Shown here piece after piece: positions 1 through 64,000 of a stretch of 64,000 nt of DNA. The notes beneath the pieces were generated by a model. The model made no database searches. It saw only the letters and a list, made by a program, of their open reading frames with translations, and was not told the DNA's origin. The number at the start of each line of letters is the position of its first letter. The first letter of the stretch is position 1. Position numbers and translations under genes: made by a program. The stretch covers positions 1 to 64,000 of the forward strand of contig CANPZC010000002.1 in assembly GCA_947589355.1 (NCBI GenBank). Direction: 5' to 3'. Source of the stretch: an uncultured Clostridia bacterium. GTDB lineage: Bacteria > Bacillota > Clostridia > Oscillospirales > Ruminococcaceae.

Positions 1-150
1 CCTGCCGTTACTACCAGAGGACTTGTTGAGGAGGATATGGACAAGATAGCGCAGTTCATTTTCCTTACCGCTTCAGACTTTGATAACAAGGCTGACGAGA
101 TAAGAGCAGGAGTTTCGGCTATTTGCGAGAAATATCCGCTGTATGAATAA
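1..150 (+). CDS. glyA: Serine hydroxymethyltransferase, C-terminal fragment (truncated by window start)
   Basis: Frame 1 reads PAVTTRGLVEEDMDKIAQFIFLTASDFDNKADEIRAGVSAICEKYPLYE*, typical of the GlyA C-terminus (P-A-x-T-T-R-G). Confidence 0.8.
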   Translation, partial: PAVTTRGLVEEDMDKIAQFIFLTASDFDNKADEIRAGVSAICEKYPLYE

Positions 151-289
151 TAAATAGTGCATATAGAAATTTATGCCATAGTATTTGTGATCAAAAGTCA
201 GAAGTGCTATGGCGTTTCTTTGATAATACGGCAGAGTTATTTATTATACTTGCAAAAGTAAATCAGAATTTGTCCGCTATACCTACCTT

Positions 290-500
290 GCTATTGGGGG
301 AGACCCTTTTGGAAAAGGGTCTTCCCCCAAGCCCCCTCACTAAAACTTCCATATTTTTTGCGAGGGGTAATTATTGTTGAAAAATAAAGTATAAACTTGA
401 CTTTTTCTGTTTTTTCTAAACTGAATTACCCCTCGCAAAAAACAATAGAAAAGTCTTTGGAAAGGGGTATGGGGAACAACCTTTCTTCAGAAAGGTTTTC
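290..500. repeat. Intergenic multi-hairpin element (possible dispersed repeat)
   Basis: GGGGGAGACCCTTTT/AAAAGGGTCTTCCCCC hairpin near 295-328; perfect 19-bp inverted repeat TTTTTTGCGAGGGGTAATT (354-372) / AATTACCCCTCGCAAAAAA (424-442); AACCTTTC-TTCA-GAAAGGTT hairpin 478-497. Confidence 0.6.
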
Positions 501-654
501 CCAAAAAGAAAAACAGGCACAGCGTATAAATTCCGATTTATCTTAGCAACATAATAAATAAAACAATGCCTCGAAGCAGACCGCTTCGGTGCAAAACTTA
601 TGTATGGGTATATGACTAACATTCCGGCTGTCTTTTTATGTTGATATTCTGCAC

Positions 655-683
655 TTGCAAATTTACAAAAAGTGTGCTACAAT
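655..683 (+). promoter_or_regulatory. Sigma-A type promoter for rarA
   Basis: TTGCAA (655-660), 17-nt spacer, TACAAT (678-683). Confidence 0.6.
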
Positions 684-726
684 TGTATGGTGAGTATGTA
701 GTTTGTGAAAGACGAGGTGAGCTTAT

Positions 727-1998
727 ATGCCGCAGCCGTTGGCAGACAGGATACGTCCTGCAAATATTGAAGAAGTGGTGGGTCAGAAGCATCTTCTGGG
801 CGCGGACAAGCCGCTTCGCCGTATCATAGAAAGCGGAAGCGTTCCGAATATGATATTTTACGGCCCGTCGGGCATAGGCAAGACCACAGTTGCGAGAATT
901 ATAGCAGAAAATTCAAATATGGTGCTGCATAAGCTCAACGGCACTACCGCTTCTATTGCGGATATCAAAGACATTATTGCGCGCACCGATACTTTTGAGG
1001 GCATGAACGGTATACTTTTATACCTTGACGAGATACAGTATCTTAACAAAAAACAGCAGCAGTCGCTTTTGGAATATATAGAAAACGGTCAGATAACGCT
1101 GATAGCTTCAACGACTGAGAACCCGTATTTTTATGTGTACAACGCGATAATAAGCCGCTCGACGGTGTTTGAATTCAAGCCTGTAGAGCCCGAGGAAGTA
1201 AAACCTGCGATAAAAAGGGCTTTTGGTATACTTGCGGAGGAAAGAGGACTTAAACTGCAAGTCGAAAACGGCGTTATAGACCATATTGCCCTCGGCTGCG
1301 GCGGTGATGTGAGAAAATCGCTCAATACCGTGGAGCTTTGCGTTCTGGCGGCTGATAACGACGGCGAAAAGCTTGTGGTGCGCATGGATAACGTAAAGGC
1401 TCTTACACAGCGCAGCAATATGCGTTACGACAGAGACGGCGACCAGCACTATGATATACTCTCGGCTTTGCAAAAATCAATTCGCGGAAGTGACGAAAAC
1501 GCCGCTTTGCACTATGCGGCAAGGCTTATGGAAGCAGGCGATATTATTTCGCTTTCGCGGCGGCTGCTTGTTATAGCGGCTGAGGATATAGGTCTTGCGT
1601 ATCCGCAGGCGATAAGCATAGTAAAATCGTGCGTTGACAGCGCTATGCAGCTAGGGCTGCCCGAAGCGCGCATACCGCTTGCGCAGGCTGTTATACTTCT
1701 TGCTACCGCTCCAAAGTCAAACTCTGTAATAATGGCTATTGATGAAGCTATCGCAGACATACAAAAGGGCATAAAAGGTGATTTTCCGCGCAATTTGCAA
1801 AACAAGCATTTTGACGGCGACGACGCGCAGGTAAAAGGGCAGTTTTATCTCTATCCTCATAATTTCCCCGACCATTGGGTGCAGCAGCAGTATCTACCAG
1901 ACGAGCTGCTGGGCAGAAAGTATTATGAATACGGCGATAACAAGAACGAACAGGCGGCTAAGTCTTACTGGGATAAGATAAAGAACAAAAAGGGCTAG
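727..1998 (+). CDS. rarA: Replication-associated recombination protein A (AAA+ ATPase, RarA/MgsA)
   Basis: RPANIEEVVGQKHLLG, Walker A GPSGIGKTT, LDEIQYLNKKQQQSLL, IASTTENP motifs. Confidence 0.93.
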   Translation: MPQPLADRIRPANIEEVVGQKHLLGADKPLRRIIESGSVPNMIFYGPSGIGKTTVARIIAENSNMVLHKLNGTTASIADIKDIIARTDTFEGMNGILLYLDEIQYLNKKQQQSLLEYIENGQITLIASTTENPYFYVYNAIISRSTVFEFKPVEPEEVKPAIKRAFGILAEERGLKLQVENGVIDHIALGCGGDVRKSLNTVELCVLAADNDGEKLVVRMDNVKALTQRSNMRYDRDGDQHYDILSALQKSIRGSDENAALHYAARLMEAGDIISLSRRLLVIAAEDIGLAYPQAISIVKSCVDSAMQLGLPEARIPLAQAVILLATAPKSNSVIMAIDEAIADIQKGIKGDFPRNLQNKHFDGDDAQVKGQFYLYPHNFPDHWVQQQYLPDELLGRKYYEYGDNKNEQAAKSYWDKIKNKKG

Positions 1999-2018
1999 CG
2001 ATCACGAAAGGAAATAAT

Positions 2019-2213
2019 ATGAACATAGAAATAGGCGATATACTCTTAATGAAAAAGCCACACCCGTGCGGCAGCAAAGAAATGCTTGTAAAACGCTCGG
2101 GAATGGATTTTCGCTTGGTGTGCAAAGGGTGCGGACACGAGATAATGATACCGCGCTCAAAAGCTGAAAAGAACGTGAAAAAGGTCATCAAGCCGGAAAA
2201 TAATAATCAGTAA
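2019..2213 (+). CDS. DUF951 family protein
   Basis: 64 aa; MNIEIGDILLMKKPHPCGSKEMLVKRSGMDFRLVCKGCGHEIMIPR with CG..C.GCG pattern typical of DUF951. Confidence 0.85.
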   Translation: MNIEIGDILLMKKPHPCGSKEMLVKRSGMDFRLVCKGCGHEIMIPRSKAEKNVKKVIKPENNNQ

Positions 2214-2244
2214 GTCAGTAAGATAGTGAGAAAGGATAGTTTTG

Positions 2245-3324
2245 ATGTTTGAAAAGCTGAAAGCTCTTTTGGAAAAGTATGACAAAATAAACGAGCAGCT
2301 TATGGACAGCGAGGTCATATCAGACCAGGAGCTTTATAAAAATCTGATGAAAGAGTATAAAAATATAACTCCTATCATCGAAAAATACAAAGAGTATCTC
2401 AAGGCGCAGGCGGCTTTTGACGAGGCTGTTGAGCTTTTAGATGCAGGCGGAATGGACAAGGACTTCAAAGAAATGGTTCAGGCGCAGTATGATGAATCCA
2501 AAGAAAGCATGGCAAAGACAACCGAAGAGCTTAAAATACTTCTTTTGCCCAAAGACCCGAACGATGATAAAAACGTTATTATTGAGATACGCGGCGGCGC
2601 AGGCGGTGAGGAGGCTTCACTGTTTGCTAACTCGCTTTACAGAATGTACACCATGTATGCGGAGTCTAAGGGCTGGAAAATAGAGGTGCTCAACGCCAAC
2701 GAAACCGAGCTTGGCGGTTATAAGGAAATTTCGTTCAGTATTCAGGGCGAGGGCGCGTATTCAAGGCTTAAATACGAGAGCGGCGTTCACAGGGTGCAGA
2801 GAGTGCCTGAGACCGAATCGCAAGGCAGGGTGCATACATCTACTGTAACTGTAGCGGTACTGCCCGAAGCTGAGGAAGTTGAGCTTGAGATAAACGAGGC
2901 AACAGACCTTAAAATCGATGTTTTCAGAGCTTCCGGCGCGGGCGGTCAGCATATAAACAAAACAGAATCCGCCGTCAGGATAACCTATCTTCCCACGGGG
3001 CTTGTGGTTGAGTGTCAGGACGAGAGAAGCCAGTATAAAAACAAGGATAAGGCTATGAGAGTTTTGCGTTCAAGGCTTTTGGAAGAAAGACAGCGCGCGC
3101 AGACTGATGAGATAGCCTCGGTAAGGCGATCTCAAGTCGGCACGGGCGACCGCTCAGAGAGGATAAGGACGTATAATTTCCCCGAGGGCAGGCTTTCAGA
3201 CCACAGGATAGGTCTTACCATATACAGGCTGGAATATATTCTTAACGGAAATTTAGATGAAGTTATAGATGCGCTTGCGACTGCCGATCAGGCGGCGAAG
3301 CTCTCCGCGCAGGAAGAGGAATAA
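2245..3324 (+). CDS. prfA: Peptide chain release factor 1
   Basis: GGQ motif in [27 protein letters not shown]1 length; ATG at 2245 (track begins at TTG 2242). Confidence 0.95.
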
Positions 3325-3325
3325 T

Positions 3326-4348
3326 ATGCAGCGGTATGAAACTAAAATGCTCTCTGACAGTGATGAAGATATAGCATTAGCGGCGCAGCTTTTGAAAAGC
3401 GGCGAAGTCGTCGGCATACCTACAGAAACGGTCTACGGGCTTGCTGCCGATGCCGAGAACGAAAGCGCGGTAAAGAAAATATTCGAGGCAAAGGGCAGAC
3501 CGTCTGACAATCCGCTGATAGTGCATATTTCTGATATATCTATGCTTGAAAGGCTGGTAAGCGAGGTTTCGCCTGTGGCACTTAAATGCGCGGAGCGTTT
3601 CTGGCCCGGGCCGCTGACTATCGTTATGCCCAAAAGCGATAATATTCCGTATGTTACAAGCGGCGGACTTGATACGGTGGGCGTGCGTTTTCCGTCGCAC
3701 AAAACGGCGCAGAAGATAATTTCTGCCTGCGGAAAGGCTTTGGCAGCGCCGTCTGCAAATCTTTCGGGAAGCCCAAGCCCTACGCTTGCAAAACACGTTC
3801 TGGACGATATGAACGGACGTATACCTGCGATAGTTGACGGCGGCAGCTGCACGGTCGGCGTTGAATCAACGGTAATAAGTATTGAAAATGATGTTTTACG
3901 CGTTCTTCGCCCCGGAATGGTGTCTGTAGAGATGCTGAAAGAGGTCTGCGAGAATGTTATAGTTGACAAAGGCGTTTCAGAGCAGCTGGATATTTCGGCA
4001 AAGGTGCGCTCACCGGGTATGAAATACAAGCATTATTCGCCCAAAGCGCAGGTATATATTATTAAGGGCGGTACGCGAGAGGTAGTTAAATATCTTGAAG
4101 AGCATATTCATACACAGAAAGATATCGCGGTAGATTTCTGCGGCGAACTGGCAGGAGACCATGTCAGGGTGCTGCCTTACGGTGCTGCGGCAAAAGAGCA
4201 GGCGCAGAATCTGTTTGCGGTGCTGAGAAAGTGCGACGACATTGGCGCTGAAAGGGTGTTTGTGCGCTGCCCCGATACAAGCGGCGAGGGTCTGGCGGTG
4301 TATAACAGGCTGCTTCGCGCGGCGGCTTTCAGGATCATCGAGGTATAA
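3326..4348 (+). CDS. L-threonylcarbamoyladenylate synthase (Sua5/YwlC/YrdC)
   Basis: GEVVGIPTETVYGLAADA, KGRPSDNPLIVHI, RFPSH, LAAPSANLSGSPSPT, C-terminal Sua5 domain; ATG at 3326. Confidence 0.93.
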   Translation: MQRYETKMLSDSDEDIALAAQLLKSGEVVGIPTETVYGLAADAENESAVKKIFEAKGRPSDNPLIVHISDISMLERLVSEVSPVALKCAERFWPGPLTIVMPKSDNIPYVTSGGLDTVGVRFPSHKTAQKIISACGKALAAPSANLSGSPSPTLAKHVLDDMNGRIPAIVDGGSCTVGVESTVISIENDVLRVLRPGMVSVEMLKEVCENVIVDKGVSEQLDISAKVRSPGMKYKHYSPKAQVYIIKGGTREVVKYLEEHIHTQKDIAVDFCGELAGDHVRVLPYGAAAKEQAQNLFAVLRKCDDIGAERVFVRCPDTSGEGLAVYNRLLRAAAFRIIEV

Positions 4349-4369
4349 ATATAGAACGGCGGTCATTTT

Positions 4370-5005
4370 ATGGATAACAAAACGTATGTTATAGGTCTTA
4401 CGGGGCAGAGCGGCTCGGGTAAAACGCTGGTGAGCGATCACCTGAAAAAATGCGGATACAGCGTTATAAATGCAGACTTAGTTGCGCGTCAGGTGACAGA
4501 AACAGGCAGTGATTGCAACAAGAGCTTAGCGAAAATTTTTCCCGAATGTTTTGATGAAAAGCTTTGTCTTGACAGGCGAAAGCTTGGAGATATAGTTTTC
4601 AGCAACGGGCAGAAGCTTAAAATGCTGAATGATACCATATTTCCGTATATAAACAAGCTTATTAAAGAGCAGATAAGCACCCTTGCGCAAAGCGGTGTAA
4701 AGGTCGTTATTTTAGATGCGCCGACACTGTTTGAGGCAGGTGCAGACAAACTTTGCGATATTATAATAAGCGTTGTGGCAGATGATGAAGTGCGGCTTGA
4801 GCGCATACGCGGCAGGGATAAGATCAGCGACGAAAGCATTAAAGCGCGGTTTTCATCGCAAAAGAGCAAGGAATTTTATCTTGCGCACAGCGATATAATT
4901 CTTGAAAACAACGATAAGGCTGAAAAGTTTTTACAGCACGCTGACAGGATATTCGGCGATATAAAAGCGCTGGCAGAGGGGCAGGCAAATGGCGAAAAAA
5001 GCTAA
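4370..5005 (+). CDS. coaE: Dephospho-CoA kinase
   Basis: IGLTGQSGSGKTLVSDHLKKCGYSVINADLVAR and DAPTLFEAG motifs. Confidence 0.92.
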   Translation: MDNKTYVIGLTGQSGSGKTLVSDHLKKCGYSVINADLVARQVTETGSDCNKSLAKIFPECFDEKLCLDRRKLGDIVFSNGQKLKMLNDTIFPYINKLIKEQISTLAQSGVKVVILDAPTLFEAGADKLCDIIISVVADDEVRLERIRGRDKISDESIKARFSSQKSKEFYLAHSDIILENNDKAEKFLQHADRIFGDIKALAEGQANGEKS

Positions 5006-5555
5006 GAAGAAACGCACAAAAGCTATAATCATAGTGCCGATCATTTTTCTGCTGGCAGCTTTTGCCGCGCCGTGGCTGTGCAGGCTGTTTGTGTATCCGA
5101 AGGCATATGAAGAATACGTTGAAAAATACAGCGGCGACTTTGGTGTTGACGAAAACTTTATATACGCTGTGATAAACACCGAGAGCGGCTTTGATGAGAA
5201 TGCTAAGTCTAATGTAGGCGCTGTGGGGCTTATGCAGATAATGGAGGACGCATTCAAATGGACAAAGCGATCACTCGATGCGCAGCACACCGATATTGAG
5301 TATGGCGATATGCTTACGCCCGAGTATAACATTGAATATGGCTGCTGTATGTTGGGATACTATTATAAAAAATACGGCTCGTATGAACTGTCGGCGGCGG
5401 CTTACCATGCAGGCACGAATCAAGTAGACATATGGCTTGAAGACGGCACTATAGATGCAAATAATGTTGACATTGATGATATACCGTCAGATGCTACTGC
5501 GCATTATGTAAGAAAAGTTATGAGGGCTTATGAGGCTTACAAGGCTCTCTATTAA
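4989..5555 (+). CDS. Lytic transglycosylase (SLT domain), membrane anchored
   Basis: N-terminal TM; YAVINTESGFDENAKSNVGAVGLMQIMEDA and AAAYHAGTNQVDIWLEDG. Confidence 0.9.
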   Translation: MAKKAKKKRTKAIIIVPIIFLLAAFAAPWLCRLFVYPKAYEEYVEKYSGDFGVDENFIYAVINTESGFDENAKSNVGAVGLMQIMEDAFKWTKRSLDAQHTDIEYGDMLTPEYNIEYGCCMLGYYYKKYGSYELSAAAYHAGTNQVDIWLEDGTIDANNVDIDDIPSDATAHYVRKVMRAYEAYKALY

Positions 5556-5576
5556 ATATTCAAGGGGGATAATATC

Positions 5577-6986
5577 ATGGACAACAAAGAAAGATCACAG
5601 TCGGAGATGCTGAAAGAAAAGCTGTTTTCGCAGAAAAAGAACGCTTACTTCGTTATGGAGGACAGCGAGATAAATTCGGCTTTTGAGGTTTGCGAAGAGT
5701 ACAAAGCTTTTATGAACAAGGCTAAGATCGAGCGCGAATTTGTAAATGAAAGCGTTAAGGCTGCAAAGGCGGCAGGCTTTACAGAGTATGAGGCAGGCAA
5801 AAAGTATTCGGTAGGGGACAAGATCTATGTTGTAAACAGGGGCAAGGCTATGCTGCTTGCTGTAATAGGTACGCGCCCATTGACCGACGGAATAAGGCTT
5901 GCGGCTGCGCATATAGATTCACCGCGGCTTGACCTGAAGCAGCATCCTTTGTATGAAGACAAAGAGATAGCTCTTTTGAAAACGCATTACTACGGCGGAA
6001 TAAAGAAATATCAGTGGTCTACCGTTCCTATGGCGCTGCACGGCACTATTGTAAAGGCTGACGGCAGCAGCGTTGATGTAAATATCGGCGAGGACGAGGG
6101 CGACCCGCAGTTTTGCGTTACAGATCTGCTCATACACCTTGCAGACGAGCAGATGAAACGCCCTGCCGCAAAGGTGGTAAAAGGCGAGGAACTTAATATT
6201 CTTGTAGGTTCCAGACCTTTTAAAGATGACAAGGGTTCGCAGCTTGTAAAGCTTTATACTTTACAGCTTTTGAACGAGAAATATGGCATCACAGAAGATG
6301 ATCTTATTTCCGCAGAGCTTGAAGCCGTTCCTGCCTGCAAAGCTGTTGATATAGGCTTTGACAGAAGCATGATAGGCGCTTACGGTCAAGATGACAAGGT
6401 TTGTGCCTTTACAGAGCTTAAAGCTATACTTGATACAAAAGACCCCTCGTATACCTGCGTTGCGGTGCTTACCGATAAGGAAGAAATAGGCAGCATGGGC
6501 AATACGGGCCTTGAAAGCGAATATCTGCGGTACTTTATTCTCAGGCTGGCAAAAAGTTTCGGTGTTGACGGCACTGCTGTAATATCTGCCACACAAGCGC
6601 TTTCTGCCGATGTTAACGCCGCGTTCGATCCGACTTTCCCCGAGCCTACAGATATAAATAACGGCTGCCGTCTTAATTACGGTGTGGCTGTTACGAAATA
6701 CACAGGCGCAAGGGGCAAATCGGGCAGCTCCGATGCCTCTGCCGAATTTGTGGGCAAGGTGCGCAGGCTGTTTGATGCAAACGGTGTTGAATGGCAGACG
6801 GGCGAGCTTGGCAAGGTAGATGCAGGCGGCGGCGGAACGGTTGCGCAATATCTTGCAAACCTTGATATGGACGTTATCGACGTTGGCGTGCCTGTGCTTT
6901 CTATGCACTCGCCGTTTGAAGTTACTTCAAAAATAGACACATATATGGCGTATAAGGCGTTCAAGGTGTTCTTTGCAGAAAAATAA
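5577..6986 (+). CDS. M18 family aminopeptidase
   Basis: LAAAHIDSPRLDLKQHPLYE, TDKEEIGSMGNTGLES, metal-binding HIDS/DKEE pattern. Confidence 0.9.
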   Translation: MDNKERSQSEMLKEKLFSQKKNAYFVMEDSEINSAFEVCEEYKAFMNKAKIEREFVNESVKAAKAAGFTEYEAGKKYSVGDKIYVVNRGKAMLLAVIGTRPLTDGIRLAAAHIDSPRLDLKQHPLYEDKEIALLKTHYYGGIKKYQWSTVPMALHGTIVKADGSSVDVNIGEDEGDPQFCVTDLLIHLADEQMKRPAAKVVKGEELNILVGSRPFKDDKGSQLVKLYTLQLLNEKYGITEDDLISAELEAVPACKAVDIGFDRSMIGAYGQDDKVCAFTELKAILDTKDPSYTCVAVLTDKEEIGSMGNTGLESEYLRYFILRLAKSFGVDGTAVISATQALSADVNAAFDPTFPEPTDINNGCRLNYGVAVTKYTGARGKSGSSDASAEFVGKVRRLFDANGVEWQTGELGKVDAGGGGTVAQYLANLDMDVIDVGVPVLSMHSPFEVTSKIDTYMAYKAFKVFFAEK

Positions 6987-6992
6987 TATTAT

Positions 6993-7032
6993 CCCGACAG
7001 GTGTTAAGGCAATACTTGTCGGGAAATTTTTT
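6993..7032 (+). terminator. Intrinsic terminator after the M18 peptidase
   Basis: CCCGACAGGT...ACTTGTCGGG stem followed by a T-run. Confidence 0.75.
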
Positions 7033-7043
7033 ATAAACGGGTA

Positions 7044-7072
7044 TTGCCAAAAATACTTATGTGTGTTATAAT
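7044..7072 (+). promoter_or_regulatory. Sigma-A promoter for glmS
   Basis: TTGCCA (7044-7049), 17-nt spacer, TATAAT (7067-7072). Confidence 0.7.
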
Positions 7073-7143
7073 ATATGTATGTTGCTGTTTGCACGGCGGC
7101 ATACGCTATATATTGTGCATATTTTCAGAAAGAGGAGATAATT

Positions 7144-8964
7144 ATGTGTGGAATAGTAGGCTATGTAGGAGCAAGAGACTGCACTCAGGTGCTTTTGGAT
7201 TCGCTTGCAAAACTGGAGTACAGAGGTTATGACTCGGCAGGCATTGCAGTTCTGGATAACGACGTTATAACCACCTGCAAAGCGCAGGGCAGGCTGGCAA
7301 ATCTTGAAGAAAGAATAAGGCAGCAGGGCGGTATAAAAGGTCACTGCGGCATAGGTCATACACGCTGGGCGACACACGGCGAGCCCTCTGATATAAACTC
7401 TCACCCTCATGGAAATGCCGTGGTTTCTATAGTTCACAACGGAATTATCGAAAATTATAAAACTCTGAAAGAGCGTTTGGAAAAGAAAGGCTACACCTTT
7501 ATAAGCCAGACGGATACCGAGATAGTTGCCAAGCTGCTTGACTATTACTACAACGGCGACCCTATCGAGGCGATACGCAAGACGGAAGCGCGCATTGAGG
7601 GCTCGTATGCTTTGGGTATTCTTTTCAGAGATTTTCCGAATACGGTGTATTCTATAAGAAAGGATTCTCCGCTGATAGTTGCAAAGGGCGACGGCGAGGC
7701 GTTTATAGCTTCCGATGTTCCTGCGATACTCCAGTATACAAAGGAATATTATCTGCTTGAAAGCGGCGAGATAGCCATTTTGCATGACGGCGCGGCAAGC
7801 TTTATGACTCTTGACGGCGACCCTATAGAGAAAGAGCTTCTTGTAGCAAACTGGGATATGGAAGCTGCCGAAAAGGGCGGTTACGAGCATTTTATGCTTA
7901 AAGAGATACACGAGCAGCCCACGGCGATAAAGACCACCATTGCGCCGAGAATTGTAGACGGTATGCCGAATATTGAAGAATGCGGCGTAACGCTGGAGAT
8001 GCTGAAAAATTTCAAGAACATTTTCGTTGTTGCCTGCGGAACGGCTATGCACGCAGGAATTGTAGGCAAGTATGTTATTGAAAAGCTGGCGCGCGTGTCT
8101 GTTACCGTTGACGTTGCTTCGGAGTTCAGATACAGAAACCCTATTCTTTCTGCCGATGACCTTGTTATACTTGTTTCGCAGTCTGGCGAAACGGCTGACA
8201 CCAAAGAGGCTCTGCGGCTTTCAAAGGAGAGGGGAGCTAAAACTCTTGCTATAGTAAATGTAAAGGGCTCTTCTATAGCGCGTGAGGCTGACTATGTTCT
8301 GTATACTCATGCAGGGCCTGAAATTTCCGTTGCATCTACCAAGGCATACATGGTGCAGATAGCGGTGTTTTATCTTATAGCGTTTGAACTGGCATATGCA
8401 AAAGGTCAGATAGATGAAGCAGAGTGCCGCAGACTTACTAAAGAGCTTTCAAGTGTGCCGAAGTTTATAGATGTTATTTTAGCGCAGAAAGATAACTGCC
8501 AGTATGTTGCATCAAAGCTTGTGAACGCCGAGAACCTGCTTTATATAGGCAGAGGACTTGACTATGCGCTTAGTATGGAGGGTTCTCTGAAACTTAAAGA
8601 AATATCTTATATACACTCGGAATCGTATGCGGCAGGCGAACTGAAACACGGTACTATCTCGCTTGTTACCGACCAGATGCCTGTTATTGCTGTGGTAACG
8701 CAGAGAGATCTGTTTGACAAGACGATAAGCAACGTTAAGGAAGTTAAAGCCAGAAAAGCACAGACGTTTATAGTTACACATCAGTATATAAATATTGACG
8801 ATGATGTTGCAGACTATAAGATAGGTATACCCACCATTGACGATATGCTTATGCCGATGCTTGCGGTTGTGCCGCTCCAGCTGATAGCGTATTATACATC
8901 TGTTCTCAGGGGCAACGATGTTGATAAGCCGAGAAACCTTGCTAAATCGGTAACTGTTGAATAA
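7144..8964 (+). CDS. glmS: Glutamine--fructose-6-phosphate aminotransferase (isomerizing)
   Basis: MCGIVGYVGARDCTQVLLDSLAKLEYRGYDSAG, TRWATHGEPS, SQSGETADT, C-terminal KPRNLAKSVTVE. Confidence 0.97.
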   Translation: MCGIVGYVGARDCTQVLLDSLAKLEYRGYDSAGIAVLDNDVITTCKAQGRLANLEERIRQQGGIKGHCGIGHTRWATHGEPSDINSHPHGNAVVSIVHNGIIENYKTLKERLEKKGYTFISQTDTEIVAKLLDYYYNGDPIEAIRKTEARIEGSYALGILFRDFPNTVYSIRKDSPLIVAKGDGEAFIASDVPAILQYTKEYYLLESGEIAILHDGAASFMTLDGDPIEKELLVANWDMEAAEKGGYEHFMLKEIHEQPTAIKTTIAPRIVDGMPNIEECGVTLEMLKNFKNIFVVACGTAMHAGIVGKYVIEKLARVSVTVDVASEFRYRNPILSADDLVILVSQSGETADTKEALRLSKERGAKTLAIVNVKGSSIAREADYVLYTHAGPEISVASTKAYMVQIAVFYLIAFELAYAKGQIDEAECRRLTKELSSVPKFIDVILAQKDNCQYVASKLVNAENLLYIGRGLDYALSMEGSLKLKEISYIHSESYAAGELKHGTISLVTDQMPVIAVVTQRDLFDKTISNVKEVKARKAQTFIVTHQYINIDDDVADYKIGIPTIDDMLMPMLAVVPLQLIAYYTSVLRGNDVDKPRNLAKSVTVE

Positions 8965-8973
8965 TGAGGATTT

Positions 8974-9008
8974 GCGATTCGTTCATTTGGGCGGATCGCT
9001 TATTTTTT
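8974..9008 (+). terminator. Intrinsic terminator after glmS
   Basis: GCGATTCG (8974-8981) pairs with CGGATCGC (8992-8999), followed by TTATTTTTT. Confidence 0.65.
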
Positions 9009-9116
9009 AAGAATATGTAAATTTTTTGTGAAATTCTGTTCACAATTTATTGCTATATTATTTTGAATGTTTTATAATATATTTTGGTTTGATTTTTAAA
9101 GACGGGAGGAGAGCCT

Positions 9117-9995
9117 ATGCTGAAAAGTATGACAGGTTTTGGCAGAGAGAGGGTCATGCTTGATACCAAAGAGATAATAGTTGAAATAAAGTCTGTAAAT
9201 TCGCGGTATTATGAATTTTCTGCAAAATACCCACGCGCCTACGGCTACATAGAGGACAAGCTGAAAAGCCTGCTGGCAGGAAAAATATCACGCGGCAAAG
9301 TTGAAGTTTCGGTCTCGGTGTTCAACCGCGTGGGAACAGATGCGGAGATAGAAATAAATGAAGCTTTGGCAAAGCAGTATGTAGATGCCCTGCGCGGCGC
9401 AGGAGATACGCTTTCTTTGGCTGATGACCTTACGCTTACGTCGATAATGCGGCTCAATGACATTTTTACTATAAAGAAAACCGTTGAGGACGAAGAAGAA
9501 GTCTGGTCGCAGATAAAGGCGGTCGCAGAGGCTGCTCTAGATAAGTTCATACAGATGAGAACGACTGAGGGCAGCAAGATGTATGACGATATTTCTTCAC
9601 GGCTCGACTTCATTGAAAAGCAGGTCGGCGAGGTCGAAAGGCTTTCGCCCGAGACTACAAAGGCTTATATGCAAAGGCTTACCGAGCGCATAAGAGAAAT
9701 AGTTGAGGACAGAAACATTGACGATGCGCGTGTGCTGACCGAAGCTGCGATTTTCAGCGAAAAAACTGCCGTTGACGAGGAGACTGTTCGTCTGAGAAGC
9801 CATATAGCGCAGTACAGGCAGCTTTTGCAAAGCAGTGAACCAGTTGGAAGAAAGCTTGATTTTCTCACGCAGGAGCTAAACAGAGAAGTAAACACGATAG
9901 GCTCAAAGTGTCAGGATCTTGAAATAACGAAAATTGTTGTTGATCTGAAAAGCGAGATCGAAAAGATACGCGAACAGATACAGAACGTGGAATAG
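9117..9995 (+). CDS. YicC family protein (YicC/YloC endoribonuclease family)
   Basis: [11 protein letters not shown]...EIKSVNSRY...PREY-like N-terminus; C-terminal [25 protein letters not shown]. Confidence 0.93.
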
Positions 9996-10006
9996 ACGGT
10001 GGATCT

Positions 10007-10249
10007 ATGCAGCTTATAAATATAGGATATGGCAATATGGTTTCGTCGGAAAGACTGGTGGCGGTTGTAAGCCCCGATTCTGCGCCGATAAAACGCATTA
10101 TTTCCGATGCCAAGGACAGGGGACTGCTGATCGATGCAACTTATGGCAGAAAAACGCGCTCGGTGATAGTTACCGACAGCGACCATGTTATACTTTCGGC
10201 TATAACTCCGCAGGCGGTCGGCGGTCATGTTGAAAAAGAGGAGAACTGA
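10007..10249 (+). CDS. remA: RemA/DUF370 family regulator
   Basis: 80 aa; [61 protein letters not shown]. Confidence 0.92.
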
Positions 10250-10250
10250 T

Positions 10251-10871
10251 ATGCCACAGGAATGTAACAAAAAAGGTATGCTCTTTGTGGTTTCTGCGCC
10301 ATCGGGCGGCGGAAAGGGCACAATACTGAAAAGGGTGTTCAATGACCCCGAAATTGTGCATTATTCGGTTTCAGCTACCACGCGCGCCCCTCGTGATGAG
10401 GATAAAGACGGCGTGACTTACCACTTTATGAGCAAAGAGAATTTTGAACAGCTTATAGATAAAGGTGAATTTTTAGAATATGCAGAGTATTGCGGCAACT
10501 ACTACGGTACTTTGAAATCGGAAGTTGCTGAAAACATTGACAGCGGCAAAGACGTTCTTCTGGAAATTGAAACAAAAGGCGCTTTCAATATAAAAAAAGC
10601 CATGCCAGAGGCTGTGCTGATATTTATAATACCGCCGTCTATGAAAGAACTGCGGCGCAGGCTGACAAGGCGAGGCACAGAAGACGAGGAAACTATAAAT
10701 AAACGCATGGAGCAGGCGGCGAATGAGATACGTCTTGCGGAAAAATACGATCATATAATTATAAACGGCGACCTTGACGAAGCCGTTGCAGACCTTGCGG
10801 CGGTGTGCAAAGCTGCAAGAGTAAAACGAAACGCAAAAAATATTATTGACGAGGTGTTGAAAAATGCTTAG
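10251..10871 (+). CDS. gmk: Guanylate kinase
   Basis: GMLFVVSAPSGGGKGTILKRV, VSATTRAPRDEDKDGVTYHF; ATG 10251. Confidence 0.95.
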   Translation: MPQECNKKGMLFVVSAPSGGGKGTILKRVFNDPEIVHYSVSATTRAPRDEDKDGVTYHFMSKENFEQLIDKGEFLEYAEYCGNYYGTLKSEVAENIDSGKDVLLEIETKGAFNIKKAMPEAVLIFIIPPSMKELRRRLTRRGTEDEETINKRMEQAANEIRLAEKYDHIIINGDLDEAVADLAAVCKAARVKRNAKNIIDEVLKNA

Positions 10872-11064
10872 ACCGGCAGCATCACAGCTACTGAAAAACG
10901 GAGAGAGCCCTTATTCACTGGTAATTGCAGTGGCGAAAAGGGCGAGAGAAATAACGGACGATGCCATTGAAAACAAGATACATCTTGAACAGAAAGCGGT
11001 TAAAACAGCTGTTGAAGAATTTGCAAACGGCGAATACAAGATGTACGAAAAGAAAGCCAACTAA
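10864..11064 (+). CDS. rpoZ: DNA-directed RNA polymerase subunit omega
   Basis: 66 aa; SPYSLVIAVAKRAREITDD; position directly after gmk. Confidence 0.9.
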   Translation: MLRPAASQLLKNGESPYSLVIAVAKRAREITDDAIENKIHLEQKAVKTAVEEFANGEYKMYEKKAN

Positions 11065-11084
11065 ATTAGAAAAGGAGAATAGGT

Positions 11085-13544
11085 TTGCTCGCAGCAGAAC
11101 AACTTGCGGCTGATGTGGCAGTAAGCTGCGCCGCTTATAGCTTTGATGCACTTTACAGCTACAGTATCCCACGGCAGATGTATGACACGCTGAGAAGCGG
11201 CGCCAGGGTGCTTGTGCCGTTTGGCAAGGGAAACATAAAGCGCATAGGTTTTGTTGTGAGGATATATGCGCAAAGCGATGAGGCGGAGCTTAAACCTATA
11301 TTCAAAGTTCTTGAAGATGAGCCGCTTATAAACGAAGAGCTTATAAAGCTTGTTTTGTGGCTTAAAGAAAATACTTTCTGTACATATTTCGATGCATACA
11401 AAGCTATTGTACCGGCAGGGTTTTCATATCGCTACACGCAAAGATATAAGCTTGCAAATATGGCGATAGAATGTGAACTTACGCCCAAGGAGCAGCAGCT
11501 TGCAGATGCCTTGAAAAATGCCGCTGACCCGAAAGACGTTGACGAGATACTCAATACCGATGGAGACGCAGAAAAGATAAAGATAATCAAAAGCCTTATC
11601 GACAAGGGAGTTATCGAGCAGGAGGATGATATAAAACGGCGCGTGGGCGATGAGACAGTAAAAATGGTCTCGCTGACCGATAGTTTTATTGAAGACCCGT
11701 CGGGATATACCGTTACGCCGAAGCAGAAAAAAGTTGTTGAATTTCTGCTTGAAAATTCGGCTGCTTCTGTGAAAGAGCTGCTTTATGCAACGGGCGTTAC
11801 TCAGACTATTATCAAAAATCTGGTAAAAAACGGCATAGCTTATGAGTATGAATATGAATCTTTAAGAAGCGTTGAAATGCTCACGGACGGCGAAGAACTT
11901 CATGCAAAAGATCTGGAGCTTAACGATGAGCAGCAGCGCGCATATGACGGTATATCGGCTCTTGTAGATGCAGGAAAGCCTTGCGGTGCGCTGCTATACG
12001 GCGTTACAGGCAGCGGAAAAACTTCGGTATTTATAAAGCTTATCGAGCATACACTGAGCATAGGCAAAACGGCGTTGGTGCTGATACCCGAAATATCTCT
12101 CACGCCGCAGACTGTAGGCAAATTCAGGGCGTATTTCGGCGATACCGTGGCGGTTATACATTCAAACCTTTCGCTTGGGCAGAGGGTAGACGAATACAAA
12201 CGGCTGAAAAGCGGCAAGGCTAAAATAGCCGTCGGCACAAGAAGCGCGGTATTTGCCCCTTTGGAAAACATAGGAATAATAATTATAGACGAGGAGGGCG
12301 AGCACAGCTACAAGTCTGAAAGCTCTCCGAGATACCATGCAAGAGATGTGGCGATACAGCGCTGCGGACATAACAATGCAACTTTGCTGCTGGCTTCCGC
12401 AACGCCCTCGCTTGAAACATATTATTACGCAAAAACAGGCAGATTTCACTATTTTGAGCTTAAAAAGAGGTTTTCGGGTGCGCTGCTGCCCGATGTGGCA
12501 GTTGTTGACATGGAGACCGAGCGCGAAATGGGTTGCGAGGGCGCTTTAAGCGGCGTGCTTATAGATGAGATAACTAAAACTTTAGAAAGAAAAGAACAGG
12601 CGATACTGCTGATAAACAGGCGCGGCTACAGTCCACACTTTACCTGCCGTGAGTGCAGAACGGTGGTGCAGTGCCCGCATTGCAGCATACCGCTTACATA
12701 CCATAAAGCAAACGGCAGACTTATGTGTCACTACTGCGGATATTCAAGCTCGGCAAATATTACCTGTCAGTGCGGCTGCAAAGACTTTTCAATGGGCGGC
12801 AGCGGCACGCAGAGAATTGAAGATGTGCTGTCAGAGCAGTTCCCGAATGCTAAAATCCTGCGAATGGATGCCGATACAACGTCATCACGGTTTGCATATG
12901 AGAAGAATTTTCAGGCGTTTGCAAACGGAGAATATGACATAATGCTCGGCACGCAGATGATAGCCAAGGGCATAGATTTTCCTACTGTAACGCTTGTGGG
13001 CGTGCTTTCGATAGACAATTCTCTGTATAGGGGCGATTTCAGAAGCTCGGAAAGAACGTTTTCGCTGATAACTCAGGTAGTCGGCAGGGGCGGCAGAGGT
13101 AAAAAGCGCGGCAGAGCGTTTCTGCAAACATCAAGCCCCGACCATTACGTTATAGAGCTTGCGGCAAGGCAGGATTACAAGGGCTTTTTCGAGCAGGAGA
13201 TAAGTTTCAGAAAAACGCTCATTTATCCGCCGTTTTGCGACCTGTGCATAATAGGTCTGAGCGGTGTTGCAGATGATAAAGTAAGGGCGGCGGCAAAGCA
13301 TTTTTCTCATCTTCTTGAAAAAAATAAAAGCGAGTGCGAAACAAAACTTCCGCTGTATGTTTTAGGCCCGTCGCAGTATTCGGTAGGCAAGGTAAACAAC
13401 CGCTACAGATACAGACTTATACTGAAATGCAAAAACAACCGCGTTACCAGAAAGCTTATTGCCGATACACTGTCAGATTTTCTGAAAGAGCGCGAATACT
13501 CCGACATACGCATTTTTGCCGATATGAACGGTGATATAATATAA
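11085..13544 (+). CDS. priA: Primosomal protein N' (replication restart helicase PriA)
   Basis: GVTGSGKTSVF, GTRSAVFAPL, zinc-binding CRECRTVVQCPHCS...CHYCGY...CQCGC, QVVGRGGRG; TTG start with AAAGGAG SD. Confidence 0.95.
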   Translation: MLAAEQLAADVAVSCAAYSFDALYSYSIPRQMYDTLRSGARVLVPFGKGNIKRIGFVVRIYAQSDEAELKPIFKVLEDEPLINEELIKLVLWLKENTFCTYFDAYKAIVPAGFSYRYTQRYKLANMAIECELTPKEQQLADALKNAADPKDVDEILNTDGDAEKIKIIKSLIDKGVIEQEDDIKRRVGDETVKMVSLTDSFIEDPSGYTVTPKQKKVVEFLLENSAASVKELLYATGVTQTIIKNLVKNGIAYEYEYESLRSVEMLTDGEELHAKDLELNDEQQRAYDGISALVDAGKPCGALLYGVTGSGKTSVFIKLIEHTLSIGKTALVLIPEISLTPQTVGKFRAYFGDTVAVIHSNLSLGQRVDEYKRLKSGKAKIAVGTRSAVFAPLENIGIIIIDEEGEHSYKSESSPRYHARDVAIQRCGHNNATLLLASATPSLETYYYAKTGRFHYFELKKRFSGALLPDVAVVDMETEREMGCEGALSGVLIDEITKTLERKEQAILLINRRGYSPHFTCRECRTVVQCPHCSIPLTYHKANGRLMCHYCGYSSSANITCQCGCKDFSMGGSGTQRIEDVLSEQFPNAKILRMDADTTSSRFAYEKNFQAFANGEYDIMLGTQMIAKGIDFPTVTLVGVLSIDNSLYRGDFRSSERTFSLITQVVGRGGRGKKRGRAFLQTSSPDHYVIELAARQDYKGFFEQEISFRKTLIYPPFCDLCIIGLSGVADDKVRAAAKHFSHLLEKNKSECETKLPLYVLGPSQYSVGKVNNRYRYRLILKCKNNRVTRKLIADTLSDFLKEREYSDIRIFADMNGDII

Positions 13545-13560
13545 AACAAAGGGTGTTAAT

Positions 13561-14013
13561 ATGGCTAAGAGGATAATATTCAATAAATCAGAACCTATAC
13601 TTCACAAGGTGTGCAAACCCGTTGAGGCGTTTGACGAAAAACTTGCAAAACTTCTTGACGATATGCACGAAACGCTTACCGCCGCCGAGGGTGTGGGTCT
13701 TGCCGCGCCGCAGGTGGGCTTTCTCAAAAGACTTTGCGTTATTGATGCAGGCGAGGGTTACTATGAGCTTATAAATCCCGAAATACTGGAGTATTCGGGT
13801 ACGCAGAGAGATGTAGAGGGCTGCCTTTCCTGCCCGAACGAGTGGGGCTATGTAACTAGACCTATGCACGTTAAATTCAAAGCGCAGGACAGAAACGGCA
13901 TATGGTATGAAAAAGAAGTCGAGGGTCTTTTTGCAAGAGCCGTTTGCCATGAGTTGGATCACCTTGAGGGCAGACTGTTTGTTGACCTTATTGAAGAATA
14001 CGTTGAAAGATAA
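13561..14013 (+). CDS. def: Peptide deformylase
   Basis: GVGLAAPQVG, EGCLSCP, CHELDHLEG motifs. Confidence 0.95.
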   Translation: MAKRIIFNKSEPILHKVCKPVEAFDEKLAKLLDDMHETLTAAEGVGLAAPQVGFLKRLCVIDAGEGYYELINPEILEYSGTQRDVEGCLSCPNEWGYVTRPMHVKFKAQDRNGIWYEKEVEGLFARAVCHELDHLEGRLFVDLIEEYVER

Positions 14014-14049
14014 CTGCATACAATAACTTCAAAGACGGAGTTTGGTTTT

Positions 14050-14982
14050 ATGAAGATCGTTTTTATGGGAACGCCTGATTTTGCCGTTCCTACGCTTCAG
14101 GCGCTTTATAACAGTGAACATGAGGTGTGCGCGGTGTTTACGCAGCCGGACAAACCTACAGGCAGAGGTTACAAGATGAAAGCATCGCCTGTAAAGGAAC
14201 TTGCTTTACAGCATGGCACGCCCGTTCATCAGCCCGAAAGCCTTAAAAAAGCACCCGATATTGCCGTGGAAATATTGAGCAGATATCAGCCCGATCTGAT
14301 AATAGTGGCGGCTTATGGAAAGATACTGCCGAAAGAAGTGCTGGAATTTCCGCGCTTTGGCTGTATAAACGTTCACGGATCGCTGCTGCCTAAGTACAGA
14401 GGCGCTGCACCGATACAGAGAAGCGTTCTAAATGGCGACAGGGTAACGGGCATTACGGTAATGCAAATGGGCGAGGGCCTTGACACGGGCGATATTCTTT
14501 TGCAAAGTGAAACAGATATAGGCATTAACGAAACTTCTGCCGAGCTTTTTGACAGGCTTTCGCAAATGGGCGCACAGCTTATGATCGATACTTTGGATAG
14601 ACTTTCAGAACTTACCCCGATACCGCAAAACGATGAGTTTTCTAGCTATGCGCCTATGCTGAGCAAGGATATGTGCGAGATAGATTTTACAAAAGATGCA
14701 TACTTTGTAAATAAGCACATCTGTGGTCTTTCTGACTGGCCGTGCGCCGTTACGAGCGTGAGAGGCAAGCGCATAAAGGTCTATAAAAGCGAACTTGTAA
14801 GCGAAGACGAGACTCTGGGTGCGCCGGGGCAGCTTATAAATGCAGAGAAATTCATAGTAGCCTGCGGAAAAGGCAGCGTAAGGTTCGTTGTTGTGCAGGC
14901 TGAGGGCGCTAAGAGAATGTCGTCGGAAGATTTTGTGAGAGGCAGACACCTGACCGACGGCGAGATTATAGGTAATTCGTAA
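14050..14982 (+). CDS. fmt: Methionyl-tRNA formyltransferase
   Basis: KIVFMGTPDFAVPTLQAL, QPDKPTGRG, NVHGSLLPKYRGAAPIQRSVLNGD. Confidence 0.96.
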   Translation: MKIVFMGTPDFAVPTLQALYNSEHEVCAVFTQPDKPTGRGYKMKASPVKELALQHGTPVHQPESLKKAPDIAVEILSRYQPDLIIVAAYGKILPKEVLEFPRFGCINVHGSLLPKYRGAAPIQRSVLNGDRVTGITVMQMGEGLDTGDILLQSETDIGINETSAELFDRLSQMGAQLMIDTLDRLSELTPIPQNDEFSSYAPMLSKDMCEIDFTKDAYFVNKHICGLSDWPCAVTSVRGKRIKVYKSELVSEDETLGAPGQLINAEKFIVACGKGSVRFVVVQAEGAKRMSSEDFVRGRHLTDGEIIGNS

Positions 14983-15023
14983 CTTTTTAGTGAATTTTTA
15001 TACTTTTTGAAAGGAAGATAGAT

Positions 15024-15758
15024 ATGCCGTTCGTATATTGGTATGACTGGACTATACTGCTGATGATACCTGCCATTCTGTTTGCACTGTACGCGCAGAG
15101 CAAGGTAAATTCATCGTATAAAAAGTATTCAACATACTACAGCCGCAAAGGGTATACGGCAGCGCAGGTAGCAAGAATGATACTTGACAGCAACGGTCTT
15201 AACGATGTAAACATAGAAAGAATACCCGGGCAGCTGACTGACAACTTCAACCCAACAGACAATACCGTTCACCTTTCTGATGCTGTTTTTGACAGTACCT
15301 CGGTCGCTGCGATAGGCGTTGCGGCGCATGAGTGCGGTCACGCGGTGCAGCATTCAGAGGGCTATGTGCCGATAAAGATACGCTCGGCTATAATACCGAT
15401 AACAAATTTCGGCGCAAGGTTTTCAACACTGTTTATAATGATAGGTCTTGTAATTGCAGGGTTTTCGTATAACTCAAACAATGAAACAGGCATAAGGATA
15501 GCATTTTTCGGCGTGGCGCTGTATGCGCTGGTGGCTGTTTTTCAGTTCGTTACTCTGCCTGTTGAGTTCAACGCAAGTTCACGCGCGCTAAAAACGCTTG
15601 AAAGCTATGATATACTACAGCCTGATGAGCTTGTCGGCGCAAGAAAGGTGCTTTCGGCTGCCGCGCTTACCTATGTTGCGGCTCTTGCTTCAACACTTAT
15701 GACGCTTTTGAGACTGTTTATCATAGTTGCCGACAGAAGCAACAACCGCCGAAAATAG
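15024..15758 (+). CDS. Membrane zinc metallopeptidase (YugP-type)
   Basis: HEXXH in AAHECGHAVQHSEGY; multiple TM helices; C-terminal LKTLESYDIL..EL.GARKVLSAAALTYVAALA. Confidence 0.9.
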   Translation: MPFVYWYDWTILLMIPAILFALYAQSKVNSSYKKYSTYYSRKGYTAAQVARMILDSNGLNDVNIERIPGQLTDNFNPTDNTVHLSDAVFDSTSVAAIGVAAHECGHAVQHSEGYVPIKIRSAIIPITNFGARFSTLFIMIGLVIAGFSYNSNNETGIRIAFFGVALYALVAVFQFVTLPVEFNASSRALKTLESYDILQPDELVGARKVLSAAALTYVAALASTLMTLLRLFIIVADRSNNRRK

Positions 15759-15759
15759 T

Positions 15760-17073
15760 ATGGCAGACCCGAGAGAAACAGCGTATCACTTGCTTTACAA
15801 TTGCAGGCACAGCGGCGCGTATTCAAATATTGCGTTTGACAGCTATATAAGCAAGGGTGCGCTTTCAGATGATGAAAAACGCTTTGCGGCGGCTTTGGCA
15901 TACGGCACTCTGGAAAGGCTCGTAACGCTTGACAGGATAATTGCGGAGCGTTCAAAAATACCGATGGACAAGCTTTCAAACGAGGCTGTATGCGTGCTGC
16001 AAATGGGGCTGTATCAGCTTTTGTATATGAAGTCTGTGCCACAGAGCGCCGCAGTAAACGAGTCTGTAAGGCTTGTAAAGCATATGATGAAAAATCCCTC
16101 GGCGGCAGGTTTTGTAAACGGCGTTTTGAGAAGCTTTATAAGAGACGGTATGCCGCTTCCCGTATCGAAAGATAGAGAAGACGAGCTTTCGCTTGAGTAT
16201 TCATGCCCTAAGTGGCTCGTACATAAATGGCTGGATGAATATGGCGAAAAAACGGTTCTTTCGCTTTTGGAAAGCTCTGTGGGCAAGCCGCCTGTAACGC
16301 TTAGAGCAAACACTTTGAAGTGTTCGGCTCGGGAGCTTTTAGATGCGCTTTCGCGTGACGGCTTTAAGGCTGCTGTGAATGATAAAATTCCCGATTGTGT
16401 GCAGCTTTTAAGCGGCGGAGATATTGAAAATTCGCTTGCCTTTAAAAACGGGCTGTTCCATGTTCAGGATATATCTTCGCAGATATGTTGTATGGCGCTT
16501 GACCCCAAAGAGGGCGACATTTTGATAGATGTGTGCTCCGCCCCGGGCGGCAAGGCATTTACCTGCGCCGAGCTTATGAAAGACAGCGGCAAGTTATATG
16601 CCCTTGATCTTCACGAAAAAAGAGTTTCGCTTATAAAAAGCGGCGCTGAAAGGCTGGGTATAAAGTGCATTACAGCGGCGGCAAACGATGCGAGAAAAGT
16701 AAATGCTTCTTTGCCAAAGGCCGATAAAGTGCTTTGTGATGTTGTGTGCTCGGGGCTTGGGGTAATAAGGCGCAAGCCCGAGATAAAGTATAAAAAGCCG
16801 GAAGAGCTGACAAGGCTGCCCGCGATCCAGTACGAGATACTGAAAACTTCGGCGCAGTATTTAAAAGACGGCGGCGTGATTGTGTATTCTACCTGCACAG
16901 TTTCAAAGGCTGAAAACGAGCAGGTTGTTGAAAAGTTTTTACAGGAAAACAAAGTCTTCACGCCTATAAATGTTTGTGAAAATTTGGGGCTGAATGAGCC
17001 GTTTGTGACTATGACCCCCGATATGTTCGGCGGCGACGGTTTCTTTATAGCTAAACTTAAAAAAGACGGTTGA
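15760..17073 (+). CDS. rsmB: 16S rRNA (cytosine(967)-C(5))-methyltransferase
   Basis: NusB-like N-terminus, DVCSAPGGKAFTCAELM, YSTCTVSKAENEQVV; ATG 15760. Confidence 0.93.
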   Translation: MADPRETAYHLLYNCRHSGAYSNIAFDSYISKGALSDDEKRFAAALAYGTLERLVTLDRIIAERSKIPMDKLSNEAVCVLQMGLYQLLYMKSVPQSAAVNESVRLVKHMMKNPSAAGFVNGVLRSFIRDGMPLPVSKDREDELSLEYSCPKWLVHKWLDEYGEKTVLSLLESSVGKPPVTLRANTLKCSARELLDALSRDGFKAAVNDKIPDCVQLLSGGDIENSLAFKNGLFHVQDISSQICCMALDPKEGDILIDVCSAPGGKAFTCAELMKDSGKLYALDLHEKRVSLIKSGAERLGIKCITAAANDARKVNASLPKADKVLCDVVCSGLGVIRRKPEIKYKKPEELTRLPAIQYEILKTSAQYLKDGGVIVYSTCTVSKAENEQVVEKFLQENKVFTPINVCENLGLNEPFVTMTPDMFGGDGFFIAKLKKDG

Positions 17074-17089
17074 CACAAAGAGGTGTGCT

Positions 17090-18139
17090 ATGCGGCAGAC
17101 TATTCAGATAAACGGAAAAACCGATATTTTAAGCATGACTTTGCCCGAACTTGAAGAAACGCTTGAAAGCATGGGCGAAAAGAAATTCAGGGCGAGACAG
17201 ATATATGAGTGGCTGCACGTTAAGCAAGTGGTTGATTTTTCCTCTATGACCAATCTTTCTGCACAGTTAAGAGCGCGGCTAGACGAAATTTTTTGTATAA
17301 ATTCACTATTTATTGCTAAAAGGCTTGCCTCTTGTACCGATAATACGTTAAAATATCTATATAGGCTTTATGACGGCGAACACGTTGAGTCTGTACTTAT
17401 GGAATATGAGCATGGAAACACATTGTGTATATCAACTCAGGTGGGGTGCAAAATGGGGTGCAGTTTCTGCGCTTCAACAAAGGCAGGCTTTTGCAGAGAT
17501 CTTCTGCCGTCAGAAATGCTTATGCAGATATACACCGCCCAGCGCGACAGCGGAAGGAAAATTTCCGGCGTGGTGCTTATGGGTATAGGCGAGCCGCTTG
17601 ATAATTACGATAACGTTGTAAGGTTCTTTGAGCTTATTTCTTCACCCGAGGGAATGAATATCAGCCTGCGGCACGTTTCGCTATCTACTTGTGGGCTTGT
17701 GCCGAAGATATATGAACTTGCCAAACTGAAACTTGGCATTACTCTTTCGGTTTCGCTCCATTCGGCAGACAACGAGTCTAGAAGCAGTATAATGCCTGTA
17801 AATAATAAATATGATATATATGAGCTTGTCACCGCCTGCCGCGATTATTTCAAAGCCACGGGCAGACGCGTAAGCTTTGAGTATGCGGTGATAGAGGGCG
17901 TGAACGACAGCTATGAAGACGCCCGAAAGCTGGCAGCGCTTTTAGACGGCATGATGTGCCATGTAAATCTTATTCCCGTAAATAAAATAGACGAGAGAGA
18001 TTACAGGTCGTCAAGGCGGTCAACAATGAGGTTTAAGGAAACACTGGAAAAGTTTAAAATGAACGTTACTGTAAGGCGTACCTTGGGCGCGGACATAAAC
18101 GCAGCCTGCGGTCAGCTGAGAAGACAGTATGGTATATAG
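17090..18139 (+). CDS. rlmN: 23S rRNA (adenine(2503)-C(2))-methyltransferase
   Basis: Radical SAM CXXXCXXC in STQVGCKMGCSFCASTKAGF; LMGIGEPLDNYDNV; VNLIPVNK. Confidence 0.95.
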   Translation: MRQTIQINGKTDILSMTLPELEETLESMGEKKFRARQIYEWLHVKQVVDFSSMTNLSAQLRARLDEIFCINSLFIAKRLASCTDNTLKYLYRLYDGEHVESVLMEYEHGNTLCISTQVGCKMGCSFCASTKAGFCRDLLPSEMLMQIYTAQRDSGRKISGVVLMGIGEPLDNYDNVVRFFELISSPEGMNISLRHVSLSTCGLVPKIYELAKLKLGITLSVSLHSADNESRSSIMPVNNKYDIYELVTACRDYFKATGRRVSFEYAVIEGVNDSYEDARKLAALLDGMMCHVNLIPVNKIDERDYRSSRRSTMRFKETLEKFKMNVTVRRTLGADINAACGQLRRQYGI

Positions 18140-18190
18140 TAAATTAAAAGGCGGCATTGTTCGCTTTCTGACATAAAGAGGTGACATATT

Positions 18191-18940
18191 TTGTTTGTTT
18201 GTGCGGCAAGTGATATCGGTATGAAACGCAAAGAAAATCAGGACAGCTTTTTGTTCAGCTCGTTTGAAGACGGCGCTGTGTGCGCTGTGGTGTGCGACGG
18301 CATGGGCGGTGCAGGTTTTGGCAGCCTTGCAAGCAGCATTGCTGTTAATGCCGTTCATGACAGGATAAAGCAGAATTACCGCAGCAGTTTCAGCCCGATG
18401 AGCATGAAAAATCTGCTGGTTACCGCGGTATCTGCGGCAAATACGCTGATATACAAAAAAGCTGCCGAGGAGCAGGAGAAAAAAGGCATGGGAACTACCT
18501 GTGTTGCGGCAATTGTGAAAGACGATATTGCATATATCGCAAGTGTAGGCGATTCAAGAGCGTATCATCTTTCTTCGGGCGGCATTGAGCAGGTGACTGT
18601 TGACCATACCTATGTTGAGATGCTTTACGAGCAGGGCAAAATAAATAAAGAAGAGATATCCACACACGATATGCGGCACTATATAACAAAAGCCGTGGGT
18701 GTTGAAAAAGAAGTTGAGGTGGATTTCTTCGAGATAGATATTTCACGCGGAGACGAGATCATTTTGTGCAGTGACGGTCTTTCAAATTATTGCAGTGACG
18801 ATATGCTGTACGAAGCTATACACGCGCGGGCAGAGAACAAAGAGAAAGGCGATAAAGTTGTCGCCGGGCTTATTGACTATGTTAATTCTCAGGGTGGCAA
18901 GGATAATATAACCCTAGCCATGATCTGTAATTACGACTGA
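18191..18940 (+). CDS. prpC: PP2C-family Ser/Thr protein phosphatase
   Basis: DIGMKRKENQDSFL, AVVCDGMGGAGFG, GDSRAYHLSSGGIEQVTVDHT, CSDGLSNY; TTG start with upstream GAGGTGA. Confidence 0.93.
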   Translation: MFVCAASDIGMKRKENQDSFLFSSFEDGAVCAVVCDGMGGAGFGSLASSIAVNAVHDRIKQNYRSSFSPMSMKNLLVTAVSAANTLIYKKAAEEQEKKGMGTTCVAAIVKDDIAYIASVGDSRAYHLSSGGIEQVTVDHTYVEMLYEQGKINKEEISTHDMRHYITKAVGVEKEVEVDFFEIDISRGDEIILCSDGLSNYCSDDMLYEAIHARAENKEKGDKVVAGLIDYVNSQGGKDNITLAMICNYD

Positions 18941-18967
18941 TATAACTAATATATAGGAGTGAAATCA

Positions 18968-21493
18968 ATGGATCTTAATATCGGCAAAAAGCTTGACGGA
19001 AGATACGAAATAACGGAGCTTATAGGTATAGGCGGAATGGCTGACGTATATAAGGCAGTTGACATTATGGAAAACAGAGTCGTCGCTGTGAAGATACTAA
19101 AGCCCGAATTTTCCGAGAACGAGGAGTTCCTGAAGCGTTTCAGAAACGAGAGCAAGGCTATAGCTGTACTCTCGCACCCGAATATCGTAAAGATATACGA
19201 TGTTGGTTTTAACGATGACATTCAGTTTATCGTTATGGAGTACATCGACGGTATTACTCTGAAAGAATTTATAGAGCAGCAGGGTGCGCTGCGCTGGAAA
19301 GATGCGCTGCACTTTATCACGCAGATACTCAGAGCTTTGCAGCACGCGCATGACAGGGGCATTATACACAGGGATATAAAGCCTCAAAATATCATGCTGT
19401 TTGCTGACGGTACTATAAAGGTCATGGACTTTGGAATTGCCAGATTTTCAAGGGTTGACGGCAAAACAATGTCTGAAAAGACTATAGGTTCTGTTCATTA
19501 TATCTCGCCCGAGCAGGCAAGGGGAGATTATACCGACGAGAGAAGCGATATATATTCTGTCGGCGTAATGCTGTATGAAATGCTTACCGGCAGGAAGATG
19601 TTCGACGGCGAAAACCCTGTTTCTATCGCGCTTATGCATATGCAGGAGCAGCCTACTTTTCCGCGTACATATGTACCCTCTATTCCCGAGGCTCTTGAAG
19701 AGATAGTTATGCACGCCGTGGAAAAAGAGCCTGCAAAGCGTTATCAGTCGGCTGCCGAGATGATAAAGGATATCGATACTTTCAAAATGGATCAGTCGGT
19801 AGTTTTCGGTTATATTCCTCGTGAAGATGAGGAGGAAGATGACAGCGAGGGCACAAGATACTTTACTCCCGTAACGCCTGCCGCCTCTAAGAAATACGAG
19901 GAAGAAGATGACGACGAATACGATGACGAGTATGACGATGAAGAAGATGAAGAACCCAGAAAGAGCTATGTCTTCCCGATACTGTGTGCTTCTGCGGTAG
20001 CTGTAGTTATAGTTGCTTGTGTTGTAATTTTCGGTGTAATAAGCAAGTTCAATAAGTCTAACAACGATGATTCTTTTGAAATGCCCAACCTTATAAATAC
20101 AGTTTATACACAGGCGGCAGAGCAGTATAAAGATATGATCAATTTCAACGTTGTTGAGGAGTTCAATTCCGAGTACGGCGAGGGATTGATATTCGACCAG
20201 AGCGTTGCAGAGGGCAAGACCTCAAAGAAAGGCATAAACGTAAGCGTAAAGGTCAGCAAAGGGCCGCGAATGATACAAGTTCCCGACGACCTTGTAGGTC
20301 ACAAATATAGCGATTCAATAGAGAATAACCTTAAACAGCTGGGCTTTGAAGTAAAGAAGATGTCAGACTGGAACGATCAGTATGATGTAGACGTTATATT
20401 CAAGGTCGATCCCGAAAGCGGTCAAAGCGCCGAAGCAGGCTCAACAATAGTTGTTTATGTAAGCTACGGCCCTCTTTCCAACAGTTCCGAGATGCCTAAG
20501 GTGGTAGGTCTTACAAGAGAAGAAGCACAGGAAGCCCTTTCGGCAAAGAGATTTACCAACGTGCAGTTCAAAGATGTTGACGTAAAAGACCCTGCAAAGG
20601 GAATAGTTGTAAGCCAGAGCGTTATGGAGGGAACTTCGATACCTCGCGACCAGGAAATAATAATAGGCGTTTCAACAGGTGTTGAGGGCGAGGGTTCTGT
20701 AGATCTTTCAGTGCCTATACCTGCCGGCGCAAGCGGTTCGTTCACGTTCAACGTATACAACGATTCGGGCGCTGTTATACAGCATTCAACGCTTGATAAA
20801 GCCGAGTATTATGCGGGCAACAATATAACGATAAAGGGCATAAGCGGCAAGGGTGTACAGACACTTATGGTCGAAGCCGTGAATACCAAGACTAATAAAG
20901 CAGTCAAATATGCAGTATTTACCGTTGATTTCAACGCAAAGACCGCAACGCAGACTTCTGTTGACAAAGATGCGTTCATAGGCATTGTTGAGACCACCAC
21001 AAAGGCTACTTATACCGTAAGCTTCGCGCAGGTGACAGGCGTATCGTTCTCGGGCGCTTCTACTGTTACCGATGGCAGCGATTACTCGTTCTCGGTAAGC
21101 GTAAGCAGCGGATATAATTCAAGCTCTATGGTAGTAAGAGTCAACGGCTCTGCGGTTGCTGCAAATGCCGACGGCACATATACCGTAAAGGGCGTAACGG
21201 GCAACCTTAGCATCACCGCCGACGGAGTTACACCTATAGTAACAGAACCGCCTGTAACTCAGCCGCAGGAAGAACCTACTTATTATGATCTTCCTGACGA
21301 AGAGAAAGGTACTTATAGAGCTAATTCATCAGGTTGGTTCTTTGATCCAACCGATCCGTCAACACCTGTCAAGACTTTCAATGAGGGTGATGAATTTACG
21401 ACGTTCGATGCATATTACGACAACTATATCGGATATCGGGATGCCGTCAAACATATTTTTGCTGATAAAAGCAAGTTTGATAAGATAGATTAA
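18968..21493 (+). CDS. prkC: Ser/Thr protein kinase with PASTA domains and a long extra C-terminal extracellular region
   Basis: LDGRYEITELIGIGGMADVYKAVD, HRDIKPQNIML, DFGIAR, TM segment, PASTA repeats, then additional beta-rich domains; ATG 18968 after AGGAG. Confidence 0.94.
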   Translation: MDLNIGKKLDGRYEITELIGIGGMADVYKAVDIMENRVVAVKILKPEFSENEEFLKRFRNESKAIAVLSHPNIVKIYDVGFNDDIQFIVMEYIDGITLKEFIEQQGALRWKDALHFITQILRALQHAHDRGIIHRDIKPQNIMLFADGTIKVMDFGIARFSRVDGKTMSEKTIGSVHYISPEQARGDYTDERSDIYSVGVMLYEMLTGRKMFDGENPVSIALMHMQEQPTFPRTYVPSIPEALEEIVMHAVEKEPAKRYQSAAEMIKDIDTFKMDQSVVFGYIPREDEEEDDSEGTRYFTPVTPAASKKYEEEDDDEYDDEYDDEEDEEPRKSYVFPILCASAVAVVIVACVVIFGVISKFNKSNNDDSFEMPNLINTVYTQAAEQYKDMINFNVVEEFNSEYGEGLIFDQSVAEGKTSKKGINVSVKVSKGPRMIQVPDDLVGHKYSDSIENNLKQLGFEVKKMSDWNDQYDVDVIFKVDPESGQSAEAGSTIVVYVSYGPLSNSSEMPKVVGLTREEAQEALSAKRFTNVQFKDVDVKDPAKGIVVSQSVMEGTSIPRDQEIIIGVSTGVEGEGSVDLSVPIPAGASGSFTFNVYNDSGAVIQHSTLDKAEYYAGNNITIKGISGKGVQTLMVEAVNTKTNKAVKYAVFTVDFNAKTATQTSVDKDAFIGIVETTTKATYTVSFAQVTGVSFSGASTVTDGSDYSFSVSVSSGYNSSSMVVRVNGSAVAANADGTYTVKGVTGNLSITADGVTPIVTEPPVTQPQEEPTYYDLPDEEKGTYRANSSGWFFDPTDPSTPVKTFNEGDEFTTFDAYYDNYIGYRDAVKHIFADKSKFDKID

Positions 21494-21500
21494 AACTTAT

Positions 21501-22415
21501 ATGGATTGTGAGAATAAAAAATTCTCGGGTACGATAGTAAAACTTATCGGAGGCATTTATTTTGTAGATGTCTCCGATAGTGTATATGAATGTACCGCGA
21601 GAGGTTCGTTCAGAAATAAGGGCATTTCGCCCTGCTGCGGCGATATTGTTTCAATAGTGCAGATGGGCGAGGGCAAGGGCGTTATCGTTGAAGTCAGCGA
21701 CCGCAAAAATTTTATCGTTCGTCCGCCGCTTGCGAATATCGATAATCTGATACTTGTCGTGTCGTCCTGTCAGCCATCGCCGAATTTGCTGCTGCTTGAT
21801 AAATTTATAGCCGTTGCAGAGTATAAAAATATAGACCCTATAATAGTCTTTACAAAAACCGACATAACGCCTGCCGACAAGCTTAAAAAGCTTTACAACG
21901 ATTGCGGCGTTGAGGTGTTCTGTATCAGCGGCGGTGATGAAGCCCTTGCAGATGTGCTGAAACAGCGCATAAGCGGTCAGGTATCGGCGTTTGCAGGCAA
22001 TACGGGAGTGGGAAAAACAACACTGCTCAACGGTATGTTCTCCGACCTTAAAGAAAAGACCGCCGAGATAAGCCGCAAACTAGGCAGAGGCAGGCACACC
22101 ACACGGCACGTTTCGCTGTATAAGCTTTCGGGCGGCGGCTATATAGCAGATACGCCGGGATTTTCTAGCTTTGATACATCGCAGTACGATATTATTTTCA
22201 AAGAAGACTTAGCAGAGTGTTTCCGCGAATTTCGACCGTACCTGGGCAAATGTAGGTTTTTAAATTGCAGCCACACCAAAGAAAGCGGCTGCGCGGTCTT
22301 AGATGCTATGGCAGAGGGAAAAATATGCCGCTCGCGGCACGAAAGCTACAAAGCTATGTATGAAGAAGCGAAGCTTATTCCCGAATGGAAGTACAAACCA
22401 TATAAAAAGCAATAA
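21501..22415 (+). CDS. rsgA: Ribosome small subunit-dependent GTPase A
   Basis: Circularly permuted GTPase: FTKTD, GNTGVGKTTLLN, DTPGFSSF, zinc motif CRFLNCSHTKESGC. Confidence 0.95.
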   Translation: MDCENKKFSGTIVKLIGGIYFVDVSDSVYECTARGSFRNKGISPCCGDIVSIVQMGEGKGVIVEVSDRKNFIVRPPLANIDNLILVVSSCQPSPNLLLLDKFIAVAEYKNIDPIIVFTKTDITPADKLKKLYNDCGVEVFCISGGDEALADVLKQRISGQVSAFAGNTGVGKTTLLNGMFSDLKEKTAEISRKLGRGRHTTRHVSLYKLSGGGYIADTPGFSSFDTSQYDIIFKEDLAECFREFRPYLGKCRFLNCSHTKESGCAVLDAMAEGKICRSRHESYKAMYEEAKLIPEWKYKPYKKQ

Positions 22416-22419
22416 AATT

Positions 22420-22455
22420 ATCCGCCGAAGATATTTCTCCGACGGATATTTTTTA
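22420..22455. terminator. Terminator hairpin shared by convergent rsgA and spoVM-like ORF
   Basis: ATCCGCCGA...TCCGACGGAT stem with ATTTTTTA on the + side. Confidence 0.65.
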
Positions 22456-22536
22456 GTTCTGACACTTTTTGATGCCGAATAACAGCCTCAGCGCTCCTGC
22501 CACTACTTTAGGCGGCTTGATGACGATTATTTTCAT
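22453..22536 (-). CDS. spoVM: Stage V sporulation protein M-like micropeptide (27 aa), absent from the supplied ORF track
   Basis: Reverse strand encodes MKIIVIKPPKVVAGALRLLFGIKKCQN*, resembling B. subtilis SpoVM (short amphipathic MKFYTIKLPKFLGGIVRAMLG-type peptide); GGGGGT SD upstream; adjacent to the prpC-prkC-rsgA block as in Bacillus. Confidence 0.85.
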   Translation of the reverse strand: MKIIVIKPPKVVAGALRLLFGIKKCQN

Positions 22537-22597
22537 TCAAATACCCCCATAACGAAATTTACTACATAATATTCCGCAGGCGGCAGATGCGTTACTT

Positions 22598-24871
22598 TCA
22601 GCCGTTTACAATGTCGTTCAGCCTGTTTAATGTGGCAATAAGCTTTTCGCGCGTTATGCCTTTTGAAGATACAAAATCAAGCGTTGTGCGCACGCTCATG
22701 TCCGAAAATACCTGCATAAGGTCGGCAGGGAAGTCGTCAACGCTTTGTATGCCTACCTGACCGCCCTCTTTGGCAACTTCGGATCTTATAAAGTCTACAA
22801 AAACTTCTGCCGCAGCAGGGTGGGCGAGAATATCGCCGACAATGCTGTTAATTGTAAATTGAACTTTTGGTACATAGCCGTTGTTTATGAAAATGTACGC
22901 CGACTGCCGTATATCTCTTGAAGATGAGCCTATCTCGATGTCGTATCTGCCGTCTTCTACCACCCAGTCATGCTCATCGGTGCTGTAATACGCAAAGGCG
23001 GTCTTATCCAGCTTGAAGAATACCTTTTTGCTTTCGCCTGCTTCAAGAGAAACTTTTTCATAACCTTTCAGCTCGCGAACGGGTCTGTCAACAGATGAAT
23101 GTTTGTCGCTTACATACAGCTGAACAACTTCTTTGCCTGCTCTGCTGCCTATGTTTTTAACGGTGACGCTCACTGTAAGTTCACCGTCGGCGTTTATCTC
23201 ATCTGCCGACAGCTTTATGTTAGAATATTCAAACTTGGTGTAGCTAAGCCCGTAACCGAACGGGAAAAGCACGGGCAGCTTGCGCTTGTCATACCAGCGG
23301 TAGCCTACATATAATCCCTCGTTGTAATAAACGTTGTCGCCGCAGCCGAATTCACCTATAAATGCAGGGGTGTCCTCATGACGGAGAGGGAACGTTTCGG
23401 CAAGCTTACCGCTTGGGTTCACTTTGCCGAACAGCAGATCGCAAGCCGCGCCGCCGCTCGCCTGACCGGCAAGATACATTTCCAGCACACCTTTTGCACT
23501 GTCTATCCACGGCATTTCCATAGGCGAGCCGTTATGAAGCACGACTACGATGTTTTTGTTTACAGTTGCCACGCGTTTTATAAGCTCGCACTGGCAGTCG
23601 GGCATACGCATATGCTTTCTGTCGCCGCCCTCATACTCGAATGAATCGGGCAGACCTGCGAATATTACTGCAATATCGCACTTTTTGGCAAGCTCTACAG
23701 CCTCGGAGATAAGCTTTTCATCGGGGTCGTTGCTCTCTGCTTCAAAGCCCAAAGCAAATTTTACATCGCAGTATTCTTTAACAGCATCAAGAGCCGAGGT
23801 TATTTTGGTACATTCTATGTGCGAAGAACCGCCGCCCTGAAAACGCGGCGTTTTTGCAAATGCGCCGATAAAGCATATCTTTTTACCCGTGTCAAGCGGC
23901 AGTATGTCGCCGTCGTTTTTCAGAAGAACAGCACATTCTGTGGCTATCTTTCTCGAAAGTTCGTGGTCTTTTTTCGGATCCCACTCGCCGCCCTTGTGGT
24001 TGGTCTTGTATTTGTCGTAAAGTTTCAGAACGTTTCTCACACATTCGTCAACGTACTTTTCGTCAAGTTTTCCGCTTTTTACGGCTTCAACTATTATTTC
24101 GTCAGTCTTGCCGTGGCAGGAGGGCATTTGCAGATCAAGCCCTGCCTCTACGCCATTTTCGCGCTCGTCAACCGCGCCCCAGTCGCTCATTACAAGACCT
24201 TTGAAGCCCCATTTATCGCGAAGTATATCGGTCAGCAGATATTTGCTCTGCGTGGTGTATTCGCCGTTCAGACGATTATACGATGCCATGACAGTCCACG
24301 GCTTGGCTTCTTTTATAGCGTATTCAAACGCGCTGAGATATATCTCGTGCAGCGTGCGCTCATCAACATTCGCGCTTACAGCCATTCTGCGCGTTTCCTG
24401 ATTGTTGCAGGCAAAGTGCTTTATTGAAGTTCCCACGCCCTTGCTCTGTATGCCCTTGATAAGCGCCGCAGCCTGATGCGATGCAAGATAGGGGTCTTCT
24501 GAGAAATATTCAAAATTTCTTCCGCAAAGAGGCGAACGCTTTATGTTCACTCCGGGACCGAGTATTACAGCAATGTCCTCGGCCTGACATTCATCGCCGA
24601 TAGCCTTGCCCATTTTTTCAAGAAGCGTTTTGTCAAACGAAGATGCCGTTGCGCAGGCAGCAGGAAAGCATACCGCAATTGCTGTTTCGTCGTTGGCTTC
24701 CGTTACGCAATGGTTGCGGTTGGTCTTTCTCAGACCGTGAGGGCCGTCCGAGAGCATTATAGGCTCAATGTCGAAACGCTTTAGCGCCTTTGTGTGCCAG
24801 AAATCGCTGCCCGAACACAGAGAAGCCTTTTCTTCAAGCGTCATTTCGGAAAGTATTTTTTCTATATTCAT
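22598..24871 (-). CDS. Glycoside hydrolase family 3 beta-glucosidase with C-terminal fibronectin III-like domain
   Basis: KHFACNNQETRRM, GLVMSDWGAVDERENGVEAGLDLQMP, C-terminal GKEVVQLYVSD...RPVRELKGYEKV. Confidence 0.93.
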   Translation of the reverse strand: MNIEKILSEMTLEEKASLCSGSDFWHTKALKRFDIEPIMLSDGPHGLRKTNRNHCVTEANDETAIAVCFPAACATASSFDKTLLEKMGKAIGDECQAEDIAVILGPGVNIKRSPLCGRNFEYFSEDPYLASHQAAALIKGIQSKGVGTSIKHFACNNQETRRMAVSANVDERTLHEIYLSAFEYAIKEAKPWTVMASYNRLNGEYTTQSKYLLTDILRDKWGFKGLVMSDWGAVDERENGVEAGLDLQMPSCHGKTDEIIVEAVKSGKLDEKYVDECVRNVLKLYDKYKTNHKGGEWDPKKDHELSRKIATECAVLLKNDGDILPLDTGKKICFIGAFAKTPRFQGGGSSHIECTKITSALDAVKEYCDVKFALGFEAESNDPDEKLISEAVELAKKCDIAVIFAGLPDSFEYEGGDRKHMRMPDCQCELIKRVATVNKNIVVVLHNGSPMEMPWIDSAKGVLEMYLAGQASGGAACDLLFGKVNPSGKLAETFPLRHEDTPAFIGEFGCGDNVYYNEGLYVGYRWYDKRKLPVLFPFGYGLSYTKFEYSNIKLSADEINADGELTVSVTVKNIGSRAGKEVVQLYVSDKHSSVDRPVRELKGYEKVSLEAGESKKVFFKLDKTAFAYYSTDEHDWVVEDGRYDIEIGSSSRDIRQSAYIFINNGYVPKVQFTINSIVGDILAHPAAAEVFVDFIRSEVAKEGGQVGIQSVDDFPADLMQVFSDMSVRTTLDFVSSKGITREKLIATLNRLNDIVNG

Positions 24872-24905
24872 CTTTTGACCTCCTAAGACCGAAAATACTC
24901 GGTAA

Positions 24906-24946
24906 TATGTTATTTTAAGTATAACATATAAAACGTTTTAGTGCAA
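24906..24946 (-). promoter_or_regulatory. GH3 promoter with embedded palindromic operator
   Basis: On minus strand TTGCAC (24946-24941), 17-nt spacer, TATACT (24923-24918). Perfect palindrome TAAAACGTTTTA (24929-24940) in the spacer; second dyad TATGTTAT/ATAACATA (24906-24913/24921-24928). Confidence 0.7.
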
Positions 24947-25113
24947 GAATAATTTTATCATGTGTGGTAAAGGCGTGGTTTTTGTGTAAACGCCCAAATA
25001 TTAGGGAAGAAACGTAACAAGTAATAAATAGTACATAATTTGTTCATAAAAATTTAATTTATTTGTGATATAATATGTAAACTAATTATATAATGCTTAG
25101 AGGTGCGGATAAG

Positions 25114-25773
25114 ATGACTGTCATCTTTGATCTCGACGGTACGCTTGTCAATTCATTATTCGACCTTGGCGACAGTGTGAACGGCGCATTGAGTGAAAAC
25201 GGTCTGCCGCTTCATTCTTACGAGGAGTACAGAATGTTTGTCGGCAACGGCACAAAAATGCTCGTTACAAGGTCTGTTCCCGAAAATATCAGGGGAACGG
25301 TGACCGAGAAGACTGTATTTGAACGCTTTTCTGCTCTATATGAGGAGAGATGTCTGTGCAAAACGCTGCCTTACAATGGCATTGAAGAGGCTCTGCTTCG
25401 TCTTAAAGAAAACGGAGCGAAACTTGCGGTGGCAAGCAACAAGCCTTTTGAGTTTTGCAGAAAAATAGTCAACACACTGTTTGGCGAGGCTATGTTTGAT
25501 GTGATACAGGGAAGTCGGGAGAATGTCAGAAAGAAACCGCAGCCTGACATTATTTTCAGCATAATGGCGCAGCTCGGCGTATCGAAAGACGACTGCGTTA
25601 TTGTGGGCGATTCAGACGTAGACGCGCAAACGGCGAAAAACGCCGGTGTAAAGTGCATAGGCTGCTCGTGGGGATACCGCGGCAGAGATGTGCTTGAAAA
25701 TTCTTGCTGCGATATCGTTATAGATTCGCCGTCGGAGCTTTGCGGCTCTGTAATCAAATTATTGCGAGGTTGA
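25114..25773 (+). CDS. HAD-family hydrolase, phosphoglycolate phosphatase-like
   Basis: VIFDLDGTLVNSLFDLG, VASNKPFEF, KPQPDI, VGDSDVDAQTAKNAG; ATG 25114 preferred for the AGAGGTG spacing. Confidence 0.88.
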   Translation: MTVIFDLDGTLVNSLFDLGDSVNGALSENGLPLHSYEEYRMFVGNGTKMLVTRSVPENIRGTVTEKTVFERFSALYEERCLCKTLPYNGIEEALLRLKENGAKLAVASNKPFEFCRKIVNTLFGEAMFDVIQGSRENVRKKPQPDIIFSIMAQLGVSKDDCVIVGDSDVDAQTAKNAGVKCIGCSWGYRGRDVLENSCCDIVIDSPSELCGSVIKLLRG

Positions 25774-25779
25774 TATTTT

Positions 25780-26346
25780 ATGGAATATAATATGAAAGAA
25801 GTCGGCTACAGACTTAAAGGGCTGAGAACTGCCTGTGACCTTTCTATAGAAGAATTCAGCGATCTTACAGGCATATCAAAGACCGATTACGAAAAGATAG
25901 AAAACGGCGAAAAGGATTTCTCTGTTTCATTTTTGTATAAGTGCGCAGAAATATTCAATTGCGATATGGTAGAGATACTTACCGGTGTTTCTCCCACGCT
26001 GTCTAATTTTTCTGTTGTAAGAAAAGGCAAGGGTCTGCCCGTTGCAAGGCGCGACCGCTTCGAGTATCATCATCTCGCATATCTGTTCAAAGAAAAGAAG
26101 ATCGAACCGATGCTCGTCGTTGCGCCCTATATTGAAGAAGAACAGGGCAAGCCTATCAAAATGTCTACGCATGAGGGACAGGAATGGGATTATATCCTCA
26201 AAGGTACTCTCAGGTTTATAACCGAGGGACATGAGGTAATTTTAAACGAGGGCGATTCGGTTTATTACGATTCGGGAAAGAATCACGGTATGATAGCCGT
26301 CGGCGGCACTGACTGTGAATTTCTCGCCGTCTTGATTGACAAATAA
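25780..26346 (+). CDS. XRE-family transcriptional regulator with C-terminal cupin domain
   Basis: N-terminal HTH GLRTACDLSIEEFSDLTGISKTDYEKIENGEKD; cupin HEGQEWDYILKGTLRF...LNEGDSVYYDSGKNHG. Confidence 0.88.
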   Translation: MEYNMKEVGYRLKGLRTACDLSIEEFSDLTGISKTDYEKIENGEKDFSVSFLYKCAEIFNCDMVEILTGVSPTLSNFSVVRKGKGLPVARRDRFEYHHLAYLFKEKKIEPMLVVAPYIEEEQGKPIKMSTHEGQEWDYILKGTLRFITEGHEVILNEGDSVYYDSGKNHGMIAVGGTDCEFLAVLIDK

Positions 26347-26451
26347 GACGGAACAAACTAATATTTTACAAAGCAGCGGCTTTTCGCAGATGCCGACCGC
26401 TTTGCGTTGCTGTGGAAAAACAGCGGCGATATTGAGAATGGAGTAATAAAA

Positions 26452-28122
26452 ATGCACGAATTTGACCTTAATAATTTTTATAAGAATTTTGTTAAAGAAG
26501 AGTACGATAAAGACGGACATATCACAAAGTTTGAGCTTGATACACCGCCCAATTACAACTTTGCCTACGATGTTATTGACAGGTTGGCAAAAGAAGTTCC
26601 CGACAAGGTAGCTATACATTGGCTGCATGAATCTGGCGAAGAAAGGATATTCACCTATAAAGAGCTTTCAAAGCTTACAAACAAAGTCGCAAATATGTTC
26701 AGAGACCACGGCGTTAAAAAAGGCGATATGGTGGTGCTTGTACTTAAAAGAAACTACCAGTTCTGGCTGTGTGTTTACGGTCTTATAAAGCTTGGAGCTG
26801 TAGGCATTCCTGCTACTAACCAGCTGCTTGAAAAGGACTATACATACCGCTTTGAGGCAGCCTCGGTAAAGTATGTTGTTGCTACGGGCGACGGCGAAGT
26901 TGCCGATCATATCGACGGCGCTTGCAAAAAGTATGACGGCATTATTGAAAAATTTATCACACGCCACCCGCGCGAGGGCTGGACTGACTTCGATACCGAG
27001 ATAGAAAAGTACAGCGATGAATTTGAAAGGGTAGACACCCTTGTTGACGAACCCATGCTGCTGTATTTCAGCTCGGGAACGACCGGCTACCCGAAGATGA
27101 TACTTCACAGCCACTATCTTTCTGCCGCGCATATAATGACCGCCAAGCACTGGCACCATGTTCACGACGGCACACTGCACCTGACAGTTTCCGATACAGG
27201 CTGGGGCAAATGTGCGTGGGGCAAGCTGTTCGGTCAGTATACCTGCGGAGCTACAGAGTTTATTTATGACTTTGAAAGATTCAACAGCGCTAAACTGCTT
27301 TCTATCATTGAAAAGTATAAGATAACATCTTTCTGCGCGCCGCCTACAATGTACCGTTTCTTTATTAAAGAGGGTATAGAAAATTACGACCTTTCAAGCC
27401 TTGAATATGCCTGCATCGCAGGTGAGGCTCTCAATTCGGAAGTTTTCAACAGGTTTTATGAGTATACGGGTCTGAAACTTATGGAAGCTTTCGGTCAGAC
27501 GGAATCGGTACCGATAGTTGCAAATCTTTACGGTATGGAACCGAAGCCCGGTTCTATGGGCAAGCCCGTTCCGCTGTATGACGTTGTTCTGGCTGACAGT
27601 GACGGAAACGAAGTACAGTGCGGCGAGGTCGGCGAGATATGCATACGCACGGAGGGACAGTACCACAAGGGTCTGATGAAATGTTATTACAGAAACGAAG
27701 AGGATAACAACGCCTCGTGGCACGACGGTCTTTACCACACGGGCGATACCGCTTGGAAAGACGAGGACGGTTATTTCTGGTATGTTGGCAGAACTGATGA
27801 TGTTATCAAGTCTTCCGGCTACCGTATAGGACCTTTTGAGATAGAGAGCGTTCTTATGGAGCACCCCTCGGTGCTTGAGTGCGCTGTTACAGCAGTTAAA
27901 GACCCGATAAGAGGTCAGGCTGTAAAGGCTACCATAGTTCTTACTAAGAATTTTAAGCCATCCGACGAGCTTGTAAAAGAGCTTCAGAACTATGTAAAGC
28001 ACGCCACTGCACCTTATAAGTACCCGAGAGTTATTGAGTTTGTTGATGAGCTTCCCAAGACGATAAGCGGCAAGATCATCAGAAAAGAGATAAGACGTCT
28101 TGACGAACTGAAAGGTATGTAA
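26452..28122 (+). CDS. AMP-binding acyl-CoA synthetase (acetyl/medium-chain type)
   Basis: LYFSSGTTGYPKMILHSH, EAFGQTES, YHTGDTAWKDEDGYFWYVGRTDDVIKSSGYRIGPFEIES, PKTISGKIIRKEIR. Confidence 0.92.
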   Translation: MHEFDLNNFYKNFVKEEYDKDGHITKFELDTPPNYNFAYDVIDRLAKEVPDKVAIHWLHESGEERIFTYKELSKLTNKVANMFRDHGVKKGDMVVLVLKRNYQFWLCVYGLIKLGAVGIPATNQLLEKDYTYRFEAASVKYVVATGDGEVADHIDGACKKYDGIIEKFITRHPREGWTDFDTEIEKYSDEFERVDTLVDEPMLLYFSSGTTGYPKMILHSHYLSAAHIMTAKHWHHVHDGTLHLTVSDTGWGKCAWGKLFGQYTCGATEFIYDFERFNSAKLLSIIEKYKITSFCAPPTMYRFFIKEGIENYDLSSLEYACIAGEALNSEVFNRFYEYTGLKLMEAFGQTESVPIVANLYGMEPKPGSMGKPVPLYDVVLADSDGNEVQCGEVGEICIRTEGQYHKGLMKCYYRNEEDNNASWHDGLYHTGDTAWKDEDGYFWYVGRTDDVIKSSGYRIGPFEIESVLMEHPSVLECAVTAVKDPIRGQAVKATIVLTKNFKPSDELVKELQNYVKHATAPYKYPRVIEFVDELPKTISGKIIRKEIRRLDELKGM

Positions 28123-28147
28123 ACGCCATTGCGAAAGGTACGGCTTT

Positions 28148-28693
28148 ATGCTGCTGTATGAGTATCCCGATAAAAAAGACATTGCCGCTCAGCGCCGACA
28201 AATGGCTATGACGGCTGCCAAAAGGAAAAAATTAAGGACTAAAAGCATAGTTATTTATATTATGTCAGCGGCGGTGTTTCTGCTGGGACTTACCGCCGAG
28301 GGCATTTTTGCAAAAGTTGCAATATGCTTTTTGGCGGTCGTTTCGGCGGCTTTGAACGTTGTAACGGCGCAGCTTGCTTCTATGAGCGACCCGAAAGAGA
28401 AAACCAAAGTTTATGACGACGGGTTTACACACGAAACAAAGTCGTTTTTGGGAAAGAAAAGGGCGTTTGATATACGTTTTGAAGATGTTCTGAAAACGGT
28501 GCAGAGCAGCAGCGGCGACCTTGTTATAACACTCAAAAGCGGCGATATACTAACAGTGCCGTTCGTTGTAACGAAGACCAAGCTGTTTTTGTTAAATGAA
28601 TTACACGAGCAGCTTAAATATGATAAAAAGCAGTATAATGTAATTACCGATGACGATGAATATGAAGAAAAGGATTGGGTGGACAGACTATGA
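28148..28693 (+). CDS. Hypothetical membrane protein (two predicted TM helices)
   Basis: 181 aa, hydrophobic IVIYIMSAAVFLLGLTAEGIFAKVAICFLAVVSAALNVV; start consistent with cotranscription with aroB. Confidence 0.7.
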   Translation: MLLYEYPDKKDIAAQRRQMAMTAAKRKKLRTKSIVIYIMSAAVFLLGLTAEGIFAKVAICFLAVVSAALNVVTAQLASMSDPKEKTKVYDDGFTHETKSFLGKKRAFDIRFEDVLKTVQSSSGDLVITLKSGDILTVPFVVTKTKLFLLNELHEQLKYDKKQYNVITDDDEYEEKDWVDRL

Positions 28694-29799
28694 GCGAATT
28701 CAGATGCGAGCTTGTAAAAACGGTAGATGATTCTTACAATATCGAGATAGGAAGAAATCTTGAAGAAAAGCTTATCGGCGATATTAAAAGCGGTATGTTC
28801 GGAAACATAAAGAATTTTGCCGTTATCACCGATACTAATGTTTTGAAGCTTTACGGCGCGAAAATTTGCGATATGCTGATAGACGAGGGCTATCACGCGC
28901 ACCTGTTCGCCATTCAGGCAGGGGAGCTGAGTAAGACCCGTGAAACAAAAGGCTTTGTTGAGGATTCTATGCTCGGTTCGGGTCTTCGCCGCGACTGCAT
29001 GGTAGTTGCCGTTGGCGGCGGAGTTGTTTCAGACCTTGCAGGATTTGTTGCAGGTACTTTTGGCAGAGGCGTGCCGTTCGTTATTTATTCAACAACGCTG
29101 CTCTCGGCTGCCGATGCATCTATAGGCGGTAAAGTTGCGGTAGATACTGCGCTTGCCACAAATCAGATAGGTATGTTCAACCAACCTAAGAAAGTCTATA
29201 TCGATATCGCTTCGTGGATAACTCTTCCCGAAAGAGAGATAAGAAGCGGTCTTGCGGAGACCATAAAGCACGCCTGTATAGGCGACAAAGACTTCTTTGA
29301 ATATCTTGAAAAGAATATAGAAAGAGTATTTACATTTGATTTTGATGTGTGCGAACACGTCGCCGAATGTAACTGCAAGATAAAATACAACGTTGTCATG
29401 AGGGACGAAAGGGAACAGGATCTGAGAAGTGTTCTCAACCTCGGTCACAGCGTTGGCAGAGCTTTGGAGACCGCAAGCGGCTATATGATGCTTCACGGCG
29501 AGGCTGTAGCGATAGGTCTTGTAGCGCAGATGAGGCTTGGCGAGAGATACGGTTATATCTCTCATGAGAACGTAAAGCGTGTTGAAGATCTGCTGAAAAA
29601 AGTCGGTCTGCCTACACGCATACCCGAAAATGTAAGAAAAGAGCTTATAATAGATAAGCTGTATACAGATAAAAAGGTGCGCAACGGCAAGCTGAGGTTT
29701 GTTTTCCAGAAAGAGATAGGCGCTATGATGTGCTTTGACGGCTGCTATACCAAAGAGGTAGAGGAAAACGAAGTTGCGGCTGTTATAACCCAGCTTTGA
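28690..29799 (+). CDS. aroB: 3-dehydroquinate synthase
   Basis: VAVGGGVVSDLAGFVAGTFGRGVPFVIYSTTLLSAADASIGGKVAVD, NLGHSVGRALE. Confidence 0.95.
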   Translation: MSEFRCELVKTVDDSYNIEIGRNLEEKLIGDIKSGMFGNIKNFAVITDTNVLKLYGAKICDMLIDEGYHAHLFAIQAGELSKTRETKGFVEDSMLGSGLRRDCMVVAVGGGVVSDLAGFVAGTFGRGVPFVIYSTTLLSAADASIGGKVAVDTALATNQIGMFNQPKKVYIDIASWITLPEREIRSGLAETIKHACIGDKDFFEYLEKNIERVFTFDFDVCEHVAECNCKIKYNVVMRDEREQDLRSVLNLGHSVGRALETASGYMMLHGEAVAIGLVAQMRLGERYGYISHENVKRVEDLLKKVGLPTRIPENVRKELIIDKLYTDKKVRNGKLRFVFQKEIGAMMCFDGCYTKEVEENEVAAVITQL

Positions 29800-29815
29800 T
29801 AAGGAGCTTTTGTAT

Positions 29816-31027
29816 ATGGATATAGCCATAACACCATCAAAGCTGCACGGCAGTATTTCGGTGCCGACTTCAAAAAGCGATGCGCACAGGTATATAATAG
29901 CCTCGGCTCTTGCAAACGGCAATACGGTACTTAATGACCTCTGCCTTGCCCCGAAAGATATACAGGCTGCTTTGGGCGCTTGCAAGGCGATAGGCGCTTC
30001 TCTGAATATCAACGAAAGCGACGGTACAGCCGTTATTTCGGGCGCTGTTTGTCCGCAGGGAAATGTGAAAGTTGACTGCGTTGAATCTGGCACTACATTG
30101 CGGCTTATAATTCCCGTGGCTGCCGCGCTAGGCGTGAATGCGACCTTTATAGGCGAGGGCAAGCTGCCGCAAAGACCGCTCTCACCGTATATAGAGCAGA
30201 TGTCAAAACACGGCATAAAGTTTTCCGGCAGCGGTCTGCCGCTGACTATAGAGGGCAAGCTGACGGGCGGCGAGTATGAGCTGGAGGGCAATATATCTTC
30301 GCAGTTTATATCTGGTCTGCTGCTGGCTTTGCCGAAGTGTGAAGAAGATTCGCACCTTAAACTGCTGTCGCCGCTGCAATCAAAGCCGTATGTTGATATG
30401 ACGCTTAACTGTCTTAAAAACTTCGGTATACAGATAGATCGCGGCAAAGATGAGTATTTTATAAAAGGCGGTCAGACCTATAAAGCGTGCATACACAACA
30501 TTGAAAGCGACTGGTCGCAGGCGGCGTTTTTCTGCGTTGCAAATGCTCTTGGCAGTGATGTTGATATTAAAAATATGGATCACAAAAGCGTGCAGGGCGA
30601 CAGAGCTATTTATGACATATGCAGCCGCTTTGACGGCAGGGCTATAGATGTTGACTGTATGGATACGCCCGATATAGTGCCTGTGCTTTCGGTGCTGGCA
30701 TCTCAGTGCGAGGGTGTTTCGTATATAAGAAATATATCAAGACTTCGCCTTAAAGAGAGCGACAGGATAGAGACTGTATGTAACATGATAAACTCGCTTG
30801 GCGGTAATGCCGAGTGTATAGGCGAAGATATAGTTATAAAAGGCGGCAGGCTTTCGGGCGGAGAGGTGGACGCCTGCAACGACCATAGAATAGCTATGGC
30901 AAGCGCTGTTGCCGCAACCGTTTCAACAGGAAAGGTAATTATAAAAGGCGCTCAGTGCGTGACTAAATCATATCCAAACTTTTTTGAGGAATATGCACGA
31001 CTGGGCGGTATCTTGCAACAACTTTGA
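29816..31027 (+). CDS. aroA: 3-phosphoshikimate 1-carboxyvinyltransferase (EPSP synthase)
   Basis: SISVPTSKSDAHRYIIASALANG, ESGTTLRLIIPVA, RLRLKESDRIETVCNMINSLGG, CNDHRIAMA; ATG 29816. Confidence 0.95.
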   Translation: MDIAITPSKLHGSISVPTSKSDAHRYIIASALANGNTVLNDLCLAPKDIQAALGACKAIGASLNINESDGTAVISGAVCPQGNVKVDCVESGTTLRLIIPVAAALGVNATFIGEGKLPQRPLSPYIEQMSKHGIKFSGSGLPLTIEGKLTGGEYELEGNISSQFISGLLLALPKCEEDSHLKLLSPLQSKPYVDMTLNCLKNFGIQIDRGKDEYFIKGGQTYKACIHNIESDWSQAAFFCVANALGSDVDIKNMDHKSVQGDRAIYDICSRFDGRAIDVDCMDTPDIVPVLSVLASQCEGVSYIRNISRLRLKESDRIETVCNMINSLGGNAECIGEDIVIKGGRLSGGEVDACNDHRIAMASAVAATVSTGKVIIKGAQCVTKSYPNFFEEYARLGGILQQL

Positions 31028-31071
31028 ATAATATCAAGCAATATTTTAAGACCAAAACAGGGGGAATAAAA

Positions 31072-32163
31072 ATGTCATCAATTTGGAATAAGGGAATACA
31101 GATATCTATATTCGGCGAGAGCCACGGCCCTGCAATAGGTGTTGTAATGGATCATCTTCCGTCAGGGGAATATATAGACCTTGAAAAGCTGGTAACTTTC
31201 ATGTCAAGGCGCGCTCCCAAAAAGGAAGCATATTCCACACAGCGCAGGGAAAAGGATATGCCGTCCATAATGTCGGGCTTTCTTGATGGTAAGACCACCG
31301 GCACGCCGCTTTGCGCATTTATAACCAACGATGACCCACATTCCCATGATTATCTTAAAGTAAGCAAGCTTGCACGCCCCGGTCATGCGGATTATACGGG
31401 CGCGCTGAGATATAACGGCTTTAACGACCCCAGAGGCGGCGGACATTTCTCGGGCAGACTTACCGCACCGCTTTGCTTTGCAGGGGCTGTGGCAGGTCAG
31501 ATACTGGAGCGCAGAGGCATTTACACGGGCGCGCATATCGCAGAGATACATAAAATTAAAGACGACAGCTTTGATGCAGTTACTACCACAAGAGATGACA
31601 TTATTGATCTTCGCAAAAAGGGCTTTCCCGTTCTGAACGATGCCAAGGGCAGGCGTATGAAGAACGATATTGAAAAAGCTGCTCAGGCAGGCGACAGCGT
31701 TGGCGGAATAATAGAGTGTATTTCGGTAAACGTGCCTGCCGGCATAGGTTCGCCTATATTTGACGGACTTGAAAACAGCATAGCGCAGCTGATTTTTGCC
31801 ATTCCTGCCGTTAAGGGAATTGAGTTCGGCGTTGGCTTTAACTGTGCTAAAATGCTCGGCAGCGAAAACAACGATGAGTTTTATGTAAACGATCAGGGTC
31901 ACGTTGTAACACGTTCTAATAATCACGGCGGAATACTCGGCGGCATTTCTTCGGGTATGCCTATAACGCTCAGGGTAGCCATGAAGCCTACACCGTCTAT
32001 CGGCAAGCCGCAGCAGACGGTAGATATGTCTACCATGAAAGAGGAAACTTTGAAAATTACCGGCAGACACGACCCATGTGTAGTTCCGCGCGCAGTACCG
32101 TGCGTTGAAGCTGCGGTGAACATCGCGCTGCTTTCTCATATGCTTGAATATCCGAACTTCTGA
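31072..32163 (+). CDS. aroC: Chorismate synthase
   Basis: SIFGESHGPAIGVVMDHLPSG, RPGHADYTGALRYNGFNDPRGGGHFSGRLTAP; ATG 31072. Confidence 0.96.
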   Translation: MSSIWNKGIQISIFGESHGPAIGVVMDHLPSGEYIDLEKLVTFMSRRAPKKEAYSTQRREKDMPSIMSGFLDGKTTGTPLCAFITNDDPHSHDYLKVSKLARPGHADYTGALRYNGFNDPRGGGHFSGRLTAPLCFAGAVAGQILERRGIYTGAHIAEIHKIKDDSFDAVTTTRDDIIDLRKKGFPVLNDAKGRRMKNDIEKAAQAGDSVGGIIECISVNVPAGIGSPIFDGLENSIAQLIFAIPAVKGIEFGVGFNCAKMLGSENNDEFYVNDQGHVVTRSNNHGGILGGISSGMPITLRVAMKPTPSIGKPQQTVDMSTMKEETLKITGRHDPCVVPRAVPCVEAAVNIALLSHMLEYPNF

Positions 32164-32177
32164 TCGGAGCGATAAAA

Positions 32178-32771
32178 ATGGATGCTAATTTTGAAAAGTA
32201 TGTTTCTCCGAATATGCTCAATCTTACGGATATTTATGCCGTAAAGGTGCTTATCTGCTATTTTCTGTATCAGATAAACAGACCCGTTTCACCGCGCCAG
32301 CTGACAGAAATTGCCACGGGCGACGGCATAGTGAACTATTTCTTTTTCATGGAGGCTGTATCCTCTATGTTGGAAACGGGTATGGTATCTTTGGAGGACA
32401 CGGGCGACAGCGAAAAGTATGTCTTGCAGGAAAAGGGCAAGCGGTGCGCCATTGAGTTTAAGTCGATAGTGCCGCAGAGCTTTCGCGACAGGATAATGAC
32501 CGCTGGTATACAGTTCTTTACAAGGCTGAAAAACGATAACACCCTAAAAATTGAGATAGAGGAGAAAAAGATAGGCTGTATGCTGCACTGCACCTGTAAT
32601 GATGCGAATGATGTGAATTTGATGCAGCTATCATTATTTGCGCCCGATAAAGAGCAGGCAGAACTTATGAAAAAGCGGCTGATGCTTGACCCTTCTGCGT
32701 TTTACAGCAAGGTGGTAGACTATCTGCTGGAAAACAAAGAGCCCGTGCCGCAGCTGCCGGAAGATAAGTGA
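32178..32771 (+). CDS. DUF4364 family protein
   Basis: NLTDIYAVKVLICYFLYQINRPVSPRQLTEI..DGIVNYFFFMEAV; winged-helix-like N-terminus characteristic of DUF4364. Confidence 0.85.
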   Translation: MDANFEKYVSPNMLNLTDIYAVKVLICYFLYQINRPVSPRQLTEIATGDGIVNYFFFMEAVSSMLETGMVSLEDTGDSEKYVLQEKGKRCAIEFKSIVPQSFRDRIMTAGIQFFTRLKNDNTLKIEIEEKKIGCMLHCTCNDANDVNLMQLSLFAPDKEQAELMKKRLMLDPSAFYSKVVDYLLENKEPVPQLPEDK

Positions 32772-32802
32772 GATAAATAAATATTTTAACTAACAAAAAC
32801 TG

Positions 32803-32831
32803 TTGACATTCAAAATCGGCTGTGTTATAAT
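32803..32831 (+). promoter_or_regulatory. Consensus sigma-A promoter for tRNA-Ser
   Basis: TTGACA (32803-32808), 17-nt spacer, TATAAT (32826-32831). Confidence 0.85.
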
Positions 32832-32903
32832 ACTAAGGTAGCTGTTTTGTTTTACTTGTTTTTTTATTTGAATGGCTTTGGGCTTTATGCCCAAGGCAAT
32901 TCT

Positions 32904-32996
32904 GGAGAAGTCGCCTAGCCCGGTTTATGGCGCACGACTGGAACTCGTGTATGGGTTAATAGCTCATCGAGGGTTCGAATCCCTCCTTCTCCGCCA
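32904..32996 (+). tRNA. tRNA-Ser (anticodon GGA), CCA encoded
   Basis: Acceptor GGAGAAG...CTTCTCC-G-CCA; anticodon arm CACGA-CTGGAAC-TCGTG; long variable arm; T-arm GAGGGTTCGAATCCCTC. Confidence 0.95.
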
Positions 32997-33025
32997 GAAA
33001 CGCCATTAACTGACGCTAATGGCTC

Positions 33026-33125
33026 AGTGAATAGTGAATAGTGAATAGTTTAAAGATAATAGTTGTCCGTAAGGAAGGCGTTTCTGTACTATTCGTTATT
33101 CGCTATTCACTTTTCATTATTCACT
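33026..33125. repeat. Short direct/inverted AGTGAAT repeat element
   Basis: AGTGAATAGTGAATAGTGAATAG (33026-33048) opposed by CTATTCGTTATTCGCTATTCACTTTTCATTATTCACT (33089-33125). Confidence 0.65.
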
Positions 33126-33163
33126 AAAAACAGATGTCTCTCAATATATAGCAGAAGTAATGT

Positions 33164-33193
33164 GACTTTCAGAAACCTGAAGGTCAATTTTTT
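33164..33193 (+). terminator. Intrinsic terminator
   Basis: GACTTTCAG-AAAC-CTGAAGGTC followed by AATTTTTTA. Confidence 0.75.
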
Positions 33194-33325
33194 ATCATCA
33201 ACAGCTATCTCCCAAAATAATTTCACTCAAAATCGGTAACTTTTCCTTAGCGGTAAGAATACAATATAGAGAAGTAATTCTTCAAAATGCAAAACTGCAA
33301 TACTGTAATACTGCGAAAGGAATAA

Positions 33326-34153
33326 GTGATCAATATGAATGAAAACCCTAACGGCGCTTTCAAAGAAGCGGCTTGCATTGATGTTTCAAAGATCTTCGAT
33401 TCATGCTCCGACAAGGATTGTCTGGAAGATATGCCCGTGACCTTTTCGGCGGCGGATCAGCAGCTTGTAAACTCGAGCTGTTATGTAAAAAGCAGCTGCG
33501 TTGAGGTAGACACCGTCAGCTTTGCTATCGAGCCTGTACCATTCCATGCCGGCTTTTACTCGGTAGATATTACATATGCTTTTACGGTGTACGTTGATGT
33601 TTACCCGACGGCAAACGGCGTGCCTACGCAGATCTCGGGTACGAGCGCATTCACCAAAAAGGTCATACTCTACGGCAGCGACGGTCACACCAAGACATTC
33701 TGCTCAAATCAGGTCAGCGAGTACGAGTCGAACGACGGCTGCTGCTGCACCTGCAAATCAACGTTGCCTGTTGCCTGTGTAAGCGTGGTAGACCCAATTG
33801 TTCTTGACATCAAAACCACCTGCCGTCCTCTGCCGACCTGCCCTGCAACAGACGTTTGCCTCAGCTGCAACTGCGACGACGTTCAGCCTGTACCGCTTGG
33901 CAACAAGTTTGTTTATGTAACGGTAGGAATGTTCTCTATAGTTCAGCTGCAAAGGCGTGTTTCGCTGCTCGTGCCTACGTTTGAATACTGCCTGCCCGAA
34001 AAGGAATGCACTTCCAACACTGACAGCCCATGCGAGCTGTTTGACAAGCTGGCGTTCCCTGTATCCGAGTTTTTCCCTAAAGACCTTGAAGATACTTCAT
34101 GCGGCTGCGCTGTTTCAGATGAGCAAAATGACGGTCAAAACTGCAATAACTAA
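33326..34153 (+). CDS. Cysteine-rich hypothetical protein, possible spore-associated protein
   Basis: 275 aa; many Cys incl. DGCCCTCKSTLPVAC, DVCLSCNCDD, DTSCGCAV; GTG 33326 (or ATG 33335) after GAAAGG; located just before sigG. Confidence 0.75.
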   Translation: MINMNENPNGAFKEAACIDVSKIFDSCSDKDCLEDMPVTFSAADQQLVNSSCYVKSSCVEVDTVSFAIEPVPFHAGFYSVDITYAFTVYVDVYPTANGVPTQISGTSAFTKKVILYGSDGHTKTFCSNQVSEYESNDGCCCTCKSTLPVACVSVVDPIVLDIKTTCRPLPTCPATDVCLSCNCDDVQPVPLGNKFVYVTVGMFSIVQLQRRVSLLVPTFEYCLPEKECTSNTDSPCELFDKLAFPVSEFFPKDLEDTSCGCAVSDEQNDGQNCNN

Positions 34154-34171
34154 AATTACCTCCTTAAATTA

Positions 34172-34205
34172 CTGCGTGTCAGTGCGGCACGCAGTTTTTA
34201 TTTTT
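34172..34205 (+). terminator. Intrinsic terminator after the Cys-rich gene
   Basis: CTGCGTG...CACGCAG stem followed by TTTTTATTTTT. Confidence 0.8.
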
Positions 34206-34275
34206 CACGAATATGGAAGACAAAAAAGGGAATATTAAGCAAAGATGTATTATACCACTTTAAGGAGCATGTACC

Positions 34276-35052
34276 ATGCAATATAATAAGGTAGAGATCA
34301 GCGGTGTAAACACATCAAGGTTAAAGACGTTAAAAGAGAGCGAAAAAATAGAACTTATAAATCGGTCGCGACAAGGAGACAAGCTTGCAAGAGAGCAGCT
34401 TATAATATGCAATCTTCGGCTGGTGCTGAGCGTTTTGCAAAAGTATCTCGGCAGAGGGGAGTGCCCCGACGACCTGTTTCAGGTGGGCGTTATAGGGCTT
34501 ATAAAAGCGATAGATAACTTTGATACTTCGCTCCAGGTAAAGTTTTCAACGTATGCGGTGCCGATGATAGCGGGGGAGCTTCGGCGGCATTTGCGGGATA
34601 ATTCGCCGGTGAGGGTGTCGCGCTCGCTGAGAGATCTTGCTTTTAAAGCCATGCAGAGCAAAGAAAAGCTGACGGCTTCAATGCAGCGCGAACCCACCGT
34701 TTCAGAGATAGCAAGCGATATAAATGCTCCGCTGACGGACGTAGTTATGGCGCTGGAGTCGATAACAGACCCGCTTTCACTGTATGAACCGGTTTTTTCA
34801 GACAGCGGCGACGATCTGTATGTTCTTGATCAGATAAGCGACAAGACCGACGATCAGGGCTGGCTGGACGAGCTTTCGCTGAAAGAGGCAGTAAAAAACC
34901 TTTGCGACAGAGAGAAAAATATTCTTTATATGAGATATTTAAAGGGCAAAACGCAGGTGGAAGTCGCAAAACAGATAGGAATTTCGCAGGCGCAGGTATC
35001 GCGGCTGGAAAAAGGTGCGCTGGATACAATAAAAAAACAGCTGCGCTCTTGA
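34276..35052 (+). CDS. sigG: Sporulation sigma factor SigG (forespore)
   Basis: NKVEISGVNTSRLKTL N-terminus diagnostic of SigG; sigma-70 regions 2-4 (DDLFQVGVIGLIKAIDNFD, GISQAQVSRLEK). Confidence 0.92.
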   Translation: MQYNKVEISGVNTSRLKTLKESEKIELINRSRQGDKLAREQLIICNLRLVLSVLQKYLGRGECPDDLFQVGVIGLIKAIDNFDTSLQVKFSTYAVPMIAGELRRHLRDNSPVRVSRSLRDLAFKAMQSKEKLTASMQREPTVSEIASDINAPLTDVVMALESITDPLSLYEPVFSDSGDDLYVLDQISDKTDDQGWLDELSLKEAVKNLCDREKNILYMRYLKGKTQVEVAKQIGISQAQVSRLEKGALDTIKKQLRS

Positions 35053-35077
35053 CAATGGAAAGAAAATATGTTATTAT
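35049..35077 (+). promoter_or_regulatory. Promoter for the T-box/GNAT/tyrS unit, overlapping the sigG stop codon
   Basis: TTGACA (35049-35054), 17-nt spacer, TATTAT (35072-35077). Confidence 0.75.
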
Positions 35078-35107
35078 AAATACCGTCATAAGTTTTTATA
35101 TTCTAAA

Positions 35108-35347
35108 GGCTGCGACGGGAAGAAGTAGCGTTACTGACGGGCAAAGAGAGCTGTCGGCTGGTGTAAGGCAGCGCCGTTCATTTCGTGAAATACATCTCTG
35201 AGCCAAAGCGCTGAAACAAAAGTAGGCGTTTTCGTGTGCGCACGTTACAGCGCGTTTGAAAGGTTGCGGCGTTAAATAAGCTGCAATAAAACTGAGGTGG
35301 TACAGCGTTTCTATTCGCCCTCGGAGAGTTTCTCTTCGAGGGCTTTT
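35108..35347 (+). promoter_or_regulatory. T-box riboswitch leader, tyrosine specific (TAC specifier)
   Basis: Stem I base GGCT (35108-35111)/AGCC (35201-35204); GAAATACATCTC with TAC specifier at 35191-35193; T-box ACTGAGGTGGTACAGCG (35291-35307); terminator GCCCTCGGAGAG...CTCTTCGAGGGC-TTTT; tyrS downstream. Confidence 0.9.
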
Positions 35348-35371
35348 GGTATTTAAGCAGAGGTGAACTTT

Positions 35372-35833
35372 ATGCTGAGAAAAGCCGATCAAAGTGATAT
35401 AGAGCAGCTTGCGCAGATAGCCTTTGAACTTCACGAGCTGCACGTTAAGAGCGACCCGACAGACTTTCGTTCTATGCCGCAGGAGTATTTCAAAGAGAGG
35501 CTTTCAGAGTATTTGCAGGGAGAAGATCAGAATATCTTGGTAAATGATGACGGTGGTGTAAATGCATACGCAGCCGTTAAGCTGATAAGCATAGACGAAC
35601 CGACCAAATATCCGCGCAGGGTGTGCATGGTAGACTGCTTTGCGGTAAAAGAATGTTTTCGCCGCCGCGGTATAGGTAAAAGCCTTATGGAATTTGTAAG
35701 TAAATATGCTAAAGAGCAGGGCTGTACCGACTTGCGGCTCGGCGTTAAGTCTTTCAACGAAGATGCATATAATTTTTACAAGTCCGTGGGATTTAACGAA
35801 CGCAATATAATAATGGAAATGAAAATTTTATAG
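35372..35833 (+). CDS. GNAT family N-acetyltransferase
   Basis: [70 protein letters not shown]. Confidence 0.9.
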
Positions 35834-35850
35834 AAAATGAGGAGAAGAAA

Positions 35851-37068
35851 ATGACAGTATTTGAAGAACTTAAAAGAAGAGGTCTGCTGGCGCAGCTTAC
35901 CGATGAAGAAGAGATAAAAGAGCTTATCAACACCGGTAAAGCTACGTTCTACATCGGCTTTGACCCCACTGCCGACAGCCTGCACGTTGGTCACTTTATG
36001 GCGCTGTGCCTTATGAAACGTCTGCAAATGGCAGGCAACAAGCCTATTGCGCTTGTCGGCGGCGGCACGGGTATGATAGGCGACCCCTCGGGCAAGACCG
36101 ATATGCGCAAAATGTTGACGAAAGAAACAATCGAGCACAATGTTGAATGTTTTAAAAAGCAGATGAGCCGTTTTATTGATTTTTCAGACGGCAAAGCAAT
36201 GGTGGTAAACAATGCTGACTGGCTGCTTGACCTAAACTACATCGACGTTCTGCGCGAGGTAGGCGCGTGCTTTTCTGTAAACAAGATGCTCACATTTGAG
36301 TGCTACAAGCAGCGTATGGAAAGAGGTCTTACGTTCCTTGAATTCAACTACATGATAATGCAGTCTTATGACTTTTACAAGCTGTTTCAGGATTACGGCT
36401 GCAATATGCAGTTCGGCGGCGACGACCAGTGGGCGAATATGCTCGGCGGTACAGAGCTTATAAGAAAGAAGCTCGGCAAAGACGCATATGCTATGACAAT
36501 AACACTGCTGCTCAATTCAGAGGGCAAGAAAATGGGCAAGACCGAAAAGGGTGCGGTATGGCTCGACCCCGAAAAGACTTCGCCGTATGATTTCTTCCAG
36601 TACTGGAGAAACGTTGCGGATGCCGATGTTATCAAGTGCCTGAAAATGCTGACTTTTGTGCCTATAGAGGAAATTGAAGAAATGGAAAAGACCATGCAGG
36701 GCGCTGACTTTAACAAGGCAAAAGAACTGCTGGCATTTGAGCTTACAAAGCTAGTTCACGGCGAGGAAGAGGCGCAGAAAGCTCTTACAGCCGCAAAGGC
36801 TATTTTTGGCAGCGGCTCTGACAGCGCAGATATGCCCACTACCTCAATACCAACTGCCGACCTTGTTGACGGCAAGATAGGCATACTTGATATACTTGTG
36901 CGCGCAAAGCTTGCCTCATCTAACAGCGAGGGCAGAAGGCTCGTTCAGCAGGGCGGTATATCTGTAAACGATGAAAAAATAAGCGACCCGTCTGTAAAGA
37001 TAGAGATCGGTGACGGAATAGTTATCAAAAAGGGCAAAAAAGTTTTCCATAAAGTGGTAGTGGAATGA
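35851..37068 (+). CDS. tyrS: Tyrosyl-tRNA synthetase
   Basis: [59 protein letters not shown]4 domain at C-terminus. Confidence 0.96.
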
Positions 37069-37091
37069 CCGTCGAAATTGTCAGAAATTCG

Positions 37092-37120
37092 TTGAAAAAT
37101 ATCTCAGAATGTGATATAAT
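37092..37120 (+). promoter_or_regulatory. Promoter for the dnaD-like gene
   Basis: TTGAAA (37092-37097), 17-nt spacer, TATAAT (37115-37120) with extended -10 TGA. Confidence 0.7.
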
Positions 37121-37158
37121 AAATATGTACGTGATTTTTGAAAGTGAGGTGAACTGTC

Positions 37159-38142
37159 GTGAAATATACTATTGATATAAATAAGTGGGGCAGCTTTTTC
37201 AGTGTGCCGTGCGCGGTGGCTGATAAGCATCTCAAACTTTCGAGCGGTGACTTTATAAAGGTGCTGCTATGCGTTTTTGCTGACGGTTCGCCGAGCGTTG
37301 ACACCGCTTATGTTGCCCAAAAGTGCGGCGTAAGCGAGGAGACCGCAGAAGAAGCTCTGCTTTACTGGAACTCGCTGGGTATCATTATCATAAACGGCAA
37401 GGAAGAGGGCGTTATCAAAGAGCATACCGAAGCGAAAGTTGGCACCGTTTCACACAGCGCTGCCGAGAAGAAAACTGTCATTCGCTATTCGCCTGCTGAC
37501 CTGCAAAAGCTTGCTGAAAATTCGCCTGATATACGGACTATGTTTGCTTCTGTTGAAAAGGCGCTGGAGCGTACTATAAATTCTTCCGAACAGGCGGCTT
37601 TTGTAGATATTTATGAATATTATGGTTTTCCGGTGGCTTCGGTAGTAATGCTTACGCAGTATTGCAGCCGCATCGGCAAAGGCACTATGGCTTACATAAG
37701 AAGCGTTGCGAAAAACTGGAACGAGCGAGGCATTACTTCTCCGAAAGATGTTGAGCGTGAAGTTATTCGTCTGGAGGAGTACCACAGCTTTGAAAACGAG
37801 GTAAAACGCGCGCTGGGGCTCAGTTCAAAGACAACAAAAAAGCAGCAGGAATATTTTACACAGTGGCAGGAAATGGGTATTTCCACCCAGCTTATTGAAA
37901 TGGCAGGGGAGATATCTATTGACAATACCGACAGCCACAGTGTAAAGCTCAGCTACATAAACAAAATTCTACATTCTTGGCATGAAGCAGGCGTAAAAAC
38001 GGTTCAGCAGGCGCAGGAGCTTTTAAATTCGCGCAAGGGCGGCTCTGCAGGCAGAAATTCTGAAAACGGCAAGTCATACGATCTAGATGAATTTGAAGAA
38101 TTTATCAAAAACTATAAGCCGAAACTTTCGGCAAACAATTAA
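37159..38142 (+). CDS. DnaD domain-containing primosome protein
   Basis: N-terminal winged-helix; two DnaD-type helices incl. FVDIYEYYGFPVASVVMLTQYCSRIGKGTMAYIRSVAKNWNERGI; GTG start after GAGGTGA. Confidence 0.85.
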   Translation: MKYTIDINKWGSFFSVPCAVADKHLKLSSGDFIKVLLCVFADGSPSVDTAYVAQKCGVSEETAEEALLYWNSLGIIIINGKEEGVIKEHTEAKVGTVSHSAAEKKTVIRYSPADLQKLAENSPDIRTMFASVEKALERTINSSEQAAFVDIYEYYGFPVASVVMLTQYCSRIGKGTMAYIRSVAKNWNERGITSPKDVEREVIRLEEYHSFENEVKRALGLSSKTTKKQQEYFTQWQEMGISTQLIEMAGEISIDNTDSHSVKLSYINKILHSWHEAGVKTVQQAQELLNSRKGGSAGRNSENGKSYDLDEFEEFIKNYKPKLSANN

Positions 38143-38165
38143 ATGCATGGATCAAGGTGAATGAT

Positions 38166-39119
38166 ATGAAATACGACAGCAATGCGCTTTCTCGCGCACA
38201 GGCGGAAATAGACGAGCGCAGGGCGGCGGCTATATCTCAGCGTGAAAAACGAATAAAAGAAATTGAAAGCAAATTTCCCGAAATAGCGCGTGTAAATAGA
38301 ATTTTGTCCGGCACGGTAACTGAGATAGCGCAGGCTATGACTGAAACTAACGTGGGCGAGATAATAGGAAAAATAGCAGATAAAAATCTTGAAGCGCAGA
38401 AAGAGCGCAGGCAGCTGCTTGTTTCTTTCGGCTACCCCGAAGATTATCTGGATATTCACTATATATGCGATAAATGCGGCGATACGGGTTTTGTAAACGG
38501 CAACAGATGCGCCTGCCTTGAAACACTGGCGCGGAAGTATTCTATAGAGCAGCTTCACAAAGACTGCCATATAGCTCTGAATGATTTTTCGCAGTTTGAT
38601 ATAAATTTCTATCCCGAAGAAAACAGGCAGGAAATGAAAGCGATCCTTGATATGTGCATAAACTATGCCGAAACATTTTCCACCCAAAGTGATATGATGT
38701 TTTTCTTTGGCGGAACGGGGCTTGGCAAGACGCTGCTGTCATCGGCAATTGCAAAAAGGGTGCTGGAACGCGGTTTCAGCGTGGCTTACGATAGTCTTTC
38801 AAATTTTCTTAGAAAAATAGAGCAGGAGCATTACGGCAGGTCGGAGGGCGACACCGTGAATATGCTTCTCAGCGCAGACCTTGTGATCTTAGACGACATA
38901 GGCTCGGAGTTTCGCTCGGGGTTCAACGATGCGCAGATCTACGATATAATAAATTCGCGTATAAATTACAGGCTGCCCACTATAGTTTCTACAAATCTTT
39001 CGTATAAAGAGCTTAACGCGAGGTACAACGAACGCATAGTTTCGCGCCTGCTCGGTATGTTCATACCCGTTGAATTTCGCGGCAGGGATATTCGCTTAAA
39101 GAAGAGAATGTCGCTGTAA
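38166..39119 (+). CDS. DnaI/DnaC-like helicase-loader ATPase
   Basis: CDKCGDTGFVNGNRCACLE zinc motif; GGTGLGKTLLSSAIAKRV; LVILDDIGSE; STNLSYKELNARYNERIVSRLLG. Confidence 0.9.
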   Translation: MKYDSNALSRAQAEIDERRAAAISQREKRIKEIESKFPEIARVNRILSGTVTEIAQAMTETNVGEIIGKIADKNLEAQKERRQLLVSFGYPEDYLDIHYICDKCGDTGFVNGNRCACLETLARKYSIEQLHKDCHIALNDFSQFDINFYPEENRQEMKAILDMCINYAETFSTQSDMMFFFGGTGLGKTLLSSAIAKRVLERGFSVAYDSLSNFLRKIEQEHYGRSEGDTVNMLLSADLVILDDIGSEFRSGFNDAQIYDIINSRINYRLPTIVSTNLSYKELNARYNERIVSRLLGMFIPVEFRGRDIRLKKRMSL

Positions 39120-39154
39120 GGCGGCGCAACAATATATATTAAAGGAGTATTTTT

Positions 39155-40633
39155 ATGAGATACAGCGGTGTGATAATGCACATCTCCAGTCTTGCAAACA
39201 AGTATGGAATAGGAAAAATGGGCAAAGAGGCGTATTCATTTGTTGACTGGCTGAAAAAAGCAGGTCAGCATTACTGGCAGATACTTCCTTTAAGTCCTAC
39301 CAGCTGCGGTGATTCGCCTTATCAGTCGGTTTCGGTCTATGCAGGTAATCCGTATTTTATAGACTTTGAGCAGCTTGAAGAAGACGGACTTTTGAAAGCC
39401 GACGAATACAAAAATGTTGAATGGTCTAAAGAAAAAGGCTATGTAGATTATGCTCTGATATATCAGAATATCTGGGGCGTGCTGAAAAAAGCTTTTTCTC
39501 GCTTTGTACCAGATGAGGAGTATAAAGAGTTTTGCAAAGAAAACGCCTCATGGCTAGATGATTACGCGCTGTTTATGGCTATCAAGAACGATAACGGCGG
39601 CAAGGCGTGGTATGACTGGAGCTGGGATCTTGTTATGTGCCGCGGTTTTGCAGTTAAAGAGGCAAAAGAACGCCTTGGTGATGAAATAGATTTTCACCGC
39701 TTTTTGCAGTATGAATTTTTCACGCAGTGGGGCAAACTTAAAAAGTATGCAAACGACAACGGCATTGAGATAATAGGCGATATACCTATATATTGCGCGC
39801 TTGACAGTGTTGACGTATGGCAGCACCCCGAGCTTTTCGATCTTGACGAGGACAAAAAGCCCGTGAACGTTGCAGGCTGCCCGCCCGACGGTTTTGCGCC
39901 GACAGGTCAGCTGTGGGGCAACCCCGTTTACGACTGGGAAGTTATGAAAAAGCAGGACTACAAGTGGTGGATAGACCGCATAGCCTTTGCGCAAAAGATA
40001 TATGATGTTGTAAGAATAGATCACTTCCGCGGATTTGATACATTTTACGCTATACCTGCCGAAAACGAAACGGCTGAACACGGCGAGTGGAAAAAAGGCT
40101 GCGGCGCCGAGATGTTCACCATGGCAAAGAAAAAGCTCGGCGATGTAAGGATAATAGCCGAAGACCTTGGATTTATCACCGAAAGCGTCAGAAAACTGCT
40201 TGATGACTGCGGCTTTCCCGGCATGAAGATGATGCAGTTCGGCTTTGACCCCAACTGTCAGAGCGAGTATCTGCCATGCAATTTTAAAAATACAAACTGC
40301 GTTGCGTATACAGGTACTCACGACAGCGAGACCATAATGGGCTGGTATAACAGCTGCGGCGACTATTACAGAGATTTTATCCGCGACTATATCGGCGCGG
40401 ATGACAAAAACGATGTAAACTGGAAGTTTATTCACTGCTGCTTTACGAGTATTGCAGATACAGCTATAACGCAGATGCAGGAAGTGCTTTCTTTGGGCAA
40501 CGAGGCAAGAATGAACGTACCCTCTACCTGCGGCACAAATTGGCGCTGGCGCATTGACAGCGGAGATACTACCGATAATCTCGCAGAAAAACTTCGCAAG
40601 GTCACGGCAATAAGCGGCAGGCTGCATCAGTGA
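39155..40633 (+). CDS. malQ: 4-alpha-glucanotransferase (GH77)
   Basis: [73 protein letters not shown]. Confidence 0.95.
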
Positions 40634-40667
40634 GCAAATACATAAACATTTCAAAGGGCGTAAACGT

Positions 40668-42470
40668 ATGAAACAGGAAAATATAAGAAACTTTTGTATT
40701 ATAGCGCATATAGACCACGGAAAGTCTACGCTTGCCGACAGGATACTGGAGCTTACGTCTACTGTTGCGCTCAGAGATATGGAAGAACAGCTTCTCGACA
40801 ATATGGATATTGAAAGAGAACGCGGAATTACTATAAAAGCAAGGGCTGTAAAGCTGAAATACACGGCTCTGAGCGGCGAAGAGTATATTTTTAATCTTAT
40901 AGATACCCCGGGCCATGTTGACTTTAACTATGAGGTGTCGCGCTCACTGGCGGCGTGCGAGGGCGCAATACTTGTAGTTGACGCTTCGCAGGGAATAGAG
41001 GCGCAAACGCTGGCAAACACCTATCTTGCCATTGAGCATGACCTTGAAGTTATGCCCGTTATAAATAAGATAGATCTGCCCTCTGCCGACCCTGACAGAG
41101 CGTGCAGTGAGATAGAGAACATTATAGGCATACCTGCCATGGACGCACCGCGCATTTCGGCAAAAACAGGACTTAACGTAAGAGATGTTCTTGAAAGAGT
41201 TATAACCGATATTCCTGCGCCCAAAGGCGATGAAAACGCCCCCGTGCAGGCGCTGATATTTGACAGTTATTACGACAGCTATAAGGGTGTTATTATCTAT
41301 GTGCGCGTAAAGCAGGGAACTATAAAAGTAGGCGATACTATTAAACTTATGGCGACGGGCGCGCAGTTTCTGACCGTTGAGATAGGCAGCATGGGCGCTA
41401 CAGACCTTGTGCCGACCGGTGAACTGAAAGCAGGCGAAGTTGGCTATATTGCGGCTTCTATCAAGAATATAGGCGATACGCGCGTGGGCGATACCGTTAC
41501 TACCGTTGAAAACCCGTGCAGCGAGCCTTTGCCCGGCTATAAAAAAGTAAATCCTATGGTGTTTTCGGGCGTATACCCGGCAGACGGAGCGAAGTATCAG
41601 GATCTGAGAGAGGCTCTTGAAAAGCTTGCGCTTAATGATGCATCTCTTTCTTTTGAACCCGAAACTTCGGTGGCTCTCGGCTTTGGTTTCAGATGCGGAT
41701 TTTTAGGCCTTTTGCATATGGAGATAATTCAGGAGCGGCTGGAGCGCGAATACGACCTTGACCTTATAACTACAGCGCCGTCGGTAATTTATAAAGTAAC
41801 GCTCACAAGCGGTGAAACGCTTTATATTGACAACCCTACAAATTACCCCGATCCTACGCTTATTTCATACGCCGAAGAACCTTTTGTTGAGGCGCATATT
41901 TATTCGCCGTCAGAACACGTTGGAAATATAATGGATCTTTGCCAGCAGCGCAGAGGCGTTTTCAAAGATATGAAGTATATTGAAGAAAACCGCGTTGACC
42001 TGCATTACGACCTGCCGCTCAATGAGATAGTGTATGACTTTTTTGATGCGCTTAAATCGCGCACAAGAGGGTATGCATCGTTTGATTACGAGCTTAAAGG
42101 CTATATGAGAAGCAAGCTTGTAAAGCTGGATATACTGCTTAACGGCGAAATGGTAGATGCGCTTTCTTTTATTGTTCATGCTGACAGTGCATATGCGCGC
42201 GGCAGAAAAATGGTCGAAAGGCTTAAAGAAAATATACCGCGCCAGATGTTTGAAGTACCCGTTCAGGCGGCTATAGGCGGCAAGATAATAGCAAGAGAAA
42301 CAGTTAAAGCATACCGCAAAGACGTTCTTGCAAAATGCTACGGCGGTGATATAACGCGCAAGAAAAAGCTTCTGGAAAAGCAAAAAGAGGGCAAGAAAAG
42401 AATGCGCAAGCTTGGCAGCGTTGAAGTTCCGCAGGAGGCGTTCATGTCAGTCCTCAAGCTTGACGAATAA
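40668..42470 (+). CDS. lepA: Elongation factor 4
   Basis: [59 protein letters not shown]; LepA C-terminus GEVPQEAF-like. Confidence 0.97.
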
Positions 42471-42480
42471 GGAGCAGCAA

Positions 42481-42924
42481 ATGGAATTTCTTATTACGTT
42501 TGCCTTGGTGCTTGTGATACTTCTGTTAGTGGGCGTGAACTTTTTTGATATAGGTCTTTTGCTGCTTGGGCTGCTTGACCTTTTGTGCCTTGCGATGTTT
42601 TGTTTCTTTGCGTTTTCGCTCTTTCGGCTTTTTACCTGCAAACGGGTAAAAGCGCGCTTCAAAGAAATAGCGGAGAAAGAAAACTCGCGCTTTAAGGTAG
42701 CTTGGTATGTTATAGGAAAAGAAGAGGCAAGCACGGTGTTTCCTGCCGAATTTCTGGGCAAGCGGCTGTTTTATAAACACTCGGAAGATACCGTCGTACT
42801 GCTTACCAAAAAGGGCGGCGTATTCGATCTTAACGCTATACTTGCAATTGCGCTTGGGTCTGTATTTTCATTCGGTATGTTTGTCGGCATACTTTATGCA
42901 ATTTCGGCTTTGATAAAACTATAG
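42481..42924 (+). CDS. Hypothetical membrane protein
   Basis: 147 aa from ATG 42481; hydrophobic ends; SD GGAG. Confidence 0.7.
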   Translation: MEFLITFALVLVILLLVGVNFFDIGLLLLGLLDLLCLAMFCFFAFSLFRLFTCKRVKARFKEIAEKENSRFKVAWYVIGKEEASTVFPAEFLGKRLFYKHSEDTVVLLTKKGGVFDLNAILAIALGSVFSFGMFVGILYAISALIKL

Positions 42925-42941
42925 AAAGGCATACTCTTTTT

Positions 42942-43409
42942 ATGGAGAACGAACAGAACTATATAAAACAGTCGATAACAGGCGGGCTTGTAGGCGCGGC
43001 TGTCTTTCCGCTTTTGTATGAATGTTATGCAAATGTGATGCGTGGGTTCGCGGTAGCTCTCGCGCTTTTCGGCTGTGTGCTTATGGGTTTTGTGCTTGCA
43101 AAATACAGCCTGTCAAAAGCTTTGTGCGGCATGGCGTTCTTTACGCTGCTCAGCGTCGGGCTGGGGCTGTTTTTGCAGATAATCGTTCACAGGCATATAG
43201 TTGACTTTCTTGAAAGACGTTCAAAGTATTTTTATTTGTCATACAGAGATATTTCTATCTATATCATAAAAATATTTACCTGCTATGTTGCAGGGTACAT
43301 TGTGTGTATAGCAAGGTGCGGCGGTCGTGCGGCAGTAAGAAAAATGCGCAGCAATTCGCAGGATACCAAAAGCTTTATAGACAATGCATTCGGTGAAGAC
43401 GATGAGTAA
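42942..43409 (+). CDS. Hypothetical membrane protein
   Basis: 155 aa, several TM helices, SD-preceded ATG, overlaps hemW start. Confidence 0.7.
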   Translation: MENEQNYIKQSITGGLVGAAVFPLLYECYANVMRGFAVALALFGCVLMGFVLAKYSLSKALCGMAFFTLLSVGLGLFLQIIVHRHIVDFLERRSKYFYLSYRDISIYIIKIFTCYVAGYIVCIARCGGRAAVRKMRSNSQDTKSFIDNAFGEDDE

Positions 43410-44496
43410 CGCAGGAGTTTATATACATATGCCGTTTTGCGCGAGGAAATGCCCATACTGCGACTTTTACTCTCTCGCAGGCGCGGAAGATATGTTTGAT
43501 GAGTATGCAAAAGCGCTTATACGCGATATACAGAGTACAGGCAATAAAGAGATCTCGGTAGATTCTATATATTTTGGCGGCGGAACACCTACTCTTATGC
43601 CTGCAAAGCTGCTTTGCGATATTAGCGAAGCGGTAAAAAGGAGCTTTAACACCGCAGAAGATACCGAAATTACAGTAGAAAGCAACCCCTTTACAGCCGA
43701 TAAAAGTTACTATAAAGAGCTTACAAAAGCAGGCTTTAACAGAATATCTTTCGGCGTGCAGTCGTGTGTTGACAGTGAGCTTAAATCGCTTGGCAGGCTG
43801 CACAGCTTTGAGCAGGCACAAACTTCAATACTTGAAGCGTATGATGCAGGCTTTGAAAATATTTCCTGCGACCTGATGATGGGCATAATAGGGCAGAGTG
43901 TTGACAGCCTGATGTTTTCGATAGATAAGCTGTGCTCGCTGCCGATAACGCATATTTCGGCGTATATGCTCAAGATCGAAAAAGACACACCGTATGACTG
44001 CGATGAAATAAAAAACAGTATTGCTGATGATGACACGAGCGCGGAAATGTATCTGGCGGCGGTTGATATGCTCAAAGAAAATGGTTTTGAGCAGTACGAA
44101 ATTTCAAACTTCTGCAAGGGCAGGTTTCGTTCGCGGCATAATATGAAATACTGGCAGCTTGCGCCTTATTACGGTTTCGGCCCGTCGGCACATTCTTTTA
44201 TAGGCGGCAAAAGATACTATTATAAAAGAGACATTCAAGGCTATATAAACGCGCCTGAAAAACTTTTGGAAGACGGCGAATGTAACGCCCTTGAAGAATA
44301 TACCATGCTTTCTTTAAGGCTTACAGACGGCATTAGCGTGCAAAAGTACAAAGAGCTTGGCGGCGATGTTGCTAGGTTTGAAACGCTTGCAGAAAAGCTT
44401 TGCAGGCACGGTATGGCAAAGTATGACGGCAAAATGCTTTCACTTACCGCACAAGGCTTTTTGGTATCCAACAGCATAATAGCTGAACTTATATAG
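43402..44496 (+). CDS. hemW: Radical SAM coproporphyrinogen III oxidase-like protein HemW
   Basis: AGVYIHMPFCARKCPYCDFYSLAG, YFGGGTPTLM, ISFGVQSCVDSELKSLGRLHSFEQA. Confidence 0.93.
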   Translation: MSNAGVYIHMPFCARKCPYCDFYSLAGAEDMFDEYAKALIRDIQSTGNKEISVDSIYFGGGTPTLMPAKLLCDISEAVKRSFNTAEDTEITVESNPFTADKSYYKELTKAGFNRISFGVQSCVDSELKSLGRLHSFEQAQTSILEAYDAGFENISCDLMMGIIGQSVDSLMFSIDKLCSLPITHISAYMLKIEKDTPYDCDEIKNSIADDDTSAEMYLAAVDMLKENGFEQYEISNFCKGRFRSRHNMKYWQLAPYYGFGPSAHSFIGGKRYYYKRDIQGYINAPEKLLEDGECNALEEYTMLSLRLTDGISVQKYKELGGDVARFETLAEKLCRHGMAKYDGKMLSLTAQGFLVSNSIIAELI

Positions 44497-44632
44497 TCAA
44501 GATATACAAAAATTTCCTTGTGGGTTTGTATGTTTATACAATGTTTATAAATTGAATTTGTTGATATTGTAATTTTAATTTGATAATGCTAAAATATAAG
44601 TAGTATGTCATGTTGCGAGGGGAGGTCTGTTT

Positions 44633-45640
44633 ATGTTCAAAAAATATGCGGCAGCTTTAATGGCGGCGGTGATGATGCTTTCTCTGTCTGCCTGCGGTAA
44701 AAAAGATGAGAGCAGCAAAGCCGAGGATATTATTATCGATGCTACCGAGATAAAATACGATACTCAGACGGTCGAAGTAGGCTCTATAGGTTCGATATAC
44801 GATATTCAGAATACCGAATTTACTTATCCTTATAAAGAGTATGTTTACATCAAGCAAAACGGCATAATAGGCAAGCTTTATACGGGCGACACCATTGAAG
44901 AGGGTGAGCTTATCTGCGAGCTTATTTCCGACGATCTTTCAGACGAACTTGAAACGCAGAAGGTCGTTACCGACAGCGCCAAAGAAACTTATGATAATAT
45001 GGCCGCTTCTGGCGTTACGGGCGCTGAGCTTGAAAAAGCCAAGGTGAATTATGAACTTGAGCAGAACAATTACGACAGGCTTCTTGATAAGGCATCGTTA
45101 TCAAAGATATACGCCCCGTGCAGCGGCAAGATATCCATGAACGGCGGCGAACTTCATGCAGGCGATAAGGTGCAGGCAGGGCAGTATCTGTGCGAGATAG
45201 CCGATACGAGCAGCAAATATCTTTGTGCGTTTGTAAATAATGAGCCTCTTGAAAACGTGAATTTCGGCAGCAAGGTCGAGGTCACTCAGATGAACGGAAC
45301 ATCGGTCGAGGGCAGAGTAGTTGACATGTTAATGGTAGAGGGCGGCGTATACGGCAGCGGCGTTAATTATGTTATAGATCTTCCCGAGGGCACGGAGTTT
45401 AACGGTTTTGGCGCGATACACGTTTTTTTCAGCGTGAACTATAAAGAGAATACCATTGTTATAGATCAAAGAGCTTTGAAGTCTTCCGGCGGAAGAAAGT
45501 ATGTAAACGTGCTTGTTGACGGAACAAAGGTGGAAATGGACGTTGAAACCGGCATGGTCGATAAAAACGGCAGAAAAGTAGAGATATTAAGCGGTCTTGA
45601 GGGCGGCGAACAGCTGATAGTAAATACTTCAAACAACTGA
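44633..45640 (+). CDS. Lipoprotein of membrane-fusion/HlyD-type (periplasmic adaptor-like)
   Basis: Lipobox LSLSACG; coiled-coil between biotinyl-lipoyl-like halves (GKLYTGDTIEEGELICEL ... YAPCSGKISMNGGELHAGDKVQAGQYLCEI). Confidence 0.82.
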   Translation: MFKKYAAALMAAVMMLSLSACGKKDESSKAEDIIIDATEIKYDTQTVEVGSIGSIYDIQNTEFTYPYKEYVYIKQNGIIGKLYTGDTIEEGELICELISDDLSDELETQKVVTDSAKETYDNMAASGVTGAELEKAKVNYELEQNNYDRLLDKASLSKIYAPCSGKISMNGGELHAGDKVQAGQYLCEIADTSSKYLCAFVNNEPLENVNFGSKVEVTQMNGTSVEGRVVDMLMVEGGVYGSGVNYVIDLPEGTEFNGFGAIHVFFSVNYKENTIVIDQRALKSSGGRKYVNVLVDGTKVEMDVETGMVDKNGRKVEILSGLEGGEQLIVNTSNN

Positions 45641-45676
45641 CCGCTGTAAAATGAATGAAAGGCAGACTTTATAAAA

Positions 45677-46510
45677 ATGAAAGACATTTTAAAAAACATA
45701 TGGGTAAAGCGGGGCTTGGCAGTATTCAACCTTGTGTATATCGCAGAGGTGCTGCTTTTGACCGTTGCCACATTTTTATATGACTTAGAGATAAGGAAAG
45801 GCGCGCAAGGTGCGTTCTTTGCGGTGCATTTTATTTTGAGCGCGCTGTTCCTTGTGTTTATGCTGTACACGAAAGATATTATTTTAACGAAGATAACGGG
45901 GCTTTTGCTTTTGCCCGTAGTGTTCTTTCTTGTGATATTCAATATGCACAATATCGTTATATTCGTGCCGCCGCTTATAGTTGCGATAATAATGTTTTTC
46001 TATATTACAGTACCTAATAATCTTAAAGTGCTGCTGGGTACTATTTACATCATGCTGTATGTGCTGGGCATTTTTGCATACTTTATATTTAATATGCTGT
46101 TTGGTTCATCGGCTGTAGAAACAGTTCTTGACGAGAATTTATCGCCCGATGACCCGGTGTATTCTATGTATGATATGAACTATGTTATGCAGCTTACAGC
46201 AAACGACAACACCATTTCGCCTGACGGAACGATGCAGTTTTATCTGTGCGACGTTCAGAACAAAGAGGACGGACAGGTAATTATTTATGTCATTCCGCAC
46301 GGACAGGACAAGAGCTTTAAGTTTTTCACGCTTAAACAAAAGGGTATAAAGAGAAAAGTAAAGTTTTTCTACGGCAGAGGCAAAGTGCCGGAAGTTTACT
46401 GGAGCGGAAGCGATACGCTGACCTATAAAATGGAGGGCGAGAGCGAAGAAACGAACTCCACCGTAAGACTGCCCGAAAAGAACTACCTTGAATTTATAGG
46501 CGTGTATTAA
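45677..46510 (+). CDS. Hypothetical multi-pass membrane protein with C-terminal soluble domain
   Basis: 277 aa; several TM helices over about 150 aa then a beta-rich region. Confidence 0.7.
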   Translation: MKDILKNIWVKRGLAVFNLVYIAEVLLLTVATFLYDLEIRKGAQGAFFAVHFILSALFLVFMLYTKDIILTKITGLLLLPVVFFLVIFNMHNIVIFVPPLIVAIIMFFYITVPNNLKVLLGTIYIMLYVLGIFAYFIFNMLFGSSAVETVLDENLSPDDPVYSMYDMNYVMQLTANDNTISPDGTMQFYLCDVQNKEDGQVIIYVIPHGQDKSFKFFTLKQKGIKRKVKFFYGRGKVPEVYWSGSDTLTYKMEGESEETNSTVRLPEKNYLEFIGVY

Positions 46511-46536
46511 GCCTTTGGCGGAACGGAGAAACAAAA

Positions 46537-46809
46537 ATGAGCAAACAAAACGAAGATAAAAAGCCGCTTACTGTGTGGCAGAAAATATCGCTGAATATAA
46601 AGATAATATTATTGATAGTCGTGCTTATACTTGTTGGCTTCTTTGCGCTGTATATGTATAAAACATCGCTTGACGATGTGCTTAGCAAGGAAAATCGGAC
46701 GGACGACGGTAGATCGGCAGCTGCGGTGACTACCGTTTATATCAACGGCGGTGACAGCTTAGCGGCTGATGACAGTATCACAGATACAGATGACGGCGAT
46801 ATAGATTAA
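46537..46809 (+). CDS. Hypothetical single-pass membrane protein
   Basis: 90 aa; IKIILLIVVLILVGFFALYMY TM; acidic C-terminus. Confidence 0.65.
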   Translation: MSKQNEDKKPLTVWQKISLNIKIILLIVVLILVGFFALYMYKTSLDDVLSKENRTDDGRSAAAVTTVYINGGDSLAADDSITDTDDGDID

Positions 46810-46833
46810 ATGAATAGTTGAAATGATGATGTG

Positions 46834-46882
46834 CAGTCTGTAAAGTTTATTTCTTTACAGGCTGTTGTTTTGATTTTTTGCT
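46834..46882 (+). terminator. Intrinsic terminator
   Basis: CAGTCTGTAAAG...CTTTACAGGCTG stem then TTGTTTTGATTTTTT. Confidence 0.75.
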
Positions 46883-47036
46883 TTTTGTGAAATAATGCAC
46901 GTTTGCCCTCCTGCGCCTATGCAGCGCGGTTTGCATTTTATCTGGGCTGTAAAGGTGTGTTGTTGTTTGTGCAATGTAAACAAAAAATGCCTTGATAATT
47001 TTATCTTTCAAATGGCAAAAAAGTTGCCGTACCCCC

Positions 47037-47100
47037 TTGACTTGAAGACCGCAATACTGTATACTGTTATTTAGCGACTTTCGACCACAATATATTGTGA
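47037..47100 (+). promoter_or_regulatory. nrdD promoter with candidate NrdR box pair
   Basis: TTGACT (47037-47042), 17-nt spacer, TATACT (47060-47065); palindrome CACAATATATTGTG (47086-47099); weaker box AATACTGTATACTGTT centred 32 bp upstream over the -10. Confidence 0.65.
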
Positions 47101-47170
47101 TTGACCTTGCCGCTTTCTGCTAGATGTACTAATTAAAAATACTAAAATAAAACAAGGGGAGATAGTCAAA

Positions 47171-49483
47171 ATGATCACGAGGATACGCAAAAGAGACGGA
47201 AGAACAGTAACGTTTAACATTGAGAAGATAGCTAATGCTATTTTCAAAGCCGCGCAGGCTGTAGGCGGCACAGACTATGACGAGGCGCTGCTTCTTGCAG
47301 GAAAAGTCGGCGACGAACTTATGGCAAACGACCTTGAAACTCCTACCGTTGAGCAGATACAGGATATCGTTGAAAAGGTGCTTATAGAAGAAGGTCATGC
47401 TGCCACAGCAAAGGCTTATATTCTTTACCGTTCTAACCGCACAAGAGCAAGAGAAATGAATACACGCCTTATGAAAGTGTATGAAGACCTTACTTTTAAG
47501 GCGGCTAAGGACAGCGATATAAAGAGAGAGAATGCCAACATTGACGGCGACACCGCCATGGGTACTATGCTCAAATACGGCTCTGTCGGCGCTAAAGAGT
47601 TTTACGAGATGTATGTGCTTGACCCCAAGCACGCAAAGGCTCACGCTGAGGGCGATATACATATACACGACCTTGATTTCTATACCCTTACGACTACCTG
47701 CACCCAGATAGATCTTAAAAATTTGTTTGACCGCGGTTTTTCTACAGGTCACGGTCACCTGAGAACGCCTAACGATATTTCAAGCTATGCCGCTCTTGCC
47801 TGCATTGCTATACAGTCTAACCAGAACGACCAGCACGGCGGTCAGAGCGTGCCTATGTTTGACTATGCCATGGCTGACGGCGTAAGAAAAACGTTCACAC
47901 ACCGCTATGTTGATAACATTGCAAGAGCGCTTGAACTGCTTGCAGGCGTTGAAGATGCGGAAAATATAGCAAAGCAGATAAAGGAAAAGCTCTCGCAGCA
48001 GGGTATGAAGCCTGCCATTAACATGGACGAGAACTATTTCAAGGCTGAAAAAGAACTGCTGACGGGCTTTACCGATGCGGCTACTGCCGAAAAGATACAG
48101 AAGTTTGCTTACAAGACATCGGAAAAAGAGACAGACAGAGCTACATATCAGGCTATGGAGGCTCTTATACACAATCTGAACACTATGAACTCCCGTGCAG
48201 GCGCGCAGACACCATTCAGCTCTATTAACTACGGAACGGATACTTCGATAGAGGGCAGAATGGTCATAAAGAACGTGCTGCTCGCTCAGGAGGCAGGTCT
48301 CGGCAATGGCGAAACTCCTATTTTCCCGATACATATATTCAAGGTAAAAGAGGGCGTGAACTATAACCCCGAAGACCCCAACTACGATCTGTTCAAGCTT
48401 GCCATACGCGTTTCGGCTAAGAGGCTTTTCCCGAACTTCTCGTTTATAGATGCTCCGTTCAATCTGCCTTACTATAAAGAGGGCGACCCCAATACCGAGA
48501 TAGCTTACATGGGCTGCCGCACAAGAGTTATAGGCAACGTTTTCGACCCGAGCAGAGAAATAGTTACCGGCAGAGGAAACCTCAGCTTTACCTCGATCAA
48601 CCTGCCGAGACTTGCAATAAAGGCTAACAGAAATATCGGCACTTTCTTTGACAGCCTTGATGAAATGATAGACCTCTGCGTTGACCAGCTGCTGCACCGT
48701 TTCCGTATTCAGAGCAGCAAAAAGGTAAAGAACTACCCGTTCCTTATGGGTCAGGGCGTTTGGATAGATTCACGCAAGCTCGGCCCCGATGACGAGGTAG
48801 GAGAGATACTGAAGCACGGTACGCTGTCTGTCGGCTTTATAGGTCTTGCAGAATGTCTTGTGGCTCTTATAGGCAAGCACCACGGCGAAAGCGAAGAGGC
48901 GAGGGAGCTCGGTCTTGAAATAATTACAAAGATGAGAAAACGCATGGACGAGATGACCGCGAAGTATACGCTCAACTTCTCGCTGCTTGCTACCCCTGCC
49001 GAGGGCCTTTCGGGCAGATTTGTAAGAATGGACAAAGAACGCTTTGGCATAATAAAGGGCGTTACAGACAGAGATTACTATACCAACTCTTTCCATGTTC
49101 CCGTATATTATCCTATCAGCGCATTTGAGAAGATAAAGATAGAAGCCCCGTATCACGCTCTGACAAACGCAGGTCATATAAGCTATGTAGAGCTTGACGG
49201 CGACCCGCTGCAAAACCTGCCGGCGTTTGAAAAAATCGTTCGCTGCATGAAAGAAAGCGGCGTTGGCTACGGCTCTATCAACCACCCCGTTGACCGCGAC
49301 CCATGCTGCGGCTATACAGGCATAATAGGCGATGTCTGCCCCAAGTGCGGACGTGCCGAGGAAGAACATCAGGTAGGATTTGAGCGTATAAGAAGAATAA
49401 CCGGCTACCTTGTAGGTACGCTTGACAGATTCAACAATGCCAAGCGCGCCGAGGTAGAGGACAGAGTAAAGCATAGTCTGTAA
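47171..49483 (+). CDS. nrdD: Anaerobic ribonucleoside-triphosphate reductase
   Basis: N-terminal ATP-cone (IRKRDGRTVTFNIEKIANAIFKA); NrdD body; C-terminal CCGYTGIIGDVCPKCGR zinc site. Confidence 0.95.
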   Translation: MITRIRKRDGRTVTFNIEKIANAIFKAAQAVGGTDYDEALLLAGKVGDELMANDLETPTVEQIQDIVEKVLIEEGHAATAKAYILYRSNRTRAREMNTRLMKVYEDLTFKAAKDSDIKRENANIDGDTAMGTMLKYGSVGAKEFYEMYVLDPKHAKAHAEGDIHIHDLDFYTLTTTCTQIDLKNLFDRGFSTGHGHLRTPNDISSYAALACIAIQSNQNDQHGGQSVPMFDYAMADGVRKTFTHRYVDNIARALELLAGVEDAENIAKQIKEKLSQQGMKPAINMDENYFKAEKELLTGFTDAATAEKIQKFAYKTSEKETDRATYQAMEALIHNLNTMNSRAGAQTPFSSINYGTDTSIEGRMVIKNVLLAQEAGLGNGETPIFPIHIFKVKEGVNYNPEDPNYDLFKLAIRVSAKRLFPNFSFIDAPFNLPYYKEGDPNTEIAYMGCRTRVIGNVFDPSREIVTGRGNLSFTSINLPRLAIKANRNIGTFFDSLDEMIDLCVDQLLHRFRIQSSKKVKNYPFLMGQGVWIDSRKLGPDDEVGEILKHGTLSVGFIGLAECLVALIGKHHGESEEARELGLEIITKMRKRMDEMTAKYTLNFSLLATPAEGLSGRFVRMDKERFGIIKGVTDRDYYTNSFHVPVYYPISAFEKIKIEAPYHALTNAGHISYVELDGDPLQNLPAFEKIVRCMKESGVGYGSINHPVDRDPCCGYTGIIGDVCPKCGRAEEEHQVGFERIRRITGYLVGTLDRFNNAKRAEVEDRVKHSL

Positions 49484-49509
49484 TATCGCAAAAGAAAGGA
49501 AAGTTTGAT

Positions 49510-50016
49510 TTGAAACTCAGGATCGCAGGCACTGTCAATGATTCTATAGTTGACGGGCCGGGAATAAGATTTACGGTATTTACGCAGGGCTGTCCGCATC
49601 ATTGCGAGGGCTGTCATAATCCGCAGACGCATGATTTTAACGGCGGCAGTGAAGCAGATACCGATGAGATCATTTCAAAATTTTTGTCAAATCCGCTGCT
49701 TGACGGCATAACCCTGAGCGGCGGAGAACCGATGTGTCAGGCAAAAGCTTTAGTGCCTATAGCGAAATCAGCCAAAGAACATGGGCTGAACGTTATAACC
49801 TATACGGGTTATACCTATGAACAGCTTATTGACGGCGCAAGCGAGACCAACGGCTGGCGCGAACTGCTTGAATATGTTGATTTTCTGATAGACGGCAGAT
49901 TTGAGCTTTCGCAGAGAAGTCTTGAGCTTCATTTCAAGGGCAGCAAAAATCAGCGCGTTATAGATGTTAAAAGCTCGCTTAACGAGGGTCATGCCGTTTT
50001 AGCCGACTGGAACTGA
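49510..50016 (+). CDS. nrdG: Anaerobic ribonucleoside-triphosphate reductase activating protein
   Basis: DGPGIRFTVFTQGCPHHCEGCHNPQTHDFNGG radical SAM; TLSGGEPMCQ; TTG start. Confidence 0.94.
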   Translation: MKLRIAGTVNDSIVDGPGIRFTVFTQGCPHHCEGCHNPQTHDFNGGSEADTDEIISKFLSNPLLDGITLSGGEPMCQAKALVPIAKSAKEHGLNVITYTGYTYEQLIDGASETNGWRELLEYVDFLIDGRFELSQRSLELHFKGSKNQRVIDVKSSLNEGHAVLADWN

Positions 50017-50027
50017 CAATTTTTTCT

Positions 50028-50067
50028 ATCCCGATGTATACAAATGTTACATCGGGATTTTTGTTTT
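50028..50067 (+). terminator. Intrinsic terminator after nrdG
   Basis: ATCCCGATGTA...TACATCGGGAT followed by TTTTGTTTTT. Confidence 0.85.
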
Positions 50068-50202
50068 TGTGACGGTTTTATGAAAATTTATAAAATAACG
50101 CTGAAACTATGGAAATTTCTGAAAAGTTGTGATATAATATTTATATTCTTATGTACGTTTTAATGCATAAACACAAGTGTGATAGTGAAAGAGGTGCTTT
50201 TA

Positions 50203-51495
50203 TTGCCTGTAAAATACAACAGAAAACAGCTTGCCGACGGCGTATATTTAAGCGAGATACGCGATGACAAGTTCAAAACAAATTTTGTAGCGGTGCAGTT
50301 TGTCAGCGATTTTGAACCGTCACAAACGCCGGCTCGCGCGCTGCTGCCAAATATTCTGTCGGTGTCAAATGCCGAGTACCCCACGCGTGAGGCGCTTAAT
50401 ATGAAGCTTGCCTCGCTTTATGATGCGACATTTTCTGATTCAGAAAAAATAGTTGGCAACAACTATGTCACAACTTTTCTGGTAGGCTGCATTGCTGACA
50501 GATATACCATAGACGGCGAAAAAGTTACCGCAGAGCTTGTAAAGGTGCTTCTAAGTGCAATATTTTCACCAAAGACCGAAAACGGCGCGTTTGACAGCAA
50601 AGAATTCTCTCTTTTAAAGCAGGAGCTTTTGGACGAGATAGACTCGGAGATAAACAACAAAGGCTCGTATGCCTTGAAACAGGCTACGTCAAAACTTATT
50701 TACCGCGGTGAGAAGTTGGGGGCAGTTATATACGGAGAGCGAAAAGATGCGCAGACCGTTACAAACGAGCAGGTGTTTGGGCTTTACAAGTCTTTTCTGG
50801 CAGATTCGCATATAGAAATATATGTAGGCTGTTCGGAAGATGTTTCAGATGCAGTAAAGATGCTGGAAGATGCCTTTTCTGCGATACCGAGAGGAAATGT
50901 TCATAAGCCGAAGTATTATGTGCCGTCGCAGATAAAGCCGCAGACGGAAAAGATGTCAGAGAACATGGACATAAAACAGACAAGGCTGGTAATGGCGTAT
51001 AAATCGCCAAAATGCGATCTGTATGCCGCAAAACTGCTGGCTGCGCTGTTCGGGCTGATACCGACATCAAAACTGTTTATGAACGTGCGCGAGAAAATGA
51101 GCCTGTGCTACAGCTGTTCTTCTATTTTTGCAGAATACAGCAATACGCTTTTAGTTGAAAGCGGCATTGACGATAAAAACCTTGAAAAAACTACAGATGC
51201 TATAAATGAGCAGTTTTCTTTGCTGTGCGGCGGCGATATAACCGAAAAAGAGCTGGCAGAAACAAAACTTATGATAACAGGCGCGTTTCGCAGCAACTAT
51301 GACAGTATGCTTTCGCTTATCTCTTGGTATATGGTGCAGTGCCGCAGGGGCAGCTGCTATACGCCGAATGAAGTGATAGATAAGCTCAATGCCGTTACGC
51401 GCGAAGATATAATTTCTGCCGCAAACAGTTTCAGGCTTGATTCTGTGTATGCTCTGCGACCGACAAGCGGAGAGGAGGAACACAATGAGCAGTGA
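50203..51495 (+). CDS. M16-family (insulinase-like) peptidase, YfmF-type
   Basis: M16 fold signatures; no HXXEH visible; LYDATFSDSEKIVGNNYVTTFLVGCI; paired with downstream M16; TTG 50203 likely start. Confidence 0.85.
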   Translation: MPVKYNRKQLADGVYLSEIRDDKFKTNFVAVQFVSDFEPSQTPARALLPNILSVSNAEYPTREALNMKLASLYDATFSDSEKIVGNNYVTTFLVGCIADRYTIDGEKVTAELVKVLLSAIFSPKTENGAFDSKEFSLLKQELLDEIDSEINNKGSYALKQATSKLIYRGEKLGAVIYGERKDAQTVTNEQVFGLYKSFLADSHIEIYVGCSEDVSDAVKMLEDAFSAIPRGNVHKPKYYVPSQIKPQTEKMSENMDIKQTRLVMAYKSPKCDLYAAKLLAALFGLIPTSKLFMNVREKMSLCYSCSSIFAEYSNTLLVESGIDDKNLEKTTDAINEQFSLLCGGDITEKELAETKLMITGAFRSNYDSMLSLISWYMVQCRRGSCYTPNEVIDKLNAVTREDIISAANSFRLDSVYALRPTSGEEEHNEQ

Positions 51496-52789
51496 ATATG
51501 AAAGAAAAGTCTTCACCGACAAAAAAGGCAGCGACAGCTATGTTTATGTAAAGCACCCAAGTGGGCTCGATATTTTTCTGTGGCAGATGGAGGGATTTAC
51601 CACAACGGAAGCGCTGTTCGCGGCAAAATACGGTTCGCTGCACAACAGTTTTCGCGTTGAGGGTGAAGAAAACTTTACAGACGTTCCCGAGGGCATAGCG
51701 CATTTTTTAGAGCACAAGCTTTTTGAAAATGAAGACTGCGATGCTTTTGAACTGTATGCTAAAACGGGCGCTATGGGCAACGCTTACACGACATTTGACC
51801 ACACCGCATACCTTTTCAGCTGCACGGCAAATTACGCGGATTCGCTGAGGGTGCTGCTGTCATTCGTGCAAAAGCCGTATTTTACAAAAGAGACGATTGA
51901 AAAGGAACTTGGCATAATAGGGCAGGAAATTCAGATGAGCCGCGACAACCCCGAAAGACAGTCGTTTTATGACCTGCTCAATTGCCTGTATGCACAGCAC
52001 CCTGTCAGGATAGATATTGCAGGAACGGTTGGATCTATAGCAAAAATAACGCCCGAGCTTTTGTATCAATGCTACAATACGTTTTATAACCTTAATAATA
52101 TGGTGCTGTGTATTGCGGGAAACATTGATGTTGACGAGGTGCTAAAAATTTGTGACGAACTGCTCGTACACTCAAAAAACATTCAACCTGAGATAAAGCC
52201 GTTCAACGAGCCCGAGAGAATAGCGCAAAAGGAGAAGACATCGGTTTTTCCTGTGGGTCAGCCTATTTTCAATATCGGCTACAAGTGCTGCCCCTACAGC
52301 GGTAAAGAGCAGCTTAAAAAGAGCTATGAGGCATCTATGATAATGGAGCTTTTGCTTGGAAATACTTCTAAACTTTATAACAAGCTGACGGAAGAGGGGC
52401 TGATAAATTCTTCGTTCTCGACAGAATGCTGCTATGGTCCGGGGTATTTTTATAACGTGATCAGCGGCGAGTCGAAAGACCCCCATGCGGTCGCAAGGCG
52501 GATACAGGAAGAACTTGCTGCGGCTGCGCAGAACGGTCTTGACAGAGAGCGGTTCGATATTCTTAAAAAGGCAAGATACGGCAGCATGATACGCGGCTTT
52601 GATAAAGTGCAGTACTGCGCTGAGATAATGCTGAGTTCCGCGCTTATGGGAATAGATGTGTTTGACAATATAGAAGTATTTGCGGAAATGACCTTTGAGG
52701 ATATTTCTAAAGATCTTCCCGAGCTGTTTGACCCCGAGCGCATGGCAATGTCTTTGGTGCTGCCAACTGACAAGAACAATAAAACATAA
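51485..52789 (+). CDS. M16-family (insulinase-like) peptidase, YfmH-type
   Basis: HXXEH in GIAHFLEHKLFENED; KTGAMGNAYTTFDHTAYLFSC. Confidence 0.9.
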   Translation: MSSEYERKVFTDKKGSDSYVYVKHPSGLDIFLWQMEGFTTTEALFAAKYGSLHNSFRVEGEENFTDVPEGIAHFLEHKLFENEDCDAFELYAKTGAMGNAYTTFDHTAYLFSCTANYADSLRVLLSFVQKPYFTKETIEKELGIIGQEIQMSRDNPERQSFYDLLNCLYAQHPVRIDIAGTVGSIAKITPELLYQCYNTFYNLNNMVLCIAGNIDVDEVLKICDELLVHSKNIQPEIKPFNEPERIAQKEKTSVFPVGQPIFNIGYKCCPYSGKEQLKKSYEASMIMELLLGNTSKLYNKLTEEGLINSSFSTECCYGPGYFYNVISGESKDPHAVARRIQEELAAAAQNGLDRERFDILKKARYGSMIRGFDKVQYCAEIMLSSALMGIDVFDNIEVFAEMTFEDISKDLPELFDPERMAMSLVLPTDKNNKT

Positions 52790-52802
52790 TGGAGAGAAGA
52801 AT

Positions 52803-54131
52803 ATGACATCATTAAACGGACTTTTAATGTTTGCCGAAGAGGTGAGCAAAGAAACGATAGCCACCATAAAAGATAACCCGAACAAGACGTATTTTCCGTT
52901 CTTCGGCGATTCGGACAATATTTTTAATTCAGGCATATCAATTGACAGGGTGTGCTTCACGATACCGGGCATAAACTTCAAGGTATACTGGTACGGTTTT
53001 CTTATTGCGATAGGAATAGTGCTGGCGCTGTTTTACGGTTATAAAAAAATGGTGCCGACGGGTCTTAATCCCGATAAAATGTCTGATGCTATAATAGGCG
53101 GTCTTATCGGCGCTATCTTCGGTGCTAGGCTTTACTATGTGGTGTTCAATGATACCGGTGTAGGTTTCAAAGATTTCTTCAACACAAGAAGCGGCGGACT
53201 TGCAATATACGGCGGTCTTATCGGTGCGGTGCTGGTAGGCGGCATAATCGTAAAAATGCACAAACAAAGCCTGCTTGCCATGCTTGATATATGCGGCCCG
53301 TGCTTTTTGATAGGACAATGCATAGGCAGGTGGGGAAACTTCTTCAACCAAGAGGCTTTCGGTACTAACACAACGCTGCCGTGGGGCATGATGAGCCAGA
53401 CTACGATAACCTACCTTGTAAACGTAAGCGACGATTATTTTCTGAAAACAGGTGACAAGCTGAATTGCTATCTGCCTGTTCACCCCTGCTTTTTATATGA
53501 GTCGCTGTGGTGTTTGCTAGGCTTTGTGCTGCTGCACCTGTATTTCAAACACAGAAAGTTTGACGGCGAGGTGTTCCTGCTTTATATAGGTTGGTACGGT
53601 CTTGGCAGATTCTTTATAGAAGGTCTTCGCACCGACAGCCTTTATCTTGGAAATATCCGCGTTTCACAGCTTGTTGCAGGTACTTGCGTGCTGGCTTCTA
53701 TTGTTCTGATAATCATATTCAGGGGTATGGCAAAGCGTGCAGGCGACGGCAAACTTTATTGTCAGACGGAAAACTCAAAAGTTCAGCTTGCGGCTTATAG
53801 GCTCGATATAGAAAGAGCGGCAGAGAAAAAGGCTCTAAAAAAGAGCATTTCAAAGGCTAAGTCAGAGGGCAAGGATTTTTCAAAGCTTCAGAAAGAGTAT
53901 GACGAAAAGTTTGGCGAAGAGGGAAACAAAGCGCATATTGAAAAGCTTAAAGAACTTAAAGAGGCAGAAAAGAAGTATTTCGCCGACCTTAAAAAAGGCT
54001 TGATAAAAGAAGATACCGAAGAATATGAGAGTATTCTTGATGAAGATGACGATACTGCGGCAGACGAAACAGTAGAAAGTGAAACTGCCGCCCAAGATAA
54101 TGACAGCGATGAAAACAATGACGAGGAGTAA
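52803..54131 (+). CDS. lgt: Prolipoprotein diacylglyceryl transferase with acidic C-terminal extension
   Basis: YWYGFLIAIGI, GARLYYVVFN, GGLAIYGGLIGAV, IGRWGNFFNQEAFG, GRFFIEGLRTDSLYLG; ATG 52803. Confidence 0.94.
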   Translation: MTSLNGLLMFAEEVSKETIATIKDNPNKTYFPFFGDSDNIFNSGISIDRVCFTIPGINFKVYWYGFLIAIGIVLALFYGYKKMVPTGLNPDKMSDAIIGGLIGAIFGARLYYVVFNDTGVGFKDFFNTRSGGLAIYGGLIGAVLVGGIIVKMHKQSLLAMLDICGPCFLIGQCIGRWGNFFNQEAFGTNTTLPWGMMSQTTITYLVNVSDDYFLKTGDKLNCYLPVHPCFLYESLWCLLGFVLLHLYFKHRKFDGEVFLLYIGWYGLGRFFIEGLRTDSLYLGNIRVSQLVAGTCVLASIVLIIIFRGMAKRAGDGKLYCQTENSKVQLAAYRLDIERAAEKKALKKSISKAKSEGKDFSKLQKEYDEKFGEEGNKAHIEKLKELKEAEKKYFADLKKGLIKEDTEEYESILDEDDDTAADETVESETAAQDNDSDENNDEE

Positions 54132-54138
54132 TAAAAGT

Positions 54139-54996
54139 ATGGCAAACATTATTGACGGAAAAGCCGTTTCGGCAAGAGTGAAAGAAGAAATAGCAAAGGA
54201 AACAGCGGCTGTAAAAGCAAAATATGGCATAAGCATAGGTCTTGCGGTGGTTATTGTGGGTGACGACCCTGCATCGCGCATATACGTAAACAACAAGAAA
54301 AAGGCTTGTGAAACGGTCGGATTTACGTCATACGAGTACGCGTTGGGCGCAGATACCACGCAGGAAGAGCTTTTGCAGCTTATTGATAAGCTCAATAAAG
54401 ACGATAATGTGAATGGCATACTTGTTCAGCTGCCGCTGCCGAAGCACCTTGACGAAAAGGCAGTTATAAACAGCATTTCTCCCGAAAAGGACGTTGACGC
54501 TTTTCACCCCGTTAATGTAGGCAAGATAATGATAGGGGAGTACAGCTTTTTGCCCTGCACGCCTGCCGGTATAATGGAGCTTATTGCTTCCACAGGAGTT
54601 GAGATAAAGGGCAAAGAATGTGTGGTAGTCGGCAGGAGCAATATTGTCGGCAAGCCGATGTCAATGCTGCTGTTGCATCAGAGCGGAACTGTAACTATTT
54701 GCCATTCAAAAACAAATGACCTCGCCGAGCATTGCAGAAAAGCCGATATACTCGTAGTTGCGGTAGGCGTGCCGAAGCTTGTAACAGGCGACATGATAAA
54801 AGATGGTGCGGTTGTTATAGATGTAGGCATGAACAGGCTTGAAAACGGCAAACTGTGCGGCGACGTTGACTTTGACAGCGCGAAAGAAAAAGCAAGCTTT
54901 ATAACACCCGTTCCCGGCGGTGTAGGGCCTATGACGATAGCCATGCTCATGAAAAATACCCTTACGGCGGCAAAAATAAAGCACGGAATAGAGTAA
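54139..54996 (+). CDS. folD: Bifunctional methylenetetrahydrofolate dehydrogenase/cyclohydrolase
   Basis: VGDDPASRIYVNNKKKACE, GILVQLPLPKHL, VVGRSNIVGKPMSMLLL, PVPGGVGPMTIAMLM. Confidence 0.96.
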   Translation: MANIIDGKAVSARVKEEIAKETAAVKAKYGISIGLAVVIVGDDPASRIYVNNKKKACETVGFTSYEYALGADTTQEELLQLIDKLNKDDNVNGILVQLPLPKHLDEKAVINSISPEKDVDAFHPVNVGKIMIGEYSFLPCTPAGIMELIASTGVEIKGKECVVVGRSNIVGKPMSMLLLHQSGTVTICHSKTNDLAEHCRKADILVVAVGVPKLVTGDMIKDGAVVIDVGMNRLENGKLCGDVDFDSAKEKASFITPVPGGVGPMTIAMLMKNTLTAAKIKHGIE

Positions 54997-55041
54997 GCAG
55001 GTTGTAATTTTAAATAAATTCTTAATAATTTGTGAACGCTC

Positions 55042-55070
55042 TTTACATTTCGTCTGTAATATGGTACAAT
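55042..55070 (+). promoter_or_regulatory. Promoter for rpsO
   Basis: TTTACA (55042-55047), 17-nt spacer, TACAAT (55065-55070). Confidence 0.65.
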
Positions 55071-55208
55071 TTTAATGTTGTGCAGTTGAAGTATATTTGA
55101 CTGTAAAAATTACCGTGAACGCAGATATTCGGATATAGCCGCAATGCGGAAACGTATCAGCCATTATCTTCGTCACAGGAAAAATTTAAGAAAGAGGTAC
55201 GAACCACT

Positions 55209-55475
55209 ATGATGAGCAAAGAAGAAAAAAACGCTATCATTGAAGCGAACAGAAACCACGAGAACGATACGGGTTCTCCCGAAGTACAGATAGCTATCCT
55301 TTCAAAAAGAATAGCCGATCTTACAGAGCATCTCAAAACACACCAGAACGATCATCACTCCAGAAGAGGTCTTTATAAGATGATCGGTCACAGAAGAAAT
55401 CTTCTTAACTATCTTGCTAAGAAGGATATTGAAAGATACAGAGCAATTATTGCTAAGCTCGGTATCAGAAAGTAA
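55209..55475 (+). CDS. rpsO: 30S ribosomal protein S15
   Basis: [51 protein letters not shown]. Confidence 0.97.
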
Positions 55476-55487
55476 CAACTGTACGCT

Positions 55488-55518
55488 AAGGCAGCAGCAT
55501 TCAATGTGCCGCTGCCTT
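55488..55518 (+). terminator. Hairpin between rpsO and pnp (terminator or processing site)
   Basis: AAGGCAGC...GCTGCCTT 8-bp stem without a strong T-run. Confidence 0.5.
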
Positions 55519-55627
55519 TCAGTGTATATATGAGCAGTGGCGATTAGCATTAAACAGAGCGCTCGATGACAAGCGTTGTGTTTATTGCTAAAGCTGCTGC
55601 CGCAAAAAATTTATAGGAGGACAAACC

Positions 55628-57748
55628 ATGTTTGAAAATTTCAGGACATTTGAAACTACCTATGCAGGCAGACCGCTTGTAGTAGAAACAGGCAAGATGT
55701 GCGGACTTGCGAACGGCTCTTGTATCGTAAGATACGGCGAGACCGTTGTTATGGGCAACGTTACCGCCAGCAAGCAGCCGAGAGAGGGCATTGACTTTTT
55801 CCCGCTTTCGGTAGACTTTGAGGAGAAACTTTATTCAGTAGGCAAGATACCGGGTTCTTATCTTAAAAGAGAGGGCAAGCCCTCCGATAAGGCAATACTG
55901 GCTTCGCGCTGCGTTGACAGACCTATAAGACCGCTTTTCCCGAAAGATATGAGAAACGACGTTTCAGTTGTTATGACTGTTCTTGCGGTAGACCCCAACA
56001 ACTCACCCGAAATAGCAGGCGCAATTGCAGCTTCTATCGCTATTTCAATATCTGATATACCTTGGAACGGCCCTGTTGCAAGCATAAACGTAGGTTACGT
56101 TGACGGCGAGTTGGTTCTTAATCCTACGCTGGAGCAGCGCGGCGAGAACAACAGGCTTAATCTTACAGTTGCAGGCTCTGCCGAAAAGGTAGTTATGATA
56201 GAAGCAGGCGCTGACGAGATACCCGACGACCTTATGCTCGAGGCTATAATCAAGGGTCACGAAGAAATAAAGAAAATGGTAGCTTTTATCTCTGATATAC
56301 AGAAGCAGATAGGCAAGCCTAAGTTTGAGTTTGAGTCTATGGAGCTTGACCACGACATGATGGATGAGGTAGAGGCTCTTGTTGGTGAGAAAGTAAAGGT
56401 TGCTCTTGATACCGACGACAAGAACGTTCGCGATGCAAGACTTGTTCCTATCACACAGGAAGTTCTGGATACTCTTTCCGAGAAGTATGAAAACCTGCCA
56501 GAGATAATAGGCGAGGTTATGTACAAGCTTCAGAAGAAGATAGTTCGTAACTGGCTGTATGAGGGCAAGAGAGTTGACGGCAGAGGCATTGATGAGATTC
56601 GTCCGCTCGCTGCCGAAGTTGGTCTGTTCCCGAGAGTTCATGGTTCGGGTCTGTTTACAAGAGGTCAGACACAGGTTCTCACAGTCTGCACTCTTGGCCC
56701 TGTAAGCGATGCTCAGAGAATGGACGGCATTGACGAAGAAGAAACAAAGAGATATATGCATCAGTACAACTTCCCGTCATACTCTGTAGGCGAAACTAAG
56801 CCTAACAGAGGCCCCGGCAGACGTGAGATAGGTCACGGCGCACTGGCAGAAAGAGCGCTCATTCCTGTTATACCGTCGGTAGAAGATTTCCCGTATGCAA
56901 TAAGAATGGTATCGGAAGTTCTATCTTCTAACGGTTCTACGTCGCAGGGTTCTATATGCGGTTCTACTCTCGCTCTTATGGACGCAGGCGTTCCGATAAA
57001 AGCTCCCGTTGCGGGTATATCTTGCGGTCTTATCACCAAGGAAGACGGCAGCTGGATGACTATGGTAGACATTCAGGGACTTGAGGACTTCTACGGAGAT
57101 ATGGATTTCAAGGTAGGCGGTACTCACAAGGGTATTACAGCCATTCAGGTGGATATAAAAGTTGACGGTCTTACCTATGATATAATCAAGGAAGCGTTCG
57201 CAAAAACACATAAGGCTCGTGACTATATACTCGATGAGATAATGCTTAAAGCTATACCTGCGCCGAGAGAAAGCGTAAACAAGTGGGCGCCTAAGATGCT
57301 CACCACCAAAGTGCCTGTTGACAAGATAAGAGAGGTTATAGGCTCGGGCGGAAAGGTAATTCAGAAAATAGCTGCCGACTGCGAATGTAAGATAGACATT
57401 GAGGAAGACGGCAATGTGTTTGTTTCAGGTCTTGACCTTGAAAAGGCTCAGAAAGCAATAGATATTATCAATACTATCGGCTTTGATCCCGAGATAGGCG
57501 CTATATATAAGGGCAAGGTAGTAAGAATAATGAACTTTGGCGCTTTTGTTGAGATAGCCCCGGGCAAGGACGGACTTGTTCACATATCCAAGCTCGATAA
57601 CAAGAGAGTTGAAAAGGTTGAAGACTGCGTTTCCATTGGCGATGAGATAGTTGTTAAGGTAATGGAGATAGACGACCAGGGAAGAATAAATCTCTCCAGA
57701 AAAGACGCTCTTGCTGATATTGCCGCAAAGAAAGCATCTGCCGAATAA
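55628..57748 (+). CDS. pnp: Polyribonucleotide nucleotidyltransferase
   Basis: RNase PH domains, KH (VIGSGGKVIQKIAADCECKIDIEEDG) and S1 (GAIYKGKVVRIMNFGAFVEIAPGKDGLVHISKL). Confidence 0.97.
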   Translation: MFENFRTFETTYAGRPLVVETGKMCGLANGSCIVRYGETVVMGNVTASKQPREGIDFFPLSVDFEEKLYSVGKIPGSYLKREGKPSDKAILASRCVDRPIRPLFPKDMRNDVSVVMTVLAVDPNNSPEIAGAIAASIAISISDIPWNGPVASINVGYVDGELVLNPTLEQRGENNRLNLTVAGSAEKVVMIEAGADEIPDDLMLEAIIKGHEEIKKMVAFISDIQKQIGKPKFEFESMELDHDMMDEVEALVGEKVKVALDTDDKNVRDARLVPITQEVLDTLSEKYENLPEIIGEVMYKLQKKIVRNWLYEGKRVDGRGIDEIRPLAAEVGLFPRVHGSGLFTRGQTQVLTVCTLGPVSDAQRMDGIDEEETKRYMHQYNFPSYSVGETKPNRGPGRREIGHGALAERALIPVIPSVEDFPYAIRMVSEVLSSNGSTSQGSICGSTLALMDAGVPIKAPVAGISCGLITKEDGSWMTMVDIQGLEDFYGDMDFKVGGTHKGITAIQVDIKVDGLTYDIIKEAFAKTHKARDYILDEIMLKAIPAPRESVNKWAPKMLTTKVPVDKIREVIGSGGKVIQKIAADCECKIDIEEDGNVFVSGLDLEKAQKAIDIINTIGFDPEIGAIYKGKVVRIMNFGAFVEIAPGKDGLVHISKLDNKRVEKVEDCVSIGDEIVVKVMEIDDQGRINLSRKDALADIAAKKASAE

Positions 57749-57760
57749 ATTCAGCATTGA

Positions 57761-57786
57761 AAGACCGCTTTGTGCGGTCTTTTTTT
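57761..57786 (+). terminator. Intrinsic terminator after pnp
   Basis: AAGACCGC-TTTGT-GCGGTCTT followed by T-run. Confidence 0.85.
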
Positions 57787-57795
57787 GTACTGTGA

Positions 57796-57824
57796 TTGAC
57801 AAAGACGGCGCGGTGTTGTATAAT
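57796..57824 (+). promoter_or_regulatory. Consensus sigma-A promoter for ilvB-like/ilvN
   Basis: TTGACA (57796-57801), 17-nt spacer, TATAAT (57819-57824); so the ORF-track start at 57796 is too early. Confidence 0.85.
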
Positions 57825-57852
57825 ATTTTTATGTATTATTATCGGACGGGTG

Positions 57853-59385
57853 ATGAAAATGTTAGTAAGTGAAGCAATTGTAAAATGCCTTGAAGCGGAG
57901 AAAACTTCGGTAGTCTTCGGCGTGGAGGGTTATAATATTGAGCCTGTGTGCATGGCGCTGAAAAATTCTTCAATAAGATATGTTCCCATGAACAGCGAGG
58001 AAAGCGCAGGTCATGCGGCAGGCGGCTGCGCGCAGATGACGGGCAAACCGTGCGTGAGCGTGTGCGGCAGCGGTGCAAGTGCGCTTAAAATGCTTGCGGC
58101 AGTGGCGGCGGCGTATACCGACTGTGTGCCACTTATTGCGATAACAGGTCAGGTGTCGTCAGATGTTCTGGGCAGAGATGTTTCGGACGAAGCAGACATT
58201 ATAGGTTCGGTAGAGCCGTTTGTAAAGCACAGCTATCTTGTAAGAAACGCGCAGGACATACCGCGCATAATAAAAGAGGCGTTTTATATAGCTTCTTCGG
58301 GCAGACACGGCCCCGTGCTTATTGATATACCTGTTGATATCCAGCGGCAGGAAATTGACCCCGTTTTCCCTGAAAGCGTTCTGATACGAGGCTACAACCC
58401 TATACAAAAAGGTAATACATCTCAGGTAAAGCGGTTTGCGCAGGCTCTGCAAAAGGCAGAAAGACCGCTGATGATAGTAGGCGGCGGAGTGTTTTCTTCA
58501 AATGCCTGCGATGAGGCGCGTGCGCTTTCAAAAAAGCTGGATATGCCTACCGTTTCTACCGCTGGGGGATTCTCGGTATTTCCGTATGACGATAAACGCT
58601 TTTTCGGCTGCTGTGAACCGTCTTCAACGCTTACAGATATGGCAATTGCAAACTGCGATGTACTTTTGATAGTTGGTGCGCGGCTGTGGTCGCTGCCGGT
58701 TGGTATTGAAAACAAGACTATACTTCACATTGATATTGACCCTGCCGAGATAGGCAAGAATATTTCCGCCGACCTGCCGCTTGTGGGTGACTGCAAGTAT
58801 GTTCTGGGACAGCTTAGCGATGCGGTAAAACAGTGCAAGCACGGCAGTTGGAGAAAGTATCTTGACAGCCACCGCACGCAGCCAAGCGTTGGTGAAAAGC
58901 TGACCGAGGAGTATATCTTCTCGCTGCTGTCGGACGTTATATCGGAAAACGCCGCGATAGTATGCGAAAGCGCAGGCATAAAGTCTCACGCGGTGAAATC
59001 ATTGAAAATAAAGCAGGGCAGGTTTATATCGCGCATAGGAATGAACGGTTCGGGCTTTGCGCTGCCAACGGCTATCGGCGTTAAGGCATCATGCAGTGAA
59101 AGCGAGGACAGGGAAGTTATCTGCATTTGCAGCCTTAGGTCTCTTTGCTGTTCGTTTTCAGATATGACAATACTTGCTTCAGAAAACATACCCGTAAAAC
59201 TGCTTATACTGAAATATGGCGAGGCTGCATCGGTTGATATAAAAAAGCTTTCGCAGGCTTGCGGTATTGAATACTTAAAGATCTCTAAAATAGAGCAAGC
59301 GCAGGAAGCTTTGACTAAATTTGCCCAAAGCGGCGGCAGCGTATTGCTTGAAGTTGATATTAAAAAGCAGGGAGGTAAGGAGTAA
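57853..59385 (+). CDS. Acetolactate synthase large subunit-like ThDP-family protein with degenerate cofactor motif
   Basis: N-terminal Glu region NSEESAGHAAGGCAQMTGKPCV and PLIAITGQV conserved; the GDG...N segment reads ICICSLRSLCC...LLILKYGEA. Four-base-type overlap (TAATG) with ilvN. Confidence 0.8.
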   Translation: MKMLVSEAIVKCLEAEKTSVVFGVEGYNIEPVCMALKNSSIRYVPMNSEESAGHAAGGCAQMTGKPCVSVCGSGASALKMLAAVAAAYTDCVPLIAITGQVSSDVLGRDVSDEADIIGSVEPFVKHSYLVRNAQDIPRIIKEAFYIASSGRHGPVLIDIPVDIQRQEIDPVFPESVLIRGYNPIQKGNTSQVKRFAQALQKAERPLMIVGGGVFSSNACDEARALSKKLDMPTVSTAGGFSVFPYDDKRFFGCCEPSSTLTDMAIANCDVLLIVGARLWSLPVGIENKTILHIDIDPAEIGKNISADLPLVGDCKYVLGQLSDAVKQCKHGSWRKYLDSHRTQPSVGEKLTEEYIFSLLSDVISENAAIVCESAGIKSHAVKSLKIKQGRFISRIGMNGSGFALPTAIGVKASCSESEDREVICICSLRSLCCSFSDMTILASENIPVKLLILKYGEAASVDIKKLSQACGIEYLKISKIEQAQEALTKFAQSGGSVLLEVDIKKQGGKE

Positions 59386-59888
59386 TGAAACACACGATCT
59401 CAGTGCTTGTTGAGAACCACGCAGGCGTGCTTTCAAGAATTTCGGGGCTATTTACACGCCGCGGATTTAACATAGACAGCCTTGCGGTGGGCGTTACCGA
59501 CGACCCCGACATATCGCGCATTACTATAATAGTTACCTGCGACGAGCACATGACCGAGCAGGTAGAAAAGCAGCTCAACAAACTTATAGAAGTGCTTAAA
59601 GTAAAAACGATACCCGACGAGGAGCTTATTGCAAGGGAGCTTATGATAGTGAAGCTTTCTGCCGATGCAGCCGCGCGCCGCGACATACTTACGGTGGCAG
59701 AGGTAATGGAGGCGAAAATACTTGACATTACGCCTACCACGCTTACCTTGCAGCTTGCAGATGTGCCGCAGCAGTTGGAGCGCTTTGTTCAGCTTGTAGA
59801 GCCTTACGGAATACTTGAAATTGCGCGCACGGGAACTATAGCTTTGCAAAAGGGAAGTGATACGCTTTCTTTCAGAGGTAAAGTGTAG
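59385..59888 (+). CDS. ilvN: Acetolactate synthase small (regulatory) subunit
   Basis: KHTISVLVENHAGVLSRISGLFTRRGFNIDSLAVGVTDDPDISRITI ACT domain; C-terminal ARTGTIALQKGSD. Confidence 0.94.
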   Translation: MKHTISVLVENHAGVLSRISGLFTRRGFNIDSLAVGVTDDPDISRITIIVTCDEHMTEQVEKQLNKLIEVLKVKTIPDEELIARELMIVKLSADAAARRDILTVAEVMEAKILDITPTTLTLQLADVPQQLERFVQLVEPYGILEIARTGTIALQKGSDTLSFRGKV

Positions 59889-59962
59889 ATTTGTATATCT
59901 TTCACAATAAGTAAAACTATTTTTTGTATAACACGCCGATTTTTGATTTCTTTTGTAACAAT

Positions 59963-60030
59963 ATCCCCCTTTGATGTGTACGTATTTATGAAAGAATAAT
60001 TATGCACATTTTCAAAGGGGGATTTTCTCT
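59963..60030 (+). terminator. Strong dyad; terminator or attenuator ahead of the permease genes
   Basis: ATCCCCCTTTGA (59963-) opposite TCAAAGGGGGAT (ending 60023) followed by TTTCTCTTTT. Confidence 0.65.
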
Positions 60031-60059
60031 TTTGCAAGGAATTTTAAGGAGGAATATTT

Positions 60060-62558
60060 ATGTTCAAAATGGTATTCAAAAATCTCACGGGGCAATTTAA
60101 AAAGCAGCGAATGTTGTCGGCTCTTTTGGTGCTGAATATAATAGTTTCCTGCCTTGTAATATGCTTTTCATACGGCCTTTACCAAAATTATAATGTTGTT
60201 ATCAAAGAGGGAGAGAGCGAGGAGCTGAAAGAGCTTTATGTTTATACAGACAAAGAACACAACGTTCCTCCAAGCGATAAGACCGATGTAAGAAGCGCTG
60301 CGGACATATCTCCCTCTATGTTCATGGATATGATGAAAAGCTGGTCTGACGATACAAAAAGCAATATTGAAGATGTAACAGTTGAATTTATTGTTGAGAC
60401 ACCTATGTCTGTAAATTATGACAATAACGCCGCAGACGAATGGTATTCTGATGACAAAGAGCCATATTACATGACCGTTGGATACCATATAGGCATTGAC
60501 GGAGACAAGTTTATTGATACTTCCCGCGCAGGTCAATATTTTACCGAGGAGCAGTATAACAGCGGTGAAAAGATGATAGTGCTTGACGAGAGTATGTTTT
60601 CTGAATCAAATATTTCTGTCTACAGCGAAAGTGTTTATATAGACGATGAGGTCAAAGAACTTAACTGGGCATACAGACATATCCCCTCTGATGCCGATCA
60701 TGTTATAATAGGGGGAGAAAGTTATAGAATAATCGGTAATATGCCGACCGGCACCCTGCCGAAATATGTTGCGGCGATCCCTCTGCCTGCGCTTAGTGAT
60801 AAAGCAAAGGTTGAGCTTGGTTCTGCTCATGACAATACAGATAAAATGTACAGATCCAGATGCTGCATAATATCATTCAACGAACCTGTAACGCGTGAAC
60901 AGTATGCAGATATTAAAGACTCACTCTCTTATCTGGGCAGCGATGTTTATCTGCAAGATATACAGATCACCGAAGCAAAAGAAATATATTACTACAAAAC
61001 TATCATGCTCATTTCGGTAGTTATTGCCGTGCTTGCAGCGATAAACATGGCAATACTGTATCGCTATATACTTGAAAAACGCTCGTCGCATCTTGCTATT
61101 TTCAGAATATGCGGCTGCTCAAAGGGCGGGGCTGTAGCTTCGTATCTTTTAGAGTGCCTTTTAATAAATATACCGCTGTTCATACTTACACAGCTTGTTT
61201 ATCATAAGCTTATCATGCCGCGGCTTACTTCTCTCTTCCCGAATATGGCAGGCGCTTACAGCTTTAAACTTTACGCCGCAATATTCGATATATACATAAC
61301 CGCTTCAACGCTTGTAATGCTCGTGATGATAATACACACCGTTCGCTCTCACAGCCTTGTTGCGCTTAAAAGCGCAGGCAAGTCAACAGGAAAAGCAGGC
61401 GGTATTATGAAAGTATTTGAAGTTATACAGCTGGCGGCGGTGCTTTCAATGATGGTGCTTATCGTTTCTGCGATAATTTCAAGATATGCGCTTTACACGC
61501 CGTTTGAAAAGTATTTTGACCGCAAGGGCTATCTGGTGGAAGCGACAGACCCCACAGTTTATGATAAAGACTTTGAAGATGCGGCAGGCACTTCGGATAT
61601 TACTATGTCGCAGATGATGTCACGAGTGATAGGCGATGTTAATTTTGGCGGTATTGCATATGATGATGAATTTATAGAAAGCTATGCTCCGCCCCTTGAA
61701 GACGGTGTGTGGCTTTCGGATACCGATATCACATACGAAAAGGACGGATACATACCTGCCGTTATTACCTACTGCGGCGGACGATATAAGGTGGGCGACG
61801 AGCTTACGCAGGAATTTCAGTTATCCGACAATGACGGCAATTTGCAGACAATTACAGAAAAAGTCAAAATCATAGGTATTTTAAAAGATAAGGCAAGTAT
61901 TGCTTCGTATGTTTTAGATAAGCCGCTTGCACATGAGGATCACAGAGACATTTATAATGTGTTCAGTGACGGCTTTGAAGAAAATGACTGGCTTCTTACA
62001 AGGCTGTCAGATGAATATGCCTGCTTTAAGGGCAGCGGCGTGGTGTGGGGAACACAGTTTGTGTTCTATGACGGCTTGAGCGATGAAGAATTTGCAAGGC
62101 ACGGCGATGACCTGAACCGTCAATTCACGGCAACAAAACTCTCCGTGATACGCAAAAACAGCATGAAATACATATATGCACAAATGTATACCCTTTTCCC
62201 GATTGCTGTTTGTATCTTCATACTTACGATAATTTCTACCGTATCAATAAGCGCGATATACACAAAACGGCAGCTTAGGAACTATGCTATTTTCTACATC
62301 TGCGGTGCAAGGTGGCGCACCTGCGCATTGCGAAGCCTTAAAAACAGCGCAATTACCTGTGGTATAGCAAGCATTTTGGCGGCTGCAGTGCTGATTGTAG
62401 GCAAACTGACATTCTTTAAAGAAACAGTCATTTCGTTCGGTTGGTGGCACTTCGGGGTATGTGCAGGAGTTATAGCGCTCTACCTCGCACTGTCAATGAT
62501 AATGCCGCTGATGATAATAGGTTCTAACCAGCCGAAAGAAGTGCTCAAAGAAGATTAA
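60060..62558 (+). CDS. FtsX-like ABC transporter permease
   Basis: 832 aa; N-terminal TM, large extracytoplasmic domain, FtsX-type TM blocks (AINMAILYRYILEKRSSHLAIFRICGCSKGGAV). Confidence 0.85.
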   Translation: MFKMVFKNLTGQFKKQRMLSALLVLNIIVSCLVICFSYGLYQNYNVVIKEGESEELKELYVYTDKEHNVPPSDKTDVRSAADISPSMFMDMMKSWSDDTKSNIEDVTVEFIVETPMSVNYDNNAADEWYSDDKEPYYMTVGYHIGIDGDKFIDTSRAGQYFTEEQYNSGEKMIVLDESMFSESNISVYSESVYIDDEVKELNWAYRHIPSDADHVIIGGESYRIIGNMPTGTLPKYVAAIPLPALSDKAKVELGSAHDNTDKMYRSRCCIISFNEPVTREQYADIKDSLSYLGSDVYLQDIQITEAKEIYYYKTIMLISVVIAVLAAINMAILYRYILEKRSSHLAIFRICGCSKGGAVASYLLECLLINIPLFILTQLVYHKLIMPRLTSLFPNMAGAYSFKLYAAIFDIYITASTLVMLVMIIHTVRSHSLVALKSAGKSTGKAGGIMKVFEVIQLAAVLSMMVLIVSAIISRYALYTPFEKYFDRKGYLVEATDPTVYDKDFEDAAGTSDITMSQMMSRVIGDVNFGGIAYDDEFIESYAPPLEDGVWLSDTDITYEKDGYIPAVITYCGGRYKVGDELTQEFQLSDNDGNLQTITEKVKIIGILKDKASIASYVLDKPLAHEDHRDIYNVFSDGFEENDWLLTRLSDEYACFKGSGVVWGTQFVFYDGLSDEEFARHGDDLNRQFTATKLSVIRKNSMKYIYAQMYTLFPIAVCIFILTIISTVSISAIYTKRQLRNYAIFYICGARWRTCALRSLKNSAITCGIASILAAAVLIVGKLTFFKETVISFGWWHFGVCAGVIALYLALSMIMPLMIIGSNQPKEVLKED

Positions 62559-62573
62559 AAGGAGGAAGAAAAA

Positions 62574-64000
62574 ATGTTTTCTATTATGCGAAAAGATCTG
62601 AAAAATATGTTCACAGGGCAGCGGCTGCTGGCAGCGCTTTTAGTGCTGAACATTATAGTTTCCTGCCTTGTTATATGTTTTTCTTACGGCGTGTACTATA
62701 ATTACAACAAGCTTATTGACAGCGGCGAAGCCCCTGCGGAACTGACATTTTCGCAGACTGAAAGTCAGCTTTACTCTGAAAGCAGCGTGTATTGTGCAGA
62801 TGTTACCCCACAGCAGATAATGGGATTTGTGTCTGATCTTTCGGACAGCACGCGCCGCGCCATAAAAGATATGACAATAATGTGGCTGACAACTTCTCCT
62901 GCCGTGATAAACGCAGATGACAGCGTAGACGGCGTTTTTTACAGCGAAAACAACAAAGAGGGAGTATTATGTTTTACAAACACTCTTTCTGTAGACGGCG
63001 AGATACGCTGGTCTGAAAATTACAGCCCTACCGCCATTTGCTCTCCCGAAGAATTTACAAGCGGCGAAAAAATCGTGTACGTTACAAAAGATATGTTTGA
63101 CATAAATGCGCACTTTACAAATGCCTTGCCCGATGCGCAGGACAGCTTGTTAAATGTCATCTACAACACTTTGCAAGACGAAGAATACATAAAAATAGGC
63201 GGCGAAAATTATAAGGTAATGCCTGCGCCCGAGGGCAGTCTGCCTGATGAAAAAAATATGTACATATCGCCGTTTGCCGCGCCCGAAAACGCACGGCTTT
63301 ATTCAATGGGCAGTCAGGTGCTTATTCAGATGCGGTTCAAAGATAATATCACAAAGCAGTGTTATGATGATATTTCAAAATGCATCTCGGCGGCGACTGA
63401 CAATAAAATTGCGGCAGACCCTATAGAGTTTACAGACGTCAGCGAAATAGAGTTTTACAGAACGATAATGCTTTTGTCGGTGCTTATTTCGGCGCTTGCC
63501 GCTGTGAACATGGCAATCCTCTACAGATATATACTTGAAAAACGCTCGTCACAGCTGGCGATAATGCGAATTTGCGGCTGCACAAAAGGCAAAGCGGCTG
63601 CATCATATCTGTGCGAATGTCTTGTGGTAAGCTTACCGCTTTTTGCACTTGCAGAGCTTGCGTATTCCAAGCTGCTGACACCGCTGCTTTCAAAAGTTTT
63701 TGTAAATTTGCAGGGCGCTTACAGCTTTAAACTCTATGCCGAAATATTCGTTATATATGCTGTCTCACTTACGGCGGTAATGCTTGCTATGATATGCGCG
63801 CAGGTAGCAAAACACAGTCTTGCGCAGCTTAGAAAAAGAACCGCGACCGCCAAAAAATACGGCATAATGAACGTTTTTGAGGTATTGCAGCTTGTTGTTG
63901 TTCTTTCGGTAATGGTGATAATAGTTTCAGCTATAAGCGCAAGAAACGAAGAATATGCGCCATTTAAAAAGTATATAGAAAGGCGCGGCTATATGGCAAT
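62574..64000 (+). CDS. FtsX-like ABC transporter permease, tandem paralog (truncated by window end; absent from ORF track)
   Basis: ATG 62574 after AGGAGG; MFSIMRKDLKNMFTGQRLLAALLVLNIIVSCLVICFSYGVYYNY closely matches the upstream gene's N-terminus; YRYILEKRSSQLAIMRICGCTKGKAA conserved. Confidence 0.85.
   Translation, partial: MFSIMRKDLKNMFTGQRLLAALLVLNIIVSCLVICFSYGVYYNYNKLIDSGEAPAELTFSQTESQLYSESSVYCADVTPQQIMGFVSDLSDSTRRAIKDMTIMWLTTSPAVINADDSVDGVFYSENNKEGVLCFTNTLSVDGEIRWSENYSPTAICSPEEFTSGEKIVYVTKDMFDINAHFTNALPDAQDSLLNVIYNTLQDEEYIKIGGENYKVMPAPEGSLPDEKNMYISPFAAPENARLYSMGSQVLIQMRFKDNITKQCYDDISKCISAATDNKIAADPIEFTDVSEIEFYRTIMLLSVLISALAAVNMAILYRYILEKRSSQLAIMRICGCTKGKAAASYLCECLVVSLPLFALAELAYSKLLTPLLSKVFVNLQGAYSFKLYAEIFVIYAVSLTAVMLAMICAQVAKHSLAQLRKRTATAKKYGIMNVFEVLQLVVVLSVMVIIVSAISARNEEYAPFKKYIERRGYMA

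Follow-up and report, generated by a model that had tools for sequence, protein, structure and literature searches.

What becomes of an AHAS large subunit that has lost its cofactor motif and is still encoded beside an intact regulatory subunit, IlvN? The question is raised by a two-gene operon of an uncultured Clostridia bacterium (Ruminococcaceae), located in a stretch of 64,000 nucleotides (the window; contig CANPZC010000002.1, assembly GCA_947589355.1, positions 1 to 64,000). A sequence-only reading of this DNA had taken the large subunit, here termed IlvB*, for a non-catalytic or repurposed ThDP-fold protein, for instance a regulatory partner for another AHAS.

The operon and the cofactor site of its large subunit

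The genes are arranged in the order pnp, terminator, a perfect promoter, ilvB*, and ilvN (Table 1), with the ilvB* stop and the ilvN start overlapping in the sequence TAATG (59383-59387). The intact frame, consensus promoter, and preserved overlap described in the sequence-only reading all hold up. The mechanically called ORF for ilvB* spans 529 aa and begins at a TTG within the promoter. Candidate ATGs occur at 57853 and 57859, and the protein is probably 508 aa long because only the latter is conserved in all four species that carry the pair; IlvB* residue numbers are nevertheless counted from the ATG at 57853.

Table 1. Features of the ilvB*-ilvN locus, in window coordinates
Feature	Position	Strand	Remarks
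Rho-independent terminator of the upstream pnp gene	57759..57783	+	Common to 4 species
Sigma-70-type promoter of the two-gene operon, TTGACA-17-TATAAT	57796..57824	+	12/12 matches; hexamers identical in 4 species
ilvB*, AHAS large-subunit pseudoenzyme (predicted), 508 aa	57859..59385	+	
Codon of the kept catalytic Glu (E49)	57997..57999	+	
Degenerate ThDP/Mg motif, deletion immediately after	59122..59220	+	
ilvN, intact AHAS small (regulatory) subunit, 167 aa	59385..59888	+	Start overlaps ilvB* stop
ACT (valine-binding) domain of IlvN	59397..59600	+	N11, G14, L16, N29, V35 present

The stretch at 59115-59225 encodes ...EVICICSLRSLCCSFSDMTILASENIPVKLLILKYGEA, and its product aligns column for column (HMMER) with the DIDGDGSFIMNVQEL...VKVLLLN segment of Arabidopsis AHAS. 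Where relatives have xxCGDGSFQMQMMEL...IIMxNN, IlvB* reads CICSLRSLCCSFSDM...LILKYG, with the GDG replaced by SLR (residues 427-429), the GDGSF by SLRSL (CSLRSL), and the Mg-ligand Asn by Y455. The alignment to the IlvB family thus finds the ThDP/Mg motif absent from its site, as had been claimed; the loss is, however, not restricted to the GDG...N motif and reaches well beyond it. Compared with Arabidopsis AHAS and with relatives in its own bacterial family that share 40-47% identity in the aligned part, SGPGATN is changed to SGASALK, YPGAA to VEGYN, FQE to SDE, and GGMGTMG to IGMNGSG. The alignment row L015, taken from the wrong strand, is excluded from this comparison. The DVGQNQMW segment is unrecognizable, and the NN...LGMVxxxQ loop of the relatives is reduced to a short stretch, about 23 residues after the NN being deleted. 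The catalytic Glu49 of the PYR domain is kept, in agreement with the sequence-only reading, as are Gln100 and Lys125.

In total, IlvB* has lost 70 of the 168 positions that are invariant in its 30 nearest active relatives. Segments assigned to ThDP or FAD hold 53 of these 70 lost residues versus 17 of the 98 retained ones (Fisher P = 2e-14, a descriptive value, as the segments were hand-picked with knowledge of the motifs). With numbering transferred by hand, two of the five FAD-contact positions named in PMC5727371 are kept, viz., R151 and R277, whose contact roles are taken from that paper; the L of TLMG, the H of GMHG, and the R of DDR are lost. We also considered a displacement of the cofactor motif to another part of the protein, and rejected it: the Pfam TPP_enzyme_C model matches only residues 387-453, and the remaining C-terminus aligns normally. 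Milder departures from the ThDP motif occur in two other IlvB homologs (L108, 6480-8135, from Oribacterium, and L166, 10001-11749), which carry SEG or GEG at the GDG position and retain the N...GMV segment.

The N, M, and C ThDP-enzyme domains of Pfam are all matched by IlvB*, and its score against TIGR00118 (349.5 bits) lies below the equivalog cut-off of 538.35. Its AlphaFold model is ordered (mean pLDDT 89, pTM 0.90), with the degenerate stretch forming a strand (422-427) and a helix (428-443). The best PDB matches of the model are AHAS structures (TM 0.92-0.93; 1ybh, TM 0.93), a similarity that the active AHAS sequences in the underlying alignment may favor. Pseudoenzymes are a well-known class, and IlvB*, as judged from its sequence, combines an enzyme fold and a missing catalytic motif with conservation of the protein. 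The non-catalytic part of the sequence-only reading is hence well supported, with IlvB* best regarded as a conserved non-catalytic ThDP-fold protein.

Selection and unequal evolution of the two subunits

That the partner is an intact IlvN is borne out by its score against TIGR00119 (194 bits, cut-off 56.9), by the presence of both the ACT and ALS_ss_C domains, and by retention of 46 of 48 clade-invariant residues. Alignment to 2f1f and 2pc6 shows that N11, G14, L16, N29, and V35 of the valine pocket are all present; in E. coli IlvH, N11, N29, L16, and V35 (PMC11893703) and G14 (PMC13158618) are tied to valine binding or inhibition. The two subunits have diverged very unequally. In the nearest active clade, the mean pairwise identity is 61.6% for IlvB and 64.2% for IlvN, and the identity to that clade is 40.4% for IlvB* versus a near-normal 60.4% for its partner. 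The corresponding maximum-likelihood stems measure 3.36 versus 0.46 changes per column, which implies a catalytic subunit that was remodeled and has since been kept under constraint, beside a regulatory subunit that hardly changed; part of the long IlvB* stem could reflect a phase of relaxed constraint.

The same pair occurs at the same site, behind the same promoter, in three congeners (G001, G002, and G005), with identities of 96-97% for IlvB* and 99-100% for IlvN, the latter being identical in three of the four species. Across these four species (dS ~0.2-0.37), we found no stop codons or indels inside the coding region, and dN/dS is 0.05-0.10 for ilvB* and 0-0.016 for ilvN, as against 0.005-0.016 for the highly constrained pnp. 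Within ilvB*, the ratio does not exceed 0.16 for any domain, and is 0.10-0.21 in the degenerate motif stretch and 0.04-0.10 in the C segment. The pair is therefore under purifying selection: frames and promoter are intact and dN/dS is low in all four species, with no sign of the decay among orthologs that the sequence-only reading had named as counting against it. The promoter hexamers are identical even in G002, where an insertion of about 285 bases (L007/L189), missing from the other three species, separates the promoter from the ilvB* start. This insertion contains a promoter-like stretch of its own, TTTGTATAATGTG, and looks like a small mobile element.

The only conserved neighbor of the pair is pnp, and consequently the gene layout names no pathway. 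The permease-like gene 3' of ilvN (60060-62558) is highly divergent among close congeners (dN ~0.6 in most comparisons), unlike pnp and ilvBN, which are near-identical in them. Elsewhere in the window, a T-box leader is located at 35103-35325 (Rfam RF00230, 113 bits).

The missing pathway and the distribution of the pair

A search of the organism's own genome (G000, 99.7% complete) for a second, complete ilvB recovered no other AHAS large subunit, and its single IlvN has no duplicate; a second AHAS or a duplicate IlvN in this genome is thereby ruled out. Neither ilvC nor ilvD was found in this genome, and both are likewise absent from the three congeners carrying the pair. Given that the genome has no other AHAS, the suggestion that IlvB* is a regulatory partner for one fails, and with ilvC and ilvD also missing, any repurposing must serve something else. 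The remaining ThDP-type proteins of the genome are a MenD-like protein, one that, from its sequence and neighbor, looks like a phosphonopyruvate decarboxylase, and a VorB-type oxidoreductase. The last belongs to the VorB subfamily of 2-oxoacid:ferredoxin oxidoreductases, and the genome also has leuA (2-isopropylmalate synthase), cimA (citramalate synthase), leuCDB, and a branched-chain amino-acid transaminase (among L206, L174, L176, L204, and L205). Such a set could give branched-chain amino acids from branched short-chain acids via reductive carboxylation; on isobutyrate-dependent synthesis of these amino acids, the literature searched yielded no sufficiently specific account.

Among 10 genomes of a single genus, four carry the pair. 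In two congeners (G004 and G009), IlvB* is absent and an ordinary ilvBN occurs alongside ilvC and ilvD, and three (G006, G007, and G008) have neither the pair nor ordinary ilvBN; in G003, the locus may fall in a gap, since pnp is also missing from that assembly. A tblastn search of 1.5 kb behind pnp revealed no ilvBN relic in the remaining congeners. Outside the genus, a sample of about 750 genomes from the order (398 family and 394 order genomes, partly overlapping) yielded no IlvB*; it is confined to the genus among the matches listed in a scan of the contigs of GTDB species, and plasmid records yielded only matches of <60% identity. By the dS of pnp, G009 (0.53) is about as close to G000 as the other carriers of the pair are (0.47-0.55). 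The G009 split is much too recent for so long an IlvB* stem to have arisen after it, and the pair is thus probably older, and was either acquired through transfer or lost from G009. The pnp gene of G009 is itself split into two ORFs of 438 and 280 aa (L207, G009:C15, about 3941-6120), either by a frameshift or by an assembly error.

A possible sensory role and its alternatives

These observations suggest that the pair now has a new, probably regulatory, job. We propose, at about even confidence, that the pseudoenzyme-IlvN complex has been kept as a non-catalytic sensor of branched-chain amino acids after loss of the pathway. The lineage has no active AHAS, KARI, or DHAD and hence no acetolactate-based synthesis of these amino acids; in it, IlvB*, its cofactor site lost, would have given up ThDP/Mg binding with its fold kept, and IlvN has stayed almost unaltered. 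The two proteins would still bind each other, and the ACT dimer of IlvN, by its conserved pocket, may bind valine or another branched-chain amino acid. Ligand binding would then alter the shape or assembly of the complex and thereby signal branched-chain amino-acid status to a target, which might be the VorB/LeuA/CimA route, uptake, or gene expression. More tentatively, and with the odds in our view against it, the feedback circuit may have outlived both enzyme and pathway, such that the complex of dead AHAS and live IlvN now governs the VorB/LeuA/CimA route or uptake. The narrow distribution of the pair and a gene layout that points to no pathway count against the sensor reading, and IlvN could also have been retained for a role unrelated to valine.

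Several other readings of the same data have to be weighed against a sensor. The much stronger constraint on IlvN (dN/dS 0-0.016 versus 0.05-0.10 for IlvB*) and the fact that the long stem is that of IlvB* would fit a scenario in which IlvN took on an independent function and IlvB* persists solely as a scaffold that helps IlvN to fold or remain stable, with no signaling through IlvB*; however, all three IlvB* domains and even the degenerate region are strongly constrained, which is more than a pure scaffold seems to need, and we rate this as rather unlikely. A somewhat poorer prospect is that IlvB* is an enzyme with a new, ThDP-independent chemistry, or a rebuilt pocket for another ligand, regulated by IlvN: the pocket residues have been replaced rather than randomized and are now conserved among species, and Glu49, Gln100, Lys125, and the FAD contacts R151 and R277 persist, yet most ThDP and FAD contacts are gone, the loop adjacent to the active site is deleted, and the neighbors suggest no substrate.

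Much less credible is the idea that the pair is a relic in decay, left over from an AHAS operon that was lost. The disappearance of ilvC and ilvD and the destroyed motif of IlvB* are what such a relic would display, but the absence of stops and indels at dS ~0.2-0.37 in four species, dN/dS values of at most 0.10, IlvN sequences identical in three species, and intact promoter hexamers already contradict it, unless selection stopped very recently. As for an AHAS that is still active through an unusual cofactor site, the kept Glu49 and overall fold count for little beside the joint loss of the GDG, the Asn ligand, the Met of GGMGTMG, and the GMV/Q loop in a genome with no ilvC or ilvD to use acetolactate, and we give this reading hardly any weight.

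The proposed sensor can be placed among known systems by both its likenesses and its differences. With AHAS (IlvB-IlvN), it shares the fold, the domain order, the adjacent ilvN, and a regulatory subunit with ACT and ALS_ss_C domains, and its nearest relatives, found within the same bacterial family, are ilvB-ilvN(-ilvC) operons of the ordinary type (IlvB 40-47% identical). Unlike AHAS, IlvB* lacks the ThDP/Mg motif, GGMGTMG, SGPGATN, most FAD contacts, and the active-site loop, and unlike AHAS operons, it resides in a genome without ilvC and ilvD. Free-standing ACT-domain amino-acid sensors resemble IlvN in the ACT domain and its intact amino-acid-binding residues, whereas IlvN is a full two-domain protein encoded with a large partner. 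Within the ThDP-enzyme family, yeast Thi3, a relative of pyruvate decarboxylase, has been proposed to be a regulatory sensor and is described as still binding ThDP as a ligand in a pseudo active site (PMC10246790). IlvB* is comparable, by analogy only, as a ThDP-enzyme relative with a proposed regulatory role, but differs in having lost the ThDP site, with the ACT subunit as the presumed sensor. The literature searched, which comprised open-licence papers, yielded no description of an AHAS pseudoenzyme.

In this locus, a textbook allosteric enzyme has its regulatory half split from catalysis and under selection without the pathway, so that any role of IlvN beyond the regulation of AHAS becomes open to direct test. 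For annotation, IlvB* is also a trap: automatic pipelines may label it an acetolactate synthase and predict valine and isoleucine prototrophy in error.
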